From assembly GCA_020073115.1 (NCBI GenBank), contig JAIQFU010000001.1, positions 91,374 to 153,580 of the forward strand: a stretch of DNA of 62,207 nucleotides. Direction: 5' to 3'. Under the pieces are notes generated by a model. It saw only the letters and a program-made list of their open reading frames with translations, was not told the origin of the DNA and searched no databases. Positions 1-62,207 of the stretch are shown one piece after another. The position numbers were made by a program, and so were the translations under genes. Origin of the DNA: Terriglobia bacterium (GTDB taxonomy: Bacteria > Acidobacteriota > Terriglobia > Bryobacterales > Bryobacteraceae). Each line of letters opens with the position of its first letter. Position 1 is the stretch's first letter.

Positions 1-579
1 CCGTCCGCCCTCCCGCAATAAGGCGTGGAGCCGCGATACCGCGCCATCCAGATCGCGGATGTGTTCGAGCACGCCAATAAGGATCAGGAAATCGAATCCC
101 CCCGGTTCGGAGAGGGTAAAAATGGAGCCGGCCACGCCTGGAATACCGTAGAGCCGCTCCGTTGAGCGAACACATCCCGGGGAGGGGTCGGACGCCAGCA
201 CGTTGCGGAAGCCCCCATCCCGCAACACTTTTAGAAGTTGACCGGATCCGCTGCCGATCTCCAGGACCCTCGAATCGGGCGCCGGAATGAATCTCCCGAT
301 AGTGGCGGCCAGATCATAGGCGCGGGGCTCCATGGGCGGCGCCTGACCGAGGTTTGAATCGAAGGACTCGTATTTGGACAGGTCGCGATAATATTCGTCG
401 AAGACAGCTTGCTCGGGAATGCCGTCGGCGAAGCCGGCGCCACAACGCGAACAGATCGCCACATCGTAGCCCTCCAGCAGTTGGGCGCCGCCGATCGCCG
501 CAAACGACTGGCGGAAAATCGCGGTCGATTGCCGGCTGCCGCAAACCGGGCACGGCCGGGGCGCGAAAGGCCGGTTCAT
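1..579 (-). CDS. SAM-dependent methyltransferase with N-terminal Cys-pair motif (3' end outside window)
   Basis: The reading frame runs from an ATG at 579 to the window edge without a stop (193 codons visible). It starts MNRPFAPRPCPVCGS and has a second Cys pair, CSRCG, near residue 43; the two pairs look like a zinc-binding knuckle. A class I SAM-binding motif (VLEIGSGSGQLL) follows near residue 105, then an LEHI segment typical of Methyltransf_23/13 proteins. The same layout is seen in the next gene upstream (576-1781), so these are tandem paralogues of the sugar C-methyltransferase type. The start overlaps that gene's stop as ATGA, so it is translationally coupled and last in view in the operon that begins with rfbF. 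The substrate is inferred to be a keto-deoxy nucleotide sugar. The missing C-terminus prevents a firmer call. Confidence 0.8.
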   Translation of the reverse strand, partial: MNRPFAPRPCPVCGSRQSTAIFRQSFAAIGGAQLLEGYDVAICSRCGAGFADGIPEQAVFDEYYRDLSKYESFDSNLGQAPPMEPRAYDLAATIGRFIPAPDSRVLEIGSGSGQLLKVLRDGGFRNVLASDPSPGCVRSTERLYGIPGVAGSIFTLSEPGGFDFLILIGVLEHIRDLDGAVSRLHALLREGGR

Positions 580-1781
580 GCTTCCCGCTCCGGGTAGAGC
601 AGGATCGGCCGGTTGGGCAGCCGCATGGAATCGACCGCTTTGCGGATAGCGCTCTGGGCCTTCCATGAGGAAATCAGAATAGGCGGGCAGCCCGGGACCT
701 TGACGATTTCGCCGGGCGCGGTGATCGGCTTTCCCGCGAGCGTCCTTCCCTGGTACGTGGGATCCGAGTCGATGAATTGCCGAATGTTGACGCGCGCCAG
801 GCCGCCGGACGCCAGGAGCCGTTGGGTGTGGAGCCCGGCGCCCCAGACCACGACCTCCAATCCGGAATCGGCCAGAGCGCGGATTCGTTCCACGGCGCCC
901 TCCTGCATGGCCGCTGAAGCAGCGGCATAGCGGAGCACGGCGGATTCGGAAGCCGCGTCTTTCGGCATGGCGCGCCGTTTCCAGACGGACGCGATTACGC
1001 CCAGAGGATGCGGCTCGCACAGCGCCTCCTCGAAGCCCACGCGCGTCATCAGGTTCCGCAGCGAAACCGTCGAGAAGAAGTTTAAGTGCTCCGGGGCGAA
1101 GTGTGTGAACAGGTCGCGGATGTAGATCCAGTCTCCCGCCGAACCCGGGTCCGTGAAGCGCTCGAATTGGCCGGCGTCCGGGACTTCGATATAGACCATC
1201 CCGCCGTCGCCGAGCAGTCCGTAGATCCGGCGCAGGAACGCAGGGAGGTTCACGATGTGCTCGAGAACGTGGCAGGCCGCGAGGAAGTCGTACGCGCCGC
1301 CCTCGAAATCGAAAATGCTGCCCTCCGCGACGGGAACGCCGCACCGCGAACGCGCAATTGCGGCCGCGGCCGGCGATGGATCGAGCCCGGACACGCGTGA
1401 AAAGCCGGCGGATTTCAGGATTTCGAGCAGCCGGCCGGCTCCGCAGCCGATATCGAGGAGGGAATGTTCCGGCTTGAGATACCGCCGGATGATCCCTGCG
1501 GTGTTCGCCACGCGGATGGCGTCGGCCTCCGTTTCGCCCGTCTCGCGCAGAGACTGGGCCACCTTGGTAGGGCCGGCGTAGTACGCATCCAAGGCGCTCT
1601 GCTCCAGGACGTTGTCCGCGTAGATGAAGCCGCAGCGCTCACAGACGACGATATCGTAACCGCCATACGAGCAGGCGCCCTCGGGAGTGACCAGCGGCTG
1701 CGCGAAAAGCAGACGTTTGTGCGGGCTTTCGCAAATCGCGCAGGGCCTGGACGCCGATCTAGACAATGGTCCACCCCCCAT
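576..1781 (-). CDS. C-methyltransferase-like protein (zinc motif, SAM domain, C-terminal Rossmann-like domain)
   Basis: A 401-residue protein. Two Cys pairs near residues 14-17 (CAIC) and 48-51 (CERC) form a putative zinc site, and the SAM motif LLDIGCGAGRLLEIL lies near residue 108. The C-terminal third has a nucleotide-binding-like stretch (VVVWGAGLHTQRLL) followed by FIDSDP and ILISSW. This three-part layout is that of sugar C-methyltransferases of the TylCIII/TcaB9 type (Methyltransf_13, Methyltransf_23 or _11, Methyltransf_14), which methylate C3 of 4-keto-deoxy nucleotide sugars. A 4-keto deoxy sugar made by the RfbFGH part of the operon is a plausible substrate, but this is inference. 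The ATG at 1781 overlaps the upstream SDR gene by 23 bases, so a slightly later start is possible. Confidence 0.82.
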   Translation of the reverse strand: MGGGPLSRSASRPCAICESPHKRLLFAQPLVTPEGACSYGGYDIVVCERCGFIYADNVLEQSALDAYYAGPTKVAQSLRETGETEADAIRVANTAGIIRRYLKPEHSLLDIGCGAGRLLEILKSAGFSRVSGLDPSPAAAAIARSRCGVPVAEGSIFDFEGGAYDFLAACHVLEHIVNLPAFLRRIYGLLGDGGMVYIEVPDAGQFERFTDPGSAGDWIYIRDLFTHFAPEHLNFFSTVSLRNLMTRVGFEEALCEPHPLGVIASVWKRRAMPKDAASESAVLRYAAASAAMQEGAVERIRALADSGLEVVVWGAGLHTQRLLASGGLARVNIRQFIDSDPTYQGRTLAGKPITAPGEIVKVPGCPPILISSWKAQSAIRKAVDSMRLPNRPILLYPEREA

Positions 1782-2616
1782 CGACGATCAGCGCCTGCCC
1801 GGTGGTGAAACTGGAGGCGTCCGAGGCCAGGTACAGGAGCGCTCCGGCCAGCTCGCTGGCCCGGCCCACGCGCCCCAGCACGGTGCGCGCCTCGAGCCGC
1901 TTGAGGAACGGGTCGTCCGGTGCGACGCTGTTGGCGGTTTGCTCTTGCGTATTGGAAAAGGGCCCGGGCAGGATAGCGTTGGCGCGCACGCCGTAAGGCC
2001 CCCAGAAAGACGCCGTGTAGCGCGTGAAGGCCAGGAGCGCCGCTTTGGAGGCGCTGTACCCCGGCGGGTTGATGAAGTTCGTCCCTTCGTACAGCTGCGG
2101 GCTGGGCGCCACGGCGGCATACATGGTTGAAATATTGACGATGCTCCCCCTGCCGCGGTCCTTCATGCCCGCGCCCACGCGCTGCGTCGTCAGCGCGGCC
2201 CAGTAGACGCCCGCGGTGAGGTTCCGCATCCAGCCGTCGAAGGTGGCGTTCTCCAGATGGCCTTCGGGCACATTGAACCCGGTGCGCGCGCCCAGTTCGT
2301 GCGCGTTGTTGACCAGCACATCCACGGCGCCGCGTTCGGCGTTGATGCGGACCAGCGCCCGCTCGACGGCCGCAACGTCGTACAGGTCGGCCCTATAGGC
2401 CCGCACGCGATCCGCCCCGTACTGCGCATTCAGACTTTGCGCCTGCGTCTCCACCCGTTCGGAACTCCCCATCGTGAGCACGGCGGCGCCGTTGTCGAGC
2501 AAGGCGCGGATCATCGTGCGGCCGAGGAAACCGCTGGCGCCGGTCAGCAGGACGGTTTTGCCCTCCAGAGAGAACAAGGCGCCGGCCGCATACGCGCCTA
2601 CGGGCGGGTTCACCAT
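1759..2616 (-). CDS. SDR family NAD(P)-dependent oxidoreductase
   Basis: A 285-residue classical short-chain dehydrogenase. It has the cofactor motif TGASGFLGR near residue 25, NNAH in place of the usual NNAG, and the catalytic YSASK near residue 187, followed by IVDGG near the end, a FabG-like C-terminus. It presumably reduces a keto group or oxidises a hydroxyl on the sugar made by this operon. It is the third of three consecutive SDR genes, and its ATG overlaps the stop of the preceding SDR by 7 bases. The three SDRs differ in sequence and probably act at different positions. No substrate can be read from the sequence. Confidence 0.85.
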   Translation of the reverse strand: MVNPPVGAYAAGALFSLEGKTVLLTGASGFLGRTMIRALLDNGAAVLTMGSSERVETQAQSLNAQYGADRVRAYRADLYDVAAVERALVRINAERGAVDVLVNNAHELGARTGFNVPEGHLENATFDGWMRNLTAGVYWAALTTQRVGAGMKDRGRGSIVNISTMYAAVAPSPQLYEGTNFINPPGYSASKAALLAFTRYTASFWGPYGVRANAILPGPFSNTQEQTANSVAPDDPFLKRLEARTVLGRVGRASELAGALLYLASDASSFTTGQALIVDGGWTIV

Positions 2617-3440
2617 GCCGTACGGCCTCCATCGATCACAAGGTTGTGGCCGGTCATGTAGGAAGAAGCATCGGAGACCAGGAAGAGCACGGCGCCCTGG
2701 TATTCGTTCAGGCAGGCCATGCGGCCCATGGGAATCAGGTTCGTCAGTTTCTGAACGAACGCCTCCGGCTGGCCGTTGAAAACACCGCCCGGAGAAATCG
2801 CATTGACGCGAACCCCGGAATCCGCCCAGTAGGTGGCCAGATAACGCGTAAGCCCCACCAGCCCGCTCTTCACCACGGAGTAAGTTACGGGCTTAGCAGG
2901 CTGGAGATGGTCCGGGAGTCCGGGTTGGCGGTAGATACGCTGGTCCGGTGCGATCACCGCCAGGTCCGACGCGATATTGAGGATCACGCCGCGACGCCCG
3001 CCGTCGCGGAACGCCTGGGCCATATAGGACCCCAACACCTGGCTGCAGAGGAGGGCGCCGGTCAGCCCCACGGCAATATCCGCATGCCACTGGTCCAGGG
3101 GGAAATTTTCCAGCCGGGAGAAATTCACATCGGAGGAATTCTCCATCTTGGGGTTATTGGCCGCGTTATTGATGAGGACATCCAGGCGGCCGAAGCGCTG
3201 CAATATTTCCGCAAGCAAGGCCCGGACGCTTTCCGGACGCGTGATATCCGTCTGGATTGCCGCCGCGGGAACGCCATGGCGCTCCGCGATCTCGGCGGCC
3301 GCGCGATCCGCCTTTGCGATGTCCACCAGGATGGGAATGCCGCCGTGCGAGGCGATCGCCTCGGCGTGCTGCCGCCCCAGCAAACCGGCTCCGCCGGTGA
3401 TGGCCGCGACGCGTCCCATCAAATCGAACAATTGGGTCAT
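2610..3440 (-). CDS. SDR family oxidoreductase, PtmA-like
   Basis: A 276-residue short-chain dehydrogenase starting MTQLFDLMGRVAAITGG. The ATG at 3440 forms an ATGA overlap with the stop of the upstream SDR, so it is preferred over the longer in-frame extension. The cofactor motif is TGGAGLLGR, NNAANN is the active-site-region Asn motif, and YSVVKSG supplies the catalytic Tyr and Lys. The GGAGLLGR pattern and the following IPILVDI resemble PtmA-type dehydrogenases of flagellin-glycan and legionaminic-acid loci. This was judged by eye. The substrate is probably an intermediate of the operon's sugar pathway. Confidence 0.83.
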   Translation of the reverse strand: MTQLFDLMGRVAAITGGAGLLGRQHAEAIASHGGIPILVDIAKADRAAAEIAERHGVPAAAIQTDITRPESVRALLAEILQRFGRLDVLINNAANNPKMENSSDVNFSRLENFPLDQWHADIAVGLTGALLCSQVLGSYMAQAFRDGGRRGVILNIASDLAVIAPDQRIYRQPGLPDHLQPAKPVTYSVVKSGLVGLTRYLATYWADSGVRVNAISPGGVFNGQPEAFVQKLTNLIPMGRMACLNEYQGAVLFLVSDASSYMTGHNLVIDGGRTAW

Positions 3441-4207
3441 GTTCTGGTCTGTCCTCCGTCCACGACAAGACACGCGCCGGTGATGAACGACGCCTGGCGG
3501 GACGCCAGGAAAGCCACCGCGGCGCCGATTTCCTCGGGCACGCCAAAGCGCCGGAGGGGGACTTCGGAATCGAGCATGCCGCGCACCCCCGCCGGATCGG
3601 CATCCGCCTTTCGCTGCCACGATCCGCCGGGGAACAGGATATTCCCAGGCGCGACCGTGTTCACTCGAATCGCATGTTTCCCGACGCGGCGCGCCAGGTC
3701 CTTGCTATAACGCTCCAGCGCTGCCTTGGCGGCGCTATAGGGAATCGGCGCGCCCAGGCTCTCCAGCCCGGCTATGGAACTCACGAAAACGATGCTGCCG
3801 GCGCCGGCCTCGACCATCGCCGGAAGAAACACTTCCACCAGTCCCACGCTGGCCCAAAGGTTGATGCGGAAGACGGGGTCCCAATCGCCGGCGGAAAGCC
3901 GCCATCCATTTTTCGCCGCGCCGCTGCCGATGTTACAGACAAGGGCCTCCACCGCCCCCCAGAGCTCGATGGTGCGGCGATGCGCCTCGCACGCGACAGC
4001 CGGGTCGGCCAGGTCGCCGTGGAAAGCGAGGACCCGCTCGGACCGCCCGGGAGATAATTCCGCGCACGCGGCTTCCAGGGCGGCGCCGTCACGGCCCGTC
4101 ACGACGACCCGGGCGCCTTCGTCCAGGAGCGCGGCGGCGATGCCTTTCCCGATCCCGCGGGAAGAGCCCGCCACGAAGATCACTTTACTTTGAAGTCCCA
4201 GATCCAT
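3437..4207 (-). CDS. SDR family oxidoreductase, FabG-like
   Basis: A 256-residue classical SDR starting MDLGLQSKVIFVAGSS. It has the cofactor motif GSSRGIGKG, CNIGSG in the NNAG position, a catalytic Ser in VSSIAG, and YSAAKAALE. It is close in pattern to 3-oxoacyl-ACP reductase (FabG) and glucose dehydrogenase-like SDRs, but the context argues for a sugar substrate. The ATG at 4207 shares one base with the TAA of the upstream isomerase (TAATG), and the stop overlaps the next SDR start (ATGA), so translation is coupled on both sides. Confidence 0.84.
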   Translation of the reverse strand: MDLGLQSKVIFVAGSSRGIGKGIAAALLDEGARVVVTGRDGAALEAACAELSPGRSERVLAFHGDLADPAVACEAHRRTIELWGAVEALVCNIGSGAAKNGWRLSAGDWDPVFRINLWASVGLVEVFLPAMVEAGAGSIVFVSSIAGLESLGAPIPYSAAKAALERYSKDLARRVGKHAIRVNTVAPGNILFPGGSWQRKADADPAGVRGMLDSEVPLRRFGVPEEIGAAVAFLASRQASFITGACLVVDGGQTRT

Positions 4208-5025
4208 TACTTCAGGTAGTGTTCCACAAATGCACGATTCTTTCGAGCCCAGGCCGTTTCGTCGCCCTCGGGGCCGCGCGCCACCTGCAAGACGAAATCG
4301 CCCCGATAGTCGATACGGCGCAAAGCTTTGAACAGCGCCGGAAAGTCGGCGTCGCCTTCTCCCAGAGGCACGGTGCCGCCGCCGCATACGCGGTCCTTGA
4401 TATGCACGCTGCCCACGCGATCCCCATAAGCCGCGAATTCCTCGAAGGGACGATACCCCAGGGAGGAACTGTTGCCCGAATCGTAGTTGACCTTGATGCC
4501 GGGGTGAGGCAAGCGAGCCAGCAGCGCGGCGAAATCATCCGGCGCCAGGGAGGTTTCGAGATGGAGTTCGATCCCGCACGCCTCGGCCGCGGGGAGCGCG
4601 CGTTCCAGGGCATCCACCGCGGCGTCCCGGTCGGCGGCGTCGCGAATGGCCGATTGATCGACAAACGGAAGCACTACCCGGTTCACGCCCACGCGCGCAG
4701 CGTGGCGCAGGAGCCGCCGCAGGTGTTCGAGTCGCACCTCGCGCTCGGCGTCGCCGGCCCGGACGAAAGCAAAATCCATAAAATAGTCGGCGCACACCGA
4801 GCGGACGGCGACACGATGCTCTTCCGAAAGCCGATGGATGCAGTCCACGCCCTGCTCCGTTTCGAGGGGGTTGAACCCCAGGCCCCACGTGTCGTAGACC
4901 CACTCGATCGCTTCCAGGCCCGCTTCGGCGGCAGCCGGGAACTCGGCGGCCCACCGCTCGCGCGGGAACGCCTGAATGCGTCCCGCTTCGGGGGGGACCA
5001 ACCTGCCTTGCATGATGCCGATCAT
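4207..5025 (-). CDS. Sugar phosphate isomerase/epimerase-like TIM-barrel protein
   Basis: A 272-residue protein of the xylose-isomerase-like TIM-barrel (AP_endonuc_2) superfamily. Recognisable segments are MIGIMQGRLVPP at the start, IELHLET, the metal-site-like VNYDSGNS and SVHIKDR. These positions carry Glu, Asp and His residues that normally bind a divalent metal. Members isomerise or epimerise free or phosphorylated sugars. The ATG at 5025 has a good ribosome-binding site (AGGAG) and lies 7 bases after the upstream stop; a longer in-frame extension to 5085 is rejected. In this operon it may epimerise the acceptor sugar used by the NeuB-like synthase, but that is inference. Confidence 0.78.
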   Translation of the reverse strand: MIGIMQGRLVPPEAGRIQAFPRERWAAEFPAAAEAGLEAIEWVYDTWGLGFNPLETEQGVDCIHRLSEEHRVAVRSVCADYFMDFAFVRAGDAEREVRLEHLRRLLRHAARVGVNRVVLPFVDQSAIRDAADRDAAVDALERALPAAEACGIELHLETSLAPDDFAALLARLPHPGIKVNYDSGNSSSLGYRPFEEFAAYGDRVGSVHIKDRVCGGGTVPLGEGDADFPALFKALRRIDYRGDFVLQVARGPEGDETAWARKNRAFVEHYLK

Positions 5026-5032
5026 TGTCTCC

Positions 5033-5911
5033 TCACTCGTCGAAGCGCAGCAACGCCGGATCGATGGAGGGCTTTCGCTCTTCATACCAGCGGTAGAGGC
5101 GCGTGATGGAATCGTCTATCTCGCGGAAGCGGAAATCCGGGATTTCGCTCATCAGCCGCGTGTTGTCGCCGCTGTACTCGCCGCCCAGCCCTTCGTTGCG
5201 GACCAGGATCTCCAGCGGCTTGCGGGAAGCGGCCACTACTTTCGCGGCCAGGGTCCTCAAATCGTAACTCCGGCCGGTACAGGCGTTGTAGTGGCGGTGG
5301 CTCAGGTTCGCCTGCAACAGCCGCTCCAGGATACGCCCCAGATCCTCAACGTCCAGATAATCGAAACACACGTTCTGGCGCAGGACCACGGGGAGGTCCC
5401 ACACGGCGCGGCAGCACGCGTTCGAAAGGAAGCGCACGCGCCAGTCTTCGTAAGGCCCGAAGACGCCGAAGAGGCGCAGCTCGTAAACGCGTTCGAGCGC
5501 GTCGATCGCTCTGGCGCAGAGGTACTTGGAGAAGCCGTAAGGCTCCGCAGGCACTCGGGCGTCGTATGCCTCTTCGGAGATCCGGCGCATGGGTTGCGCC
5601 CGGTCGTAGACCGCGCCGGAACTGAGGAAGAGCATGCGGCCGAACGCATGCGCGTTGCGCGCCAGGTTGAAGAACATACGGCAATTCTGTTCCAGCAGGT
5701 CCGGGGGGCGGCCGAGAAGCCGGTTGGAACGCGCTCCGGCGGCGTGGATGATGACGTCGAACCCGCCGCGCTCGACATATGCGCGCACGGCCGCGGCGTC
5801 GAGCAAGTTCAACTCCGGGCGGCAGGGCGCGGCGATCTGGTGCGTCCGGCCGAGTTCCCCGGCCAGGTTCCGCCCGATGAAGCCGCTGCCGCCGGTGATG
5901 AGGATTCTCAT
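5033..5911 (-). CDS. NAD-dependent epimerase/dehydratase
   Basis: A 292-residue extended SDR starting MRILITGGSGFIGRNL, with the classic GxxGxxG cofactor motif. A Ser in LSSGAVYD and YGFSKY form the catalytic Ser-Tyr-Lys set. It belongs to the nucleotide-sugar epimerase/dehydratase group (GalE/RmlD-like). It may be the 4-reductase or epimerase acting on the CDP-keto-deoxy sugar, since no obvious paratose or abequose synthase is otherwise present in the operon. The ATG at 5911 overlaps the upstream stop as ATGA. Confidence 0.85.
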   Translation of the reverse strand: MRILITGGSGFIGRNLAGELGRTHQIAAPCRPELNLLDAAAVRAYVERGGFDVIIHAAGARSNRLLGRPPDLLEQNCRMFFNLARNAHAFGRMLFLSSGAVYDRAQPMRRISEEAYDARVPAEPYGFSKYLCARAIDALERVYELRLFGVFGPYEDWRVRFLSNACCRAVWDLPVVLRQNVCFDYLDVEDLGRILERLLQANLSHRHYNACTGRSYDLRTLAAKVVAASRKPLEILVRNEGLGGEYSGDNTRLMSEIPDFRFREIDDSITRLYRWYEERKPSIDPALLRFDE

Positions 5912-6837
5912 GCCGTTTTGCGGACCGTGAGGTAGATGGGATAGTAACCCTGGGCGGCGACGATCAGCCGGCCCATCCAATTGCCCCGGTTCAGCTTCTG
6001 CACCAGCGCAAGCACCCGGCCCAACCGGCTGCGGACGCTCTGCATTTCGAATTGAAAGGGCCGCGAAAGGTTTTCCAGAAACAGCTCGCTGCCGTCGGAA
6101 ACCAGTTCCAGCCGGTGCGATCGGCCCAGTTTCTTCACCATACGCCGGCACCATAGGGGATTGATCTGCGTCTGCAGCGTGCGCGCAAAGGCAGGGTCGC
6201 GCCGGAAGACGAAGCGCACCCAAAACGGCAGGATCGGCTTCCAGACGATGGGCGGCTGGAGGACCATGTAATGCCCCTCGAAGTACGAGAGGTAGTTAGG
6301 CAGTTCCATATGGAGCACGCCGCCCGGCCGAAGGACGCGTACCGCTTCGGCGAAGACGCGTTCCGGGTCGCGCGTATGCTCCAGAACGTTGGCCGAGTAG
6401 ACGATATCGAAACTCCGGTCGGGAAAGGGCAACTCCTCGCCGAAAGCATCCACGACGCGGCCGGGATCGATGCCATTGGCCTGGAACAGGATCTTCGACG
6501 CGTGATAGCCGCCGTTGAACCCCAGGCTGCCTGGCTCGGCCCCGTAGCCGTCCACGTGAAAATGTTTGATCCAGACGGCGAGATTGGTGCCGAAGCCGGA
6601 GCCGATTTCGAGGAGCCGCCGCGATTCGAGCGGCGCGTACCGGGAAAGGATCTCCGCGCGCTTGAAAGATTTCGAGGCGTCCAGGAAATCTTTCACGTTG
6701 CTTTCCGGATCGACACCGCAGATCGGCTGAAAGAACTTGCCGATGGACTCCAGCGCGGCGTTTACGACTTCCGGTGGAATCGTAATTGCTCCAGCGGGCG
6801 CCTGGCCCATCGGAGCGCACTGCCCAGGGTCGCTCAA
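5908..6837 (-). CDS. Class I SAM-dependent methyltransferase
   Basis: A 309-residue methyltransferase with motif I LLEIGSGFGTNL near residue 74, the acidic loop YGAEPG, and SANVLEHTRDPE with RVLRPGG typical of Methyltransf_11. The C-terminal half is probably substrate binding. It starts with TTG at 6837: this makes a TTGA overlap with the upstream stop and has a strong GGAGGAGG ribosome-binding site just before it. The later ATG at 6810 is less likely. It probably O-methylates the sugar or the finished glycan; the target cannot be read from sequence. Confidence 0.82.
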   Translation of the reverse strand: MSDPGQCAPMGQAPAGAITIPPEVVNAALESIGKFFQPICGVDPESNVKDFLDASKSFKRAEILSRYAPLESRRLLEIGSGFGTNLAVWIKHFHVDGYGAEPGSLGFNGGYHASKILFQANGIDPGRVVDAFGEELPFPDRSFDIVYSANVLEHTRDPERVFAEAVRVLRPGGVLHMELPNYLSYFEGHYMVLQPPIVWKPILPFWVRFVFRRDPAFARTLQTQINPLWCRRMVKKLGRSHRLELVSDGSELFLENLSRPFQFEMQSVRSRLGRVLALVQKLNRGNWMGRLIVAAQGYYPIYLTVRKTA

Positions 6838-8660
6838 AGGTCCTCCTCCAGCGGCGGAATGATCATATTCGCCCGGAACTCCTCCCGGTCCAGGAACGGC
6901 CAGAGATCTTCGAGTGGCTTGGAAACCAGCGAGCCGTCGGGCCGCTGCATCGAGGAAAGACGCGGGCCGCGGAGCTCATCCGGGATCACGCGAACGTCGC
7001 AAATCACCGGGCCGGGCGTCTCCAGGACGCGCCGCACCTGCCCGGTGAGGTTCTCCTGCGAAGAAATCCGCATAGGCGTGAGGCCGTAGGAGGCGGCCAC
7101 TTTGCAGAGGTCGGGGATGAAAAGCCCGGTCTCCTCGTCGCAGCCCAACTGCGGCGACCCGAAGAAAGCGGTTTGCGACGCACGGATGGAAGCGTAACCG
7201 CCATTGTTGAGGACGAAAAACTTGATGGGCAGATTCAGTTGCCGGACGGTGGCGAGTTCCTGGATATTGAACTGAAAGCCGCCATCGCTTTCAACACAAA
7301 CCGTGCGGCGGCGTTGGCCGGCAAGACACACCCCGATGCTGACCGGCAGGCCGCAGCCCATCGCGCCCAGGCCTGCCATGTGGAAAATGCGCTGGCCCCG
7401 CCGGGAGGGGCACGCGAAAAGATAGACCTCGATGGCGCTGCCCGCATTGCCGGAGATCATCAGGTCATCGGGGCCGGTTTCCCGCGCCATCACTTCGGCC
7501 AGGTGGAACACGCTCACCAATCCTTCCGGCTTGCGGTGTTCGGGGAGCACCACGGGATAACGGGCTTTCCAGTCCGCGCAGCGCGCCTTCCACGGTCCGC
7601 GATCCTTCAGCCGGACGAGGCCGCGCCGGTTCAGGACTTCGCGAAGGAAGCGGCCGGCGTCGGCGTACACGGGCGTATCGATATGAGGCGCGAGCTTGCG
7701 AATCTCGGCGGCGTCGATATCGACCATCACCTTGTGCGCCGCGCGTGCGAAGTTCTCGGGAGCGTAACCCGTGATGGCGAAGTCCAGCCGGGCGCCGATG
7801 GCCAGGAGAAAATCCGAATTCTGCAAGGCGAAGTTGGCTCCCCGCGAGGCGAGCGATCCGGGCCGCCCGGCGAACAGCGGATCGTCCGAAGATACGAGGT
7901 CCGCCGCGCACCACGTGGTCCCCACCGGGGCATCGAGAAATTCCAGAAAGTCGCGGAGTTCCGCCTCGGCTTTCGCCAGCCGCACGCCGTTGCCGATGAG
8001 TACGAACGGGCGTTCCGAGCGGTTCAGCGCCTCGATCGTCTCCCGGACCTTTTCCTGCAGCGTCGCCTCGTCGAAGGCGGGAGGGATCTCGCCGGGATCA
8101 AAGGCCGGCAGCGCCGTTTCATCGATGGGCGCGGCCTGTACGTCGAGCGGGATATCGATCCACACCGGCCCGGGACGCCCCTGGCGCGCCAGGTATACCG
8201 CTTTTTCCAGGTGATACCGGATGCTGGACGGGTCCAGCACCGTCACGGCGTACTTGGTTATGGATTGAACGATGGAAACGATATCGAGTTCCTGCACCCC
8301 AAGCTGGCGGACGCCGAGAGGCGTACCATCGGCGGCGAACATGCGGTCCGGCCGTTTCACCTGGCCGGAGATCACCAGCATGGGGGTGGAATCCAGCCAC
8401 GCGCCCGCCACGCCGGTGACGGCGTTCGTGCCGCCCGGTCCCGTGGTCACCAGGGCTACCCCGAGATTATGGGTCGCCTTGGCGTAGGCTTCGGCCGCCA
8501 TGGCGCTGGCCTGCTCGTGCGAATTGCATACGGGTTCGAGGGCCGCACACTGCGCCAACGCGGCATTCAGGTGCATGGCGCCGCCGCCGGTGACCAGGAA
8601 GACGTGTTTGACCCCCTGACCGGCGACGAAGCGCATTACGTAATCGGAGAGTTTGATCAT
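6834..8660 (-). CDS. Thiamine-diphosphate-dependent enzyme, YerE/acetolactate-synthase-like
   Basis: A 608-residue ThDP enzyme with the three-domain acetolactate-synthase layout. The catalytic Glu is at residue 49 (SHEQASAMAAEAYA). The N-terminal pyrimidine-binding domain has LVTTGPGGTNAV. The C-terminal ThDP/Mg site reads SDGGF then NNGGYASI, where most relatives have GDG. By eye the N-terminus resembles YerE of yersiniose biosynthesis, which adds a two-carbon unit from pyruvate to C4 of CDP-4-keto-3,6-dideoxyglucose. That is exactly the product expected from rfbF, rfbG and rfbH in this operon. The ATG at 8660 overlaps the upstream stop (ATGA) and follows AGGA, so it is preferred over the start 9 codons earlier. 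A catabolic or biosynthetic acetolactate synthase is less likely here. Confidence 0.82.
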   Translation of the reverse strand: MIKLSDYVMRFVAGQGVKHVFLVTGGGAMHLNAALAQCAALEPVCNSHEQASAMAAEAYAKATHNLGVALVTTGPGGTNAVTGVAGAWLDSTPMLVISGQVKRPDRMFAADGTPLGVRQLGVQELDIVSIVQSITKYAVTVLDPSSIRYHLEKAVYLARQGRPGPVWIDIPLDVQAAPIDETALPAFDPGEIPPAFDEATLQEKVRETIEALNRSERPFVLIGNGVRLAKAEAELRDFLEFLDAPVGTTWCAADLVSSDDPLFAGRPGSLASRGANFALQNSDFLLAIGARLDFAITGYAPENFARAAHKVMVDIDAAEIRKLAPHIDTPVYADAGRFLREVLNRRGLVRLKDRGPWKARCADWKARYPVVLPEHRKPEGLVSVFHLAEVMARETGPDDLMISGNAGSAIEVYLFACPSRRGQRIFHMAGLGAMGCGLPVSIGVCLAGQRRRTVCVESDGGFQFNIQELATVRQLNLPIKFFVLNNGGYASIRASQTAFFGSPQLGCDEETGLFIPDLCKVAASYGLTPMRISSQENLTGQVRRVLETPGPVICDVRVIPDELRGPRLSSMQRPDGSLVSKPLEDLWPFLDREEFRANMIIPPLEEDL

Positions 8661-9154
8661 GCTTCCTGTGTGGTCCTCCGGGGGCAAAACTTCCCGGAAA
8701 GGACCAGGTCGACCAGTTCCCTTACGGCGCCGTTCCCGGCGGACGCTGCGCTGACGAAATCGGCTTTGGCGCGCGCCGCGGGCTGGGCGTTCGCGGGGGC
8801 GGCGGCCAATCCGGACAGTTCCATCGCGGCGATGTCGTTCACATCGTCGCCCATGAAGCAGATTTCCTCCAGGGCCAGGCAGTTCCGCTCCGCGAAGCCC
8901 CGCAGCGCGGCCGCTTTGTCTTTACACCCTTTGGCGATGTCCGCCAGGTTGAACTTGGCGGCGAAGCGGTCTACCAGCGGGCTATCCTCGCCGGAAATGA
9001 GCGTTACCAGCAGGCCGGCCTTGCGGGCCAGTGAAACGCCCATGATATCGGGGAAGGAGAACCGCTTCCACTCGGCGCCGTCGGGGCCCCACCAGACTCC
9101 GCCGTCGGTCAGGACCCCGTCCACGTCCAGCGCGATGGCCTTTATCCCGGCCAT
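8657..9154 (-). CDS. KdsC-like HAD-family phosphatase
   Basis: A 165-residue HAD phosphatase of the small cap-less KdsC type. Motif I is LDVDGVLTDGG with nucleophile Asp10 and acid Asp12; motif II is ISGED; a Lys in CKDK serves as motif III; motif IV is GDDVND. The length matches KdsC (about 170-180). Relatives remove the phosphate from KDO-8-phosphate or nonulosonate-9-phosphate. It sits directly after the NeuB-like gene with no gap (TGA then ATG), so it probably dephosphorylates that enzyme's product. This implies that the synthase uses a phosphorylated acceptor. Confidence 0.87.
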   Translation of the reverse strand: MAGIKAIALDVDGVLTDGGVWWGPDGAEWKRFSFPDIMGVSLARKAGLLVTLISGEDSPLVDRFAAKFNLADIAKGCKDKAAALRGFAERNCLALEEICFMGDDVNDIAAMELSGLAAAPANAQPAARAKADFVSAASAGNGAVRELVDLVLSGKFCPRRTTQEA

Positions 9155-10057
9155 TCAGATATTCGCCCCGATGCGCCGCAGTTTCTTGATGATGGGCTGC
9201 TCGCGCTCCACCACGCGCTTTACGCCGTCCCCCAGCGACTGCTCGACAATGCGCACGTAGCTGACGATTTTGCCGATGCCGTTCGGCTCCAGCGACGCCG
9301 CCTGGTCCGAGCCCCACATGGCGCGATCGAGCGTGATGTGGCGCTCGATGCAGCAAGCCCCCAGCGCCACGGACGCTACCGTGGAAGGCAATCCGGTCTC
9401 GTGCCCGGAATAGCCCACCGGCAGCCCATAACGCTCACGCAGGCTGGTGATGGCCCGCAGGTTCAGCTCCGGATAGTAGGCCGGATAGACGCTGCATGCG
9501 TGCAACAGGACCAGGTCCTTCTTGCCCAGAATCTCCAACGCATGGTCGATCTGTTCGAGGGTGCTCATACCGGTAGAAAGAATGACCGGCTTGCCCTTGG
9601 ACCGCGTATGGCGCAGCAGGCTGTCGTCGGTAAGCGACGCGGAGGCGATTTTGAAGCAGGGAGGATCGAACTGATCGATGAAATCGACCGCCTTTTCGTC
9701 CCAGCACGAGGCGAACCACATCATTTTCACCTCGCGGCAGTAGCGGTCGATCAGCCGGTACTCGTCGTGGCCGAACTCCAGTCCCCGCTTGAGGTCGCCG
9801 TTGGTCGCGCCGAAGGGGCTTTCGCGGGGCTTGCCCAGTTCTTCGGCGGAGTACACGACGTCGACCGTGCGCTTTTGGAATTTGACGGCATCGCATCCCG
9901 CGGCTACCGCGACGCTGATGAGCCGCCGGGCGAGGTCGATGTCTCCGTTATGGTTGATGCCGATCTCGGCAATGATGAAACAGGGGTGACCGTCCCCTAT
10001 GAGCCTATTGCCGATCCGCACTTCGGCCAGAGCTCCACTTGTCGTCACGTCACTCAT
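9155..10057 (-). CDS. NeuB-family synthase lacking the C-terminal SAF domain
   Basis: A 300-residue protein of the N-acetylneuraminate synthase family, which condenses phosphoenolpyruvate with a sugar aldehyde. Conserved segments are FIIAEIGINHNGD, CDAVKFQKR, FKIASASLT, STGMST, the GYSGHE loop (usually GYSDHT) and IERHITLDR followed by SLEP. The protein ends about 40 residues after SLEP. Canonical NeuB/LegI/PseI proteins run to about 340-350 residues with a SAF (antifreeze-like) domain that supplies an active-site Arg. That domain is absent and no following frame appears to encode it. The substrate may therefore differ from ManNAc-type sugars. The next gene is a KdsC-like phosphatase; no CMP-sugar synthetase is visible. 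Confidence 0.86.
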   Translation of the reverse strand: MSDVTTSGALAEVRIGNRLIGDGHPCFIIAEIGINHNGDIDLARRLISVAVAAGCDAVKFQKRTVDVVYSAEELGKPRESPFGATNGDLKRGLEFGHDEYRLIDRYCREVKMMWFASCWDEKAVDFIDQFDPPCFKIASASLTDDSLLRHTRSKGKPVILSTGMSTLEQIDHALEILGKKDLVLLHACSVYPAYYPELNLRAITSLRERYGLPVGYSGHETGLPSTVASVALGACCIERHITLDRAMWGSDQAASLEPNGIGKIVSYVRIVEQSLGDGVKRVVEREQPIIKKLRRIGANI

Positions 10058-10060
10058 GTA

Positions 10061-11392
10061 TCAGACTCCCGCCCGCACGGTCTTCGCAACCAGACGGTGC
10101 AGGCTATCCAGCATGTAGTCGATCGCCGCCGGGACGATCCCGGGGTAGACGCCAATCCAAAAGACTTGATTCATCACGAAATCCGTATTTGGCAGAGATC
10201 CAATCGCGCGCTTCGGAGCATCCAGATACGCCGGCTGCCGGACAAGATTCCCTCCGAACAACAGCCGGGTGGCGATTTTGCATTCCTCGAGGTAGCGCGT
10301 GGCGTCGTTGCGCGAAAACGGCGCTTCGGGGCGCACGGCCATGGGAAAGCCGAACCAGCTCGGCTGGGAGCCGGGCGTGGCTTCCGGCAACACGAAGAAC
10401 TCCTCCAAGTCGCGCAGCCCCGCCCGCAACGCGTCGAAATTCAGGCGGCGCGCCTGGATGAAGCCGTCGAGCTTCCCTAGTTGCGCCACGCCGACGGCGG
10501 CCTGCATATCGGTCATTTTCAGGTTGTAGCCGATGTGCGAGTAGGTGTACTTGTGGTCGTAGCCGCGGGGCAGGTCTCCGAGCTGCCAGTCGAAGCGCTT
10601 CGCGCAGGTGTTGTCCTTCCCGGGGTCGCACCAGCAGTCCCGGCCCCAATCGCGGAACGACTCCACCAGGGTTCGGAGCAGCGGCGTCCCGGTCAGCACG
10701 CTGCCGCCTTCGCCCATGGTGATGTGGTGCGCCGGATAGAAACTGGTGGTCGCCAGGTCCCCGAACGTGCCCGCTTTGCGGCCGCGGTACGTGGAGCCGA
10801 CGGCGTCGCAGCAGTCCTCGATCAACCACAGGTCATGCCTCCGGACGAAGGCCGTCACCGCATCGAGGTCGAACGGGTTCCCCAGGGTGTGGGCCAAAAA
10901 GACGGCCCTGGTGCGCGGGGAAAGCGCCGCCTCGAATTGCGCCGCGTCCACGTTGTAGGTGGGGACGGTCACGTCCACGAATACCGGAACCAGGCCGTTT
11001 TGAAGAATCGGGTTGAGAGTGGTAGGGAAGCCCGCGGCGGTTGTGATCACTTCGTCGCCGGGCCGCAGGCGGCGATCGCCCAGCTTCGGCGACGTGAGCG
11101 CCGAAACGGCGAGCAGGTTGGCCGAAGACCCGGAATTCGCCAGCACGCAGTCCCGGACGCCGAACCAGCGCGCGAACTCGCGCTCGAACTGCGCGGCAAA
11201 GCGTCCCGTGGTGAGCCAGAAATCGAGCGCGGAATCCACCAGGAGCCGCATCTCCGCGGAGTCGAATACCTTGCCGGAAACGGGCACGGGCGTCTGGCCG
11301 GGAACAAAGGCGGCGGGAGCCCAAGCCTCGCCGCAATATTCCGCCACGAGAGCCAGAATCCGTTCCCGCAACTCGCCCGCGCGCGCCGTCAC
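10061..11392 (-). CDS. rfbH: CDP-4-keto-6-deoxyglucose-3-dehydratase (E1), RfbH
   Basis: A 443-residue protein matching RfbH/E1, the PMP- and [2Fe-2S]-dependent enzyme that removes the C3 hydroxyl of CDP-4-keto-6-deoxyglucose. The family hallmark of His replacing the PLP-binding Lys is present ([12 protein letters not shown]). The iron-sulfur motif C-X57-C-X1-C-X7-C is intact: the second Cys of EDCCDA, then CWC, then the Cys of DNTC. Other matches include [10 protein letters not shown] and [17 protein letters not shown]. The GTG at 11392 overlaps the rfbG stop as GTGA and gives an N-terminus aligning with known RfbH, so it is preferred over longer starts. The usual reductase partner (RfbI/AscD, E3) was not found in the window. 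Confidence 0.95.
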
Positions 11393-12363
11393 GCCAAAAA
11401 CTCCCGATACCATTGGATGGCGCGCTCCAGGCCCTGTTCCAGCGTGAACAGCGGGGACCAATGAATCACGCGGCGGGCCCGCTCCGCGCTCAGGTACTGA
11501 TGGCGGATCTCGTTGCGGGCCTCGTTCCGCACGTCCGGCTCCAGGTCCGAACCCATGGCGCGCAGGATGCGATGGACCATCTCCAGAACCGTGATCTGCA
11601 GTTCGTTGGAAAAATTGAAAGCCATGCCGCGCAAATCCTCGCGGCAGTAGAGCTGTTCGGCCAGCAGCATGTAGGCCGCGGCGCCATCCTCCACGTAGAA
11701 GTAGTCCCGGATATACCCGCCGTCGGACCGGATCACGGGCCGCTGGCCGCGCAGGACCGAACGGATGGTCCCGGGCACGATGCGGTCCCAGTTTAGATCG
11801 CCGCCCCCGTAGAAATTCCCGCAGCGGGTAATCGCCACCGGCAGGCCGTACGTCTTGGCATACGTGTGCGCGATCAGGTCCGCGCAGGACTTGCTCACGT
11901 CGTAAGGATGGCGGCCCTGGAGCGGCGCGCTTTCGGCGTAAGGCAGGTCGTCCTGGTCGCCATAGGCCTTGTCGGAGGACGCAATCACGATGGATCGCAC
12001 CCCTGGAGAACGCCGGCAGGCTTCCAGCACGTTCCACGTGCCCTGGATATTGCTTTCGAACGTGGAGACCGGGTTTTGATTGGCGATCCCGACGATGGTC
12101 TGGGCCGCCAGGTGCATGACCGTATCGACCTGGTACTCGCCGAGGGTCCGTTCCAGCGTATCGCGGTCGCGGACATCGCCTCTTACGACGCGGACCTGTT
12201 CGATGAATCGCGACCGGACCAGTTCGCTGCGGGGAACCCAGTCGCGCACCAGGCAGACTACGTCCGCGCCGGCGGCGGCGAGGCGCGGCGTCAGCCAGCT
12301 TCCCAGCAAACCCGTGGCGCCGGTCACCAGCACCGGCCTGTCCCGCCAAAACCCGTCAGTCAT
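11389..12363 (-). CDS. rfbG: CDP-glucose 4,6-dehydratase
   Basis: A 324-residue extended SDR that converts CDP-glucose to CDP-4-keto-6-deoxyglucose. It has the NAD motif [12 protein letters not shown], the dehydratase signature SSDKAYG, catalytic YDVSK, and [20 protein letters not shown], all characteristic of RfbG. It is somewhat shorter than typical RfbG (about 355-360), mainly through a compact C-terminus ending near the WYREFL segment. The ATG overlaps the end of rfbF by 8 bases. It is the second step of the CDP-3,6-dideoxyhexose route encoded by the first three genes of the operon. Confidence 0.94.
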
Positions 12364-13135
12364 TCCACACCTTCCAGGGCGCGGCGCCGGATTTCCATAG
12401 ATCGTTGAGGTGCTGGTATTCGCGATAGGTGTCCATGGCGTAGAAGAAACCCGTGTGCCGATAGGCCATTAACTGGCCGTCGTGCGCCAGGCGCTCCAGG
12501 GGCTCCCGTTCGAAAACGCAGTCCTCGCCCCCCAGATAGTCGAATATGCCGCGATCCAGGACGAAATAGCCGGCGCTCATCCAGCCTTCGGATTTCGGCT
12601 TTTCCGTGAAATTCCGGACCTGGCTGTCGTCCAGTTCCACGATGCCGAAGCGCGAGACGGGCGGGACCGTGGTGACCGTCGCCAGCTTGCCGTGGCTCTT
12701 GTGAAATTCCACGACGCTGCGAATGTCCACGTCGCAGACGCCGTCGCCGTAGGTGAGCAGGAACGTGTCGCCGGTGAGGTATCTTTCGATTTTGTGGATG
12801 CGTCCGCCGGTCATGCATTCCAGGCCGGTGTCCGCCAGGGTCACGGAAAAACCCTGCTCGTGATGCCGGCCGTGGTACTGGATTTGCGACTGCTCTCCGA
12901 GGCAAATGCTGAAATCGTTGTTCATCGCCTCGTAGTTCAGGAAGTAGTCTTTAATGGACTGGCCGCGGTAGCCCAGGCACAGGATGAAATCATGGAAGCC
13001 GTGGTGGGCGTAGGCTTTCATGATGTGCCAAAGGATCGGTCTGCCCCCGACCTCCACCATGGGTTTCGGCCTGAATTCCGTCTCTTCACGGAGGCGCGTT
13101 CCCAGACCTCCGCAAAGAATCACGACCTTAGACAC
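12356..13135 (-). CDS. rfbF: Glucose-1-phosphate cytidylyltransferase
   Basis: A 259-residue nucleotidyltransferase making CDP-glucose from CTP and glucose-1-phosphate. The N-terminal signature is [19 protein letters not shown]. The family segments [20 protein letters not shown] and FTEKP are present, and the length fits RfbF (about 257). The start is GTG at 13135, preceded by an AAAGGGAG ribosome-binding site about 6 bases upstream. It is the first gene of the fourteen-gene minus-strand operon; the region 13136-13377 upstream is its likely promoter region. Confidence 0.95.
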
Positions 13136-13377
13136 GTATAGCTCCCTTTCTGCCCGGCATGTCGTAAACGTAAATTATCACCGATATCAGTTCGATCCGC
13201 AGCCTGCCCCGGATCCGGGTGATGAAAACCGGCGTGTAGCGGAGGCGGGAGCGCCCGCGCTACGTTCCCTTGCGGCGGCAAGCCGGGGAGCGGTTCGTTT
13301 TCGCACTTCGCAATCGGCTCTGGTGCGTATAGGCGCCGCGGCTTGCGGGGCTCACGCCCTAGACTGCGAGTACGCCC
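13136..13377. promoter_or_regulatory. Divergent intergenic region between rfbF and a polysaccharide deacetylase
   Basis: This 242-base gap lies between two divergently transcribed genes. An AT-rich patch at about 13165-13190 contains, on the minus strand, a GATAAT sequence that could serve as a -10 element for rfbF; no convincing -35 is seen. The rest holds a short inverted repeat (listed separately) and no plausible gene. Confidence 0.4.
13236..13263. repeat. Short inverted repeat in the rfbF upstream region
   Basis: The arms gtagcg (13236-13241) and cgctac (13258-13263) are perfect inverted repeats flanking a GC-rich centre that is itself partly self-complementary. It may be a dispersed intergenic repeat or a transcript hairpin. 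No second full copy was located. Confidence 0.4.
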
Positions 13378-14373
13378 ATGGGTTATTCGCGCCTCTTGGC
13401 TCGCTACGGCCGGTACGCCGGACTGAACCGGGTGCTCGACCTGCTCCCGACGAAGCCCCTGCTGCTGGCGCTCAATTATCACCGGATCGGCGACCCGCAA
13501 CAGACGCCGTACGATCCCGGCGTATTTTCGGCCACGGCGGAGGGGTTCCACGAACAAGTAAGGTTTTTGAAACGCCGGTTCCACCTCGCCACGCCGGACG
13601 AGGCCCTGGAGATCATCGAAGGCGCCAAGCTCCGGAGGACGGCGATCCTGCTGACGTTCGACGACGGATACCGCGATAACTACGAGACGGCTTTCCCCAT
13701 CCTCGCGGCCGAGGGCGTGCAGGGCGCCTTTTTCCTTCCGACTTCCTTCGTGGGGACAAACCACATCGCCATGTGGGACATGGTTGCGTTCATCGTGAAG
13801 CGCAGCCGCTTGCGAAGATTCCGGCTGCCGTGCGCTCCGCTCCGGGAGTTCGACCTGGCGGCGGACGGAGAGGCCAGCGTCATCGGACAGGTCCTGAGCT
13901 TCTATAAAAGCTCCGGGCAGGGCGGGGAAGAGTTCGTGGCGATGCTGGAAGAGGCCTGCGATGCGCCGCGGCCCGGAGGCTCCGAGCGGCTTTTCATGGA
14001 CTGGAGCGAAGCGGCGGCGATGCTCGCGGGCGGGATGGCTATCGAGTCCCACACCCACAGCCATCCGCCGCTTTCGCGGGTGAGCGGCGCCGCCCTGGCC
14101 GGGGAATTGGCCGTCTCGAAGCGAATTCTCGAAGAACGGCTGGGGCATACGGTGCGCTTCCTGGCGTACCCGTTCGGCCTGCCGGAGACCATCTCGCCGG
14201 CGGTTTTCGACGCCGCGCGGGAGGCGGGTTACCGCGCCGCGTTTTCGTTTTTCGGCGGGGTGAACGTCCCGGGAACGATCGAGCGCTTCAATATCCGCCG
14301 GCAGCCGGTGTGCCCGGCGGAAGCCGACACGTTTCAGTTGCGGACGACGCTGATGGCGGCGAAGGCGGCGTAG
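13378..14373 (+). CDS. Polysaccharide deacetylase (carbohydrate esterase family 4)
   Basis: A 331-residue NodB-homology protein. TFDDGY (Asp95, Asp96) supplies the catalytic base and a metal ligand, and ESHTHSHP around residues 223-230 supplies the two metal-binding His. An insert of roughly 100 residues separates these motifs. There is no clear signal peptide, so it probably acts on cytoplasmic or membrane-bound glycan intermediates, or as an envelope enzyme with an atypical N-terminus. It removes N- or O-acetyl groups from a glycan; the target here is unknown. It is transcribed divergently from the rfb operon. Confidence 0.88.
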   Translation: MGYSRLLARYGRYAGLNRVLDLLPTKPLLLALNYHRIGDPQQTPYDPGVFSATAEGFHEQVRFLKRRFHLATPDEALEIIEGAKLRRTAILLTFDDGYRDNYETAFPILAAEGVQGAFFLPTSFVGTNHIAMWDMVAFIVKRSRLRRFRLPCAPLREFDLAADGEASVIGQVLSFYKSSGQGGEEFVAMLEEACDAPRPGGSERLFMDWSEAAAMLAGGMAIESHTHSHPPLSRVSGAALAGELAVSKRILEERLGHTVRFLAYPFGLPETISPAVFDAAREAGYRAAFSFFGGVNVPGTIERFNIRRQPVCPAEADTFQLRTTLMAAKAA

Positions 14374-14384
14374 AAACCGGCAGC

Positions 14385-14401
14385 GCAGGTCGGGGACCTG
14401 C
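14385..14401. terminator. Terminator-like hairpin between convergent genes
   Basis: A perfect 7-bp stem (gcaggtc / gacctgc) with a 3-base loop lies 11 bases after the deacetylase stop and 3 bases before the end of the opposing Doc-like gene. There is no T tract, so it may serve as a weak bidirectional terminator. Confidence 0.4.
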
Positions 14402-14404
14402 CCG

Positions 14405-14791
14405 TCATAATGGAGCGCTATGTTCCCGCATCCAGGCGGCGTAACCGGCTTCGTCCAGGGTGTCATCCGCGAGCGACAACATCGCGGCAACCACTTCAGC
14501 TTGCTCAGCCACGATCGCGTAGCCGTTCTCGTAAAGGAATGTGAAGCCCGTGAGGAACGCTGTTCGCTTATTGCCGTCCACAAATCCGTGGTTGCGGCAC
14601 AGCCCTGCCGTGTAGGCGGACGCGAGATCCCAAAGGTCCGGCTGACCATAGGCCAACAGCTGCTTGGGCCGGGCCAGCGCTGAATCAATAGCGCCCCGAT
14701 CGCGAATTCCCGGCGCGCCACCGAATTCGATCAGGCTTTCCCCGTGGATATACAGGACTGTGGCCGCGCTTATCCAAACCGGCTCATTCAA
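14405..14791 (-). CDS. doc: Doc-type (Fic-fold) toxin of a type II toxin-antitoxin system
   Basis: A 128-residue Fic/Doc protein with the motif HGFVDGNKRTA, matching the Doc-type HxFxDxNKR core. Doc toxins inactivate translation by phosphorylating EF-Tu. The N-terminal part includes LYIHGESLIEFGG and the helical segment LASAYTAGL. The start is TTG at 14791, giving a TTGA overlap with the antitoxin stop. Cognate antitoxin binding should neutralise it. It is complete by length (P1 Doc is 126 residues). Confidence 0.9.
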   Translation of the reverse strand: MNEPVWISAATVLYIHGESLIEFGGAPGIRDRGAIDSALARPKQLLAYGQPDLWDLASAYTAGLCRNHGFVDGNKRTAFLTGFTFLYENGYAIVAEQAEVVAAMLSLADDTLDEAGYAAWMREHSAPL

Positions 14792-15006
14792 CGCGCCAAC
14801 TCCCGCATAGCGGGCGCATAGCGGCGCATTCCTTCACGGGCGATCGCCACCTGCCGGGCGATCTGCTCCCGCTCTTCAACCGGACCTTCTACGTAATCCT
14901 CCAGCATGGCCTGGATTTTCGCCTGAAAATTCGTGCCGTCGGACAACAGCTTGGCTTTCAGACGGCGATGAAAGTTCTCGTCCAGACGAACGGTCAAAGT
15001 CTTCAC
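14788..15006 (-). CDS. Antitoxin paired with Doc, ribbon-helix-helix-like
   Basis: A 72-residue protein starting with GTG at 15006. The N-terminal KTLTVRLDENFHRRLKAK looks like a short ribbon-helix-helix DNA-binding segment, followed by a charged helical tail that would contact the toxin. It overlaps the Doc gene by 4 bases in the usual antitoxin-first order. It probably also autorepresses the pair. It is not a Phd-type antitoxin by sequence. Confidence 0.75.
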   Translation of the reverse strand: MKTLTVRLDENFHRRLKAKLLSDGTNFQAKIQAMLEDYVEGPVEEREQIARQVAIAREGMRRYAPAMRELAR

Positions 15007-15045
15007 AGGCCTAGTTTGACAGCTTGACTGATTGCAGTCAAGACT

Positions 15046-15810
15046 TCAAACATAGTGCACCAGCCCATGCTCGCCTTTCAGGCGTTCCCGCGCCATGAGG
15101 AACAGCTTCCCTTTGGCGGAACCGGGGAGCATGGAGTGGTACCGCTTCGTTTTCACGCCGCCGAACTGCTCCTTGAAGGCATTGATGCGGAGCAGTTTTT
15201 CGTCTTCGGTTCCGGCATACCAGCCGCCGAAATCGTACCGCTGGATTCCCAGCTTCCGGCATTCGAGCAGGTCCATCCAGTGCAGGTATCGGTTGGCCCA
15301 GCCGATCCATTTCCGCTCTTCCGGGCCGGAGTCGCTCACCGAGACGGAATGCAGAAGCCGAACCCATGCCGGGACGCGCGAATAGGAATGCCACACGAGC
15401 GGTTTCCCGTCCGGCGCGCAGGCCCGCGTCAGGATGAGGCCGCCTTGCGCGGCATACGCGTACATCCAGGCCGGATCGGCCGAGCTCATCCCGCGTTCGG
15501 CCGCGAATTGCCGGCGAAAGGCGAAGAACTCGTCCACGACAGGTGGCGGCGGAGCGGTCCAGGACTGAAACGACAGGCCTTCTTTGGTCCCGCGGTTGAT
15601 CAGGTTGCGCGTGGTGGCGGTGAAGCCCTTCCAGATGGCGGATTCGTCCCGCGTCAGGTCGATCTCCAGGCTGTGGACTTCCTGCGCCGCCCGGGGGTTG
15701 AGGGCTTCGCTCCAGTGATAGAAGACGATCAAGTCGGCCCCGGCGTCCTTCCAAGGCTCGTCGAACCATACCTCGCGGCGAACAATCAGCTTGCGGCGTA
15801 TTTCGATCAA
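15046..15810 (-). CDS. FemAB/GNAT-like acyltransferase domain protein
   Basis: A 254-residue protein resembling the C-terminal part of FemAB or Acetyltransf_6 (GNAT) proteins. Segments such as WKGFTATTRNLINRG and RRFAFR-type basic stretches fit the family, and YDFGGWYAG plus NAFKEQFGG near the end recall the GNAT-fold core. The start is taken as TTG at 15810, which forms a TTGA overlap with the stop of the preceding GNAT gene. An in-frame extension overlapping that gene is rejected. It probably adds an acyl or aminoacyl group to a sugar or peptide in envelope glycan synthesis. The substrate is unknown. Confidence 0.65.
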   Translation of the reverse strand: MIEIRRKLIVRREVWFDEPWKDAGADLIVFYHWSEALNPRAAQEVHSLEIDLTRDESAIWKGFTATTRNLINRGTKEGLSFQSWTAPPPPVVDEFFAFRRQFAAERGMSSADPAWMYAYAAQGGLILTRACAPDGKPLVWHSYSRVPAWVRLLHSVSVSDSGPEERKWIGWANRYLHWMDLLECRKLGIQRYDFGGWYAGTEDEKLLRINAFKEQFGGVKTKRYHSMLPGSAKGKLFLMARERLKGEHGLVHYV

Positions 15811-16916
15811 TCCCAGTCTCCTATGGCGAACCGCGTCCACCACTCTCCATCGAGCCGCGTCAGGGCGGCGTCCCCCTGCAGGATGCAGCCCAGGAGTTCC
15901 GGATCGCGGCTGTGCGCCAGGACGCCGTTGCCGACATATCGAAAGAGGCAGCGCTGGTTGGAGAGGTTCAACAGAAATCGCGGGATCGCCTGCCCGGAAA
16001 CGGCGGTTGAGCCGTGCTCCCAGGCGTCCCGCAGCAGCGCCTGGAAGACTCCTTCGAAATGGCGGCCGGCGGCGCCCAGTTGCAGCACGATGGATTCCCC
16101 GCCGCGTTTGGCGAAATACGCGTACCAGCCGGCCGGGGCTCCTCCGGGAGCGCGGACCACGGCGGTCCGGAGCGCGCCGTGCCGCCGCGCCTCCGCCGCC
16201 TGGGCGATCAGCCAGCGGAAGGATGCGGGGTCGTAGCACGGCTTCAGCGGCTCGCGCCAGCCGATTTCCATGGCGCATTCGAAGATCCCCTTGGCATCGG
16301 CCGTGTGGCTGGCGCACTCCGTCCGCGGCGGGGCGAAAGCCCGCAGCGGCAGCCTGGAGAGGACCGCATCCGCCAGCGCGCAGACAGGCGCGCCGCAGCG
16401 CGCCGCAACCCGCAGGACGCCGGGCATCCGAGGACGGGCCCGCAGCATCCCGCGCAGATGGCGGGCGGGCCTCAGCACGCGGATCCACTGGAGCGCGTAC
16501 AATTGCGCGGCGCGGGCCCCGGCGGCCGTCCACACCGCGTGGGCGGCCTCGGTAGCTCCATCCGTCAGCGAGAGATCCTGCGGCCCGGCGAAGAATCGAC
16601 GGATCAATTCCAGCCCCGCGCCTCCCCGGTACGCGCTCGTATCCACCATGAACTGCGTGGCCACCGCGACCCGGACGGGCCGCCCGCGGAAGATCATGCG
16701 GCGCGGGATCACCCCCAGGAAGCCGACCACTCTTTCCCCGTGGATGTAAACCAGGGAGGGAAGCGCTTCGTCGCGCCAGGGGTTCCGGAAAAATATTTCC
16801 TCGAAGTAGGACTGTAAGGCCGGCCCGGCGGGCTGGCGACGCCCATGAAAGACCTTCAATTCCATGGCCGCGACCTCCGGGATATGAGCTTCCTCGAATG
16901 TCCGTATTTCGCCCAT
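15807..16916 (-). CDS. GNAT-like N-acetyltransferase
   Basis: A 369-residue protein starting MGEIRTFEE at the ATG at 16916; a longer start at 16961 is possible. An N-terminal GNAT-like fold is suggested by VVGFLGVIPRRMI and FMVDTSAYRGGAGLELIRRF, matching the acetyl-CoA-binding region of GNAT enzymes. The C-terminal half, including a second GNAT-like stretch (RTAVVRAPGGAPAGWYAYF), is less clear. It is coupled with the downstream FemAB-like gene. A similar GNAT plus FemAB-like pair occurs at 31630-33248. It probably acylates an amino sugar. Confidence 0.65.
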   Translation of the reverse strand: MGEIRTFEEAHIPEVAAMELKVFHGRRQPAGPALQSYFEEIFFRNPWRDEALPSLVYIHGERVVGFLGVIPRRMIFRGRPVRVAVATQFMVDTSAYRGGAGLELIRRFFAGPQDLSLTDGATEAAHAVWTAAGARAAQLYALQWIRVLRPARHLRGMLRARPRMPGVLRVAARCGAPVCALADAVLSRLPLRAFAPPRTECASHTADAKGIFECAMEIGWREPLKPCYDPASFRWLIAQAAEARRHGALRTAVVRAPGGAPAGWYAYFAKRGGESIVLQLGAAGRHFEGVFQALLRDAWEHGSTAVSGQAIPRFLLNLSNQRCLFRYVGNGVLAHSRDPELLGCILQGDAALTRLDGEWWTRFAIGDWD

Positions 16917-17184
16917 GCTCGTAGCGAGCGGCAGGTGCGGGCTCGTGGTTCGGGACCACAATCCGCGCGAATACTTTGAGTCTACCTTCTCGCTGGCGGG
17001 GGGCCGGGCGAAGGTAGTACCTACGTACCCGTCGGGACGCCGGAAACGCGCGTTTTATTACGCTCGGGCGCGCCGGCGGGGAGCATCTTTACGCGGGGGT
17101 CCGATAGCCCATGCGGCGGGTTCGCGAGCGCCCGCTCCGGTAATAACCGGGCGGCGTCCCGGCCCGTGATAACATCGTGACCTG
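16917..17184. other. Divergent intergenic region
   Basis: This 268-base gap separates the minus-strand GNAT gene from the plus-strand GmhA-like gene. A small hairpin, ccggt-aata-accgg, lies at 17137-17150. A GATAAC sequence close to the GmhA-like start could be a -10 element. No gene is supported here. Confidence 0.4.
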
Positions 17185-17766
17185 ATGGAGCACGTTTTTC
17201 CAGGCCTGTACAAAGCCGAACTCCTGAAGGCGATCGAGACCGTTGACCTGGACAAGGTCGGCGAGGTAATTCAGATCCTGAAAGAGGCCCGGGACGCGGG
17301 CCGGCGGATCTTCGTTTGCGGCAACGGGGGCAGCGCGTCTTCCGCTTCCCATTTCGTCTGCGACGTGTTGAAAGGCGCGAGCTATGGCCGGCCGGCGCGT
17401 TTCCGCATCATAGCGCTCACCGATTCCCTGCCGACCCTGACGGCGTATTCCAACGACGTGGGCTATGACTGCGTGTTCGCCGAGCAATTGAAGAACTTCG
17501 CGGAGCCCGGCGACGTGGTGATGGCGATCAGCGGTTCCGGCAATTCCCCCAACGTGCTCCGCGCGGTGGAGTACGGCAACGCCGCCGGATGCCGCACCAT
17601 CGGGCTCACCGGCCGCGACGGAGGCGAACTGGGCGCCCTGGCGCAGTGGAACATCCAGGTATCGCACCCGCACATGGGGCGCATCGAAGACGCCCATATG
17701 ATGGTCCTGCACATGATCTGCTACTACTTCATGGATGTGGAAGCGGCGGAGCGGGCGGCAGGTTAA
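17185..17766 (+). CDS. gmhA: SIS-domain sugar isomerase, GmhA-like
   Basis: A 193-residue SIS-domain protein resembling sedoheptulose-7-phosphate isomerase. The phosphosugar loop is FVCGNGGSASSASHF, and AISGSGNSPNVLRAVEYG is the second conserved loop. The length and the C-terminal histidine-bearing segment (EDAHMMVLHMICYY) fit GmhA. GmhA makes D-glycero-D-manno-heptose-7-phosphate for LPS or S-layer glycans. The partner genes hldE and gmhB are not in the window, so heptose use here is an inference. A hairpin follows the stop. Confidence 0.85.
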   Translation: MEHVFPGLYKAELLKAIETVDLDKVGEVIQILKEARDAGRRIFVCGNGGSASSASHFVCDVLKGASYGRPARFRIIALTDSLPTLTAYSNDVGYDCVFAEQLKNFAEPGDVVMAISGSGNSPNVLRAVEYGNAAGCRTIGLTGRDGGELGALAQWNIQVSHPHMGRIEDAHMMVLHMICYYFMDVEAAERAAG

Positions 17767-17785
17767 CCGGCGCGGCCCGCGCCGG
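17767..17785 (+). terminator. GC-rich hairpin after the GmhA-like gene
   Basis: A perfect 8-bp stem (ccggcgcg / cgcgccgg) with a 3-base loop begins at the base after the stop codon. There is no T tract. It could be a terminator or an mRNA 3'-end stabiliser. Confidence 0.45.
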
Positions 17786-17870
17786 ACCCAACCGTTCGTC
17801 ATTTGATCCCACCTTCATTCGAGACCCCCTAAAGAAATCGCACCGTTCCGCCGAAACACGGAGCAGACGT

Positions 17871-20800
17871 ATGCGGATCGTGGCGCTTCTGGCGATGACG
17901 GCTGGAGTGGCGATCGCTGCCGAAGCGGGTCAGCGCGCGGCCATCCCACCCCTGTTTTTCGAAAATCAAGGGTATGCCGGCTCCGCGGCGCGCTTCGTTG
18001 CAAAGGCCGCGAATGTCACGGCCTGTTTCCTGCCGGGGAAGGCCTCGTTTCGGGTGGGGCGATCCCTGCTGGAGACTCACTTCGAGGGCGCCGGCGCCTC
18101 GTTGCCGGAAGCGGCGCGCCGAATTTCCGGAGAGGTCAATGTCCTACATGGCTCCCCGGAAAAGTGGAGGATAGGCAGCCCTCTGTTTCGCGGCGTCATC
18201 TACCGGAACCTCTATCCGGGGATCGACCTGCAATATGGCGCCCGGCAGCAGAACCTCGAATCTGAATTTGTCGTGGCGCCGGGCGCGGACCCATCGCGCA
18301 TTCGCATCCGGTACCGCGGCGGCAACCCTCGGATCCGGGAAGACGGGTCGCTGGTTATTCCGCTCGATGGCGGCGAGTTTCGCGAGCAGGCGCCGAGCGC
18401 CTACCAGGAAAGGGACGGGGCGCGGGTCGGCGTGCCGGGGCGGTTTGCCCTCGCCGGCAAGGTATTGAGCTTCGTTCTCGGCGAGTACGATCGCTCCCTG
18501 CCGCTGATCATCGACCCGACGCTTTCCTATAGCACCCTGATCGGCGGTTCCGGGGCGGATGCGGCGAACGCCATGGCGGTGGATTCCAACGGAGCGGCAT
18601 ACATCGTGGGTTTTACCGAATCGGGGAACCTGCCGACGTTCAGCGCCGCGCAGGCCGCCAATGGGGGAGGGGTCGATGCATTCGTGGCGAAATTGGGGCC
18701 TGGAGGCGGGCTGGTCTACTGCACGTACCTGGGAGGCTCGGGCGACGACAGGGCCTTCGGGGTCGCGGTGGACAGCGCGGGCGCAGCCTATGTGACAGGC
18801 TCGACTACCTCGCGGAACTTTCCTACCCGCTCTCCCCTGCAATCCAAGCCGGCGGGCAGTAAGAATGCGTTCGTGTTGAAGCTGGCCCCGTCCGGCGGGG
18901 CCTTGGCCTACAGCACGTACCTGGGCGGGAACGGCTCGAATACGGGAAACGGGATTGCCGTCGATGCGGCGGGGAATGCCTATGTCGTCGGCGACACCGA
19001 TTCCATCAACTTTCCCGCCGGAGGACTGCAGAGCGGGAACCGGGGCGGCCAGGACGTGTTTCTGGCCAAGATCGCCGCGGACGGAAGCCGCCTGGCGTAC
19101 AGCACGTATTTCGGCGGGGCCAATACCGACCACGGCGCCGCCGTCGCGGTGGACGGGCTGGGCAGCGCCTACATCGCCGGTTGGACGTGGTCGGCCGACC
19201 TGCCGGTCGCCAAGGCGTTTCAGAGCACTCTTGCGGGCGGGCAGGACGCGTTCATCGCGCGGTTCAACGCCACCGGCGACGCCCTGCTCTTCAGCAGTTA
19301 TCTTGGCGGCGCCGGGGGGATCCTGACGTACCCGGAAACGGCCCAGGCCATCGCCCTGGACCCGGTGGGAAACGCGTACGTGGCGGGCGTCACCTCTTCG
19401 GCGGACTTTCCGCTGCGAAGCCCGTCGCAATCGTCGCGTCGCGGATCGCTGGACGGATTCGTGGCGAAGGTGAGCGCCGGCGGAGCGCTCGCGTACAGCA
19501 CCTACCTGGGAGGGTCCGGCGTGGATGTGGCGAATGCGATCGCCGTGGATCCGCCCGGGAACGCATATGTGGCCGGCTATTCCTACTCTCGCGACCTGCC
19601 CGTAGTTCAGGCGCTGCAGGGCGCAAACGCCGGCGACTGCGACGCATTTCTGGCCAAATTGGACCCTGCCGGGGCCCTGGCCTATCTCAGCTATTTCGGG
19701 GGGGACGGCTCCGATACGGCCATGGGCGTGGCCGCGGGGCAGGGAGGCGACGTGTATGTGGCGGGGTGGACGCTCTCCAGCAATTTCCCGTTGCTGAATG
19801 CGCAGCAGACCATCAACGCCGGCAACTACGGAGCATTCGTGGCGAAACTGAATCTCGGCGCGCCGCCGGTCGCTGCCGGCCCGGCCGCGCCGGCCTCCGG
19901 CGTTGGAAACTCGCAGACGTTCAGCCTCTCGTTTTCCGATTCGGCCGGGAGCGCGGACCTGCGCACCGTGTGGGCATGGTTTACCCCGGCCGCGGTCAGC
20001 AGCGCGGCGGCTTCCTGCATGGCCTATTACGACCGGCTCACCAACAACGTCTTTCTGCTGAACGACGCGGGCGATCACTGGTCAAACGCGCCGCTCGGGA
20101 CGGGAACGCTCCGCAACAGCCAATGCTCGATCGATAGCGGCGCGAGAGCAGCCATGAGCGGCCAGAATCTTACCCTGACCTTGCCGGTCAGCTTCACCAC
20201 GGCTTACGCCGGCGCGAAGGGCATCTGGCTGTACGCCGCCGGCGCGGCGGGCGCCAGCGGATGGCAGCGGGCGGGTTCCTGGACCATCCCCGACCCAACC
20301 CCCCAAACGCTGGTGATTTCGGCTTCTCCCAACGCCGGAGCCGGGGCGGCCCAGACGTTCACCCTGACGTACGGCTCCACCGCCGGGGGCGCCGATGTGC
20401 GCTCCGCCTGGGTCTGGTTGACGCCGGCGTTCGGCGTCAGCGGGGCCCGCGCGTGCATGGCGTACTACGATCGGGCGGCGGACGAACTGAGACTGCTCGA
20501 TGACGCCGGCGCCGCCTGGATGTCCGCCGCTCGCGGGAGGGCCGGCGCCGGGCTCCACAACAGCCAGTGTTCGCTGGACGCGGCGAGCGCCGCGGCGACG
20601 GTCTCCGGCTCCACTTTGAGCCTGGTCCTGCCATTTACGTTTCTCGCCCCTGGAAACTGGCAGATCTGGATGTATGCGGCCGGCGGCTGGAGCAACAGCG
20701 GCTGGCTGAACATGGGGAGTTGGGGCTACCTCAACGACGAACCCGCCACGGCCGCCCCGATAACGGCGCTTCCCTTCGCCGCCTCGCAATCCACCGCTCC

Positions 20801-22259
20801 AGCCACCTCCAACGCCGCCGACCCGGTTCACGATTGCACCGGCCGGGCAGACAGCCGCTCGGTCTGGTTTCGTTACACCGCCGATTTCACCGGGGCTCTG
20901 ACGCTGAACACGTTCGGCAGCAACTACGATACGGTGCTGGCCGCCTACGCGGGGGAAGCCATCCCGGGGCCGGAGTTGGCCTGTAATAACGACGCCAATG
21001 GTACGCTGCAATCCGCCGTTTCGTTCGCCGTCGCCAGCGGCCAGAGCTATCTCATCGAAGCCGCGGGTTACGGGATCTCCTCCGGGGGCGAGCTGAAGCT
21101 TTCGGCCAGCGCTCTTCGGTTGGCATCGCTCAGCCCCAGCGCCAGGGCGGCCTATGGGGGTGGTTTCGTCCTCACGGTGAACGGCTCGGGGTTTTTGCCC
21201 GGCGCTTTCTTCCGCTGGACGCCGCCCGGCGGAGGGGCCTCCACTACCCTCCCGTCTACTTTCGTAAGTCCCGCACAACTGCAGGCGTCCATTCCCGCGG
21301 AACTGCTCACAGCCGCCGGAACCGCGGAAATCGCGGTATGGAACGGCGGCCCGCAGTCCGATGTCCAGCCGTTCGTCATCACGGCGCAACCGGTCGCGGC
21401 TCTTCCGGCGACGCCCAACGCCGGCGCGGGCAATGCCCAGACGTTCCAATTCCAGTACCTGGACAGCGCGGGGTCGGAGGACCTGAAAACCGTGTGGGTC
21501 TGGTTTACGTCGGCATTCGGCTCCAGCTCCGCTAATTCCTGCATGTTCTACTACGATCGCGTCACCGACCGGGTCAACCTGCTCGACGACGCCGGCAACG
21601 TATGGAAGAGCGCGCGGCGCGGGCCGCCCGGAACCCTTCAGAACGCACAGTGCGCCATCGATGTGGGCAATACGGCCGTCACGCTGAATGGAGGCGTGCT
21701 AACCCTGAGCGCGCCCGTTTCGTTCAAAACGCCGTTCGCCGGGGTCCAGCAGGTATGGCTCTACGGAGCCGGCGGAGCGGGCAATAGCGGCTGGCGGCAG
21801 TCGGGCTCCTGGACCGCGATGGGCCCCGTAAAAATCCTGTCGGTCACGCCGGGCGCGGGGAATGGAGCGAGCCAGACCTTCAGCTTCGCGTATGCGGACG
21901 CGGACGGTGCGGGCGACCTCGCCACCGTGTGGGCCTGGTTTACGCCGGCATTCGGCTCCAGCTCCGCCAATTCCTGCATGTTCTACTACGACCGCGCCGC
22001 CGACCGGATCAACCTGCTCGACGACGCCGGCAAGGTATGGATCAGCGCGCCGCGCGGGGCGCTGGGAACGTTGCAGAATAGCCAGTGCGCCATCGACGTG
22101 GGCCATGCCAAAGTCACGCAGGACGGCGGCAACTTGACCTTCGCCGCGCCCGTGGCGTTTCAAGCGGCGTACGGCGGAGCGAAGCAGATCTGGATGTACG
22201 CCGGCGGAGGCAGCGGGAACAGCGGCTGGCGCAACATGGGAACGTGGAGCGGGCCATAG
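17871..22259 (+). CDS. Secreted SBBP-repeat beta-propeller protein with four C-terminal modules
   Basis: A 1462-residue secreted protein. A signal peptide (MRIVALLAMTAGVAIAAEA) precedes a conserved N-terminal domain beginning FFENQGY. SBBP beta-propeller repeats follow (about residues 220-660), each with a pattern like YSTYLGGSG, IAVDxxGNAYV and DAFVAKL. The C-terminal half has four copies of a ~130-residue module with a TVWxWFT, CMxYYDR, LLDDAG, QCxID pattern (about 19866, 20308, 21386 and 21826 onwards). A PPC-like domain and an IPT/TIG-like domain separate copies 2 and 3. Copies 3 and 4 are also very similar as DNA. Function is unknown; the layout suggests a surface adhesin or matrix protein. 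The ATG at 17871 gives the signal peptide. Confidence 0.85.
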   Translation: MRIVALLAMTAGVAIAAEAGQRAAIPPLFFENQGYAGSAARFVAKAANVTACFLPGKASFRVGRSLLETHFEGAGASLPEAARRISGEVNVLHGSPEKWRIGSPLFRGVIYRNLYPGIDLQYGARQQNLESEFVVAPGADPSRIRIRYRGGNPRIREDGSLVIPLDGGEFREQAPSAYQERDGARVGVPGRFALAGKVLSFVLGEYDRSLPLIIDPTLSYSTLIGGSGADAANAMAVDSNGAAYIVGFTESGNLPTFSAAQAANGGGVDAFVAKLGPGGGLVYCTYLGGSGDDRAFGVAVDSAGAAYVTGSTTSRNFPTRSPLQSKPAGSKNAFVLKLAPSGGALAYSTYLGGNGSNTGNGIAVDAAGNAYVVGDTDSINFPAGGLQSGNRGGQDVFLAKIAADGSRLAYSTYFGGANTDHGAAVAVDGLGSAYIAGWTWSADLPVAKAFQSTLAGGQDAFIARFNATGDALLFSSYLGGAGGILTYPETAQAIALDPVGNAYVAGVTSSADFPLRSPSQSSRRGSLDGFVAKVSAGGALAYSTYLGGSGVDVANAIAVDPPGNAYVAGYSYSRDLPVVQALQGANAGDCDAFLAKLDPAGALAYLSYFGGDGSDTAMGVAAGQGGDVYVAGWTLSSNFPLLNAQQTINAGNYGAFVAKLNLGAPPVAAGPAAPASGVGNSQTFSLSFSDSAGSADLRTVWAWFTPAAVSSAAASCMAYYDRLTNNVFLLNDAGDHWSNAPLGTGTLRNSQCSIDSGARAAMSGQNLTLTLPVSFTTAYAGAKGIWLYAAGAAGASGWQRAGSWTIPDPTPQTLVISASPNAGAGAAQTFTLTYGSTAGGADVRSAWVWLTPAFGVSGARACMAYYDRAADELRLLDDAGAAWMSAARGRAGAGLHNSQCSLDAASAAATVSGSTLSLVLPFTFLAPGNWQIWMYAAGGWSNSGWLNMGSWGYLNDEPATAAPITALPFAASQSTAPATSNAADPVHDCTGRADSRSVWFRYTADFTGALTLNTFGSNYDTVLAAYAGEAIPGPELACNNDANGTLQSAVSFAVASGQSYLIEAAGYGISSGGELKLSASALRLASLSPSARAAYGGGFVLTVNGSGFLPGAFFRWTPPGGGASTTLPSTFVSPAQLQASIPAELLTAAGTAEIAVWNGGPQSDVQPFVITAQPVAALPATPNAGAGNAQTFQFQYLDSAGSEDLKTVWVWFTSAFGSSSANSCMFYYDRVTDRVNLLDDAGNVWKSARRGPPGTLQNAQCAIDVGNTAVTLNGGVLTLSAPVSFKTPFAGVQQVWLYGAGGAGNSGWRQSGSWTAMGPVKILSVTPGAGNGASQTFSFAYADADGAGDLATVWAWFTPAFGSSSANSCMFYYDRAADRINLLDDAGKVWISAPRGALGTLQNSQCAIDVGHAKVTQDGGNLTFAAPVAFQAAYGGAKQIWMYAGGGSGNSGWRNMGTWSGP

Positions 22260-22321
22260 CGGGCGGGAGGCGTAAGCAGGCACAGGCACGAGGCCTGTTA
22301 CGATGGGAGAACTCCCGATAG

Positions 22322-23104
22322 ATGCCGGATGCCCGCTTACGACTCGAGTTGGAGACCCTTCATCCTCCGCTTGCAAACGCCCCCAGCGAAGGTTTTGCGT
22401 CCGTGGACTGGCTGCGCGACTGGCTCTACAGCCGCCTCATTGTAGCTTCCCCGCAGTGCCTTTTGCCCGAGTCCGCCTGGAACAATCTCTCCGGGCCTGC
22501 AAGCCTTCTACAGCGATTCGAGGACAACGAAGGGGGGGTGTGGTGCAGCGGCGCCAGCGCCCTGTTCGCAGCCCTTTGCGAACTCTTCGGGTTCCGCACG
22601 GCCTCCATTCACGCCGGCGACCCTCGCGGCGCGGCTTCGCATGTGTTCACGCTGGTCGAGGTTGTGGCGCCGGGCGGCCCCGTCTGGTCCGTTCAGGATG
22701 CCTACTTCAACTACACCGTTGTGGGACTGGGCGGAGAACACCTGGACTACTTCTCCTTCCTCGATGCCTTGCATACGAGCGATCCCGCGGGGCCTGTCGC
22801 CTCAAACGGGCCTTCACGGCATTGTTGGGTGCTGTACCACCCGGAGCGCGATCCGTACAACGAGGCCCAGTGGGAATTTGTTTTCCGGCGGGTCCGGAAT
22901 CCGCAGCCGCTGCCGGCCGGACGGGTGAAGGCAGAGTTTCACCAGTGGAACCTCGGAATTTTGAACGAGCCGATTTTCCAGCACTACCCCGAATGGCTTT
23001 GCGCGCATGGCGGCTCCACGGATCCGATTCGGCTCCTCGGGTTTCCGTTTTTCTGGAACGCGCCGCCCGATCTCGACGCCCGGCTCCAGCGGCGCACGGG
23101 ATGA
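22322..23104 (+). CDS. Transglutaminase-like protein
   Basis: A 260-residue cytoplasmic-looking protein. A Cys (residue 75, GGVWCSGAS), a His (107, SHVFTLVEV) and an Asp (126, SVQDAYFN) are spaced as in the transglutaminase-like cysteine protease fold. The WC before a small helix and the H-V-x-x-E-V strand are typical. The C-terminal 100 residues are not recognised. It may cleave or cross-link peptides or act on an amide linkage. It lies between the secreted SBBP protein and the double methyltransferase. No function is assigned beyond the fold. Confidence 0.55.
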   Translation: MPDARLRLELETLHPPLANAPSEGFASVDWLRDWLYSRLIVASPQCLLPESAWNNLSGPASLLQRFEDNEGGVWCSGASALFAALCELFGFRTASIHAGDPRGAASHVFTLVEVVAPGGPVWSVQDAYFNYTVVGLGGEHLDYFSFLDALHTSDPAGPVASNGPSRHCWVLYHPERDPYNEAQWEFVFRRVRNPQPLPAGRVKAEFHQWNLGILNEPIFQHYPEWLCAHGGSTDPIRLLGFPFFWNAPPDLDARLQRRTG

Positions 23105-23181
23105 TTCGACAAGCGCGTTAGAATACGGGATGCTCCACTCCAACCTCAGGCTGCCCGTGCGGCTTTCGAAGGTCGCATAGC

Positions 23182-25002
23182 ATGTCCGATCTGGCTGAAG
23201 CACCCGGAATCTTCGATTTGATGGAAGCCGCTGTCTGCAACGGAGCGGCCGTGACGGCGCACAATCCCCTATCCGTGGTCACCAGCCCCGAACAGTGGGC
23301 CTTTTCGATCCTGTTCCCGCTGCATGAGAACTCAGCCAGGCCCTGGACCGCCGGCGAGCGCCTGATCGTGCGTGTGGAAACCACGGTAGAGAAGGGGCGC
23401 ATCGGCGTTTCCATCGCAACGCCGGACCAGAGCGCGTTCATCGCGGCCGAAGAGCAGCGCGGGACAGCGGACGGCCGGACGATGATCGAGATCCTGCTGG
23501 ATCCCCCCGGTCCGGGCGCGTGGCTGGTGGTCCGCAACACCGCGTCGGGCGGCCAGGCTTCCGCGGCTCGAATCCACGGCATTCGCGCCTACCGGGCCTC
23601 CGCTTTCCAGATCCCGCGGATCGTCGAAGTACCGGCAGTTATCCCTGAAGGGCGGGGTGGGTTCGATGTTTTCGACTCGCCCGAGGCGCAGAGGATCAAC
23701 CAGGCGCGCCTGCGCCATCTGGAGAGCCTGCAACTGCCATTGGAAGGAAAGTCCGTGTTGGATGTGGGTTGCGGCGTCGGCCATCTCTCCGGCTACTTCG
23801 TGGAGCGCGGCTGTAAGGTCACGTGCGTCGATGCGAGACCGGAAAATCTGACGCGCCTTCGCGCGCTCTACCCCGGCTGGGAGACGCATGCCGCTCACAT
23901 CGAATTGGACTCGCTGGCGAGGATCGGCCATTTCGACGTGGTCTTCTGTTACAACCTTTGCCGTACCGAAAACCCCATTGCCGCGCTCCGGAACATGGCC
24001 TCCTGCTGCAAGGAGTTATTGCTGCTGGAAACCGTGGTTACCGATTCAGCGCGGCCATTGTGCCAGTTGGTCGAGGAGCCCCGGGAGATCATGAACCCAG
24101 CGGCTTCCGTCTTCGGCTGTCGGCCCAGCCCCGCCTTTGTGGCGATGGCCCTGAGCCGGATGGGATTCCCATTCATCTACGCGACGCGGTCACAGCCCGA
24201 TTTCCCGGATTTCGATTTCACCTGGCAGGACAACCTGGAGTGGCGCCGCGATGACCATCTGCTCCGCACCGTCCTGATCGCCTCTCGCGTTCGCCTGGAC
24301 AATCCGCGCCTGCACGTTCTGTTGGAAGCGCCGGAAGGTGCGGTAGTAGAACGAACCTTCCTGGCGCCGGCGGCGACCGAGCAGAGCGAAATCTGGGTGG
24401 ACGTGGGATGTCATCTGGGCGAGAAGACCTTTTCCCTCGCGGAACAGGACCCTGGCCTTCGCGTCTACGCATTCGAACCCAATCTGCAGGTGGCTTCCCG
24501 CTTGATGGGACGATTGCCGAATTATGTGGTGTTGCCGATGGCCATCACCGAAACGGACGGCAGCGCGCCATTTTATCTCAACCGTTTCGATGCGGCCAGC
24601 TCACTTTTACCATTCGTCCCGGAGGGTCTGAAGCAATGGATCGGCGGAGAGGAGTTGGAGGTGCAAGCCACCATAAGCGTGCCGACCATCCGGCTGGATA
24701 CCTTCCTGAACGGAGCGGGCATTCGAAAAGTGTCCTATCTAAAAATAGATGCCCAGGGCGCCGACTTGGCCGTGGTTCGTTCCGCGGGCGAACGCCTGCG
24801 CGATATCGGGCGCATCTCCCTTGAAGTTCAGACCACCGCGGCGCCGCTGTACCGCAACGCGTCGCGCAAGGACGAGGCGCTCCGTTTCCTGGCGGAAGCG
24901 GGCTTCGAGTTGGCGGCCCGCGAAGAACAGAGCTTCGGCCAGGAGGAAAACCTTACGTTCGTCCGGCAGCGGAGCGCGGGGGCGCCGGCCCCAGCGCGCT
25001 AG
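23182..25002 (+). CDS. Double methyltransferase: N-terminal accessory domain, class I MT, FkbM MT
   Basis: A 606-residue protein with three parts. Residues about 1-150 form a beta-rich accessory domain (IVRVETTVEKGRIGVSI). Residues about 180-300 form a class I SAM methyltransferase (VLDVGCGVGHLSGYF, near 192). Residues about 400-600 form an FkbM-family methyltransferase (WVDVGCHLGEKTFSL, then VYAFEPN and YLKIDAQGADL). FkbM enzymes usually O-methylate sugars. The accessory domain resembles the C-terminal domain of the next, convergent gene (25048-27243), suggesting both proteins recognise the same molecule. Glycan methylation is inferred; the targets are unknown. Confidence 0.8.
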   Translation: MSDLAEAPGIFDLMEAAVCNGAAVTAHNPLSVVTSPEQWAFSILFPLHENSARPWTAGERLIVRVETTVEKGRIGVSIATPDQSAFIAAEEQRGTADGRTMIEILLDPPGPGAWLVVRNTASGGQASAARIHGIRAYRASAFQIPRIVEVPAVIPEGRGGFDVFDSPEAQRINQARLRHLESLQLPLEGKSVLDVGCGVGHLSGYFVERGCKVTCVDARPENLTRLRALYPGWETHAAHIELDSLARIGHFDVVFCYNLCRTENPIAALRNMASCCKELLLLETVVTDSARPLCQLVEEPREIMNPAASVFGCRPSPAFVAMALSRMGFPFIYATRSQPDFPDFDFTWQDNLEWRRDDHLLRTVLIASRVRLDNPRLHVLLEAPEGAVVERTFLAPAATEQSEIWVDVGCHLGEKTFSLAEQDPGLRVYAFEPNLQVASRLMGRLPNYVVLPMAITETDGSAPFYLNRFDAASSLLPFVPEGLKQWIGGEELEVQATISVPTIRLDTFLNGAGIRKVSYLKIDAQGADLAVVRSAGERLRDIGRISLEVQTTAAPLYRNASRKDEALRFLAEAGFELAAREEQSFGQEENLTFVRQRSAGAPAPAR

Positions 25003-25047
25003 GAAAACTCTTTTTGGGCGGTGAACCGGCGGGCGTGAACGCGTGGG

Positions 25048-27243
25048 TCACTGCTTCGGACGGGCGAAAAGCCCTATATTCTCCACGATCACCTCCGACA
25101 GCCTTCCGCCTACGCTGCCGTTTTGGATAATCAGTTTGACCGAATCCTCGGGATGAGAGATGGGAAGCAGCACGTCCTGCGAGTCTTCGTCCTCGTCGAG
25201 AAACTTCCGCACGTGGAAATCCGTTTCTTTGACGTTCAGGATGCCGAACCCTACCTGGCCCTTGCGAACCCGCGCGGTAACTCGAACCCACGTCTCGCCG
25301 GCGGGAAGGCGCAACGGCGCATACGCGAGATAGGCCCATGCCGGCGCAACCGCCGAAATCGTCACGGACCCGGACCGTTGCACCGAAGCAAGAACTGGCT
25401 GGAACTGGTCCAGGCTCAAAACGCCGGGAACTTCCTGAAGCCCTTCCCGCGCCACAGCGAAACCGGGGAGCAGAGACATCGGCTTCGTATCGAACAAGGC
25501 GAGGCTCAAAGCTAGCGGGCCATTCGCGATGGTCGCGGTACGCTCCGTACGGACCGATATCCCCGCGCCCGAAAGCGCTTCCCGCGCCCGGACCACGGAG
25601 TCCGGTTTCGACGAGACGACCAAAACCATGCGCCGCGGGCCGTCGAGGAGTTCAACGTCCTTCGAGGATAACTTTGGCAACTCCTGGTTCAGCATGCTGT
25701 ATCCACGGAGATATAGGCCGGTCACGCCGGCCATAAGGCCCTGCTTCGGCTCCCGGCCGTCCAGCCACCACAATAACCGGCGGTCCGGTCTGAAGCGTCC
25801 GATCCACGCGTCGGCGTCCAGAATCAATCGAAAGGCCTGCTTATTGGTGAAAGATTCCCTTCCGGAGAACCAGCCCTGTTCCGGCAGAGCGATGAGCTGC
25901 AAACCGTAAACAAGAAAGAGTCCGGCAGCGAATGTTCCCAGAGACAAATGCTTCAGAGGCCTGAAACACACGGGTAGGGCCGCTAACAGGCAGATCAGCG
26001 CGAAGACGGGGAGCGAACCCTCCCGCAGAATGGCGGGGCCGGCAGGCGCGGAGCGGAGGCGGTCATGCAGCCAATCCCAAATCGGCACGCCGCCAAACAG
26101 AACCGCGCCGGCGGCGACACACCCGGCCACGGCAACTATGTAGGCCCTGTCGGACAGCGCACGTACCGGCCGATTCAGCACTGCCGCTACACCCAGCGCG
26201 TAGAGCGGGAAAAGAAAACTGCTGTAGTACCACAAAATCACGAACGGAAAGCCCACGGCCTGCCAGACCCATGCGGTGGCATACGCGGTCACGGCAAGAA
26301 TGAGGCAAAGCCGTTCAGAGCGCTGCGTGTCCCGGCGGAAAATCCACCAGCAGGCGACCGGGATCAGGCCGGTGTAGGGCGCCAGCCAAATCGCCGGGGA
26401 GGTCGTCGGGACCAAGGCGGCGTTCACTTTCCTGGCGGCGCCTAACCCGTTGTTGAGCGTGTGCCTGAGAGAGTTCGCCAGGTAAAACCAGTTCCCGGTG
26501 AAATAGTGGTAAACCAAACAGAATAGAATGACAGCGGTCAGCGCCCCCATGAACAACGCGCACAGGCTCTTCCAGACACTATGTCTGGAAGAGCCTCGCT
26601 GCGCCCCGAAATAGGCCACAAGCACCGTCCCCCCCAGGTTCAGCCAGAGGAAATGAGCGCTCATGGCGCAGGCGCCGAAGAACCCTGCCAGAAACAACGA
26701 CAATCGCCAGGAGTTAGACCACGCCGCCCGAAATGCGAATAACAGACTTAGTGAAAAATAGGCTACGCAGATTCCATCGACATAATCCCAGCCGAAGGCG
26801 ATGAGATAATACGGTTGCGCGCCCACCAACAGCCCCGCGATCAGCGCCACGCGCGGATGAAACAACCGGCTCGCCGCGAAATACGTGGCGAACGATGCCG
26901 TATAAATCACAACCGCCTTGAAAACATAGTTACCCACCCAGGGACCAAACGCCTGATAAATAAACCAGCCGGGCAGGGAATCGGAAAACCTGTCGGAGGC
27001 GTAGGAGCTGGGGAAGGCCAGAAGTTGAGCCTTCAAATGCAGAAAATAGCCTGTATACCGCCAGGGGTCGATGAAAACCGATTGGGCGCTCGTGAACGCC
27101 CAGTAATCATTGAAGAGGAGGAGCGCCAACGGCAGGAGCGCCAGAATGCCCAGGTTCGCGAGTTGCCCGCCTCCGCGGAGCGGCGCGCGCGCGAACGGGG
27201 ACGCCTCTGCGGCGCGCGCGGCGGCTTTCGGAGCCGATTCCAT
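25048..27243 (-). CDS. Polytopic membrane glycosyltransferase-like protein with C-terminal soluble domain
   Basis: A 731-residue membrane protein with about 10 predicted hydrophobic segments in the N-terminal 500 residues and a soluble C-terminal region. The motif DPWRYTGYF near residue 63 and GWDYVDGICVAY recur almost unchanged in the protein at 55519-57339, so the two are paralogues. The fold and Asp positions suggest a GT39/ArnT-like glycosyltransferase using a polyprenyl-linked donor. The last ~90 residues (WVRVTARVRKGQVGFGIL) resemble the N-terminal domain of the neighbouring FkbM fusion. The ATG at 27243 follows GGAAAGGA; longer in-frame starts are rejected. It contains a 15-bp DNA hairpin (listed separately). 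Confidence 0.72.
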   Translation of the reverse strand: MESAPKAAARAAEASPFARAPLRGGGQLANLGILALLPLALLLFNDYWAFTSAQSVFIDPWRYTGYFLHLKAQLLAFPSSYASDRFSDSLPGWFIYQAFGPWVGNYVFKAVVIYTASFATYFAASRLFHPRVALIAGLLVGAQPYYLIAFGWDYVDGICVAYFSLSLLFAFRAAWSNSWRLSLFLAGFFGACAMSAHFLWLNLGGTVLVAYFGAQRGSSRHSVWKSLCALFMGALTAVILFCLVYHYFTGNWFYLANSLRHTLNNGLGAARKVNAALVPTTSPAIWLAPYTGLIPVACWWIFRRDTQRSERLCLILAVTAYATAWVWQAVGFPFVILWYYSSFLFPLYALGVAAVLNRPVRALSDRAYIVAVAGCVAAGAVLFGGVPIWDWLHDRLRSAPAGPAILREGSLPVFALICLLAALPVCFRPLKHLSLGTFAAGLFLVYGLQLIALPEQGWFSGRESFTNKQAFRLILDADAWIGRFRPDRRLLWWLDGREPKQGLMAGVTGLYLRGYSMLNQELPKLSSKDVELLDGPRRMVLVVSSKPDSVVRAREALSGAGISVRTERTATIANGPLALSLALFDTKPMSLLPGFAVAREGLQEVPGVLSLDQFQPVLASVQRSGSVTISAVAPAWAYLAYAPLRLPAGETWVRVTARVRKGQVGFGILNVKETDFHVRKFLDEDEDSQDVLLPISHPEDSVKLIIQNGSVGGRLSEVIVENIGLFARPKQ
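26564..26596. repeat. Perfect 15-bp inverted repeat inside a coding sequence
   Basis: The arms 26564-26578 and 26582-26596 (aggctcttccagaca and its complement) are separated by 3 bases, so the RNA can form a 15-bp hairpin. It lies within the membrane protein gene, over the segment encoding GSSRHSVWKS between two hydrophobic helices. Perfect arms of this length are unusual in coding DNA. Confidence 0.8.
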
Positions 27244-27362
27244 GCGGTTCAAGTCCTTTCCGGAAAGATAAACGCCCAGGATAACCCATGTGTCGCGGAG
27301 GCTTTCCGTGACCGTGAAGGGCGATTCGCCGGTACGCCCGCTCCCGCCCGGGGCGACCGGGT

Positions 27363-28490
27363 TTATCGCGCCAGCAGCTTCTCGTAGATCGCGCCCGTGC
27401 GGCGCGCGGCGATCTCGATGGTCAGGCTCCGCCGCACGAATCGCACCGCGCGGGCCGACAGCTCGCGCCGGAGGTCCTGATTCCGCATCAGAAGCGAAAG
27501 CGCACGGGCCAACTCGCCGGAATCGCCCCGGGGAAAAAGCAGCCCGCGCTCTTCTTCGCCGGTCAATTCGGGCGTTCCGCCAACCCGCGAGCCGATCACC
27601 GCGCACCCGCACGCCATGGCTTCGAGCAGAGAGTTCGAAAACCCTTCGGAGTAGGATGGAAGCACGAAAATATCGATGGCGCGAAGCCATTGGGGAACGT
27701 CCGGCGTGGCCGGCACGAAAAGGGATTCGCCGGCAATCCCGAGCCTGGCGGCATTGGCCTCGAGTTGCGGCAGTTCTACTCCGCTGCCCACGATCGCCAG
27801 CTTTGTTCCGGGGGGCCGCGCCGCGCGCGCGAAGGCTTCCTGCAGAAGGGGAAGGCCCTTTTCCGGCCGTAGCGCGCACACGGTTCCAACGACGAGCGAC
27901 GCTCCCGCGAGAACATCCGGCCGGGGCCCCTCAGCCGGGTAGAACTGCGTCGTATCCACGCCGTTATAACAAACCTCGATGCGCCGGGCCGGCACGCCCT
28001 CCACTTCGATCATGTAGCGCCGGAGAGCGTCGCAATTCACCACTACCAGGTCCGCGATGGGATCGGTCATCCGTAACGCAAGCTGCGTCTTCCAATCCAG
28101 AATGTCGCGGTGGCTGAGTTGGCTGGTGAGGATCGCCGGCAGGCCTGCGCAGCGGGCCACGGGCGCGCCCAGCACGCCGGAGACATCGTAAGAGTGGAGG
28201 ACCTGGATCCGATGGAGTTTCAGATACCTCCACAGGAGCACGCCGGCCGAAACCCCCCGGGCCGAGAAGGGCGCCTCCAGGGGAAGGCGCAACAGCGGAA
28301 TTCCCGCGGCCCGCAGCTCGTCATAACGCATGCCGCTCGCGTTGTAACTGCCGACGTGAGGCTCGAATCGCGACGGATCGAGATGCGTCGCGATCTTGGC
28401 GACGTCGCGCTCCACGCCGCCCTGGTCGAGTTCCCTCACCATGAGCATGACGGGAATCCGGCCGTTGGCGGCGCCGCCCGGCGGCGTCAT
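27363..28490 (-). CDS. Glycosyltransferase, GT4 family
   Basis: A 375-residue GT-B glycosyltransferase. The N-terminal domain has MVRELDQGGVERDVAKIA. The C-terminal Glycos_transf_1 domain has YNGVDTTQFYP, GTVCALRPEKGL, and the donor-binding EGFSNSLLEAMACGC with the EX7E-type glutamates. The ATG at 28490 overlaps the upstream acyltransferase stop (ATGA). It adds one sugar from an NDP donor to a lipid-linked glycan; neither donor nor acceptor can be read. Confidence 0.9.
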   Translation of the reverse strand: MTPPGGAANGRIPVMLMVRELDQGGVERDVAKIATHLDPSRFEPHVGSYNASGMRYDELRAAGIPLLRLPLEAPFSARGVSAGVLLWRYLKLHRIQVLHSYDVSGVLGAPVARCAGLPAILTSQLSHRDILDWKTQLALRMTDPIADLVVVNCDALRRYMIEVEGVPARRIEVCYNGVDTTQFYPAEGPRPDVLAGASLVVGTVCALRPEKGLPLLQEAFARAARPPGTKLAIVGSGVELPQLEANAARLGIAGESLFVPATPDVPQWLRAIDIFVLPSYSEGFSNSLLEAMACGCAVIGSRVGGTPELTGEEERGLLFPRGDSGELARALSLLMRNQDLRRELSARAVRFVRRSLTIEIAARRTGAIYEKLLAR

Positions 28491-29059
28491 GCCTCCGCCG
28501 CCCGGACGACGATCTTCGCCGGATTTCCCACCGCGACGACCCCGCCGGGTATGTCCTTGACGACCACGGCGCCGGCGCCGATCGTCGTTCCCGGTCCCAC
28601 GTCGCCCATCACGACGGCCGACTCCCCAATCCAACAGTGTTCGCCGATTTCCGTCCTCCCGGCGGCGGTTGCGCCCAGGCGCCCCGCGGCGTCCCGCTCG
28701 TGGTGATGCCGCCCTCCGGGGATCCCGACGTGCGAGGCGATTTGCGTTCCGTACCCGATCGACGCCCTGCCGATGACGCAGTAACTGCCAATCGAAACGT
28801 GGGACGCCACCTCGGCGTCGGGATATACGAAAAACGTGCCGAACGCGATGTTCGTATCGATGGAGCACCGGCGCAGTGTCAGCTTATAGAACGCCCCGCG
28901 CAGGAGGTTGCCGAGAATCCCCGGAGCCTGCGCCAGGCTGTGCGCGCAGAGGGTAAACACCGGGCCCACGCGGCCGAACCCGCATGCCAATCCCAGCGGG
29001 AACACCACGACCAGAGCGACCCCCTGCGCGGCGCGCTTCAATATGAATCTGGCGTTCAT
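28487..29059 (-). CDS. Left-handed beta-helix (hexapeptide) acyltransferase
   Basis: A 190-residue O-acetyltransferase-like protein. An N-terminal hydrophobic segment (VALVVVFPLGLACG) may anchor it to the membrane. Hexapeptide repeats occupy the rest, with VSIGSYCVIGRASIG, CWIGESAVVMGDV and TTIGAGAVVVKDIP. A His-rich loop (GRHHHERD) is in the position of the catalytic His of WcaF/NodL-type enzymes. It resembles the protein at 47353-47940 over its whole length. It is coupled by ATGA overlaps to GT4 genes on both sides, so it probably acylates a sugar that they add. Confidence 0.86.
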   Translation of the reverse strand: MNARFILKRAAQGVALVVVFPLGLACGFGRVGPVFTLCAHSLAQAPGILGNLLRGAFYKLTLRRCSIDTNIAFGTFFVYPDAEVASHVSIGSYCVIGRASIGYGTQIASHVGIPGGRHHHERDAAGRLGATAAGRTEIGEHCWIGESAVVMGDVGPGTTIGAGAVVVKDIPGGVVAVGNPAKIVVRAAEA

Positions 29060-30312
29060 AGGGCCCGCGCCGCCGCGGCTCGCGGCTCCAGTTGCAAACG
29101 CCGCTCGAAAATCGAGGCGAGCCTTTCCACGTTCGTTGTCAGGTTGTATTCCCCGGCCACCCTGCGCCGCCCGGCTTTCCCCAGGCGCAGGCGCAGTTCG
29201 GGATTGTCCATCAACTCCTCGATGGCCGCCGCCAGCGCGTCCGGGTCGGATGGCGAAACCAGGATTCCATCCTCGCCGGACCGGATCAGCTCCGGAATGC
29301 CGCCGGCATACGTACCGATGCAGGGAATCTCCATCGCCATCGCTTCCATGAGGCTGACGGGAACGCCTTCGGCGAAGCTCGGCAACACGAACACGCTGGC
29401 CGACAGCAGGATTTCGCGAACGCGGTCCTGGTTGATCGATCCATGGAAAGTCACGTCGGCGGCGATGTTCAGCCGGCCCGCTTCCTGTTCCATGGCCCGC
29501 CGGGCCGGACCGTCGCCAACCAGGTCAAGCCGCGCCCGCCGGCCGCGGCTCCTCAATTTCGCGATAGCGGCCATGAGGGTCATCTGGCCCTTCCCGAAAA
29601 CCAGGCCGCCCGTGCACGCCACCGTGAACACAGCCGGCTCTCCAACGCGCGGCGTAAAGACTTGCGGATCCACGCCCAGCGGGCAAACCTCCAGCTTGGC
29701 CCAGTCTTCCGGAGCGGTCTCTTTCATAACCTGGCTGCGCGTGAAGCTGCTGACGCAGCAGATGAACGACGCCCTCTCGATCTTTTCACGCAGGCGGTAG
29801 AACCTGACGTCGTAAAACTCGTCGGAGCCGTGCACCGTAATGGAATACGGGATGCCGTAGATCTTCCGGACCAGGAGCGCGGCCGTCGCCGCGGAATTGG
29901 CGAAATGCACGTGCACATGTTGCACCGCGTTGCGGCGCAGCCATTGGCCGAGAACCACGGCTTCCGCGAAATAGAACAGGTGGAAAACGGCGGCTTTCAG
30001 GTCGGCCCCTCCGAGTTGGAGCGCGCAGAACAAGCCCGCCAGGTAACGGCCGGGCCGGCGCAGCAGACAACCCGCATGATCCCCCAGCACGTTCAGCAGC
30101 CCTCGCCGCTTCACGTAGAACGTGCGCCCGGCTTCGCGTGTCTCCGTTTCTGTAGCCCCGTCCTCGCTTTGTTGAGGAGGTTTCACGGAAGCGGTGTGAA
30201 GTGGCAAGCCGATCCGGCGTAATTCGAGCGCTTCCCGAAGAATAAATGTGTGTCTGACCGCAGGGTACTGGCTGACCAGGTACGCCAACCGCGCGGGCCC
30301 GGCAGACCTCAT
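29056..30312 (-). CDS. Glycosyltransferase, GT4 family
   Basis: A 418-residue GT-B enzyme. The N-terminal domain begins with LAYLVSQYPAVRHTFILRE, a pattern common to exopolysaccharide GT4 enzymes such as AmsK. VHVHFANSAAT and TVHGSDEFYDVR are acceptor-domain segments. The C-terminal domain has CPLGVDPQVF, GKGQMTLM and FAEGVPVSLMEAMAMEIPC. It is the first gene of a three-gene minus-strand unit with its own -10-like element about 32 bases upstream. Confidence 0.9.
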   Translation of the reverse strand: MRSAGPARLAYLVSQYPAVRHTFILREALELRRIGLPLHTASVKPPQQSEDGATETETREAGRTFYVKRRGLLNVLGDHAGCLLRRPGRYLAGLFCALQLGGADLKAAVFHLFYFAEAVVLGQWLRRNAVQHVHVHFANSAATAALLVRKIYGIPYSITVHGSDEFYDVRFYRLREKIERASFICCVSSFTRSQVMKETAPEDWAKLEVCPLGVDPQVFTPRVGEPAVFTVACTGGLVFGKGQMTLMAAIAKLRSRGRRARLDLVGDGPARRAMEQEAGRLNIAADVTFHGSINQDRVREILLSASVFVLPSFAEGVPVSLMEAMAMEIPCIGTYAGGIPELIRSGEDGILVSPSDPDALAAAIEELMDNPELRLRLGKAGRRRVAGEYNLTTNVERLASIFERRLQLEPRAAAARAL

Positions 30313-30343
30313 CCGGACTTCCTTATGCCAATCACTGAAACTG

Positions 30344-30349
30344 ATTATA
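30344..30349 (-). promoter_or_regulatory. Consensus -10 (TATAAT) upstream of the GT4 gene
   Basis: On the minus strand a perfect TATAAT lies 32 bases upstream of the ATG at 30312, within a 149-base gap after the WecB-like gene. No good -35 at 16-18 bases is seen. The gap therefore probably separates two transcription units. Confidence 0.45.
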
Positions 30350-30461
30350 ACGGCATTTCCCGGATAACCCGAGATTGTCTAAGTGCGCCCCGCGGGGCCG
30401 TTTCCAGTGTAAATGGGCCTGTTCCCACGGAGTCCGAAGGCCGGCTCCCGCCGGTTGAGGC

Positions 30462-31571
30462 TCACGCGCTTCGCAGGATTTGCGCAATCCGCTCGCAGGC
30501 GCGCCCGTCGCCGTACGGGTTATGAATGCGGGCCATGGCCGCGTACGCTTCCCGGTCGTCGAGCAGCCTCTCCGCCTCCCGTACGATGAGCTCGTCGTCG
30601 GTCCCCACCAATTTCACGGTGCCCGCCTCCACCGCCTCGGGCCGCTCCGTCTTTTCCCGCAGCACCAGGACCGGCTTGCCCAGCGACGGCGCTTCTTCCT
30701 GAATGCCCCCGGAATCCGTGATGATCAGGTACGACCGCCGCATCAGATCCACGAACGGCACGTAGGGCAGTGGATCCAGCAGCGTCACGCCGGCCTCCCG
30801 CGACAAAATGGCGTGCGCCGGACCGGTGACGTTGGGGTTGCGGTGCACCGGGTAGACAATCTGCACATCACCCCGCCGCGCCAGCGCCGCCAGCGCGCGC
30901 ATCGAGCGTTCGAATCCCGGGCCGAAATTCTCGCGCCGGTGGCTGGTGACCACGATCAGGCGTTTCGCGGGGTCCAGCCACGGCCATTCGCCACCGCGTA
31001 ATGCGCCCCGGTCGAGCGCATCGCGCACGAAGAGCACCGCGTCGATCCCGGTGTTCCCGGTTACGAAAATGCGCTCGCACGGAATCTTCTCCTCCAGAAG
31101 GGCGGCTTTCGCTCTTGCCGTCGGCGCCAGGTGAAGCGCCGTGATCCGCGAAGTCAGGACCCGGTTCATTTCCTCGGGAAAAGGCTGTTCCAGGTTGCCC
31201 GTGCGCAGGCCCGCTTCCACGTGCGCTACCGGGATGCGCTGGTAAAACGCGGCCAGCGCGCCCGCCAGCGTCGTGGTTGTATCCCCCTGCACGATGGCCA
31301 CGTCCGGCCGGAACGACTCCAGCACCGGCTCCAGGGCGCTGAGAATCCGCGCCGTCAACGCCGCCAGCGTCTGTCCGGGCTGCATCACGTCCAGATCGTA
31401 GTCCGGGGCCACGGAGAACGCCGCCAGCACCTGGTCGAGCATGCCGCGGTGCTGGGCCGTGACGCAGACGCCGACGGTGAACGCATCCGGCTGCGCCCGC
31501 AACCGCAGCGCCAACGGGCAGAGCTTGATCGCCTCCGGGCGCGTGCCGAAAATGAAAAGGACCCGTTTCAA
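30462..31571 (-). CDS. wecB: UDP-N-acetylglucosamine 2-epimerase (non-hydrolysing)
   Basis: A 369-residue enzyme that interconverts UDP-GlcNAc and UDP-ManNAc. Family motifs are [52 protein letters not shown] and [22 protein letters not shown]. The TTG at 31571 gives [16 protein letters not shown], matching the family N-terminus, and is preferred over an upstream TTG that adds an unrelated 17-residue extension. A second, more divergent homologue lies at 46034-47122. The ManNAc made here could feed glycan assembly or, after a dehydrogenase, ManNAcA. Confidence 0.93.
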
Positions 31572-31629
31572 GGAGTGAGTATAGCTGGTGTCGTCTTCCA
31601 CCCGCGCGGCTTCGCAGGGCAACCCTGGC

Positions 31630-32271
31630 CTAAGGCGCGTGAAAACGGCGCATCACAAGCGCTTTGCCCGGCATGGCCGGCGGCGTGATCACGGTTATGG
31701 TTCCCACCTCGCGAAGACCGGCCTTGACAAGGGCCGTCCGGGAGGACAGATTCTCTCTCCGCGCTTTTGCGTAGACCGTACGGACGCCGCCGTCCCGCGC
31801 CATGCCGATAATCTGCTGAATGACGTAGGGATACAACCCCCGGCCGCGGTACCGGGGCAACGTCTCCGATGCCGTGATCTCCGCCTCTCCTTCTTTCAGG
31901 CAAAGCAGGCGCGGTCGCTCCATGGCTTCCAATGCGGGCGGCAGCAGCCACGTTACGTGGGCCAGAGCGTCTTCCAGATAGACGCCGTAAGCGCACACGG
32001 TCCCGTACCGGCGCACCCGCTCGAACTGCTGCCGCCCGAACCCCGGCGCATCCGGATCGTCCGGTAGCGCCGCGAAATCATCCTCGGACAGGACCTTGAC
32101 CCGCGCGCCCGTAGGGGTCCGTATGGCCGGCAGGACGGAATCGACCGGGAGGGCGTACACGAACATTTGAAAGCTTTGTCCGCGGAGCAGCCTCCACAAT
32201 TGCCTCCGGTCCTCCCGGACGAGCCGCAGAATCGTGCGAACCTTGTTCAGCCAGGAATGCGTCTGCGCCAT
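31630..32271 (-). CDS. GNAT family N-acetyltransferase
   Basis: A 213-residue protein starting [14 protein letters not shown] at 32271; a longer in-frame start at 32337 is possible but overlaps the upstream gene much more. The GNAT core shows [24 protein letters not shown], with the RGRG-type acetyl-CoA pyrophosphate loop, then a [17 protein letters not shown] segment typical of the family's C-terminus. It probably acetylates an amino sugar or other amine. It overlaps the end of the FemAB-like gene by 25 bases, so the pair is probably co-translated. Confidence 0.78.
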
Positions 32272-33248
32272 CTCCAGTTCTCCCGCGCGGCCCAATCCCG
32301 CAATTTTCCGGCGGATATGCGCACTACCCTGCGCCACGCGGCGCCCACGTCGAACTCGGCGGCCTCCAGGGTCACCGGGTGCGCGCCGAAATGACGTTTA
32401 TACAATGCCAGTCCCGAGGAGAGGTCGCTCACGCCGCCCAGGTTGAAGATGCGCCCGCCGTTTTGCCGGCACGCTTTGAGAATCTCGTAAAGCAGGAAAT
32501 GAGACGCCCCGATTCGCATGCCCTCCGGACTGGTCCCCGCGGTGTGGAGATAACCGCCGCCGGAGGACTCGGCCACCGTCATCGAAGAGACCGTCTCCGC
32601 GCCCGCCACCGCCTGAAAAAGGCGGCAGACCCCATCCAGATAAGGCCGCAGCAATTCCGCGTCGGGCTCAGACCAGACGTCTTCCCCGCGGGATTCGCGT
32701 CGGGTGAGCGAGGACCGCATGACCGCTACATGCTCCTTGAGATACCCGGGATCGCGCGTGACCCGGACTTCCAGCCCGGCTTTCATCCCTTTGCGGACCA
32801 TCCGCCGGTGATGCGGGTGCATCTGCTGGAGCAACCCGTCGCCGGGGCCGTCCATGGGGACCACAAATTCGTGCCGCTCGACGCGCCGCCGCTCCTCCCC
32901 CAGGCTCGGAATCGCCACGGCGGGCGAGGCGAACGTGTTCAGCTCGAGGATGGTCACTCCCTTCTTCCGGCAGAACTCCGCCAGCCCGCTCCAGAACGGT
33001 TCTTCCGCCGGGGGGAGCGATGGAAGCGTCAGCCTGCGGTCCAGGCGTCCGGAGCGGAGGAATCCCAGGCAGCCGTAGCGCAACTCTCCCCCGCTCGCGC
33101 ATCCCAGCAGCCAGGCGCCGCCGCCGAACGATCGCTCCGCCTGCAAATACGGAAACGTGGCGAATGGGTTTGCGGGTTGGAGCGAAGCCAATTCTCCGCA
33201 GCGCGCCTGCCCGGGGTCGGCTTCGGCGAAAAACTCAGGCCCCGGCAT
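32247..33248 (-). CDS. FemAB-like/GNAT-superfamily acyltransferase
   Basis: A 333-residue protein of the FemAB or Acetyltransf_6 type. Recognisable segments are LQPANPFATFPYL, HPHHRRMVRKGMKAG, YLHTAGTSPEGMRIGASHFLLYE and FNLGGVSDLSSGLALYKRHFGA, a core shared by lipid II aminoacyltransferase-like proteins. Such proteins transfer amino acids or acyl groups within envelope precursors. It overlaps the toroid gene upstream (33235) by 14 bases and the GNAT gene downstream. The substrate is unknown. Confidence 0.8.
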   Translation of the reverse strand: MPGPEFFAEADPGQARCGELASLQPANPFATFPYLQAERSFGGGAWLLGCASGGELRYGCLGFLRSGRLDRRLTLPSLPPAEEPFWSGLAEFCRKKGVTILELNTFASPAVAIPSLGEERRRVERHEFVVPMDGPGDGLLQQMHPHHRRMVRKGMKAGLEVRVTRDPGYLKEHVAVMRSSLTRRESRGEDVWSEPDAELLRPYLDGVCRLFQAVAGAETVSSMTVAESSGGGYLHTAGTSPEGMRIGASHFLLYEILKACRQNGGRIFNLGGVSDLSSGLALYKRHFGAHPVTLEAAEFDVGAAWRRVVRISAGKLRDWAARENWRWRRRIPG

Positions 33249-34419
33249 CGGCGGGTACCGTCCCGGTTTGCGATAGCGACTCCATCACCGCGTCGGCATA
33301 GAACTTTGTCGCCCAGTTCGGAAAGCCGTATTGGCAGTATTCGCCGTCAAAAGGATACGAGCCCTGAATCCCTCCGATCAGCGCCGCCGTATTCCCGCTC
33401 GATGCCTGGGTAGCCGTAACGAAGCCGAGCAACCGGTCCGCGCTCGCGGCGTACTCCGGGCGCGGACATTCTCTATGCGCCCGCAGGTAGGTCAGGGCGA
33501 TCTGGCAGGACCCGGTAAGGCAACTCCAGGCGGCCGCCGGTTTCCAATCTTGCGTCCACCGGCCGGCCAGCCGTCCGCGGTCGCCGACCAGCGGCCGGAT
33601 GCGATCCAGCGTTCTTAGCACGGCCTCCTGTAATGAGCTCCGCTGCAGGATGACGCCGCTTTCCCACAACCCCTCCAGCACGTAGCCGATCGTGTGCGTC
33701 AACGGCTTGTCGTTGAAGTCCAGGTCGTTTTCGGCGAACCATCCGTTCGGCTGCTGGCGGGACAGGGCGTATTCCCCAATCCGCAGGGCAGCGTCGCTGT
33801 ATTGCGCCTCTCCCGTCGCCTGCCCCAGAAGAGCGAGCGCCCACCCGGTTCGGACCTCGTACGCCTTCGCCCCGGCCCGGCAGAAATGCGAGTGGCCCCT
33901 GATGAACCGCCCGTCGCCGTCCAGGCACGCCAGCAGAAAATCGCCCGCGCGCCGCGCGGCGTTGACCCATCGCTCCGCCCCGTCCTCCCGGAATGCCGCG
34001 AGCAACCCGAAGACGACCTGCCCGGTCACGAAAGTGCTGGAGGCGACCGGCGTGGACCCGAGGACGCCGCCCTGGAACCCGCCGTCGGGCAGTTGAATGG
34101 TCAGTTCCCACTCCGCCATCCGCAGGGCGCGCTCCCGGCTGTCGCCGTCGCCCGCCAGGCGGGCGTAGCGCAGCATCGTTTCGACAATGTACCCCGTAGT
34201 TTCCGGGTAGGCCGCCCACCACCCGGTGGGCCATCCGTAGCGCGCCGGCGACCGGGCCACATAGCCCCACGCTACGCCGCCGTTCCCAGCGGCGTCCTGC
34301 GCTCTCTTCAGCCACTCGATCGCGCGTTGCAGCGATTGTTCGTCAGCCCCGACAGGCGCCGGTGAACCGCCCCGCTGCGCCCGAATCAGGCGCCACGCGT
34401 CCCAATGCTTCGGCCGCAC
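33235..34419 (-). CDS. Alpha/alpha-toroid protein (six-hairpin glycosidase-like or terpenoid-cyclase-like)
   Basis: A 394-residue protein with repeated helical units: GWPTGWWAAYPETTGYIVETML, LPDGGFQGG, HFCRAGAKAYEVRTGWALALL, and QPNGWFAENDLDFNDKPLTHTIGYVLEG. The G-x-W/F-F repeats and spacing fit an alpha/alpha toroid, as in six-hairpin glycosidases, pectate lyases or terpenoid cyclases. There is no signal peptide. GTG at 34419 is the annotated start, but upstream codons remain coding-like (ISLGRYAKDKARRALES) back to an ATT at 34479 preceded by GGGAGG. Function is unknown; a glycan-active role is inferred from the neighbours. Confidence 0.6.
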   Translation of the reverse strand: MRPKHWDAWRLIRAQRGGSPAPVGADEQSLQRAIEWLKRAQDAAGNGGVAWGYVARSPARYGWPTGWWAAYPETTGYIVETMLRYARLAGDGDSRERALRMAEWELTIQLPDGGFQGGVLGSTPVASSTFVTGQVVFGLLAAFREDGAERWVNAARRAGDFLLACLDGDGRFIRGHSHFCRAGAKAYEVRTGWALALLGQATGEAQYSDAALRIGEYALSRQQPNGWFAENDLDFNDKPLTHTIGYVLEGLWESGVILQRSSLQEAVLRTLDRIRPLVGDRGRLAGRWTQDWKPAAAWSCLTGSCQIALTYLRAHRECPRPEYAASADRLLGFVTATQASSGNTAALIGGIQGSYPFDGEYCQYGFPNWATKFYADAVMESLSQTGTVPADAGA

Positions 34420-34555
34420 CGCGTTGATCGATTCGAGCGCCCGGCGCGCTTTGTCTTTTGCGTATCTACCAAGAGAAATTGGCCCGGCCCTCCCAGCACG
34501 ACGTCAATGTTAAATCGGGGTATCTTCGGCCGGCGGCCCCGGCCCGGCTGCCCTC

Positions 34556-35299
34556 TTATTCGCCGGCCGCCTGCGCTTTCGTCTTCGCGGGCCGCCCGAA
34601 ATTCCGGAAATACACTTCGGCCGGATTTCCCATCGCCAGGCTGTACGCGGGCACGTCTGAAATAACCACGCTATTCGCCCCGATTACCGCGCCCTCGCCG
34701 ACCGTAACGCCTTTCATAATGTGGCTGCCGTTTCCGATCCACGCATTCCGGCAGATTCTTACCGGCCGGATATCCGCCGCATGCACCGGCGCGTTCTGCG
34801 CCCTCAGGTCCGCTTCACGCGGATGGCCGTCCGTGTCGGAGATGCGGCAGTCGAACGAAATCAGCGCATCCTCCTCGATGACTACCTCCCGCGACACCGT
34901 TATGGTCACGTTCCAGTTGATGGCCGCGCGGTCTTTGATAATCAATTTCGGCTGTTCCAGTTGCCCGCCTGAAAGGATACTGACCCGGCCGCCCAGGCTG
35001 ACATCGTCCCCGATATGAATCTCCGCGTGGCCGCTGACGAACGGCAGGCCGCCCAGCACGAGATTCTTGCCCACGGACGCACACCGCGCCTGAAAGAGAG
35101 GATGCCGGTAGAACACGGTCACAAGCAGCCGCGCCACCATAATTACGCCGAAATGCGCTTCGTATAAAAGCCGCAGCGGCGGCTTCAGAAAAGTGGGCAA
35201 TCGCGGCGCCCGGGGCAGCGCGATCCACCGCGCCAGGGAACGGATGCGCCGGTATACCGGGCCCTCGCCCTTCTTTATCTTCCGGATCAGGTTATTCAT
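34556..35299 (-). CDS. Hexapeptide-repeat O-acyltransferase
   Basis: A 247-residue left-handed beta-helix acyltransferase. After a ~70-residue N-terminal region, repeats run through IHIGDDVSLGGRVSI, LISFDCRISDTDGHP (a D-T-D-x-H variant in the catalytic-loop position), CRNAWIGNGSHIMKGVTVGEGAVIGA. The final GNPAEVYFRNF segment is a standard ending. It probably acylates a hydroxyl on the glycan. The ATG at 35299 is preferred over an upstream extension. It is the first gene of a minus-strand unit divergent from the acyl carrier protein operon. Confidence 0.86.
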   Translation of the reverse strand: MNNLIRKIKKGEGPVYRRIRSLARWIALPRAPRLPTFLKPPLRLLYEAHFGVIMVARLLVTVFYRHPLFQARCASVGKNLVLGGLPFVSGHAEIHIGDDVSLGGRVSILSGGQLEQPKLIIKDRAAINWNVTITVSREVVIEEDALISFDCRISDTDGHPREADLRAQNAPVHAADIRPVRICRNAWIGNGSHIMKGVTVGEGAVIGANSVVISDVPAYSLAMGNPAEVYFRNFGRPAKTKAQAAGE

Positions 35300-35461
35300 C
35301 CCACTTTGGCACCTTATTACAGCACAAGTGCTCTCCGGCCCGCTTCGGCCGCGCCCCACGCCCCCGCCGCATTTCAAACCCTATTTGCGCCCGTCGCTCA
35401 TCCCGCCGGATGGTATCGTATGCGTGAAAGCAGTTCAAATCGGCTCTGAAACGGGGTTTGA
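35300..35461. promoter_or_regulatory. Divergent intergenic region
   Basis: A 162-base gap between the minus-strand acyltransferase and the plus-strand acyl carrier protein gene. A short AT-rich stretch precedes the acyltransferase, and ATCGTATGCG lies about 45 bases before the ACP gene as a weak -10-like candidate. No gene is supported here. Confidence 0.35.
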
Positions 35462-35695
35462 ATGACGCGGGAACAGTTTCTTATGGAAATGGACCAACTC
35501 CTGGAACTCGCGCCCGGCACGCTGGGAGGACCGGAGAAGTTGGAGGATCTCGAGGAGTGGAACTCCACGGCGATGATCAGCTTCATCGCCCTTGCGGACG
35601 CCAACAACGGCACGCGCGTAGCGCCGCGGCAGATGGTGAATTGCGCCACCGTGGCCGACCTTCTCGCTCTGGCCCACGTGGACTCCGCCGGTTAA
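35462..35695 (+). CDS. Acyl carrier protein-like
   Basis: A 77-residue acidic protein of acyl-carrier size. The helix-II segment EEWNSTAMISFIALADANNG places a Ser at residue 35 in the position of the phosphopantetheine-bearing Ser (usually DSL). The C-terminal ATVADLLALA is typical. It would carry an acyl chain as a phosphopantetheine thioester. The next gene encodes a KAS III homologue 24 bases downstream, so the pair probably works together in a dedicated acylation. Confidence 0.75.
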   Translation: MTREQFLMEMDQLLELAPGTLGGPEKLEDLEEWNSTAMISFIALADANNGTRVAPRQMVNCATVADLLALAHVDSAG

Positions 35696-35719
35696 CGGCT
35701 CACCGCCCTGGAGAATCGG

Positions 35720-36775
35720 ATGCAAGCCGCTGTTTCGGCGATTGAATATTACCTACCCGAGCAAACCCTTTCCACGGCGGAGCTCGCCGCTGAATTCCCG
35801 GATTGGGGCGTGGAAAAAATCGATCGGAAAACGGGCATCCGGGAGCGCCGCATCGCCGCCCCCGGCCAATGCTCTTCGGATCTCGCCGTGGCGGCCGCCC
35901 GCAAGCTGTTCGCTTCCGGCGCCTGCCGGCCCGAAGACGTCGATTACCTGCTGCTCTGTACCGAAACCCCGGATTATTTTGTCCCTACGACCGCCTGCAT
36001 TATTCAGGACAGCCTGGGCCTCCCCATGAGCGCCGGCGCCCTGGATTTCAATCTCGGGTCTTCGGGCTATATCTACGGTTTCGGATTGGCCCAGGGTCTC
36101 ATCTCGTCCGGACAGGCAGCCCGCGTCCTGCTGCTGACCGCGGATGTGTACAGCCGGTTCCTGCATCCCCGCGACCGCAGCGTGCGCACGATCTTCGGAG
36201 ACGCTGCCACCGCGACCCTGCTCGCCGGCGCCGACCTGGACGCGCCCCTCATCGGCCCCTTCGTTTATGGCTCCGACGGCCGCGGCGCCCCCAATCTCAT
36301 CGTCCCCGCCGGCGGCATGCGGCGCCCGCACTCCGCCGAGTCCGCGGTGGCAGTCGAGGACCAGGCCGGAAATGTCCGCAGCCAGGACAACCTGTTCATG
36401 AACGGCGGCGAGATCTTTCTCTTCACGCTGGACGTGGTGCCCCTCGTCATCGGCCAACTGCTGCAAAAGGCCGGCCTGGCGTTGTCCGATATCGATTTCT
36501 TCGTTTTTCATCAGGCCAACCAGTCCATGCTCGATCCCCTCAGAAAACGCATGGGGATCCCCGCGGAGAAGTTTCAAATCTCGCTCGCGCACTGTGGAAA
36601 TACCGTTTCTTCCAGTATTCCCATCGCCCTCAAAGACGCCGCCGCCGCCGGCAGCATCCCCGACGGGGCGCTGGTCATGCTGGTCGGATTCGGCGCCGGC
36701 TATTCCTGGGGCGCAACCCTCGTCCGCTGGCGCGCGATCGGGAGCGCGCTGTTGTCCAACCGAAATGCCCGATGA
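35720..36775 (+). CDS. KAS III (FabH-like) homologue with Ser in place of the catalytic Cys
   Basis: A 351-residue thiolase-fold protein. It matches FabH in overall length and in the His (264, FHQANQSM) and Asn (294, HCGNTVSSS) of the catalytic triad. The nucleophile position reads FNLGSSGYIYG: Ser114 replaces Cys, as the codon TCT confirms. KAS III enzymes with this change are known in polyketide priming and acyl transfer (for example DpsC). It may use the adjacent ACP to transfer or prime an acyl group rather than do ordinary chain initiation. Downstream genes (Gfo/Idh, epimerase, flippase) suggest the acyl group ends on a sugar. Confidence 0.88.
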   Translation: MQAAVSAIEYYLPEQTLSTAELAAEFPDWGVEKIDRKTGIRERRIAAPGQCSSDLAVAAARKLFASGACRPEDVDYLLLCTETPDYFVPTTACIIQDSLGLPMSAGALDFNLGSSGYIYGFGLAQGLISSGQAARVLLLTADVYSRFLHPRDRSVRTIFGDAATATLLAGADLDAPLIGPFVYGSDGRGAPNLIVPAGGMRRPHSAESAVAVEDQAGNVRSQDNLFMNGGEIFLFTLDVVPLVIGQLLQKAGLALSDIDFFVFHQANQSMLDPLRKRMGIPAEKFQISLAHCGNTVSSSIPIALKDAAAAGSIPDGALVMLVGFGAGYSWGATLVRWRAIGSALLSNRNAR

Positions 36776-36827
36776 TACTATACGGTCCGAGGGGATCGGC
36801 TGGCCGTTTAGTCCTTACCGGCTCTGA

Positions 36828-37910
36828 ATGTCTTTTATGAACGACCAAAACTGGACGCGCCCTCCCTTCAGGCTGGCCGTCGTCGGGTGCGGGGCGGTCA
36901 CCGAGGCCTGCCACCTTCCCGCCGCTCTGAAATCCTCGTTGGTAGAAGTGACCGCGCTGGTCGATCCGGCGCTCGAGCGCGCCGAAAGGTTGACCCGCCG
37001 TTTCGGGCTACGCTCCCGGGTCGCTGCCCGCTTGGAAGACGTAATCGATCTTGCCGATGGCGTGCTTATCGCCACCCCGAACCACACCCACTTCGACCTG
37101 GCCCGCCTCGTTCTGGAACGGAAACTCCCCGTGCTCGTGGAGAAGCCGTTGACCACCAGCTACGATCAGGCGCTGGAACTCTGCCGGCTGGCGGAAACCA
37201 ACCATACGACCCTTGCCGTCGGCTTCTGGACTCGTTTTCAACCTTGCGTCCGGCTCATGAAGTCCCTTCTTCAAACGGGGTATCTCGGCGCCGTGCGGGG
37301 CTTCCATTGCGAATCCGGATCGCGTGGCGGCTGGTCCCCGGTCTCCGCTTACAATCTGGATGCCAAGCTTGCCGGCGGCGGCATCCTCGTGGTTACCGGG
37401 ACCCACTATCTGGACCGCATCCTGGATTGGTTCGGCGAGCCCGAGATAGTGGAATTTCGCGACGACAGCTTCGGCGGTCCGGAGGCCAATTGCTTCGGCC
37501 GGCTTCGTTACCAGGGCGCTTCGGGTCCCTTCGAAGGCAGTTTCCTGGTATCGAAGACCGCGGGACTCAAGAATCGCTTCTTCCTCGAAACCGAACGGTA
37601 TAGCTGCGAGGTCACCGAGACCGAACCGAACGACATCATCGCGCGGCCTCACGACCACCCCGATCTCGTCCTCCGCCTGGGCTCCTCCTGCCTCCCGCGC
37701 GCAAAAAACGCGGACTACTACCAGCTTCAGCTCGAAGATTTCATCGCATCGGCCCGGTCCGGCAAGCCGCCCCTGGTGGACGGCCGATCGGGCGCCAAAT
37801 CCGTGAAGCTCGTGGCGGACCTCTACGCCCACCGGCTCCAGTTGGAGGAGCCTTGGATGTGGTATCGCAGGCCGGGAGCGGAGCCATGCGGTTTAACCGG
37901 GGGAGCGTGA
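36828..37910 (+). CDS. Gfo/Idh/MocA-family oxidoreductase
   Basis: A 360-residue NAD(P)-dependent dehydrogenase. The Rossmann segment is LAVVGCGAVTEACHLPA, the catalytic region is VLVEKPLTTS with the conserved Glu-Lys-Pro, and GTHYLDRILDWFGEP supplies the His of the active site. The C-terminal alpha/beta domain is complete. Family members oxidise or reduce sugar hydroxyls (for example WlbA/WbpB on UDP-GlcNAcA). An ATG 9 bases downstream (36837) is an equally good start. Its neighbours are the acyl carrier pair upstream and an epimerase downstream (4-base gap). Confidence 0.88.
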   Translation: MSFMNDQNWTRPPFRLAVVGCGAVTEACHLPAALKSSLVEVTALVDPALERAERLTRRFGLRSRVAARLEDVIDLADGVLIATPNHTHFDLARLVLERKLPVLVEKPLTTSYDQALELCRLAETNHTTLAVGFWTRFQPCVRLMKSLLQTGYLGAVRGFHCESGSRGGWSPVSAYNLDAKLAGGGILVVTGTHYLDRILDWFGEPEIVEFRDDSFGGPEANCFGRLRYQGASGPFEGSFLVSKTAGLKNRFFLETERYSCEVTETEPNDIIARPHDHPDLVLRLGSSCLPRAKNADYYQLQLEDFIASARSGKPPLVDGRSGAKSVKLVADLYAHRLQLEEPWMWYRRPGAEPCGLTGGA

Positions 37911-37914
37911 GCCC

Positions 37915-39096
37915 ATGCGGCACGAAACACTCGCCATTATCGGAGCCTCGGGATTTGTCGGATCCGCGCTTTGTGAGCGTCTTCATTTCGAAGGCTGCTG
38001 GAAATTCCTGCCTTTCATCCATTCCAGCGGCGCCGCCGCCCGCCTGGCCCGGCTCCCGCTGGCCGAAACTCCACGCGTCCTCGATCTGCTCGATTTCGAC
38101 GCTCTCCGGGCCACCCTCCGCGACGATATGATCGTCGTCAATTGCGGGCGCGGCGACAACCAGGCGCTGTCTCGCGGCTTTCAAAACCTGGTCCAGGCGG
38201 CCCGCGCCGCCAAGGTCCGTAAATTCATCCACATCGGCAGCGTGGCGATATACGGCGACGATCCGCTTCCCGCCAGCGCGGACCCGTCCTGCCCCGTGAA
38301 CGCGCAGGCCACCGATTACGGACTCGTCAAACAACGCCAGGACGAACTGGTCTTCCGCCTGCACGCCGGCGGCGTTCCAAGCTACATCCTCTGTCCTTCC
38401 AACATCGCGGGCCCCTACGGGCTGACGTCGGTTGGTCTGGTTCAGCGCTTCGCCGCGGATCCTCTTCCCCTGGTTGACGAAGGGCGCTATCCCTGCAATC
38501 TCGTCCACGTGGACAACCTGGTGGAGGCCATTTTGACCGCCGCCGCGAGCGACCGTGGAGCCGGGCGCCGCTATTTCGTCAACGAGCTGGAACCCATCAG
38601 CTGGAAACGGTATTTTGACGATTTCTCGCGCCTGCTGGGCATCCGCGCCACCTATCTTCCGGTCTCCCGGGATGCCGTCATCGCCTCCATGGCGCCCGTT
38701 CCCGTTGCTTCCAGGGGCCTTTACGAACACGCCAGGATCGCTCTCTCCGGCGAGTTTCGCAGAACCCTGTTGATGATGCCTGTCTTGGAATGGTTGAACG
38801 GCCGCGCCGCCGCGGCCTTCGAAGCCATGCCCGGGGGTTGGCGCCGGAGCATTCGCCGCAAGTTCGAGAGGCCCGTCAGGCTCCCGAAAACTCCCGCCGG
38901 CCCTTCCTTGTCGGATGCCTGGGTACGCCTCCAGGCCAGGCGTCCCTTCCATAGCCCGGAAACCCTGGTCCAGGAATTAGCATTCAAACCTGCCCTGACG
39001 TACGAGAAGGGTCTGGAGCTGACCGCGCAATGGTTCCGTTTGTTTGGCATCGGCGCCGCCCGCCCCGGTTATTGCCATGATGCCTTCTCCGGTTGA
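37915..39096 (+). CDS. NAD-dependent epimerase/dehydratase family protein
   Basis: A 393-residue extended SDR. GASGFVGSAL is the NAD motif, IGSVAIYGDDP contains the catalytic Ser, and YGLVKQRQ the Tyr and Lys. CPSNIAGPYG and VHVDNLVEAIL are typical of nucleotide-sugar epimerases. The C-terminus is about 80 residues longer than GalE-like enzymes. The product is probably a modified nucleotide sugar. The 3' end overlaps the flippase start by 20 bases. Confidence 0.84.
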   Translation: MRHETLAIIGASGFVGSALCERLHFEGCWKFLPFIHSSGAAARLARLPLAETPRVLDLLDFDALRATLRDDMIVVNCGRGDNQALSRGFQNLVQAARAAKVRKFIHIGSVAIYGDDPLPASADPSCPVNAQATDYGLVKQRQDELVFRLHAGGVPSYILCPSNIAGPYGLTSVGLVQRFAADPLPLVDEGRYPCNLVHVDNLVEAILTAAASDRGAGRRYFVNELEPISWKRYFDDFSRLLGIRATYLPVSRDAVIASMAPVPVASRGLYEHARIALSGEFRRTLLMMPVLEWLNGRAAAAFEAMPGGWRRSIRRKFERPVRLPKTPAGPSLSDAWVRLQARRPFHSPETLVQELAFKPALTYEKGLELTAQWFRLFGIGAARPGYCHDAFSG

Positions 39097-40567
39097 GTAC
39101 CCTGGTTCCGAGTTGGGCCGCGCCGCCCTCGACCGCCGGCTTGTCTCCGGCGTGGCCTGGACCGCGGTGGCCCGGTGGGGCGGGCAGATCGTCTCCTGGG
39201 CCTCCATGCTCCTGCTGGCCAAACTCCTCTCTCCCGAGGATTTCGGCCTCTTCGGCATGACCACCCTGTTCCTGGGTTTCGTCACCGTCGTCAGCGAGTT
39301 CGGAATCGGCAGCGCCATCCTCATGCTGCGGGAACTCTCCCCCGGCGAGATCCGGCAAATGCACGCCCTCTCCCTGCTCCTGGGAGCCGCCGGGAGCATT
39401 CTGTCCCTCTGCGCCGCGCGGCCGGTCGCCGCTTTTTTCCATAATTCCCGGCTCGAGCCGCTGGTCGCCGTCATGGGAATCGGATTTCTGCTATCCGGCG
39501 TCCGGGTGGTTCCGCAATCGGTTCTTCTCCGGGACCTGAAATTCAAGCTGGTGTCCGGGCTCGAGGCCCTCATGGTCGTGGTCCAGGCGCTCGCCAGCGT
39601 GCTTTTGGCCTGGCTCGGCATGCGCTACTGGTCGCTCGTGTTGGGAGGGCTCATCGCCAGCGCCGCGGCCTCGCTGCTTTTCTACATCGCATCTCCCTGC
39701 GCCTTCGCCAGGCCCGTTCTCGGGCAACTCAGAGGGGAATTGCGGTACAGCCGCCGCGTCCTGATGGGGCGCGTCACCTGGTATCTCTATTCGAACGCCG
39801 ATTTCGCCGTGGCCGGCCGGTTCCTCGGAGAGGCCGCCCTGGGCGTCTACAACATGGCCTGGAACCTCGCCAACCTTCCCCTGGACCGCATCGCCACCCT
39901 CATTTTTCGAGTCACGCCCTCCATCTTCTCCAGCGTGCAGCACGATGCCGCCGAGTTGCGGCGTTACCTGCGGGTGTTGACCGAGGGAATGTCCCTGATT
40001 GTCTTCCCGGTCGGAATCGGAGTGGCGCTCGTGGCCGATCCTCTGGTTGCGGCGGCGTTTGACAAGAGGTGGGCCGGTCTCGCGATGCCCCTCCGCCTGC
40101 TCGCTCTCAACGCCGTGCTGCGCTGTCTCACGATTCTGTACGGCCAGGTTCAAACAACCATCCGGGACGTGCGCTACGGCATGTGGCAGGGCATCGTCAG
40201 CCTCGCCGTGCTCCCCGTCTCGTTCTGGTATGCCAGCCGCTGGGGCGGAAGCGGAATCGCCGCCGCCTGGCTGTGCCTGTACCCCCTTCTAAACGGCCCG
40301 CCGCTGTTTCGCGTGCTGCGCAAAATCGCCATGCCCAAAAGCGAGTACCTCCGGGCCATCGCGCCTGCCGGACTGGCGTCCGCCGCCATGGCCGCCGCCG
40401 TCCTGGCCGCCGGCCTCTACGCGCCGGCGCTCCGCCCGCTCCCGGAATTGCTGGCCCGGACGGCCCTCGGCGCGGCCGTCTACCTCGGCGTCCTGTTCCT
40501 GTTCTTCCGCGGGCGCGTCAATGTTTTTCTGTCGCTCGTTCTCCGCCCGAAATCGGCGGCCGCATGA
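39077..40567 (+). CDS. Wzx-type polysaccharide flippase (MOP superfamily)
   Basis: A 496-residue membrane protein with about 12-14 hydrophobic segments. Conserved regions are RRLVSGVAWTAVARWGGQIVSW at the N-terminus, LLSPEDFGLFGMTTLFLGF, and YSRRVLMGRVTWYLYSNADFAVAGRFLG, all characteristic of Polysacc_synt/Polysacc_synt_3 exporters. It would flip a lipid-linked repeat unit across the inner membrane. The start is ATG at 39077 or 39080; an upstream TTG extension overlapping the epimerase gene is not needed. Wzy and Wzz partners are not evident in the window. Confidence 0.9.
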   Translation: MMPSPVEYPGSELGRAALDRRLVSGVAWTAVARWGGQIVSWASMLLLAKLLSPEDFGLFGMTTLFLGFVTVVSEFGIGSAILMLRELSPGEIRQMHALSLLLGAAGSILSLCAARPVAAFFHNSRLEPLVAVMGIGFLLSGVRVVPQSVLLRDLKFKLVSGLEALMVVVQALASVLLAWLGMRYWSLVLGGLIASAAASLLFYIASPCAFARPVLGQLRGELRYSRRVLMGRVTWYLYSNADFAVAGRFLGEAALGVYNMAWNLANLPLDRIATLIFRVTPSIFSSVQHDAAELRRYLRVLTEGMSLIVFPVGIGVALVADPLVAAAFDKRWAGLAMPLRLLALNAVLRCLTILYGQVQTTIRDVRYGMWQGIVSLAVLPVSFWYASRWGGSGIAAAWLCLYPLLNGPPLFRVLRKIAMPKSEYLRAIAPAGLASAAMAAAVLAAGLYAPALRPLPELLARTALGAAVYLGVLFLFFRGRVNVFLSLVLRPKSAAA

Positions 40568-40607
40568 ACGAACTGCAAACGCCCCGAAAGCTGCTAAAAT
40601 CCCGTCC

Positions 40608-41384
40608 GTGAGCGTCCGCCCATCGAGCATCGCGCGCCAATTCCGCACCCTGTGGACCGGCGTCCGGGCCAACGGATTCTCGCATACCGCGGGCTACGTC
40701 CGCTCCCGGGTGCGCGACGCCTACAAAGTCTATGTCGATGGCAGTTTCGACCGCCGCTACGGAACCGACACGGCGGGGTGGGTGGACCTGACCGACCTGA
40801 CATGCGTCGGCGCCGGCGGCATCGAGCAATCCATCTATTACGAAGCCACCGCCGAGCCTATTTTCTACCAGCTTTTCGGCGCCCTCCCCAAGCTGGAATA
40901 CGAGAAGTTCACGTTTGTCGATTACGGTTCCGGCAAGGGCCGCATCCTGCTGCTCGCGGCGCAACACCCCTTCCGCGCCGTCACGGGGGTGGAGTTCGCG
41001 GTGGAACTCCACGAGACAGCGTTGCGGAATTTCGAGCGCTACCGCAACCCCAAACAGAAGTGCTTCGCCCTTTCCTCCGTCCTCATGGATGCGGCCGATT
41101 ATGATCCGCCGGACGGCCCGTGCGTCTTCATGTTCCACAGCCCGTTCCGGCGTCCTCTTCTCACGCCCATCATTGAACGGATTAAGCGGTCGATTCGGGA
41201 AAATCCGCGGGAAGCCTACCTCATCTATTACGGGACGATTCCCGACTGCGTGGAGTATATCCTGAATTGCGGAATCCCCTGCCGCGAAATTCAGTTGCAG
41301 CATCATTACACGGAGAGGACCCAGACCCGACGCGCATTCCTCTTGACCGCCGCGCCGGCCGCCCGCTCCCAGCCGGCCTGCTAA
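40608..41384 (+). CDS. Class I SAM methyltransferase-like protein
   Basis: A 258-residue protein starting at GTG 40608; longer in-frame extensions overlap the flippase gene and are rejected. Motif I is FVDYGSGKGRILLLAA, followed by VTGVEFAVELHETALRN and CVFMFHSPFRR, a methyltransferase arrangement. About 80 residues precede the SAM domain and are not recognised. The substrate is unknown. It is the last gene of the plus-strand unit 35462-41384. Confidence 0.7.
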   Translation: MSVRPSSIARQFRTLWTGVRANGFSHTAGYVRSRVRDAYKVYVDGSFDRRYGTDTAGWVDLTDLTCVGAGGIEQSIYYEATAEPIFYQLFGALPKLEYEKFTFVDYGSGKGRILLLAAQHPFRAVTGVEFAVELHETALRNFERYRNPKQKCFALSSVLMDAADYDPPDGPCVFMFHSPFRRPLLTPIIERIKRSIRENPREAYLIYYGTIPDCVEYILNCGIPCREIQLQHHYTERTQTRRAFLLTAAPAARSQPAC

Positions 41385-41493
41385 GGTTTCAGAAATAGCT
41401 TACCTGACCGCCCCCCGCTCATCCGGGGAGCCCCACTTCGCGACTTTCAGGCTGCGGGCAGCGAGGCTGCGGCGGGTTCCGGGGCGCGGACAG

Positions 41494-41518
41494 GACAGGA
41501 GTAGCGCCCCAACCTGTC
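41494..41518. terminator. Inverted repeat between convergent genes
   Basis: The arms gacagg (41494-41499) and cctgtc (41513-41518) flank a 13-base loop, immediately before the end of the opposing GT4 gene and 110 bases after the methyltransferase stop. A second gacagg at 41489-41494 allows an alternative pairing. No T tract is present, so a transcript-end or dispersed-repeat role is uncertain. Confidence 0.35.
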
Positions 41519-42706
41519 TCACGCACCAACGCCGGAATGCAGATCCGCCGGACGGGCGCACGCTTCGGCGGTCGCCGGGATCCCGTACAACTTCATCAAC
41601 TCCGCAACGTTACGCTGCAGGTCGAAGAGTTCTTCCACCCTGGCGCGTCCCGCCTCGCCCATCCGCCGGCGAAGCGAAACGTCTCCCAGCAATTCCAGGA
41701 TCCGTTCCGCGACCATCTCCGGACGCCGGGGGGGAACCAGGAACCCGGAAACGCCGTCCTCGACGACTTCCGGTATTCCGCCTACGCCGGTCGCGACCAC
41801 CGGTTTTCGACAAGCCATCGCTTCGGCGATCACCCAGCCGAAAGCTTCTTCCCAGCGCGACAACTGGCAAACCACATCGGCGGCGGCGTAAACGCCCTCA
41901 GACAATGGGTCTTCCAGGAGCCCTGTCCACGTGACATGATCCGCGATCCCGGTTTTCTCGGCGTACCCCATGTATTCGCGCCGGCATGGGCCTTCGCCGG
42001 CAATCACGAAATGCGCGTTGGCCCCGGCCTCCAGCATCAGCCTGGCGGCATCCAACAGATCGAGAATGCCCTTGTCGGGAATCATCCAGCTCACCTGAAG
42101 GACGATGCGGCGGTCTTCGGGGATGGAATACCTGTTCCGAAATGCCGCGGCGCCGCCCACCGGCCTCGTCAGATCGACGCCGTTATAAATCCGCGACACG
42201 CGGCCGTTCCGGACTAGTCCCACGGCATCGATGCATCGCGCCACGAAATCGCTTACCGCGACGACGCGGCTTACGGGCCAGTTCACCACCTGCCTGGCGG
42301 CGCGCTTCCACAATGCCGAGCGGGCCGGCGCGCGCCGCCTTCCGGGCGGGAGTTTTGGTCCGTCAGAAAAATGCGCCGGATGGAACAACACCGCGCCAGC
42401 CAGGGATAGGCGCCCAGAAGCCCGAGAAAGTACAGGTGCAGGATATGGGGGTGGTATCGCTTGAGAAGCCCGATCGTCTTCCACAGGGCGGTCCAGCCCG
42501 GCCGCGTGCAGCCCGGAATGATCTCGATGACGACGCCGGAGCGTTCGAGGAATTGACGAACGGCCGGCGCCGGTTCGCCGAGAAAACAAAAGACGCTTTT
42601 CCAGCCCGCGCCGGCGAGTTGGGAAGCAACCCCCCCCCGCGAACATTTCGAGACCGCCGATCCTCTGGGGAACGAGGCCGCAGACGGAGAGCACGCATCT
42701 CCCCAT
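41519..42706 (-). pseudogene. GT4 glycosyltransferase with two compensating frameshifts
   Basis: The reading frame from ATG 42706 (MGRCVLSVCGLVPQRIGG) to the stop at 41519 is open for 395 residues, but the middle is out of frame. The frame breaks at a run of nine G (minus strand; 42630-42638). One G fewer would continue with VASQLAGAGWKSVFCFLGE and then PHILHLYFLGLLGAYPWL, typical GT4 acceptor-domain sequence, until a stop near 42283. A second shift near 42320-42345 restores the frame at LWKRAARQVVNWPVSRVVAV, and the C-terminal GT domain (YNGVDLTRP, FGWVIAEAMACRKPVV) is intact. This may be two sequencing errors, a phase-variable tract plus a compensating mutation, or a pseudogene. Confidence 0.8.
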
Positions 42707-43776
42707 CAGAGGCTCCCTCCGCCAGCCTCCGCGGCGCCGGCGGCCGCCTCGCCCGCGAAACAACACCCGGCCTGCCACACCCGCGAACGTTCGCCCCAGA
42801 GCTGGCGAACCGGAGAAACGCGAATGTTGCCGATCGGGGGGCGGTTCGCGCAGACGGTTACATCGCCGTTCGCCTGGAACTGCAGCATGGTCAGGGCCGC
42901 GCAGCGCACTTTCGGCGCATCCGCCAGGTGGGCCCGTGTTACGGCGCCCAAGCCCGCCGGGTCCTGAAAGTACCGGACCATCGCCTCCCACTGCGCATCG
43001 GTGTTGCCGATGTGCAGGCCGGCGCGCCTCAAAACCGCCAGCTCCCGCACTCTGCGCACCGCTTTGCCGGGATCACGCGGCCAATTGCCGCTGCTCCGGA
43101 ACCAAAGAGGATCGTTGGGCGTGTTGTAGTTCTGCTCGACGGGCTGATAGAAGACGTCCATGCCGTCCCGGGTCGCAAAACGCGCAATCTCCGCCAAATC
43201 GTCCAAGTTGTGCTCCATAATGACGGTTTTCAGGCGAATCCGAAAACCCAGGTTCCGCTCGCCCCTGATCCGCAGGAGCGTATCGACGCTCTGAACGGCT
43301 CTTTCGAAAAAATCGTCTCGCCCCCGAATCTTCGAGTGCGCCGCCCCGATGCCGTCCAGAGAAATTGTGATCCGCCACGGATCGGCAAGCGCAAGCCGCT
43401 CCATCTTCGCCTGGTCGCAGTAGCCGTTGCTGAGCGTTTCGAGCCGAAATCCGAGGGAAATGGCGTATTGGACCAACTCGAGGGCGTGCGGATACAGGAG
43501 GACTTCGCCGCCGGTGAAGACAAGGCCCACCGGCCCCAGCCAGGAGCGCAGATCGCGCAGGACCTTCTTCCACTCGTCGAGTCCGGGAGAGGCTTCCCTG
43601 CCCTGGTTCTTCCAGATGTCGCAGTGCAGGCAGCGCGCATTGCATCTTTCGGTCAGCAGGAAAGCAATGAATGTGGGGTGGCAGAAGCGGGCAAAGCGGC
43701 CTCCCGCGAAGGTCCGCAATCGGCTGTTCAGCGCTTCATAGGTCCTTCTCCAGACCGGGGCCACGGTTTGAAGCAT
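42706..43776 (-). CDS. Radical SAM protein with SPASM-like C-terminus
   Basis: A 356-residue radical SAM enzyme. The [4Fe-4S] motif CxxxCxxC is Cys45-Cys49-Cys52 (RCNARCLHC). The GGE motif (FTGGEVLLYP) and a strand with LDG (ISLDGIGAAHSKIRG) follow. Extra Cys residues near the end (RCAALTML, TVCANRP, GCCFAGE) suggest a SPASM or twitch-like second cluster. The stop shares its A with the ATG of the downstream GT4 gene. It may modify a sugar, a peptide or a lipid; no substrate is evident. It lies between two GT4 genes. Confidence 0.85.
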   Translation of the reverse strand: MLQTVAPVWRRTYEALNSRLRTFAGGRFARFCHPTFIAFLLTERCNARCLHCDIWKNQGREASPGLDEWKKVLRDLRSWLGPVGLVFTGGEVLLYPHALELVQYAISLGFRLETLSNGYCDQAKMERLALADPWRITISLDGIGAAHSKIRGRDDFFERAVQSVDTLLRIRGERNLGFRIRLKTVIMEHNLDDLAEIARFATRDGMDVFYQPVEQNYNTPNDPLWFRSSGNWPRDPGKAVRRVRELAVLRRAGLHIGNTDAQWEAMVRYFQDPAGLGAVTRAHLADAPKVRCAALTMLQFQANGDVTVCANRPPIGNIRVSPVRQLWGERSRVWQAGCCFAGEAAAGAAEAGGGSL

Positions 43777-43840
43777 TTACGTAATGCACCTTAGCGCACG
43801 ACAACAGCCCGGGCAAGCGGCGGGCGACGGATGCGCGGGC

Positions 43841-45097
43841 TCATTGTGGCGCAGACCTGGCCCCCTCGATCAAGGAGACCAGGCGCTCCGCCAGCGCCTC
43901 CCCCAGTGAAGCCCAATCGTAGCGCTGCCGTACCAGGTCGCGGCCGGCGCGAGCGAGGCCGGCGGCTTTCCCGGCATCTCGCGATAGCGCGACGATGGCA
44001 TCCCGCATATCCTCGAAGCTTTCAGCCAGGATGCAGTTCGCGCCGGGTGTGACCGCCAACCCCTCCGCGCCTTGTCCCGTCGAAACCACGGGTACGCCGG
44101 CCGCCATCGACTCCAAAATCTTGATTCTCGTCCCCCCGCCCACACGCAACGGAACCACTGCCGCAAACGCTTCGCTGTAATACGGCCGGACGTCGGGGAC
44201 GGTTCCGGTCACCTCGATTCCCGGAATCCCCGTCAGTTCCCGAATCGCGGCGCCCGGGTTCCGCCCGACGATCGTGAACACGCTCTGCGGAATGAGCCGG
44301 TGGATCTCCCGCCAGGCGCCCTGAGCGAACCATTTGACGCCATCGACATTGGCGTAATAATCCATGGTGCCTACGAAAATCAATCGAAACCGCGCCGAAG
44401 CGGTGGAGACCGGCGCCGGAGGACCGCCCTTCCCGCCCGAAAAATCCTCCAGCGACACGCCGTTTTCGATCACAATCGCGGGCGGCCGGCCGCCGTAAGA
44501 TTCGAGAGTCCGGCGGTCCCGTTCGCTCACCGTGACGTGCATATCGCACTGGTCTACAAAACGGCGCTCGAAGCGCGCAAGTTTGGCCGCCGCTTGCCGC
44601 ATGTAAAACCGCCGCGCCGGATTGCTTTCGGAATTGGCGCAGCGGTCCAACGCTTCCGATTCGATGTTGTGCCAATCGCAGACCACCGCGGCTGGAGGAT
44701 GCGCCGCCCGGCGCAGCAACGGGACGTAGCCGCCCATGTGCACCTGTTCGAGCAGAACGATATCGAACCGGTTCTCCGCCAGAAGGCGCTCCAGCGCCTG
44801 CTTCATGGCTGGGCGCGTGTAATTCAAGACGGGAAACGGGACTGGCCCAAGAGCGCCGCGCAGTAAGTCGAGACGGCGATATCTCTGTGCCCGGGGCGCC
44901 CTCAGAAAGCGGAGCCGGGGATCGTCTCCCTCCGCGCGCTGTTCGTCCCCGGGGAGAGAAAACCCGATATGGGTAACCATCATCCGCTTCGCCAACTGCG
45001 CGGCCAGATGGAAATTACGCAACTCCGCCCCCATGTTTGGGGACCCGGAAAACCGTGGCGCTACCTGCAGCAAACGGAGCGGCTCTGAAAATGGCAT
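43841..45097 (-). CDS. Glycosyltransferase, GT4 family
   Basis: A 418-residue GT-B enzyme. The N-terminal domain has LLQVAPRFSGSPNMGAELRN and VCDWHNIESEALDR. The C-terminal domain has VIENGVSLEDF, IFVGTMDYYANVDGVKWF and GGGTRIKILESMAAGVPVVST, a pattern of the WsaF/PEP-CTERM-associated GT4 group. The ATG at 45097 follows a short AGGGCTAGCG stretch. It heads the minus-strand unit that includes the radical SAM and the second GT4. Confidence 0.9.
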   Translation of the reverse strand: MPFSEPLRLLQVAPRFSGSPNMGAELRNFHLAAQLAKRMMVTHIGFSLPGDEQRAEGDDPRLRFLRAPRAQRYRRLDLLRGALGPVPFPVLNYTRPAMKQALERLLAENRFDIVLLEQVHMGGYVPLLRRAAHPPAAVVCDWHNIESEALDRCANSESNPARRFYMRQAAAKLARFERRFVDQCDMHVTVSERDRRTLESYGGRPPAIVIENGVSLEDFSGGKGGPPAPVSTASARFRLIFVGTMDYYANVDGVKWFAQGAWREIHRLIPQSVFTIVGRNPGAAIRELTGIPGIEVTGTVPDVRPYYSEAFAAVVPLRVGGGTRIKILESMAAGVPVVSTGQGAEGLAVTPGANCILAESFEDMRDAIVALSRDAGKAAGLARAGRDLVRQRYDWASLGEALAERLVSLIEGARSAPQ

Positions 45098-45323
45098 CCC
45101 GCTAGCCCTCGCCGTGGCCCGCGGCCCTTTTCTTCAGCACGCCGGCCGGTAGGATCACGACGAAATCTTCTCGCGGCATTGCTACTAATATAGGCGGATG
45201 CAGGCCGCGCCTGCAGCCTTTTTGTTTGAATTGGGTTTGCCGGACCCGGCGCGGGATTGCGCCCCGGCGGATGAAAATCGGCGTCGTCAAAAGTATATTC
45301 CAGCTTTTCTTATTCAATAGTCC

Positions 45324-45352
45324 TTGATAATCGAAAAGTACTACCTTATACT
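45324..45352 (+). promoter_or_regulatory. Sigma-70-like promoter for the PEP-CTERM gene
   Basis: TTGATA (45324-45329) and TATACT (45347-45352) are separated by exactly 17 bases, 36 bases before the ATG at 45389. This is the best-matching housekeeping promoter in the window. The surrounding AT-rich DNA contrasts with the high-GC background. Confidence 0.7.
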
Positions 45353-45388
45353 ATTGGCGACAGCCCGAGACCGTGCTGCGCCACGATT

Positions 45389-46018
45389 ATGAAAAGACTG
45401 GTTCCATTTCTCGTCCTCGTTTTCGCCGGAATTTCGCAACTCCAGGCTGCTACTACCCTGATGACGTACTTCAAGTACGACGACTGGGCCAACGCCATCG
45501 CCGGTACTACCATCTATACGGAAACGTTCGGCTCGTCGCCTGGGAGTTTGACAGCGCCTGGACTGGCGGTGACTTCTACGGACGGGTCGATTCAGTGCGG
45601 CTCCGGCAACTGCTACTGGGGTGATACGGTAGGAAACGGCGACACCACCGTCTGGAATTTCAATAACGGAAACCCCGTGGGATGGTGGGTCACGGCCTGG
45701 GGTGGAAACTTTACCATCGACGGCAGCGGCCCCGGTCTCAAGTTCACTCCCATCGGCTACGGCGGAGCGGGCGAGTTCACTCCTGTCGTGGTCCACGCGG
45801 CCGATCTGATCTCCGCGAACGGCAACTTCCTCGGATTCGTTTCGAGCGCCGCGCATCCGTTCTGGGAAGTGCAGATCGACTCTGCCGCCTCCGGTCAGAG
45901 CCAGGCGTATACCTTGGACAATATGGTCTACAATCCGGAGCCTTCCACGGTCGTAATGCTGGCTTCCGGACTGCTCGGGTTCGCTTGCGTGCTGAATCGG
46001 CGCCGCAAGAAAGTCTAG
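45389..46018 (+). CDS. PEP-CTERM sorting-domain protein
   Basis: A 209-residue secreted protein. A signal peptide (FLVLVFAGISQLQA) precedes a domain without obvious matches, rich in Gly, Trp and Asn. The C-terminus is a classic PEP-CTERM anchor: NPEPSTVVMLASGLL, a hydrophobic helix, then a basic NRRRKK tail. Such proteins are processed by exosortase and are usually co-expressed with an exopolysaccharide locus. No exosortase gene was seen in the window. It has its own promoter and sits alone between two glycan genes on the opposite strand. Confidence 0.88.
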   Translation: MKRLVPFLVLVFAGISQLQAATTLMTYFKYDDWANAIAGTTIYTETFGSSPGSLTAPGLAVTSTDGSIQCGSGNCYWGDTVGNGDTTVWNFNNGNPVGWWVTAWGGNFTIDGSGPGLKFTPIGYGGAGEFTPVVVHAADLISANGNFLGFVSSAAHPFWEVQIDSAASGQSQAYTLDNMVYNPEPSTVVMLASGLLGFACVLNRRRKKV

Positions 46019-46033
46019 CGGCCGGCGGCGTCT

Positions 46034-47122
46034 CTACCGAACATCAAAGAAGGCCCGCAGGACCTGCCGGCAGCGGGCTGCGGCTCGACCGTCCCAAAGC
46101 GGCGGGATGCCTCCCTTCGGAGGCCGGCCTTTCATCTCCTCCCAGGCGGCCAGTATCGTCCGCGAGGTCGTGCCCGCAAGCGTGTTGGTGCCCAACTCAA
46201 CCGTGACCGGGCGCTCGGTATTATTCCGTAGAGTGAGGCAAGGCACGCCGAGCGCCGTGGTCTCCTCCTGAATGCCGCCCGAATCGGTCAATACAACCCG
46301 GCTGTTCGCCATGAGGCACAGGAAATCCAAATAAGAAAGCGGCGGCAGAAAATGAACGCTCTCGTGGGCGGCGTGGAGGCCGGCGAGGCGTTCCCGCGTG
46401 CGAGGGTGCACGGGGAAATAGAGCGGCGTGTCCTGGCCGACCGCTTCGAGCGCGGCGAGCAGGTCGCGCAGCCGGCCGCCGTCGTCCACATTCGCCGGCC
46501 GGTGCAGCGTCACGACGCCGAATGAGCCGCCGCGGACCCCGAGTCGGTCTAAAATATCGGACCGGCGCGCCTGTTCCAGGCGCCCCCGCAGGGAATCGAT
46601 CATCAGGTTGCCGACCAGGTGAATGCGGTCGTTGGCAATTCCTTCGCGGAGGAGATTGCGGCGGCCGCTCTCCTCGGTGACCAGCAGCAAATCGGAGATT
46701 GCGTCGGTCACAATGCGGTTGATTTCCTCCGGCATGCCGCGGTCGAAGCTGCGCAATCCCGCTTCCGCGTGCACCACGGCCGTGTCGAGCTTCCTGGCCA
46801 CCAGAGCGCATGCCATTGTGGAATTGACATCTCCGACCACCAGAACGGCGGCGGGGCGCTCGGCGAGGAGCACGGGCTCGAAGCGGCGCATGATCTCCGC
46901 CGTCTGCTGGGCGTGCGAACCGGAGCCTACCTCCAGGTTATGGTCCGGCGGCTTCAATTCCAGGTCGCGCAGAAAGGCTTCGGACATCGCTTCGTCATAG
47001 TGCTGGCCCGTGTGGACGAAGACCACGTGGAAATCGGGGTCGCTTCCCAACTCGCGGCAGAGAGGCGCGACCTTCATGAAATTCGGGCGCGCGCCAGCGA
47101 CGCACATGAGCTTGACCGGCAT
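46034..47122 (-). CDS. wecB: UDP-N-acetylglucosamine 2-epimerase (non-hydrolysing), second copy
   Basis: A 362-residue enzyme of the WecB/MnaA family, clearly diverged from the copy at 30462. Motifs include VAGARPNFMKVAPL, HTGQHYDEAMS, VGDVNSTMACALVARK, HAEAGLRSFDRGMPEE, VTLHRPANVD and [22 protein letters not shown]. The start is ATG at 47122; in-frame upstream codons look non-coding and are rejected. It may act on the same substrate in a different branch, or on a different UDP-sugar such as UDP-GlcNAcA. Confidence 0.92.
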   Translation of the reverse strand: MPVKLMCVAGARPNFMKVAPLCRELGSDPDFHVVFVHTGQHYDEAMSEAFLRDLELKPPDHNLEVGSGSHAQQTAEIMRRFEPVLLAERPAAVLVVGDVNSTMACALVARKLDTAVVHAEAGLRSFDRGMPEEINRIVTDAISDLLLVTEESGRRNLLREGIANDRIHLVGNLMIDSLRGRLEQARRSDILDRLGVRGGSFGVVTLHRPANVDDGGRLRDLLAALEAVGQDTPLYFPVHPRTRERLAGLHAAHESVHFLPPLSYLDFLCLMANSRVVLTDSGGIQEETTALGVPCLTLRNNTERPVTVELGTNTLAGTTSRTILAAWEEMKGRPPKGGIPPLWDGRAAARCRQVLRAFFDVR

Positions 47123-47352
47123 GATTCTTACCACGCACGCCGGCGGCGCGGGACGCTGCGGCGGACCGCCCGGAGATTTGGCATCAGGCACACTATAGGT
47201 GGATTAGGCTTTGCGGTTCAACCGCGCTGCGCCGGGAGCCCCGGTCCCCGCCTGCATGCCGGCGCGCGCGATGGTACCGAACCAAACAGAAACCGGCCGG
47301 GAGGCGCTGGTATTCTGGCCGTTGGCGTCCGCATACGCGATTCGCCGCCCGA

Positions 47353-47940
47353 GTGAAACGCAATCTCAAATTGGCGCTGCAGGGCATTTCTCTGCTAGCC
47401 GCGTGGCTGCCCGCGGCCGCAGCGGGCTTCGGGAGGTGGAAGGGGCCGTACACGTTTTTCGCGCACGCGTACGCCCTGGTTCCCGGCATTCCCGGCGACT
47501 ATCTCCGCGTGGCCTTCTACCGCCTCACGCTCGATGAGTGCGCCCTCTCCAGCCGGATCTCCTTCGGCAGTTTCTTCGCGCACCCCGGAGCGACACTCGG
47601 CCCCCGGGCCTACGTCGGGTCCTACTGCATCATCGGGAGGGCGTCGATCGGCGGCCGCGTCCAAATCGCCTCGGGCGTGCAGGTTCTGAGCGGAAGCCGG
47701 CAGCACGTCCGCGACGAAGAGGGCCGCATCTCCGGCGCGGAGGATGGCGTCTTCAGCCCCGTCACCATCGGAGACGATTGCTGGATCGGAGCGGCGGCGG
47801 TGGTCATGGCCGACGTCGGAGCGGGTTCGACAATCGGCGCCGGTTCCGTGGTCGTGCGCCCGATCCCTTCCCGGTCCGTGGCGGTTGGCAGCCCGGCGCG
47901 CGTCGTGAGCCAGGCCGCCGAGTACGTTACGGAGCCGTAA
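47353..47940 (+). CDS. Hexapeptide-repeat acyltransferase, WcaF-like
   Basis: A 195-residue left-handed beta-helix acyltransferase starting at GTG 47353. It is similar along its length to the protein at 28487-29059, including the hydrophobic N-terminus and segments such as YVGSYCIIGRASIGG and CWIGAAAVVMADVGAGSTIGAG. The His of SRQHVRDE lies in the catalytic loop position. It probably O-acetylates a glycan residue. It is divergent from the wecB gene, with a 230-base gap between them in which no gene is supported. Confidence 0.85.
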   Translation: MKRNLKLALQGISLLAAWLPAAAAGFGRWKGPYTFFAHAYALVPGIPGDYLRVAFYRLTLDECALSSRISFGSFFAHPGATLGPRAYVGSYCIIGRASIGGRVQIASGVQVLSGSRQHVRDEEGRISGAEDGVFSPVTIGDDCWIGAAAVVMADVGAGSTIGAGSVVVRPIPSRSVAVGSPARVVSQAAEYVTEP

Positions 47941-48086
47941 ATAGCTCCGTTCCCGTCGATTGGCGCCAGCATTCCAGGCGATCGGTGGAAATGCGCCGAA
48001 CGCGTGTAAGGTATGGTGCGGCGCCGGTGGACAAGCGGTGATCCAGCGCCACGACATTTATCGGGAATGACTGGCCCGCCGCATTA

Positions 48087-48299
48087 TTGCGTGGCGTACA
48101 TAAGTGTACGAGAATTGAGCTGCTGGCGAAGGCCCGCCAGGCCGCCTTGGCGTACGACCCCGATCACGGAAAGGGCAGCCACGGCCGCGTCTCCTTGGGC
48201 TCAAGTTTCACTGCGCTGAAAAACCCGAAGCAGGAAATCGGCATGGGCCTACTGCACAAGATGTGCCACGACTTGGGAATTAAGGCTACGGACCTGTAG
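48087..48299 (+). CDS. hicA: HicA-like toxin
   Basis: A 70-residue protein, read from a TTG at 48087. The core KGSHGRVSLGSSFTALKN and EIGMGLLHKMCHDLGI fit the small RNA-binding HicA fold with the conserved Gly-Ser-His. HicA toxins cleave mRNA. The N-terminal start is uncertain: no ATG is available, and a short frameshift upstream cannot be excluded. The HicB-like gene begins 10 bases downstream. Confidence 0.7.
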   Translation: MRGVHKCTRIELLAKARQAALAYDPDHGKGSHGRVSLGSSFTALKNPKQEIGMGLLHKMCHDLGIKATDL

Positions 48300-48309
48300 G
48301 GAGGAGCTT

Positions 48310-48765
48310 ATGTTCGCGTTCAGCTATCCGGCAACGTTTCGAAAGGGCCGCGACAATGGCCGGGTCTTCGTTACGTTCTCCGATTTCCCCCGCTCCGCGA
48401 CCGACGGCGCCGATATGGCGGAAGCCGCGGAGCAGGCGGCCGACTGCCTCGGGAGCGCGATCGCATTCGCCCTGGTTTACAGAGAGGAAATCCCGCGGCC
48501 GTCCACGCCGGGGCGCGGCCAGCGCATGGTCCCGGTCCCGTTATGGATCGCGCCGAAGCTCGCGCTCCACTGGAGAATGCGCGATTTGGGCATCAATAAT
48601 TCGGACCTCGCCCGCAAGCTCGGCGTGACCGAGGCCGTGGTGCGCCGCATGTTGGACCCCGACCATGCCACGAAGACGGCAAAGCTGGAAACGGCGCTGC
48701 AAGCCCTGGGGCAAAAGGTCGTGATGCTGGCGCTCTCGGCGGTGAACCGCCGGCGTTTGTCATAG
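48310..48765 (+). CDS. hicB: HicB-like antitoxin
   Basis: A 151-residue protein. The N-terminal half has the HicB partial RNase H-like fold (FSYPATFRKG, VTFSDFPRSATDGADMAEAAEQAADCLGSAI). The C-terminal half is a helix-turn-helix (INNSDLARKLGVTEAVVRRMLD) for DNA binding and autoregulation. It neutralises HicA. The order toxin-antitoxin and the spacing are typical of hicAB. This pair sits between an acyltransferase and a nucleotide-sugar dehydrogenase. Confidence 0.85.
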   Translation: MFAFSYPATFRKGRDNGRVFVTFSDFPRSATDGADMAEAAEQAADCLGSAIAFALVYREEIPRPSTPGRGQRMVPVPLWIAPKLALHWRMRDLGINNSDLARKLGVTEAVVRRMLDPDHATKTAKLETALQALGQKVVMLALSAVNRRRLS

Positions 48766-48891
48766 ATCCGGGTGGTCGTGATGTGCCGGTAGCCGAGCCA
48801 CGCAGGCCGCAGGGGTGAGCTACAGCGACCACTACGAGGAGAGGGCAACACTGAATCGCGGAGCCGGGAGCCAGCATGGGATACTGGGTTC

Positions 48892-50235
48892 GTGACGACT
48901 GCCGGTGATACCCAAAACATCGCCGTATTCGGCCTCGGATATGTCGGTTGCGTAACCGCGGCATGCCTCGCGAAACTCGGGCATCGCGTTTACGGCATCG
49001 ATAAGGACCCGACGAAGGTCGCCAGCATTCTCGCCGGGAAGGCGCCATTTTATGAGCCGGGTCTCGAGGACGTTATTCGGGAAACCATCGAGGCGGGCCG
49101 GCTCTCGGCCGATACGAAAGTGGAACCGGGCCTGGCCGGTGCGGATATCGCGCTCGTCTGCGTAGGCACGCCCTCTTCCCGCAACGGCAATCTCTCCACC
49201 GAACAACTCGAGCGGGTCTTCGGCGATATTCGCAGCCATCTCCGCGGGAGAAACCGGCGGCTGACGCTGGCGATCCGCAGCACCGTGTTTCCGGGGACTA
49301 CCGAGGAGTTGACCGCCGGCCTGACTGCCGAAAACCCACTGCTTTCCGTCGTTTCGAATCCCGAATTCCTGCGGGAAGGCGTGGCCATGCGCGACTTTAT
49401 GGAACCTTCCCTGGTGGTGGTGGGAGGTTCGCGGCAGGAAGCCGTGCGGGCCGTTGCGGATATTTATGCGCCCCTGGGAGTGCCGCCGTGCCTGGTTTCT
49501 CTGCGCACCGCCGAAATGATCAAGTACTGCTGCAACGCCTTCCACGCCCTGAAGATCTCATTCGCGAATGAGATCGGCGCTTTGGCCTCGCGGCTGTGCG
49601 TCTCCCCTTACGAAGTGATGGAGACGCTCTGCCGCGACGAGCGATTGAACATTTCCGCGGCGTATCTGAAGCCAGGGTTCGCCTTCGGCGGTTCGTGCCT
49701 TCCCAAGGATCTGCGCGCCCTCATCTACCGCGCCACCCGCATGGATTTGAAGCTGCCGTTGCTGGAATCGATTTTGCCCAGCAACCACTCCCACCTTGAA
49801 CGCGCGGTGGACCGGGTCCTGGATCTGCCCTACCCCAGGATTGGCGTCTTCGGGTTGGCGTTCAAGGAGAATACCGACGACCTTCGCGAGAGCCCGGTCG
49901 TAGCGGCCATCGAACAATGGGTAGGCAAAGGAAAAGAAGTACGCATCTACGATCCCCACATCCGGCTGGACCTGATCTACGGCAGCAACCGCAGTTTCGT
50001 CCTGAACGCATTGCCGCACATAGAACGGCTCATGGTCCCCGATCTGGAAGCGGCGCTCTCCTGGTGCGACTGTCTCGTCGTGACCCAAAAAACCGATGAG
50101 CCCGCCGCGCTGCGGATTGCCGCCGCCGGCAAACCGGTAATCGACCTGAGCAGGGCGTCCATGGAACAGGAAGACGGCGCCACGCTTGCCGATTGCGCTT
50201 CCGCCGCAGGCGTCGCGTCCGGCGAGCGTTCCTGA
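48892..50235 (+). CDS. GDP-mannose/UDP-sugar 6-dehydrogenase, AlgD-like
   Basis: A 447-residue nucleotide-sugar dehydrogenase starting at GTG 48892. The NAD motif is FGLGYVGCVTAAC; the catalytic Cys is in PGFAFGGSCLPKD; FHALKISFANEIG supplies another conserved Lys. The pattern PGFAFGGSCLPKDLRALIYRA and the spacing are closer to GDP-mannose 6-dehydrogenase (AlgD) than to UDP-glucose dehydrogenase. The product would be a GDP-linked uronic acid. The substrate is assigned by resemblance only. Confidence 0.85.
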   Translation: MTTAGDTQNIAVFGLGYVGCVTAACLAKLGHRVYGIDKDPTKVASILAGKAPFYEPGLEDVIRETIEAGRLSADTKVEPGLAGADIALVCVGTPSSRNGNLSTEQLERVFGDIRSHLRGRNRRLTLAIRSTVFPGTTEELTAGLTAENPLLSVVSNPEFLREGVAMRDFMEPSLVVVGGSRQEAVRAVADIYAPLGVPPCLVSLRTAEMIKYCCNAFHALKISFANEIGALASRLCVSPYEVMETLCRDERLNISAAYLKPGFAFGGSCLPKDLRALIYRATRMDLKLPLLESILPSNHSHLERAVDRVLDLPYPRIGVFGLAFKENTDDLRESPVVAAIEQWVGKGKEVRIYDPHIRLDLIYGSNRSFVLNALPHIERLMVPDLEAALSWCDCLVVTQKTDEPAALRIAAAGKPVIDLSRASMEQEDGATLADCASAAGVASGERS

Positions 50236-50256
50236 GCGTTCCTCAGAAAAGGTTTT

Positions 50257-51324
50257 TCACAGGCCGCTCATCTCCAGCCAGCCGGGGTGTTCGCGGGCGT
50301 GGGCGGCGATCTCGTCCAGGATGGCGCCCAGCGGCGTCTGCATGCGCCAGCCGAAATCCCGCTCGGCCTCGCGGCTGTCCATCGCGACCCACGGGACGTC
50401 GTAGGGCCGCTCGCGGGAATCGGCTTCGGGAGCGTGCGGTCCGAAGCGGGCATCGCACCACGCCGTCAGCTCCGCCAGGGACATGGCGTTCTCGGTTCCG
50501 CCTCCCGCGGTGTAGAGCCGCTGCCCGCCCTCTCGCCCGGCTGCCATCTGCGCGTCGAGCAGCGCCGCGAGGTCGCGCGGATGGAGGGCGTCGCGGACCT
50601 GCCTGCCGGCGCCGCCGAAACCGATGTAGCGCAGCGGGCGCTTCCGCAGGTGAGCGTTGATCCAATAGGAGAAGATGCCCTGCGCGGGAGTGCCGAACTG
50701 CCCGGCCCCCGCGAGCACGCCGCAGCGGACGATCCAGACCGGGAAGCCGAAAGCCTCGCCCCATTCCAGGGCGAGCGCTTCGGAGGCCAGTTTGGTGGCG
50801 CCATAGAGGGAAACAGGGGCGGCGGTGGAAAAGCCCGGACCGATGCCTCGCGCGGTCACGCCGGGCGGGAGTCCCGCGGAGCCGTCGAGTTGGAAACGGA
50901 TCCCGCAATCTCGCAGCGGGAGAGCGGCCAACGCCGGAATGGAATATACGCGGCTGCTGCTGAGGAGCAGCAGGCCGGCCTTGTGGGCCTTCGCGTATTC
51001 CAGGACGTTGACCAGCCCGGCCAGGTTGTTTTCGAAAAGCTGGCGGCTGGTCCCGCCCCCCTGTACGCCCGCCAGCACGCTGGGATTGGCGGCCGCGTCG
51101 ATCACCCAGTCGGCGGGCGGAAGCGCCTCGAAATCGCTGGCCGCGCGAAGATCCCCGTGGACCACGCTGATTCCCAGCTTGCGAAGACGGCCCCGGTTGC
51201 CCTCCGAGCCGGGCCGCGCCAGGTTATCGATTCCCGTGATGGAGAGCCCCTGGCGCCGCTGGAGCAGGGATTCCGCTAGCGAGCTGCCGGCGAACCCGCA
51301 GATCCCCGTAATCAGCAGCCGCAT
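50257..51324 (-). CDS. CDP-paratose 2-epimerase-like NAD-dependent epimerase
   Basis: A 355-residue extended SDR. It starts MRLLITGICGFAGSSLAE and has GIDNLARPGSEGN, DLRAASDFEALPP, SSSRVYS, YGATKLASE and GRQVRDALHPRDLAALL. The last two and the GTPAQGIFSYW segment resemble CDP-paratose 2-epimerase (RfbE/TyvE), which makes CDP-tyvelose. This is consistent with the rfbF-rfbG-rfbH genes far upstream, though no paratose synthase is seen. The ATG at 51324 is 4 bases after the stop of the upstream dehydrogenase gene. Confidence 0.72.
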   Translation of the reverse strand: MRLLITGICGFAGSSLAESLLQRRQGLSITGIDNLARPGSEGNRGRLRKLGISVVHGDLRAASDFEALPPADWVIDAAANPSVLAGVQGGGTSRQLFENNLAGLVNVLEYAKAHKAGLLLLSSSRVYSIPALAALPLRDCGIRFQLDGSAGLPPGVTARGIGPGFSTAAPVSLYGATKLASEALALEWGEAFGFPVWIVRCGVLAGAGQFGTPAQGIFSYWINAHLRKRPLRYIGFGGAGRQVRDALHPRDLAALLDAQMAAGREGGQRLYTAGGGTENAMSLAELTAWCDARFGPHAPEADSRERPYDVPWVAMDSREAERDFGWRMQTPLGAILDEIAAHAREHPGWLEMSGL

Positions 51325-51328
51325 CGGC

Positions 51329-52693
51329 CTAATCTCCGTCGCATTCGGCGGCCACTGCCTCTTCGTGCTTCGGCGGCTTCCCCGCCCCCAAGCCCAGCAC
51401 CGTATAATCGGCGACGGCGGAAATCGCCGCCTTGTCCAGCAGCCGCCAGCAATCCACCACTGCCACCCTGCCTTCCGGCCGCTCCAGGTCGGCGGCCCCT
51501 ACCCTTCGGAACTCCTCCCACGGCGTCGTGATCGCCAGCACGTCCGCCTGCCGGGCGCATTCGGAGGCGCTCGCCGCGAAAACCACGTTCCCCGCCAGGA
51601 GCGGCTTCGCGTTGTCCATCGCCGCCGGATCGTATACCGCCACCCGCGCGCCCGCGGCCGCCAGCCGCCTGGCGATCGCCAGTCCCTGCGATTCCTCCAC
51701 TACGTCGGTATCGGGCTTGTACGAGAGCCCCAGGATTCCCGCCGTCCCGCCTTGAGGCAGGCGCGAAAGAATCGCCTCCGCCACCCTCGGAATCTGCCGC
51801 CGGTTCACCCGGTCGGTGGCTTCCGCCAGGACCGCCGGAACGCCGTTCTTGCGCGCCATGGCCGAAAAAGCGATGTTGTCGCGCGGGAAACACGGGCCGC
51901 CGTATCCCAGCGCGCCCTTCAGGTACTTCCTGCCGATCCGCGAATCGCACCCGAGCGCGCCCGTGACCACATCCACGTCCGCTCCGGGCAGCGTTTCGCA
52001 TATTTGGGCCAGCATGTTCGCGTAGGAAATTTTCGTCGTCACGAACGTGTTGACCGAGATTTTCGTCAACTCGGCGTTCACGAAGTTCATGCGTTGAATC
52101 CGCGGATTGCTCTCGCACACCCCGCGGTAGAGGCTTTCCAGGAGCGCTCCCGACCGCTCGTCCGATTCGCCGATCAGAATCATGTCCGGGTTCAGCATGT
52201 CGCGGATCACGCTGCCCAGCGCGATGAATTCCGGGTTGTAACAGAGGCCGAAATCCGCGCCGCACTTTTTGCCGGAATGCGCCTCCAGGGCCGGAAGAAG
52301 ACGGCTTCCGGTGGAGCCCGGCATCACCGTGCTGCAGAGGGCGATCAGGCGCCACTCCTTCGTCTTCCGCAGCGCCCCGCCGATTTTCTCCGCCGCGCTC
52401 AGGACATAGCGCAAGGAGAACATCCCGTCGTCGCCCGATGGCGTCGGCACGATGATGAATGTGACGTCCGACTCCAGCACCGCCTGTTCGCAATCCAGCG
52501 TGGCCGAAAGGCGCGCCCGGTTCGCCGCGACCATCTCCTCCAGCCCGGTCTCGGTCACCGGCGCGCGTCCCTGCTGGAGCGCCGTGACGTAGGCGGGGTT
52601 GACGTCCACCCCGATCACCGCGTGCCCCTTGTGCGCCATCACGGCCGCCATGGGACCGCCCAGCTTCCCTAATCCGACCACCGCCAGCTTCAT
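51329..52693 (-). CDS. UDP-glucose/nucleotide-sugar 6-dehydrogenase
   Basis: A 454-residue enzyme of the UDP-glucose/GDP-mannose dehydrogenase family. The N-terminus is MKLAVVGLGKLGGPMAAVMA with a GxGxxG-type NAD site; YNPEFIALGS supplies the conserved Glu; the catalytic Cys is in GYGGPCFPRDN. It oxidises C6 of a nucleotide sugar, probably UDP-glucose or UDP-HexNAc. A run-on from NAD synthetase (2-base gap) places it in the same transcript. It is distinct from the AlgD-like enzyme at 48892. Confidence 0.9.
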   Translation of the reverse strand: MKLAVVGLGKLGGPMAAVMAHKGHAVIGVDVNPAYVTALQQGRAPVTETGLEEMVAANRARLSATLDCEQAVLESDVTFIIVPTPSGDDGMFSLRYVLSAAEKIGGALRKTKEWRLIALCSTVMPGSTGSRLLPALEAHSGKKCGADFGLCYNPEFIALGSVIRDMLNPDMILIGESDERSGALLESLYRGVCESNPRIQRMNFVNAELTKISVNTFVTTKISYANMLAQICETLPGADVDVVTGALGCDSRIGRKYLKGALGYGGPCFPRDNIAFSAMARKNGVPAVLAEATDRVNRRQIPRVAEAILSRLPQGGTAGILGLSYKPDTDVVEESQGLAIARRLAAAGARVAVYDPAAMDNAKPLLAGNVVFAASASECARQADVLAITTPWEEFRRVGAADLERPEGRVAVVDCWRLLDKAAISAVADYTVLGLGAGKPPKHEEAVAAECDGD

Positions 52694-52695
52694 CT

Positions 52696-54336
52696 CTATC
52701 CCTGTCTCGCTATGGGCATGCGCCAGCCGGCGCCGAACGCGCGGGAGGTCACCTTGAGAACCGGCGCCGCCTGCTTCCGCTTGAACTCCGCCATCCGGAC
52801 CAGCCGCAACACCCGCTGGACCGTCGCCTCGTCGAACCCCTGCGCCACGATCTCTTCCGCCGACTGATACTGCTCGATGTGCAGCTCCAGGATCTGGTCC
52901 AGCAGGTCATAGGGCGGCAGGCTGTCCTGATCCGTCTGGTCCGGCCGCAGCTCGGCCGACGGCGCCTTGGTCAGAATCGCTTCCGGGATCTCCGGGGTAT
53001 TGGCGTTGCGCCACCGCGACACGCGGTAGACCATGGTCTTCGGCAGGTCGGCGATTACCGCCAGCCCGCCATTCATGTCGCCGTACAGCGTGCAGTAGCC
53101 TACCGCCATCTCCGATTTGTTGCCCGTGGTCAGGAGCAGCGACCCGAACTTGTTCGAAAGCGCCATGAGCAGATTACCGCGGATGCGCGATTGGATATTC
53201 TCTTCCGTCACATCCGCGGGGTATCCGCGGAAGGCCTCGGCCACGACGCAGCCATAGGTGTTTACGATCTCCTCGATCGGCAGGACGATGGTTTTGATCC
53301 CGAGGTTTTTGGCGAGCTTCACGGAGTCGTCCACGCTGCCTGCGCTGGAATACCGGGAGGGCATCAGGACGCCCAGCACGTTCTCCGGGCCGAGCGCCGC
53401 GGCGGCGACAGCCGCCGTCAGGGCCGAGTCGATTCCGCCCGAGAGCCCCAGCAGCGCCTTGCGGAACCCCGTCTTACGCGCGTAATCCGAGACGCCCAAA
53501 ACCAGCGCGTTCCAGATCTCCGCCTCGGGCGTGAAATCGTCCGGGGCGATGGTTCCCGTGCCGCAGCCCAGGTCCGCGATCAGCACGTCCTCGTGAAAAC
53601 CCCGGGCCCGCGCAAACACCCGGCCCTGCGCGTCGAACGCGCAGCTCCGGCCGTCGAAGATCAGCTCGTCGTTCCCGCCCACCTGGTTCACGCACGCCAC
53701 GGGCAGGCCGTACTTCCGGGCCATATGCCCGAACATCTTCTCGCGCAGAAGCTGCTTCCCCACGGTGAAGGGCGATGCGGAAAGATTCAGGATGGCCTGC
53801 GCTCCCGCCCGCGCCAGCGCCTCGATCGGATCCTGGTGATACCGTCTGCGAAGCCAGAAATCGCGGTCGTTCCACACGTCCTCGCAGATGCTGACGCCCA
53901 ACCGGCGTCCTTTCCATTCGAGCATCTGCGGCCCCTGGGCGGGTTCGAAATAGCGGTCTTCGTCGAAAACGTCGTAGGTGGGGAGCAGGGTTTTGTGGAA
54001 CGCCGGCCCCACCGCGCCGTTCTCCAGCAACAGCGCGCTATTGAATAGCGGCCGGCCCATTTCCGACCGGTTTGGCGTGGCCACTCCCACCAACACGGGG
54101 GGCCCGTCCTTCACCGCCGCCGCGACCTCGGCGAGCGCCTCGCCCGAGCGGCGCACGAATCCCGGGATCATCAGCAGATCGCGCGGCAGATAGCCCATCA
54201 GGGCCAACTCCGAAGTGACGGCGAGCTCGGCGCCCTGAGCCCGCGCCGCGTGAACGCCGCGGACGATCAGCGAGGCGTTTCCCTTGAGATCGCCGGCCGT
54301 GGGGTTTACCTGGAGAAGTGCGATTCGCAAAAACAT
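52696..54336 (-). CDS. nadE: Glutamine-dependent NAD+ synthetase
   Basis: A 546-residue enzyme that makes NAD+ from deamido-NAD+, using glutamine as the ammonia source. The N-terminal nitrilase-type glutaminase domain has TSELALMGYLPRDLL (catalytic Glu), FHKTLLPTYDVFDE (Lys) and GVSICEDVW (Cys). The C-terminal synthetase has the PP-loop LLGLSGGIDSALTAAVA and TTGNKSEMAVGY. It is a housekeeping enzyme, near the right-hand end of the glycan region. Its start is ATG 54336; the divergent region upstream carries a long inverted repeat. Confidence 0.96.
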   Translation of the reverse strand: MFLRIALLQVNPTAGDLKGNASLIVRGVHAARAQGAELAVTSELALMGYLPRDLLMIPGFVRRSGEALAEVAAAVKDGPPVLVGVATPNRSEMGRPLFNSALLLENGAVGPAFHKTLLPTYDVFDEDRYFEPAQGPQMLEWKGRRLGVSICEDVWNDRDFWLRRRYHQDPIEALARAGAQAILNLSASPFTVGKQLLREKMFGHMARKYGLPVACVNQVGGNDELIFDGRSCAFDAQGRVFARARGFHEDVLIADLGCGTGTIAPDDFTPEAEIWNALVLGVSDYARKTGFRKALLGLSGGIDSALTAAVAAAALGPENVLGVLMPSRYSSAGSVDDSVKLAKNLGIKTIVLPIEEIVNTYGCVVAEAFRGYPADVTEENIQSRIRGNLLMALSNKFGSLLLTTGNKSEMAVGYCTLYGDMNGGLAVIADLPKTMVYRVSRWRNANTPEIPEAILTKAPSAELRPDQTDQDSLPPYDLLDQILELHIEQYQSAEEIVAQGFDEATVQRVLRLVRMAEFKRKQAAPVLKVTSRAFGAGWRMPIARQG

Positions 54337-54463
54337 CCTGTCCGGAAAAGCTTCGAAGAACCGAAACCGTCAGTGTAACAAGCCTGCACCGCCGGTGCTC
54401 GTCCTTGTGTGGCGCCGGGGTCGGGGCGTCTGACAGGATGCGAAAGTTCGCGAGAAACAGTTG

Positions 54464-54540
54464 GCCACGGATGAACACGGATGAACACGGATAACAACCA
54501 ATTCTTTTCTTATCCGTGTTTATCCGTGTTCATCCGTGGC
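54464..54540. repeat. 31-bp inverted repeat with internal direct repeats
   Basis: The arm at 54464-54494 and the arm at 54510-54540 are reverse complements with one mismatch and a 15-base loop. The left arm contains the tandem 10-base unit atgaacacgg twice. It lies between the divergent nadE and GT2 genes (gap 54337-54617), so a transcript in either direction would form a strong hairpin. It may be a dispersed repeat element. Confidence 0.85.
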
Positions 54541-54617
54541 GAAATCATTATTCCCGGAACCTGCTAACGCAGAAGAGCGATCGCCGGGCCGCCCCCCTGA
54601 TATATTGAGCAATTGCC

Positions 54618-55529
54618 ATGTCCCCCTCCTCGCCGCTGGTCAGTATTGTCACTCCGGCCTTTAATGCGGCGCGGTTTCTGCCGGACGCCATCGAGAGCGT
54701 CTTGTCCCAGGACTACCCGTCCATCGAGTACATCGTGGCCGATGGCGGGTCCACCGACGGAACCCTCGCTATCCTCGAACGCTACCGCGGGCGGCTCCGG
54801 TATTTCAGCGGCAGGGATAGCGGCCCCCCGGATGCCCTGCACCGCGGGTTTCTCCAGGCCCGCGGCCCGATCTTCGCCTGGCTCAACGCGGACGATGTCT
54901 ACCTCCCCGGGGCCGTCCGCACCGCCGTGGAGTTCCTTGCCGCCCATCCCGAAATCGATGTGACTTACGGCGAAGGATATTGGATCGACGAAACCGGGAA
55001 GGTCATCCGCCGCTACCCCACTCTGCCGTTTGACGGCAAGCTCCTGGAGCGCGACTGCTTCATCTGCCAGCCGGCGGCCTTCTTTCGCGCCTCCGCGTAC
55101 CGTCTTTGCAGCCTCGACCCCGGCGTGAAGCTCTCGTTCGATTACGATTTGTGGATTCGCATGGCGCAGCGCGGCCTGCGTTTCGCCGCGCTCCCGGAGT
55201 ATCTGGCCTGCACGCGCATGCACGCCGGGGCCGACACTCTCCATAAGCGCGATGCCATCTTTCAGACTTCCATGGGCCTCCTGCGGCGCCATTACGGCTA
55301 CGTTCCGCTTCCCTGGGTGTTCGGCTATACGGCCTACCTGACGGATGGCCGGGACCAGTTTTTCCAGCCGCTGCGGCCCTCGCTTCGCGTATACCTCGCC
55401 AGCCTTCCCGCCGGTTTACGGTATAACCCGAAACGGCGCCTCCGTTTTCTCGGTGAGTGGGCGTCCGCGCCATGGAAAGGAATAGCGCGGCGCTTCCGCG
55501 TCGCCAAGCAACCACACGATGGAGCCTAG
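54618..55529 (+). CDS. Glycosyltransferase, GT2 family
   Basis: A 303-residue GT-A enzyme. The N-terminus has VSIVTPAFNAARFLPDAIESVL, the nucleotide-binding VADGGSTDGT, and LNADDVYLPGAVR as the DXD-type metal site. The C-terminal part contains LSFDYDLWIRMAQRG and further family segments. It adds a sugar to the lipid-linked glycan. The ATG at 54618 is taken as the start. The gene overlaps the following membrane protein gene by 11 bases. Confidence 0.92.
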   Translation: MSPSSPLVSIVTPAFNAARFLPDAIESVLSQDYPSIEYIVADGGSTDGTLAILERYRGRLRYFSGRDSGPPDALHRGFLQARGPIFAWLNADDVYLPGAVRTAVEFLAAHPEIDVTYGEGYWIDETGKVIRRYPTLPFDGKLLERDCFICQPAAFFRASAYRLCSLDPGVKLSFDYDLWIRMAQRGLRFAALPEYLACTRMHAGADTLHKRDAIFQTSMGLLRRHYGYVPLPWVFGYTAYLTDGRDQFFQPLRPSLRVYLASLPAGLRYNPKRRLRFLGEWASAPWKGIARRFRVAKQPHDGA

Positions 55530-57339
55530 ACGACGTTCCCGCCGGCAACCGCCGATTCCCAAAGAGCCGGCCTCCGCCGCGCCCGCCCCGGCTCCGCTTC
55601 CGCCTGCTCCGGCCGGAGCCGGCGAAACCGGGAAGCCGGTTGCCGCCGGCCAGTGGAGCCTCCCCTACCCGGCGGCCGTGTTCTTCACCTGCCTCGCCGC
55701 GGCTTTTCTCTTTTTACTGCTCGGACCGTACTCCAACTTCGGCCCAATCGGCTATCTCGACCCCTGGTATTACACCGGCTACTTCATGCACTTTTCCTAT
55801 CTGGTCAAAGCCGCCGGAGCCACGTACTACGTTTCGCGGCTGCCATGGATCGTCCCCGGCCTGATCGTCTTCCGGATCGCGCAGCCCGCGGCCGCCACCG
55901 TCATTCTCAACGCCCTCATCCTGACCGTCTGCGCCATGTCTTTGTACTTCATCGTGTTGTGGCGGTACGGAAAATGGCCGGCTGTCCTGGCCTGCGTCGC
56001 GCTGGCCACCAATCCCTATTTCATTTACTCCGTCGCCTGGGACTATCCCGACGGTCCCGCCGTGGCCTACGCCTTCGTGGCTCTCCTGTTCTTTCTGCGG
56101 CCCAGGCAGGGCCGGACGCCGAATAGCCTCATCGGCGGCATGTTCCTGGCGTTCTCCGGATATACCAACCTTGCCGGGCTGCCGGTGCTCCTGTCCATGA
56201 TGACCATTCCCCTGTGGCGCAACAGGCGCTCCCTGAAGGCCCTGGCCGTGGAGATCTTCCGGGTTTTTTGCGGAGGGGTGGCCGCCACCGCCCTTCTGAT
56301 CCCGGTCTTCAAGGCGCTTGTCGGGCAATACATGTTTTTCAAGCCCCAGCTCGACCAGATTCAATACATTCGTTCGCACCCGGGTTACCTCGAAAGGATG
56401 TGGGGGACCGGCTATGCATGGCTGCCGTCCGCCTACCGGCTGGCGCCGGCGCTGCTCATGCTGCTTCTGGGAGCTTTGCTGCTGATCGCCCGGCGCAAGC
56501 GGAGCGACGCGTTCGTCCCCTGCTATCTTTTTCTGGCGGCGAACTCGATCCTGTTCGCCATCTTCGAATTCGTATTCCACAACGTGGGCCTGCGCGTTCC
56601 TTACGGCGGCACGTTCATGCTCACTCCCGTGCTGGGCTTCGCCGGCCTGCTCATCGGCGAATGCTGGCGTCCGGCCGCGCCGGAGGGCGGGGCGGCCCCG
56701 GCGCTGCGCTGCGCCGCGGTAGCCGCCTTCGGGCTGGCGTTGCCGTTCTGGTTCACGGCCCACCATCCGGCCTTCGTCCGCCCCGCCCTGATGGGGCCCA
56801 TCCTCATCGCGCTGGCCATCGCCGCGGGAACGGCCGTTGCCGCGCCCTTGCGCCGCTCGGCCTCGCTCTCCGCGCTGTCCTGCTGTCTCCTGTTCGCCGG
56901 CCTCTTCCTCGGGCCTGCCTGCGACAACGCGATTGCCTATCCTTTCCAAAACCACGCCGCGCTCTTTCGCTCCGTCGTAGGCATCGGCAGGCTGGTGGAT
57001 GCGGGCCTCGGGCCCGACCGCCGCATCCGCTTCTGGTATGACACGAACGAGCCCGCCGGACCGCTCTTCGACTCCGTCTCGTCCCTCTACTTGTGGGGAT
57101 ACCAGGATTACACTGCCAAATTGCCGGTGATCCCCGCGCGGGAATTCAAGGATATCTTCGAGGCCAATACAACCTTCGTGCACCTGACGACGGACCCCGC
57201 CAGGATCGCGCGGAGGGATCAGCTCCTGGCTGCCAGGGGAGTCGCAACGGCAAATGAGCGGCGCTGGAGCATCCCCTCCGAACTGGGGACGGTCTACGTA
57301 GCGATGGAGGACGTGACCGGCATGCCGGCGGCGCGGTAG
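55519..57339 (+). CDS. Polytopic membrane glycosyltransferase-like protein
   Basis: A 606-residue protein with a Pro/Ala-rich cytoplasmic N-terminus, about 10 hydrophobic segments and a soluble C-terminal domain. It shares DPWYYTGYFMH and AWDYPDGPAVAY with the membrane protein at 25048-27243, so the two are paralogues. The predicted role is transfer of a sugar or other group from a lipid carrier in the periplasm. No substrate is known. It is coupled to the GT2 gene upstream and ends before a 237-base gap. Confidence 0.7.
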   Translation: MEPRRRSRRQPPIPKEPASAAPAPAPLPPAPAGAGETGKPVAAGQWSLPYPAAVFFTCLAAAFLFLLLGPYSNFGPIGYLDPWYYTGYFMHFSYLVKAAGATYYVSRLPWIVPGLIVFRIAQPAAATVILNALILTVCAMSLYFIVLWRYGKWPAVLACVALATNPYFIYSVAWDYPDGPAVAYAFVALLFFLRPRQGRTPNSLIGGMFLAFSGYTNLAGLPVLLSMMTIPLWRNRRSLKALAVEIFRVFCGGVAATALLIPVFKALVGQYMFFKPQLDQIQYIRSHPGYLERMWGTGYAWLPSAYRLAPALLMLLLGALLLIARRKRSDAFVPCYLFLAANSILFAIFEFVFHNVGLRVPYGGTFMLTPVLGFAGLLIGECWRPAAPEGGAAPALRCAAVAAFGLALPFWFTAHHPAFVRPALMGPILIALAIAAGTAVAAPLRRSASLSALSCCLLFAGLFLGPACDNAIAYPFQNHAALFRSVVGIGRLVDAGLGPDRRIRFWYDTNEPAGPLFDSVSSLYLWGYQDYTAKLPVIPAREFKDIFEANTTFVHLTTDPARIARRDQLLAARGVATANERRWSIPSELGTVYVAMEDVTGMPAAR

Positions 57340-57576
57340 GGCGTCCAATCCCGAAACTCGGCCACGCAACCGAAGTGCCTGGATACAGGGCGTCTGTCTA
57401 TGGCGAACGGGGGCAGTTAGCATAAATCCAGCGTGAGTATTGCGCTGTGGCCGCCCTGCGGCCGATAACTAAAGATAATTCCGGTGGTGTGTTATCGTGA
57501 GCGATCGAGGATCGGGAAACCCGCTCCACCGCCCGAGCGGCTTATACGCCCCATTCGGTTCTGTAATAGTCCTGTT
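57340..57576. other. Intergenic region before the last methyltransferase
   Basis: A 237-base gap between two plus-strand genes. A short hairpin with 6-bp arms (ggccgc-cct-gcggcc) is at 57449-57463. AT-rich bases around 57465-57500 and TAATAGT near 57563 may belong to the promoter of the next gene. No gene is supported here. Confidence 0.35.
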
Positions 57577-58368
57577 ATGAGAATCGGCCGCACTTATTGG
57601 ACTCTGCAACGCTGGATCGCGCCCGGTCTCACGAATTCGCAGGATGCATATCGGGATAGTCTGCTAAGTCATCTGGCGAACCGGCCCCGATGGCTCGATC
57701 TCGGGTGCGGACATCAGTTTTTGCCGGACTGGGCCTGGACTCCGGACCCGCAACTGCTCTCCCGCCTGCCGCGGGTGGCCGGCGTAGACGCCGACCTGGG
57801 AAGCCTCCGGCGGCACGCTTCGCTGAAATACAGAGTCGGGGGCGACATCAGCAGGCTCCCGTTCGCGGCGGAGTCATTCGACCTGGTAACGGCAAACATG
57901 GTGATGGAGCATGTGGCGGACCCGGAGAGGACGCTCGAAGAAGTGAGTCGCGTCCTGGCGCCCGGGGGGTTGTTTCTCTTCCACACGCCGAATGTGGCCA
58001 GCCCCCTGGTATTTCTGGCGGCGCGCCTGCCGGACCGGTTCGTTAAGCTGGTGGTTCGAGTTCTCGAAGGCCGCGCGGAAGAAGACGTTTACCCGACGGT
58101 TTACGGGATCAACACGCGAGCCCGGGTGGCCGAACTCGGCGGCCGGGCGGGATTCCGCCTGGAGAGAGCGCAGTTGGCGGCCAACGGAGCGCTTACCGCG
58201 TCCCTGGGCCCCCTGGCGTTGTTCGAGCTCCTCTGTATCAGGATTACGGGTTGGCGGAGATTCCACTTTCTCAGACCGGCGATCATCGCGGCGCTTCGAA
58301 AGCCGCACGGGGAGACGAGCAGGGCCGCGGCGATGGGCGGCAACGGAACGGGTGGAGCCGCGGCATGA
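57577..58368 (+). CDS. Class I SAM-dependent methyltransferase
   Basis: A 263-residue methyltransferase. Motif I is WLDLGCGHQFLP, the acidic loop GVDADLGSL, and MVMEHVADPERTLEEVSRVLAPGGL is typical of Methyltransf_11. It starts at ATG 57577; an in-frame upstream extension is not coding-like. The stop overlaps the next start as ATGA. It probably methylates a glycan or lipid intermediate handled by the following membrane protein. Confidence 0.85.
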   Translation: MRIGRTYWTLQRWIAPGLTNSQDAYRDSLLSHLANRPRWLDLGCGHQFLPDWAWTPDPQLLSRLPRVAGVDADLGSLRRHASLKYRVGGDISRLPFAAESFDLVTANMVMEHVADPERTLEEVSRVLAPGGLFLFHTPNVASPLVFLAARLPDRFVKLVVRVLEGRAEEDVYPTVYGINTRARVAELGGRAGFRLERAQLAANGALTASLGPLALFELLCIRITGWRRFHFLRPAIIAALRKPHGETSRAAAMGGNGTGGAAA

Positions 58369-59876
58369 ACCGCACAGCCGGGGGACGGGCAGTATGGGCC
58401 ATCGACGCCGTGGCGCTCGCGGGCGCACTGGCGCTGTTCGCGGCGTTCGCCCCGGGCATCGTGAACCCGGCTCCATACGGCTACGACGAAGCCGATTACA
58501 TGTGGGCGGCCAACCTCGGGTTCCGTGCGAATTACCTGGACTCCGGCACGATGGCCGCATCCGGGTTTTTGCGCCTGGGCTTACAGGCGGCCAGGCATCA
58601 GATCACCGGCGGCGGCCTTTCGGCGTACATACGCGGGCGCAACGATGTTCTGTTCTATCGCCATTATCACGGACCCTTGTACTACAACGTAATCCACGCC
58701 ACGGCCCCTTTTCACGACGCGGATGAGCGGGGGACGCGCGGAGCGGGATTGCTGCTTCAGGCGCTCAGTTGCGTGGCGCTGTACGGAGGCGTGCGCTGGC
58801 TCATCAAGGGAACGGAGGGGCGAATCGCCGCGATTTTGTTCGCCGTTCTCTACCTGTTCAGCTCGGCGCAGATGGAGGCAGCGACGGTGATTGCGCCGCA
58901 CATCGTATTCATTTTCGTCGCCCTCGCGGCAACGATTCTGGCGGCGAAGTGGATGCGGACGGGCAGGTGGGCATATTGGTACGCGGCGGTGGCGGCCAGC
59001 GCCGCGGCCACGTGCACGCTCGAAGTCGGCATGGGCTTGATTCCGGCGCTGATAGCCTGCTGCTGGTTTCAACGGCGGGAATGTTTCAAGGGATGGACAC
59101 CCGGCCGCCTGCTCGGCTTTGCAGCCCGCTCGGCGGTTGTGTGGGCCGGCGCCCTGGTGGTGGTGTGGCCGCCGTCGCTGATGAAACTCTCGCTGTTGAA
59201 GGGCTGTTTTTTTATGGCGTACCTGGCCGGCGGGCGGTCCGCCGCGTTTGGCGGAACGGCGTTTCTCAACGGTTGGCGGCTGAGGCTGCTCGCCTCGCCG
59301 GTGGAGTGGATGGTGGTGGGCGCGGGGGTGGTTATTTCGATCGTGATGTTCCGCCGGCGCAAGGCATTTCCAGTTGCGGCGCTTCCGATCCTGGCGTTCG
59401 GCGTGACGATGCTGCTGGCCATGTTGCGGGTGAGCACGAACATGTCGAAGTACACGATCATCTACCTGGCGCCGCTGGAGTTGTTCGGGTGCATCCTGCT
59501 GGGCTACGGCTTGGCACGGCTGCGGCCGTGGCTGCGATATGGCTTGCCGGGATTGATCTGCGCCGGAGCGATCGCCGCGTGCGCGTGGCATTTCCAGCCG
59601 ATACGGGCGGCGGGCGGGAATTTGGACCCCGCTTCCTGGCGGCTGATCGAGTTCGCGCGGCAGGAACAACTCGGGACGAGCCGGGCGCTGGTTCCCCAGG
59701 ATCTGCTTCCGACGTTGCACTTCTACTTTCCGAAAGCCACTTTGCTAGGCTACCGCGACACCGGCGAAATCGCATCGCTGGCAGCCGGCCGGCGCCTGGA
59801 CGGCGCGCTCCTGACGGAGCCGGTTTTGAAGTACTCGCGGTTCGCGCCCGGCCGCGCCGAAGCCGGGGCCCGGTAG
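58365..59876 (+). CDS. GT39-like polytopic membrane glycosyltransferase
   Basis: A 503-residue membrane protein with about 9-11 hydrophobic segments. The N-terminal periplasmic loop has PYGYDEADYMWAANLGF, matching the Asp-Glu motif of the PMT/ArnT (GT39) family after the first helix. Such enzymes transfer sugars from polyprenyl carriers onto proteins or lipids outside the membrane. It is coupled to the preceding methyltransferase by an ATGA overlap, and a terminator-like structure follows. Confidence 0.75.
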   Translation: MNRTAGGRAVWAIDAVALAGALALFAAFAPGIVNPAPYGYDEADYMWAANLGFRANYLDSGTMAASGFLRLGLQAARHQITGGGLSAYIRGRNDVLFYRHYHGPLYYNVIHATAPFHDADERGTRGAGLLLQALSCVALYGGVRWLIKGTEGRIAAILFAVLYLFSSAQMEAATVIAPHIVFIFVALAATILAAKWMRTGRWAYWYAAVAASAAATCTLEVGMGLIPALIACCWFQRRECFKGWTPGRLLGFAARSAVVWAGALVVVWPPSLMKLSLLKGCFFMAYLAGGRSAAFGGTAFLNGWRLRLLASPVEWMVVGAGVVISIVMFRRRKAFPVAALPILAFGVTMLLAMLRVSTNMSKYTIIYLAPLELFGCILLGYGLARLRPWLRYGLPGLICAGAIAACAWHFQPIRAAGGNLDPASWRLIEFARQEQLGTSRALVPQDLLPTLHFYFPKATLLGYRDTGEIASLAAGRRLDGALLTEPVLKYSRFAPGRAEAGAR

Positions 59877-59925
59877 CCGGAGCACGATTCCCCGCGGGGC
59901 GATTCACAACCGGCTCAACTTTTTT
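59875..59925 (+). terminator. Rho-independent-like terminator
   Basis: Arms agccgg (59875-59880) and ccggct (59910-59915) enclose the palindrome ccccgcgggg, and a run of six T follows from about 59920. It lies at the end of the GT39-like gene, before the tail-fibre-like gene, and would end that transcript. Confidence 0.5.
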
Positions 59926-60010
59926 ATGTGATTGATTTTTAAAGATATTCATGTCCCTTTCCTGGCTGAGCGCGCGCGGGCGCATGGTAGTTTACGGGTG
60001 GAGGGGACGA

Positions 60011-62207
60011 ATGTCGAAGCTTATCCTGTTGGCTTTGGCGGCATGGACCGCGGCGGCGCAAACGCAGATCGACCTCCGCAGCCAGGCCAAAAGGGTCGAT
60101 TTCACGGAAGCAGGGTACACCAAGCCGTTAAAAACGGGGACCGCTCTGCCGGCTCATTGTTCGATTGGGGAAATGTTTTTCAAGAGCGACGCTCCGGCGG
60201 GAGCGAACGTATACGGCTGCGCCGCCACGGACACGTGGACGGCGCAAGGCGGGCTTGTGAGCGAGAACTGCTGGGACGATCCGAACGACAAGACGCTCAA
60301 ATGCCGGGATGCGGGCGGAAACATCCACGCGGCGGTACAAACGACGACGCAAGGCGCGCCGAACCAGTGGGTAGACTACATTACACCGGCGGGAATGCCG
60401 CACACCTCGCAGCCGACAGCCGCGGCGGTGGGCGCAGTAGCGGACCCGGGCGCGAACGGCATTCCGTACCGCAGCGCGGCGGGCGCGGCGGCGCCGGCGA
60501 ACGCCGACCACCTCAGCCGTCCGCTGACGTGCGAGGACACGGGAAATGCGAATGCCTACGCATGCGACCTCCTGCCGGCCATCTCGGGTTACACCGCCGG
60601 CACGAGTTACTGGTTCAAGTCCAATAGCACGAACACCGGCTCCGCCACGCTCAATCTGAACAGGCTGGGCGCGCGGCCCATCGTCAAGCAATCGAACAAG
60701 ACCCTGGCAGCCGGCGATATCCAAGCCGGGCAGTGGGTGATGGTGACGTTCGATGGAATCGCCATGCAGATGCAGAGCCAGACGGCGAACGCGGCGAGCG
60801 GCGCGATTGCGACGGTTTTCGGCAGGACGGGCGCGGTGGCGCCCCAAGCGGGCGACTACACCACGGCGCAGGTGACCGAGAGCGGCAACCTGTATTTCAC
60901 GAACCCGCGCGCGCAGCAGGCGTTCAGCTATCCGGGGACGGTGAAGCTCTCGGCGGGAGCCCTGGACTGTCCCACGTGCGTTACGACGGCCACGGCGGCG
61001 GACACGGACCTTTCCGGAAGTTTTCCCCACCTGAACGTGGTGAGGCTGCAAGGGCGCTCCGTAGCGGCCACGCAACCGGCGGACCAGCAATACCTGGCAT
61101 GGAACAGCAGCGCCAGCCGCTGGGAGCCGAAGACGCTCTCCGCGGCTCCCGTGGCATCGATATTCGGCCGGACCGGCGCGATCGCGCAGCAGACCGGCGA
61201 CTATTCTTTTCCGCAGATCGCGGGCTCGGTTTCCACCGGTCAACTGCCGCCGGCGGCGATGCGGACCGACCGAAGCAACTCGATCGCCGCCGGCACCACG
61301 CAGGATTTCAGCGCGGCCGATCACACGCTGCCGATGAAGTCGGGACCCGCGGCCAGTCTCCCCGCCGCGTGCCAACCGGGCGAGGCGTACTTCGCCACCG
61401 ACGCCGCGGCGGGAAACAACGTATACGGCTGCACGGCTGCGAATGCGTGGACCGTGCAGGGAGCGGCCATGTCGGTCAAGAGCGACGGCATCCCGGTCGG
61501 TTCGCGGGCGACCACGAATTATGTCACCGGCCCGGGGCTGATGTCGGTGATCAGCGACTCCGGGTCGGAGATCGAGGTCCTATCGGCCCTGGATACGGCG
61601 GCAGTACAAACGCAATTCGGCGAGCAAAGCGGGACGGCGCTGTACTGCGTCTCCGGAAGCGCTTCGGCGACGGACTTTCAATGCTCGCTGATTCCGTCCG
61701 CCGCGGAATACGCGCCGGGGATGGTACTGCACTGGCAGCCGGACGTAAGCGGGGCCGGGGGCCCGACGACGATAAACGTAGATGGCCTGGGCGCGAAGCC
61801 ATTGAAGCTGCCGGACGGGGCCGGCGACCCGGGCCCCGCCGACATCATCGCGGGCCGGCTCTACGAAGTGTGGTACGACGGCGCAACCTTCCGATTCCTG
61901 CAGACGGCCGCGACCGTGGCGAGCGGGCTGGCCGACCCTGGCGGGAACGGCGTAGTTTACCGAAACGGAGCCGGCGCCACGGCGCGCGCCACGGCCAACG
62001 AAATGAGCGGACCGTCTTACTGCCTGGCGACGGGAGCGGGCGGGACATACGCGTGCGATCTGAACCCGGCGCTCACGGGTTACACGGCCGGAACCACTTA
62101 CTGGTTCCAGGCGAGCGGCGCAAACAGCGGACCTGCTACCATTAACTTCAACTTACTGGGCTCCAAAGCGATCAAGAAACGCTTTGACCAGGAGTTGGAG
62201 GCCGACG
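60011..62207 (+). CDS. Modular tail-fibre-like secreted protein (3' end outside window)
   Basis: Open from ATG 60011 (preceded by GGAGGGGAC) to the window end: 732 codons without a stop. A signal peptide (MSKLILLALAAWTAAAQT) starts it. Three module types recur. Module A (about residues 46-81 and 448-483) has ExxFxxDAxAGxNVYGC and WTxQG. Module B (about 142-265, 543-635 and 642-732) has YTAGTxYWF or YAPGMVLHW, then a TLNLNRLGARPI-type strand. Module C (about 267-290 and 382-405) has the FGRTGA, then QxGDY, pattern known from phage tail fibres. It looks like a trimeric fibre or adhesin. No other phage gene is in view. A long opposite-strand ORF (60128-61375) is a shadow. Confidence 0.75.
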   Translation, partial: MSKLILLALAAWTAAAQTQIDLRSQAKRVDFTEAGYTKPLKTGTALPAHCSIGEMFFKSDAPAGANVYGCAATDTWTAQGGLVSENCWDDPNDKTLKCRDAGGNIHAAVQTTTQGAPNQWVDYITPAGMPHTSQPTAAAVGAVADPGANGIPYRSAAGAAAPANADHLSRPLTCEDTGNANAYACDLLPAISGYTAGTSYWFKSNSTNTGSATLNLNRLGARPIVKQSNKTLAAGDIQAGQWVMVTFDGIAMQMQSQTANAASGAIATVFGRTGAVAPQAGDYTTAQVTESGNLYFTNPRAQQAFSYPGTVKLSAGALDCPTCVTTATAADTDLSGSFPHLNVVRLQGRSVAATQPADQQYLAWNSSASRWEPKTLSAAPVASIFGRTGAIAQQTGDYSFPQIAGSVSTGQLPPAAMRTDRSNSIAAGTTQDFSAADHTLPMKSGPAASLPAACQPGEAYFATDAAAGNNVYGCTAANAWTVQGAAMSVKSDGIPVGSRATTNYVTGPGLMSVISDSGSEIEVLSALDTAAVQTQFGEQSGTALYCVSGSASATDFQCSLIPSAAEYAPGMVLHWQPDVSGAGGPTTINVDGLGAKPLKLPDGAGDPGPADIIAGRLYEVWYDGATFRFLQTAATVASGLADPGGNGVVYRNGAGATARATANEMSGPSYCLATGAGGTYACDLNPALTGYTAGTTYWFQASGANSGPATINFNLLGSKAIKKRFDQELEAD

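Follow-up and report, generated by a model that had tools for sequence, protein, structure and literature searches.

Ketosynthases that have lost their nucleophilic cysteine are known from the loading modules of polyketide synthases, where the KSQ enzymes decarboxylate malonyl groups; with the loss of the cysteine, condensation is lost and decarboxylation is kept. Within the ketosynthase III (KASIII) family, mutants of FabH are reportedly the subject of work by Davies et al. FabH is described as loading its acyl group by means of Cys and as decarboxylating malonyl-acyl carrier protein (malonyl-ACP) by means of His and Asn (PMC4807248). In the published account of the engineered BioZ variant C115S, condensation was completely abolished and the serine became acylated (PMC7645780). 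Serine occurs naturally in DpsC, which handles ACP-bound acyl groups (PMC12664062) and for which both an acyltransferase-like triad of S118-H297-D302 (PMC12664062) and a Ser-His-His triad (PMC9573744) have been put forward. CerJ and ChlB3 are described as KASIII-like acyltransferases with a Cys-His-Asp triad, CerJ acting on a sugar hydroxyl (PMC9573744). The formation of acetyl-ACP by malonyl-ACP decarboxylation has also been reported for MadA, a protein of unrelated fold (PMC8666670).

A KASIII homolog with serine at the nucleophile position

The 62,207-nucleotide stretch of DNA from a soil acidobacterium analyzed here (the window) encodes a KASIII in which Ser114 replaces the catalytic Cys (positions 35720 to 36775, + strand; an open reading frame of 351 amino acids, assigned by Pfam, a structure model, and a fold match). 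The Ser114 codon, TCT, was read directly from the sequence at positions 36059 to 36061 (+), and it is immediately followed by a second serine, Ser115 (TCG). His264 (36509 to 36511, +), in an FHQAN motif beginning at residue 263, and Asn294 (36599 to 36601, +), in a GNTVSS motif beginning at residue 293, are both present, and the ACP_syn_III and ACP_syn_III_C domains of Pfam both scored above the cutoff. The first-pass annotation of this DNA had described these three residues and an accompanying ACP gene, and both open reading frames were confirmed as it had given them. The protein shares the KASIII fold and the catalytic His and Asn with Escherichia coli FabH and with BioZ, but their nucleophile is Cys, and in this residue it departs from a canonical FabH. 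The AlphaFold2 model was good (mean pLDDT, 86). The closest solved relative was 3gwa (3gwa/3gwe; 55% identity over 336 residues, Z 46 in the fold comparison), a 3-oxoacyl-ACP synthase III from Burkholderia pseudomallei and a structural genomics entry for which we know of no established function. It belongs to the same subfamily and has the same His and Asn, but its catalytic Cys aligns at position 114.

A likeness to DpsC had been suggested in the first-pass annotation. The Ser nucleophile is indeed shared, but by the published descriptions the analogy fails on the triad, which is Ser-His-Asn in the window and Ser-His-Asp or Ser-His-His in DpsC (PMC12664062, PMC9573744), the FabH-type Asn being retained in all seven Ser- or His-bearing proteins described below. 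DpsC moreover acts in polyketide priming, with no left-handed beta-helix (LbH) partner in the accounts drawn on here. The Cys-His-Asp triad with which CerJ and ChlB3 are described as transferring acyl groups is likewise lacking in the window protein, which has Ser114, Asn294, and Ser299; residue 299 was either Ser or Thr among the Ser and His forms. Membership in the DpsC or CerJ groups was therefore ruled out on the triads as published. CerJ (3S3L) and DpsC (5WGC) were not among the 50 fold matches listed for the window KASIII, a result that excludes neither.

Distribution and origins of the serine and histidine forms

The KASIII subfamily was found in 32 of 237 genomes of the family, at 37 places (E value of 1e-100 or better), and position 114, which was read at all of them, was Cys at 30, Ser at 5, and His at 2. 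A broader comparison covered 104 distinct loci, after removal of 15 duplicates in which the same contigs had been included twice, and comprised 97 Cys, 5 Ser, and 2 His loci; four loci that were added later had Cys. At nine of the 104 (L070 to L073 and L155 to L159) the KASIII was less than 50% identical to that of the window, and dropping these left 95, of which 88 had Cys, 5 had Ser, and 2 had His. All seven Ser and His forms found were confined to this acidobacterial family. Among 396 genomes of the phylum searched, six besides that of the window contained a match, always with Cys, and a scan of species genomes covered the best 80 of 566 relatives, including Flavobacterium, Paraburkholderia, Photobacterium, and Nostoc; Ser or His forms may exist beyond these two sets. 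Among those 80 relatives, clusters of KASIII and ACP genes came from many phyla; to our knowledge, their products are seldom known.

The nearest homolog of the window KASIII (81% identity, same genus) also has Ser at position 114. Ser is found there as well as at three loci beyond the genus, with His at two more, so an error of assembly does not account for Ser114. The proposal that Cys114 in other strains would count against a special role gave a mixed outcome within the genus: the direct ortholog in genome G096 has Ser, but G096 also has two Cys homologs, and G037 and G123 have a single homolog each, with Cys. The FabH-type His and Asn were retained in 7/7 Ser and His proteins. Position 83 (codon at 35966 to 35968, +), identified from the alignment of Ser and Cys forms, was Thr in all five Ser forms and Ser in all 14 close Cys rows. 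Over 76 Cys forms it was Ser in 64 and Thr in 7 (L087 and L164 among these), so that Thr83 is not exclusive to the Ser forms.

In two proteins (L061, positions 8001 to 9035; L100, positions 1872 to 2876), His occupies the nucleophile position, within AHSGY and GHSGY, respectively, and the catalytic His and Asn are retained. We know of no earlier description of His at the nucleophile position of a KASIII, and among open-access titles and abstract openings we found no report of a glycan-cluster KASIII with natural Ser or His.

A maximum-likelihood phylogeny was constructed from 41 rows with column 114 left out. These rows were all 21 of the Ser/His-bearing clade of a larger tree together with 20 others chosen by hand; the larger tree had five sequences of less than 50% identity as its outgroup, and its ingroup excluded 16 near-identical Flavobacterium rows, L103, and the nine loci below 50%. 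The states at position 114 require at least four changes on the 41-row tree. A single clade of the five Ser rows was rejected (p-AU, 0.0125), as was a single clade of the seven Ser and His rows (p-AU, 0.0036). The ratio of nonsynonymous to synonymous substitution (dN/dS) was about 0.09 for the Ser pair of the window and L042, about 0.09 for the His pair L061 and L100, and 0.08 for a Cys pair, values that are rough given a dS of 1.2 to 2.8. As in the Cys pair, selection on the Ser and His pairs is purifying.

Some Cys clusters contain more than one KASIII. At L046 (G095:C190), an ACP gene and a gene for a short-chain dehydrogenase/reductase (SDR) are flanked by two KASIII copies, each of this subfamily and each with Cys. 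Many other Cys clusters (L116, L095, and L082 among them) have a second KASIII that is about 32 to 47% identical, also with Cys, near genes for an ACP, an SDR, and a transferase resembling PglD/NeuD, which are often joined by an aminotransferase-like gene. The presence of two KASIIIs per cluster is a puzzle that calls for explanation.

The conserved cassette and its missing reductase

The small ACP gene (35462 to 35695, +; an open reading frame of 77 amino acids assigned by profile search) has its attachment site at Ser35, in EWNST (codon 35564 to 35566). It had no Pfam match at an E value of 0.01. With a profile seeded from it, small ACPs were detected at 87 of 104 distinct loci (88 copies), and in 80 of the 88 copies the attachment site reads W[DN]S. 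With a dN/dS of about 0.23, the ACP evolves faster than the KASIII. On the opposite strand, and divergently oriented to the ACP gene, lies LBH1 (34556 to 35299, −), which encodes an LbH (hexapeptide) acyltransferase with Hexapep and WbbJ-like matches in Pfam. The protein has hexapeptide repeats and is related to solved LbH O-acetyltransferases; the best solved match of its profile was the polysialic acid O-acetyltransferase OatWY (3jqy; E value, 1.2e-18). The solved relatives of LBH1 are acetyl-CoA-type enzymes. OatWY takes acetyl-CoA as its donor, and we know of no ACP or KASIII partner for it. His159 in the DGHP motif of LBH1 is presumably catalytic, with a role as in the LacA/WbbJ type, and DGHP was present in 18 of 19 aligned members. 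The sole exception is the LBH1 copy of L044 (positions 4278 to 5066), which has DGYP in place of DGHP at the likely catalytic His. The structure model of LBH1 had a pLDDT of 64, and no column of the LBH1 alignment clearly separated Ser/His cassettes from cassettes with Cys and an SDR.

An LbH acyltransferase of the O-acetyltransferase type adjoins the ACP or the KASIII gene at 7/7 Ser/His loci, and the conserved unit is LBH1, ACP, and KASIII. The first-pass annotation, in which LBH1 and the missing reductase went unmentioned, had drawn its partners from the other side of the KASIII, namely, a Gfo/Idh/MocA oxidoreductase (36828 to 37910, +) and an extended SDR of the epimerase family (37915 to 39096, +). 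Both lie outside the conserved cassette, and this part of its reading was not supported at the sister locus L042, which has no counterpart of either gene between the KASIII and the flippase. The MOP-type flippase gene (39044 to 40567, +) adjoins the KASIII in L042 as well. A functional unit of Gfo/Idh enzyme, epimerase, and flippase was ruled out since L042 does without the first two, and the extended SDR, which has a weak match to OleD, was ruled out as a general substitute reductase because it is absent there in L042. The suggestion in the first-pass annotation that the KASIII handles acyl groups for a glycan, without condensing, fared better: apart from the DpsC analogy it is supported by the LbH acyltransferase at all seven loci and by the published behavior of BioZ C115S (PMC7645780). 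At 33235 to 34419 (−), the window also encodes a protein of 394 amino acids without a Pfam match and with only a weak squalene-cyclase-like match in NCBIfam; its gene adjoins FemAB/GNAT-type genes of the glycan cluster.

In the window, 24 bases separate the ACP from the KASIII (35696 to 35719, +). The gene for a FabG-like SDR occupies this place in L044, L074, and L168, where the order is LBH1 (reverse), ACP, SDR, and a Cys-bearing KASIII; the window and L042 (Ser) and L061 and L100 (His) have the same order without the SDR, and the three genes are arranged otherwise at the remaining Ser/His loci (L054, L085, and L091). A FabG-like SDR was present within 3 kb at 69 of 97 Cys loci and absent from that range at 28, some of these flanks being short, and it was found at none of the seven Ser/His loci at any distance examined. 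When only LBH1-linked loci with a KASIII more than 50% identical to that of the window were counted, 8 of 10 with Cys carried the SDR and none of the 7 with Ser or His did (Fisher P = 0.0023, which treats loci as independent and is not an evolutionary test). L072 (without SDR) and L073 (with SDR) have LBH1, but their KASIIIs are 42 to 43% identical and were left out of this count. A locus can lack the SDR and still have Cys, as is the case at L048 and L076, both LBH1-linked, and at other Cys loci. Ten cassette SDRs share 43 to 64% identity among themselves; no such SDR was found elsewhere in the genome of the window, where SDR matches were at most 34% identical. Genome G096 carries both forms of the cassette, as L042 (Ser) and L044 (Cys).

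On the tree, L044 is the sister of the window plus L042. The direction of change was probably from Cys to Ser or His with loss of the SDR. In one clade (L054, L052, L085, and L091), the tree is equally compatible with a single loss of Cys followed by a regain of Cys and the SDR in L052, in which the SDR sits in a different place and orientation. An independent-pairs test yielded three pairs on supported branches, with an average of 2.7 concordant and 0 opposite. With only about four independent changes and three pairs, the link between residue and SDR is beyond the reach of phylogenetic significance.

Possible function of the cassette

We hypothesize that the three genes form a glycan-acylation cassette in which the KASIII no longer forms carbon-carbon bonds and instead supplies a simple acyl-ACP for LBH1, a reading to which we assign a probability of roughly 0.5. 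What each enzyme does, and which acyl group is involved, are inferred from the genes. 3-Hydroxybutyryl amino sugars occur in flagellin and O-antigen. In the presumed ancestral cassette, a Cys-bearing KASIII would have condensed acyl-CoA with malonyl-ACP. Reduction of the resulting 3-oxoacyl-ACP by the FabG-like SDR would probably have given 3-hydroxybutyryl-ACP, whose acyl group the LbH transferase would have moved onto a sugar. In the window, the Ser-bearing KASIII would most likely convert malonyl-ACP to acetyl-ACP, or provide another short unreduced acyl-ACP, and LBH1 would pass the acyl group from the ACP to a glycan hydroxyl or amine. That the ACP is the acyl source for LBH1 is suggested by the linkage of their genes.

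It is likely that the Ser and His forms do not condense, given the role of Cys in FabH and the effect of C115S as described for BioZ, and loss of condensation fits the absent reductase. The assignment of malonyl-ACP decarboxylation as the remaining activity is more tentative. Decarboxylation to acetyl-ACP appears to be the most likely outcome because His264 and Asn294 remain. Their retention is merely permissive, however, as the Cys forms keep both residues too, and the acetyl-CoA already at the disposal of the cell counts against acetyl-ACP as the product. The KSQ enzymes likewise have the nucleophile replaced and the His/Asn-type residues kept, an analogy only, as they have Gln for Cys and belong to the elongating-type ketosynthases, in contrast to the Ser or His of this KASIII family.

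The main rival is that the KASIII is a DpsC-like acyl-CoA:ACP (or acyl-CoA:sugar) transacylase, in which an acyl-Ser114 ester would be passed to the ACP and on to LBH1. Such a route is compatible with the absent SDR and has precedents in the acylated serine reported for BioZ C115S (PMC7645780) and in DpsC, whose natural Ser is described as self-acylating and as loading its own ACP (PMC12664062). The ester in BioZ was, however, by the published account chosen as a trap for its poor reactivity (PMC7645780), CerJ C116S is reported to be inactive (PMC9573744), and the window protein lacks a His/Asp pair of the ChlB3/CerJ type, keeping Asn294, with Ser or Thr at residue 299 among the Ser and His forms. 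The His of two relatives, moreover, cannot form such an ester. We consider transacylation rather unlikely, and we favor decarboxylation over it because His and Asn are kept in all seven proteins and one lineage has His in place of Ser.

It is also conceivable that the enzyme still condenses, with Ser as a slow nucleophile, and that a housekeeping FabG or the extended SDR at 37915 to 39096 reduces the product. The retained His and Asn would suit this, as would the Cys loci that lack the cassette SDR and the weak OleD match of the neighboring enzyme. This explanation is improbable in view of the complete inactivity described for BioZ C115S (PMC7645780) and the lack of the extended SDR between KASIII and flippase in L042, and its mechanism is impossible for the His forms. 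That either Ser or His can stand in place of the nucleophile could instead point to a noncatalytic partner or scaffold that binds acyl-ACP or LBH1, much as PqsB, described as lacking all three catalytic residues, accompanies PqsC (PMC4807248). Retention of His264 and Asn294 in 7/7 proteins and the low dN/dS make a scaffold very improbable, and a second KASIII was not found in the flanks examined at the seven Ser/His loci. A decaying gene or sequencing artifact is scarcely credible: the assemblies are mostly metagenomic and the ACP evolves faster, but the repeated changes, purifying selection, intact frames, conserved neighbors, and recurrent residue at position 83 all argue against it.

If decarboxylation for LBH1 is correct, a single active-site change combined with loss of a reductase would change the decoration of a surface sugar from 3-hydroxyacyl to acetyl while reusing the same ACP-dependent transferase, and bacteria could alter their surface acyl groups by disabling a single step of a carrier-protein pathway. 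More speculatively, natural KASIIIs may have repeatedly become malonyl-ACP decarboxylases for glycan acylation (Cys to Ser, and once to His), as a counterpart of KSQ. The recurrent replacement of Cys, in every case at a locus lacking the reductase, amounts to a mutational experiment carried out by nature that predicts the acyl group for each cassette, and L042 and L044 of G096 provide a matched Ser/Cys pair within one genome.

Paralogous LbH genes were also found near FkbH genes in L172, L177, L179, and L180, with an ACP in all but L179. At L172 (G000:C595, positions 7093 to 10221), about 5 to 8 kb before the start of the window, genes for an FkbH-type protein, an ACP, a VOC/methylmalonyl-CoA-epimerase-like protein, and a paralog of LBH1 are consecutive; the paralog is 47% identical to LBH1 and lies beside its own ACP. 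FkbH of tetronate pathways is described as producing glyceryl-ACP (PMC7489565). By analogy, this row of genes would seem to be a glyceryl-ACP counterpart of the proposed cassette, with an LbH protein and an ACP as in the window but with FkbH, rather than a KASIII, as the loader of the ACP.
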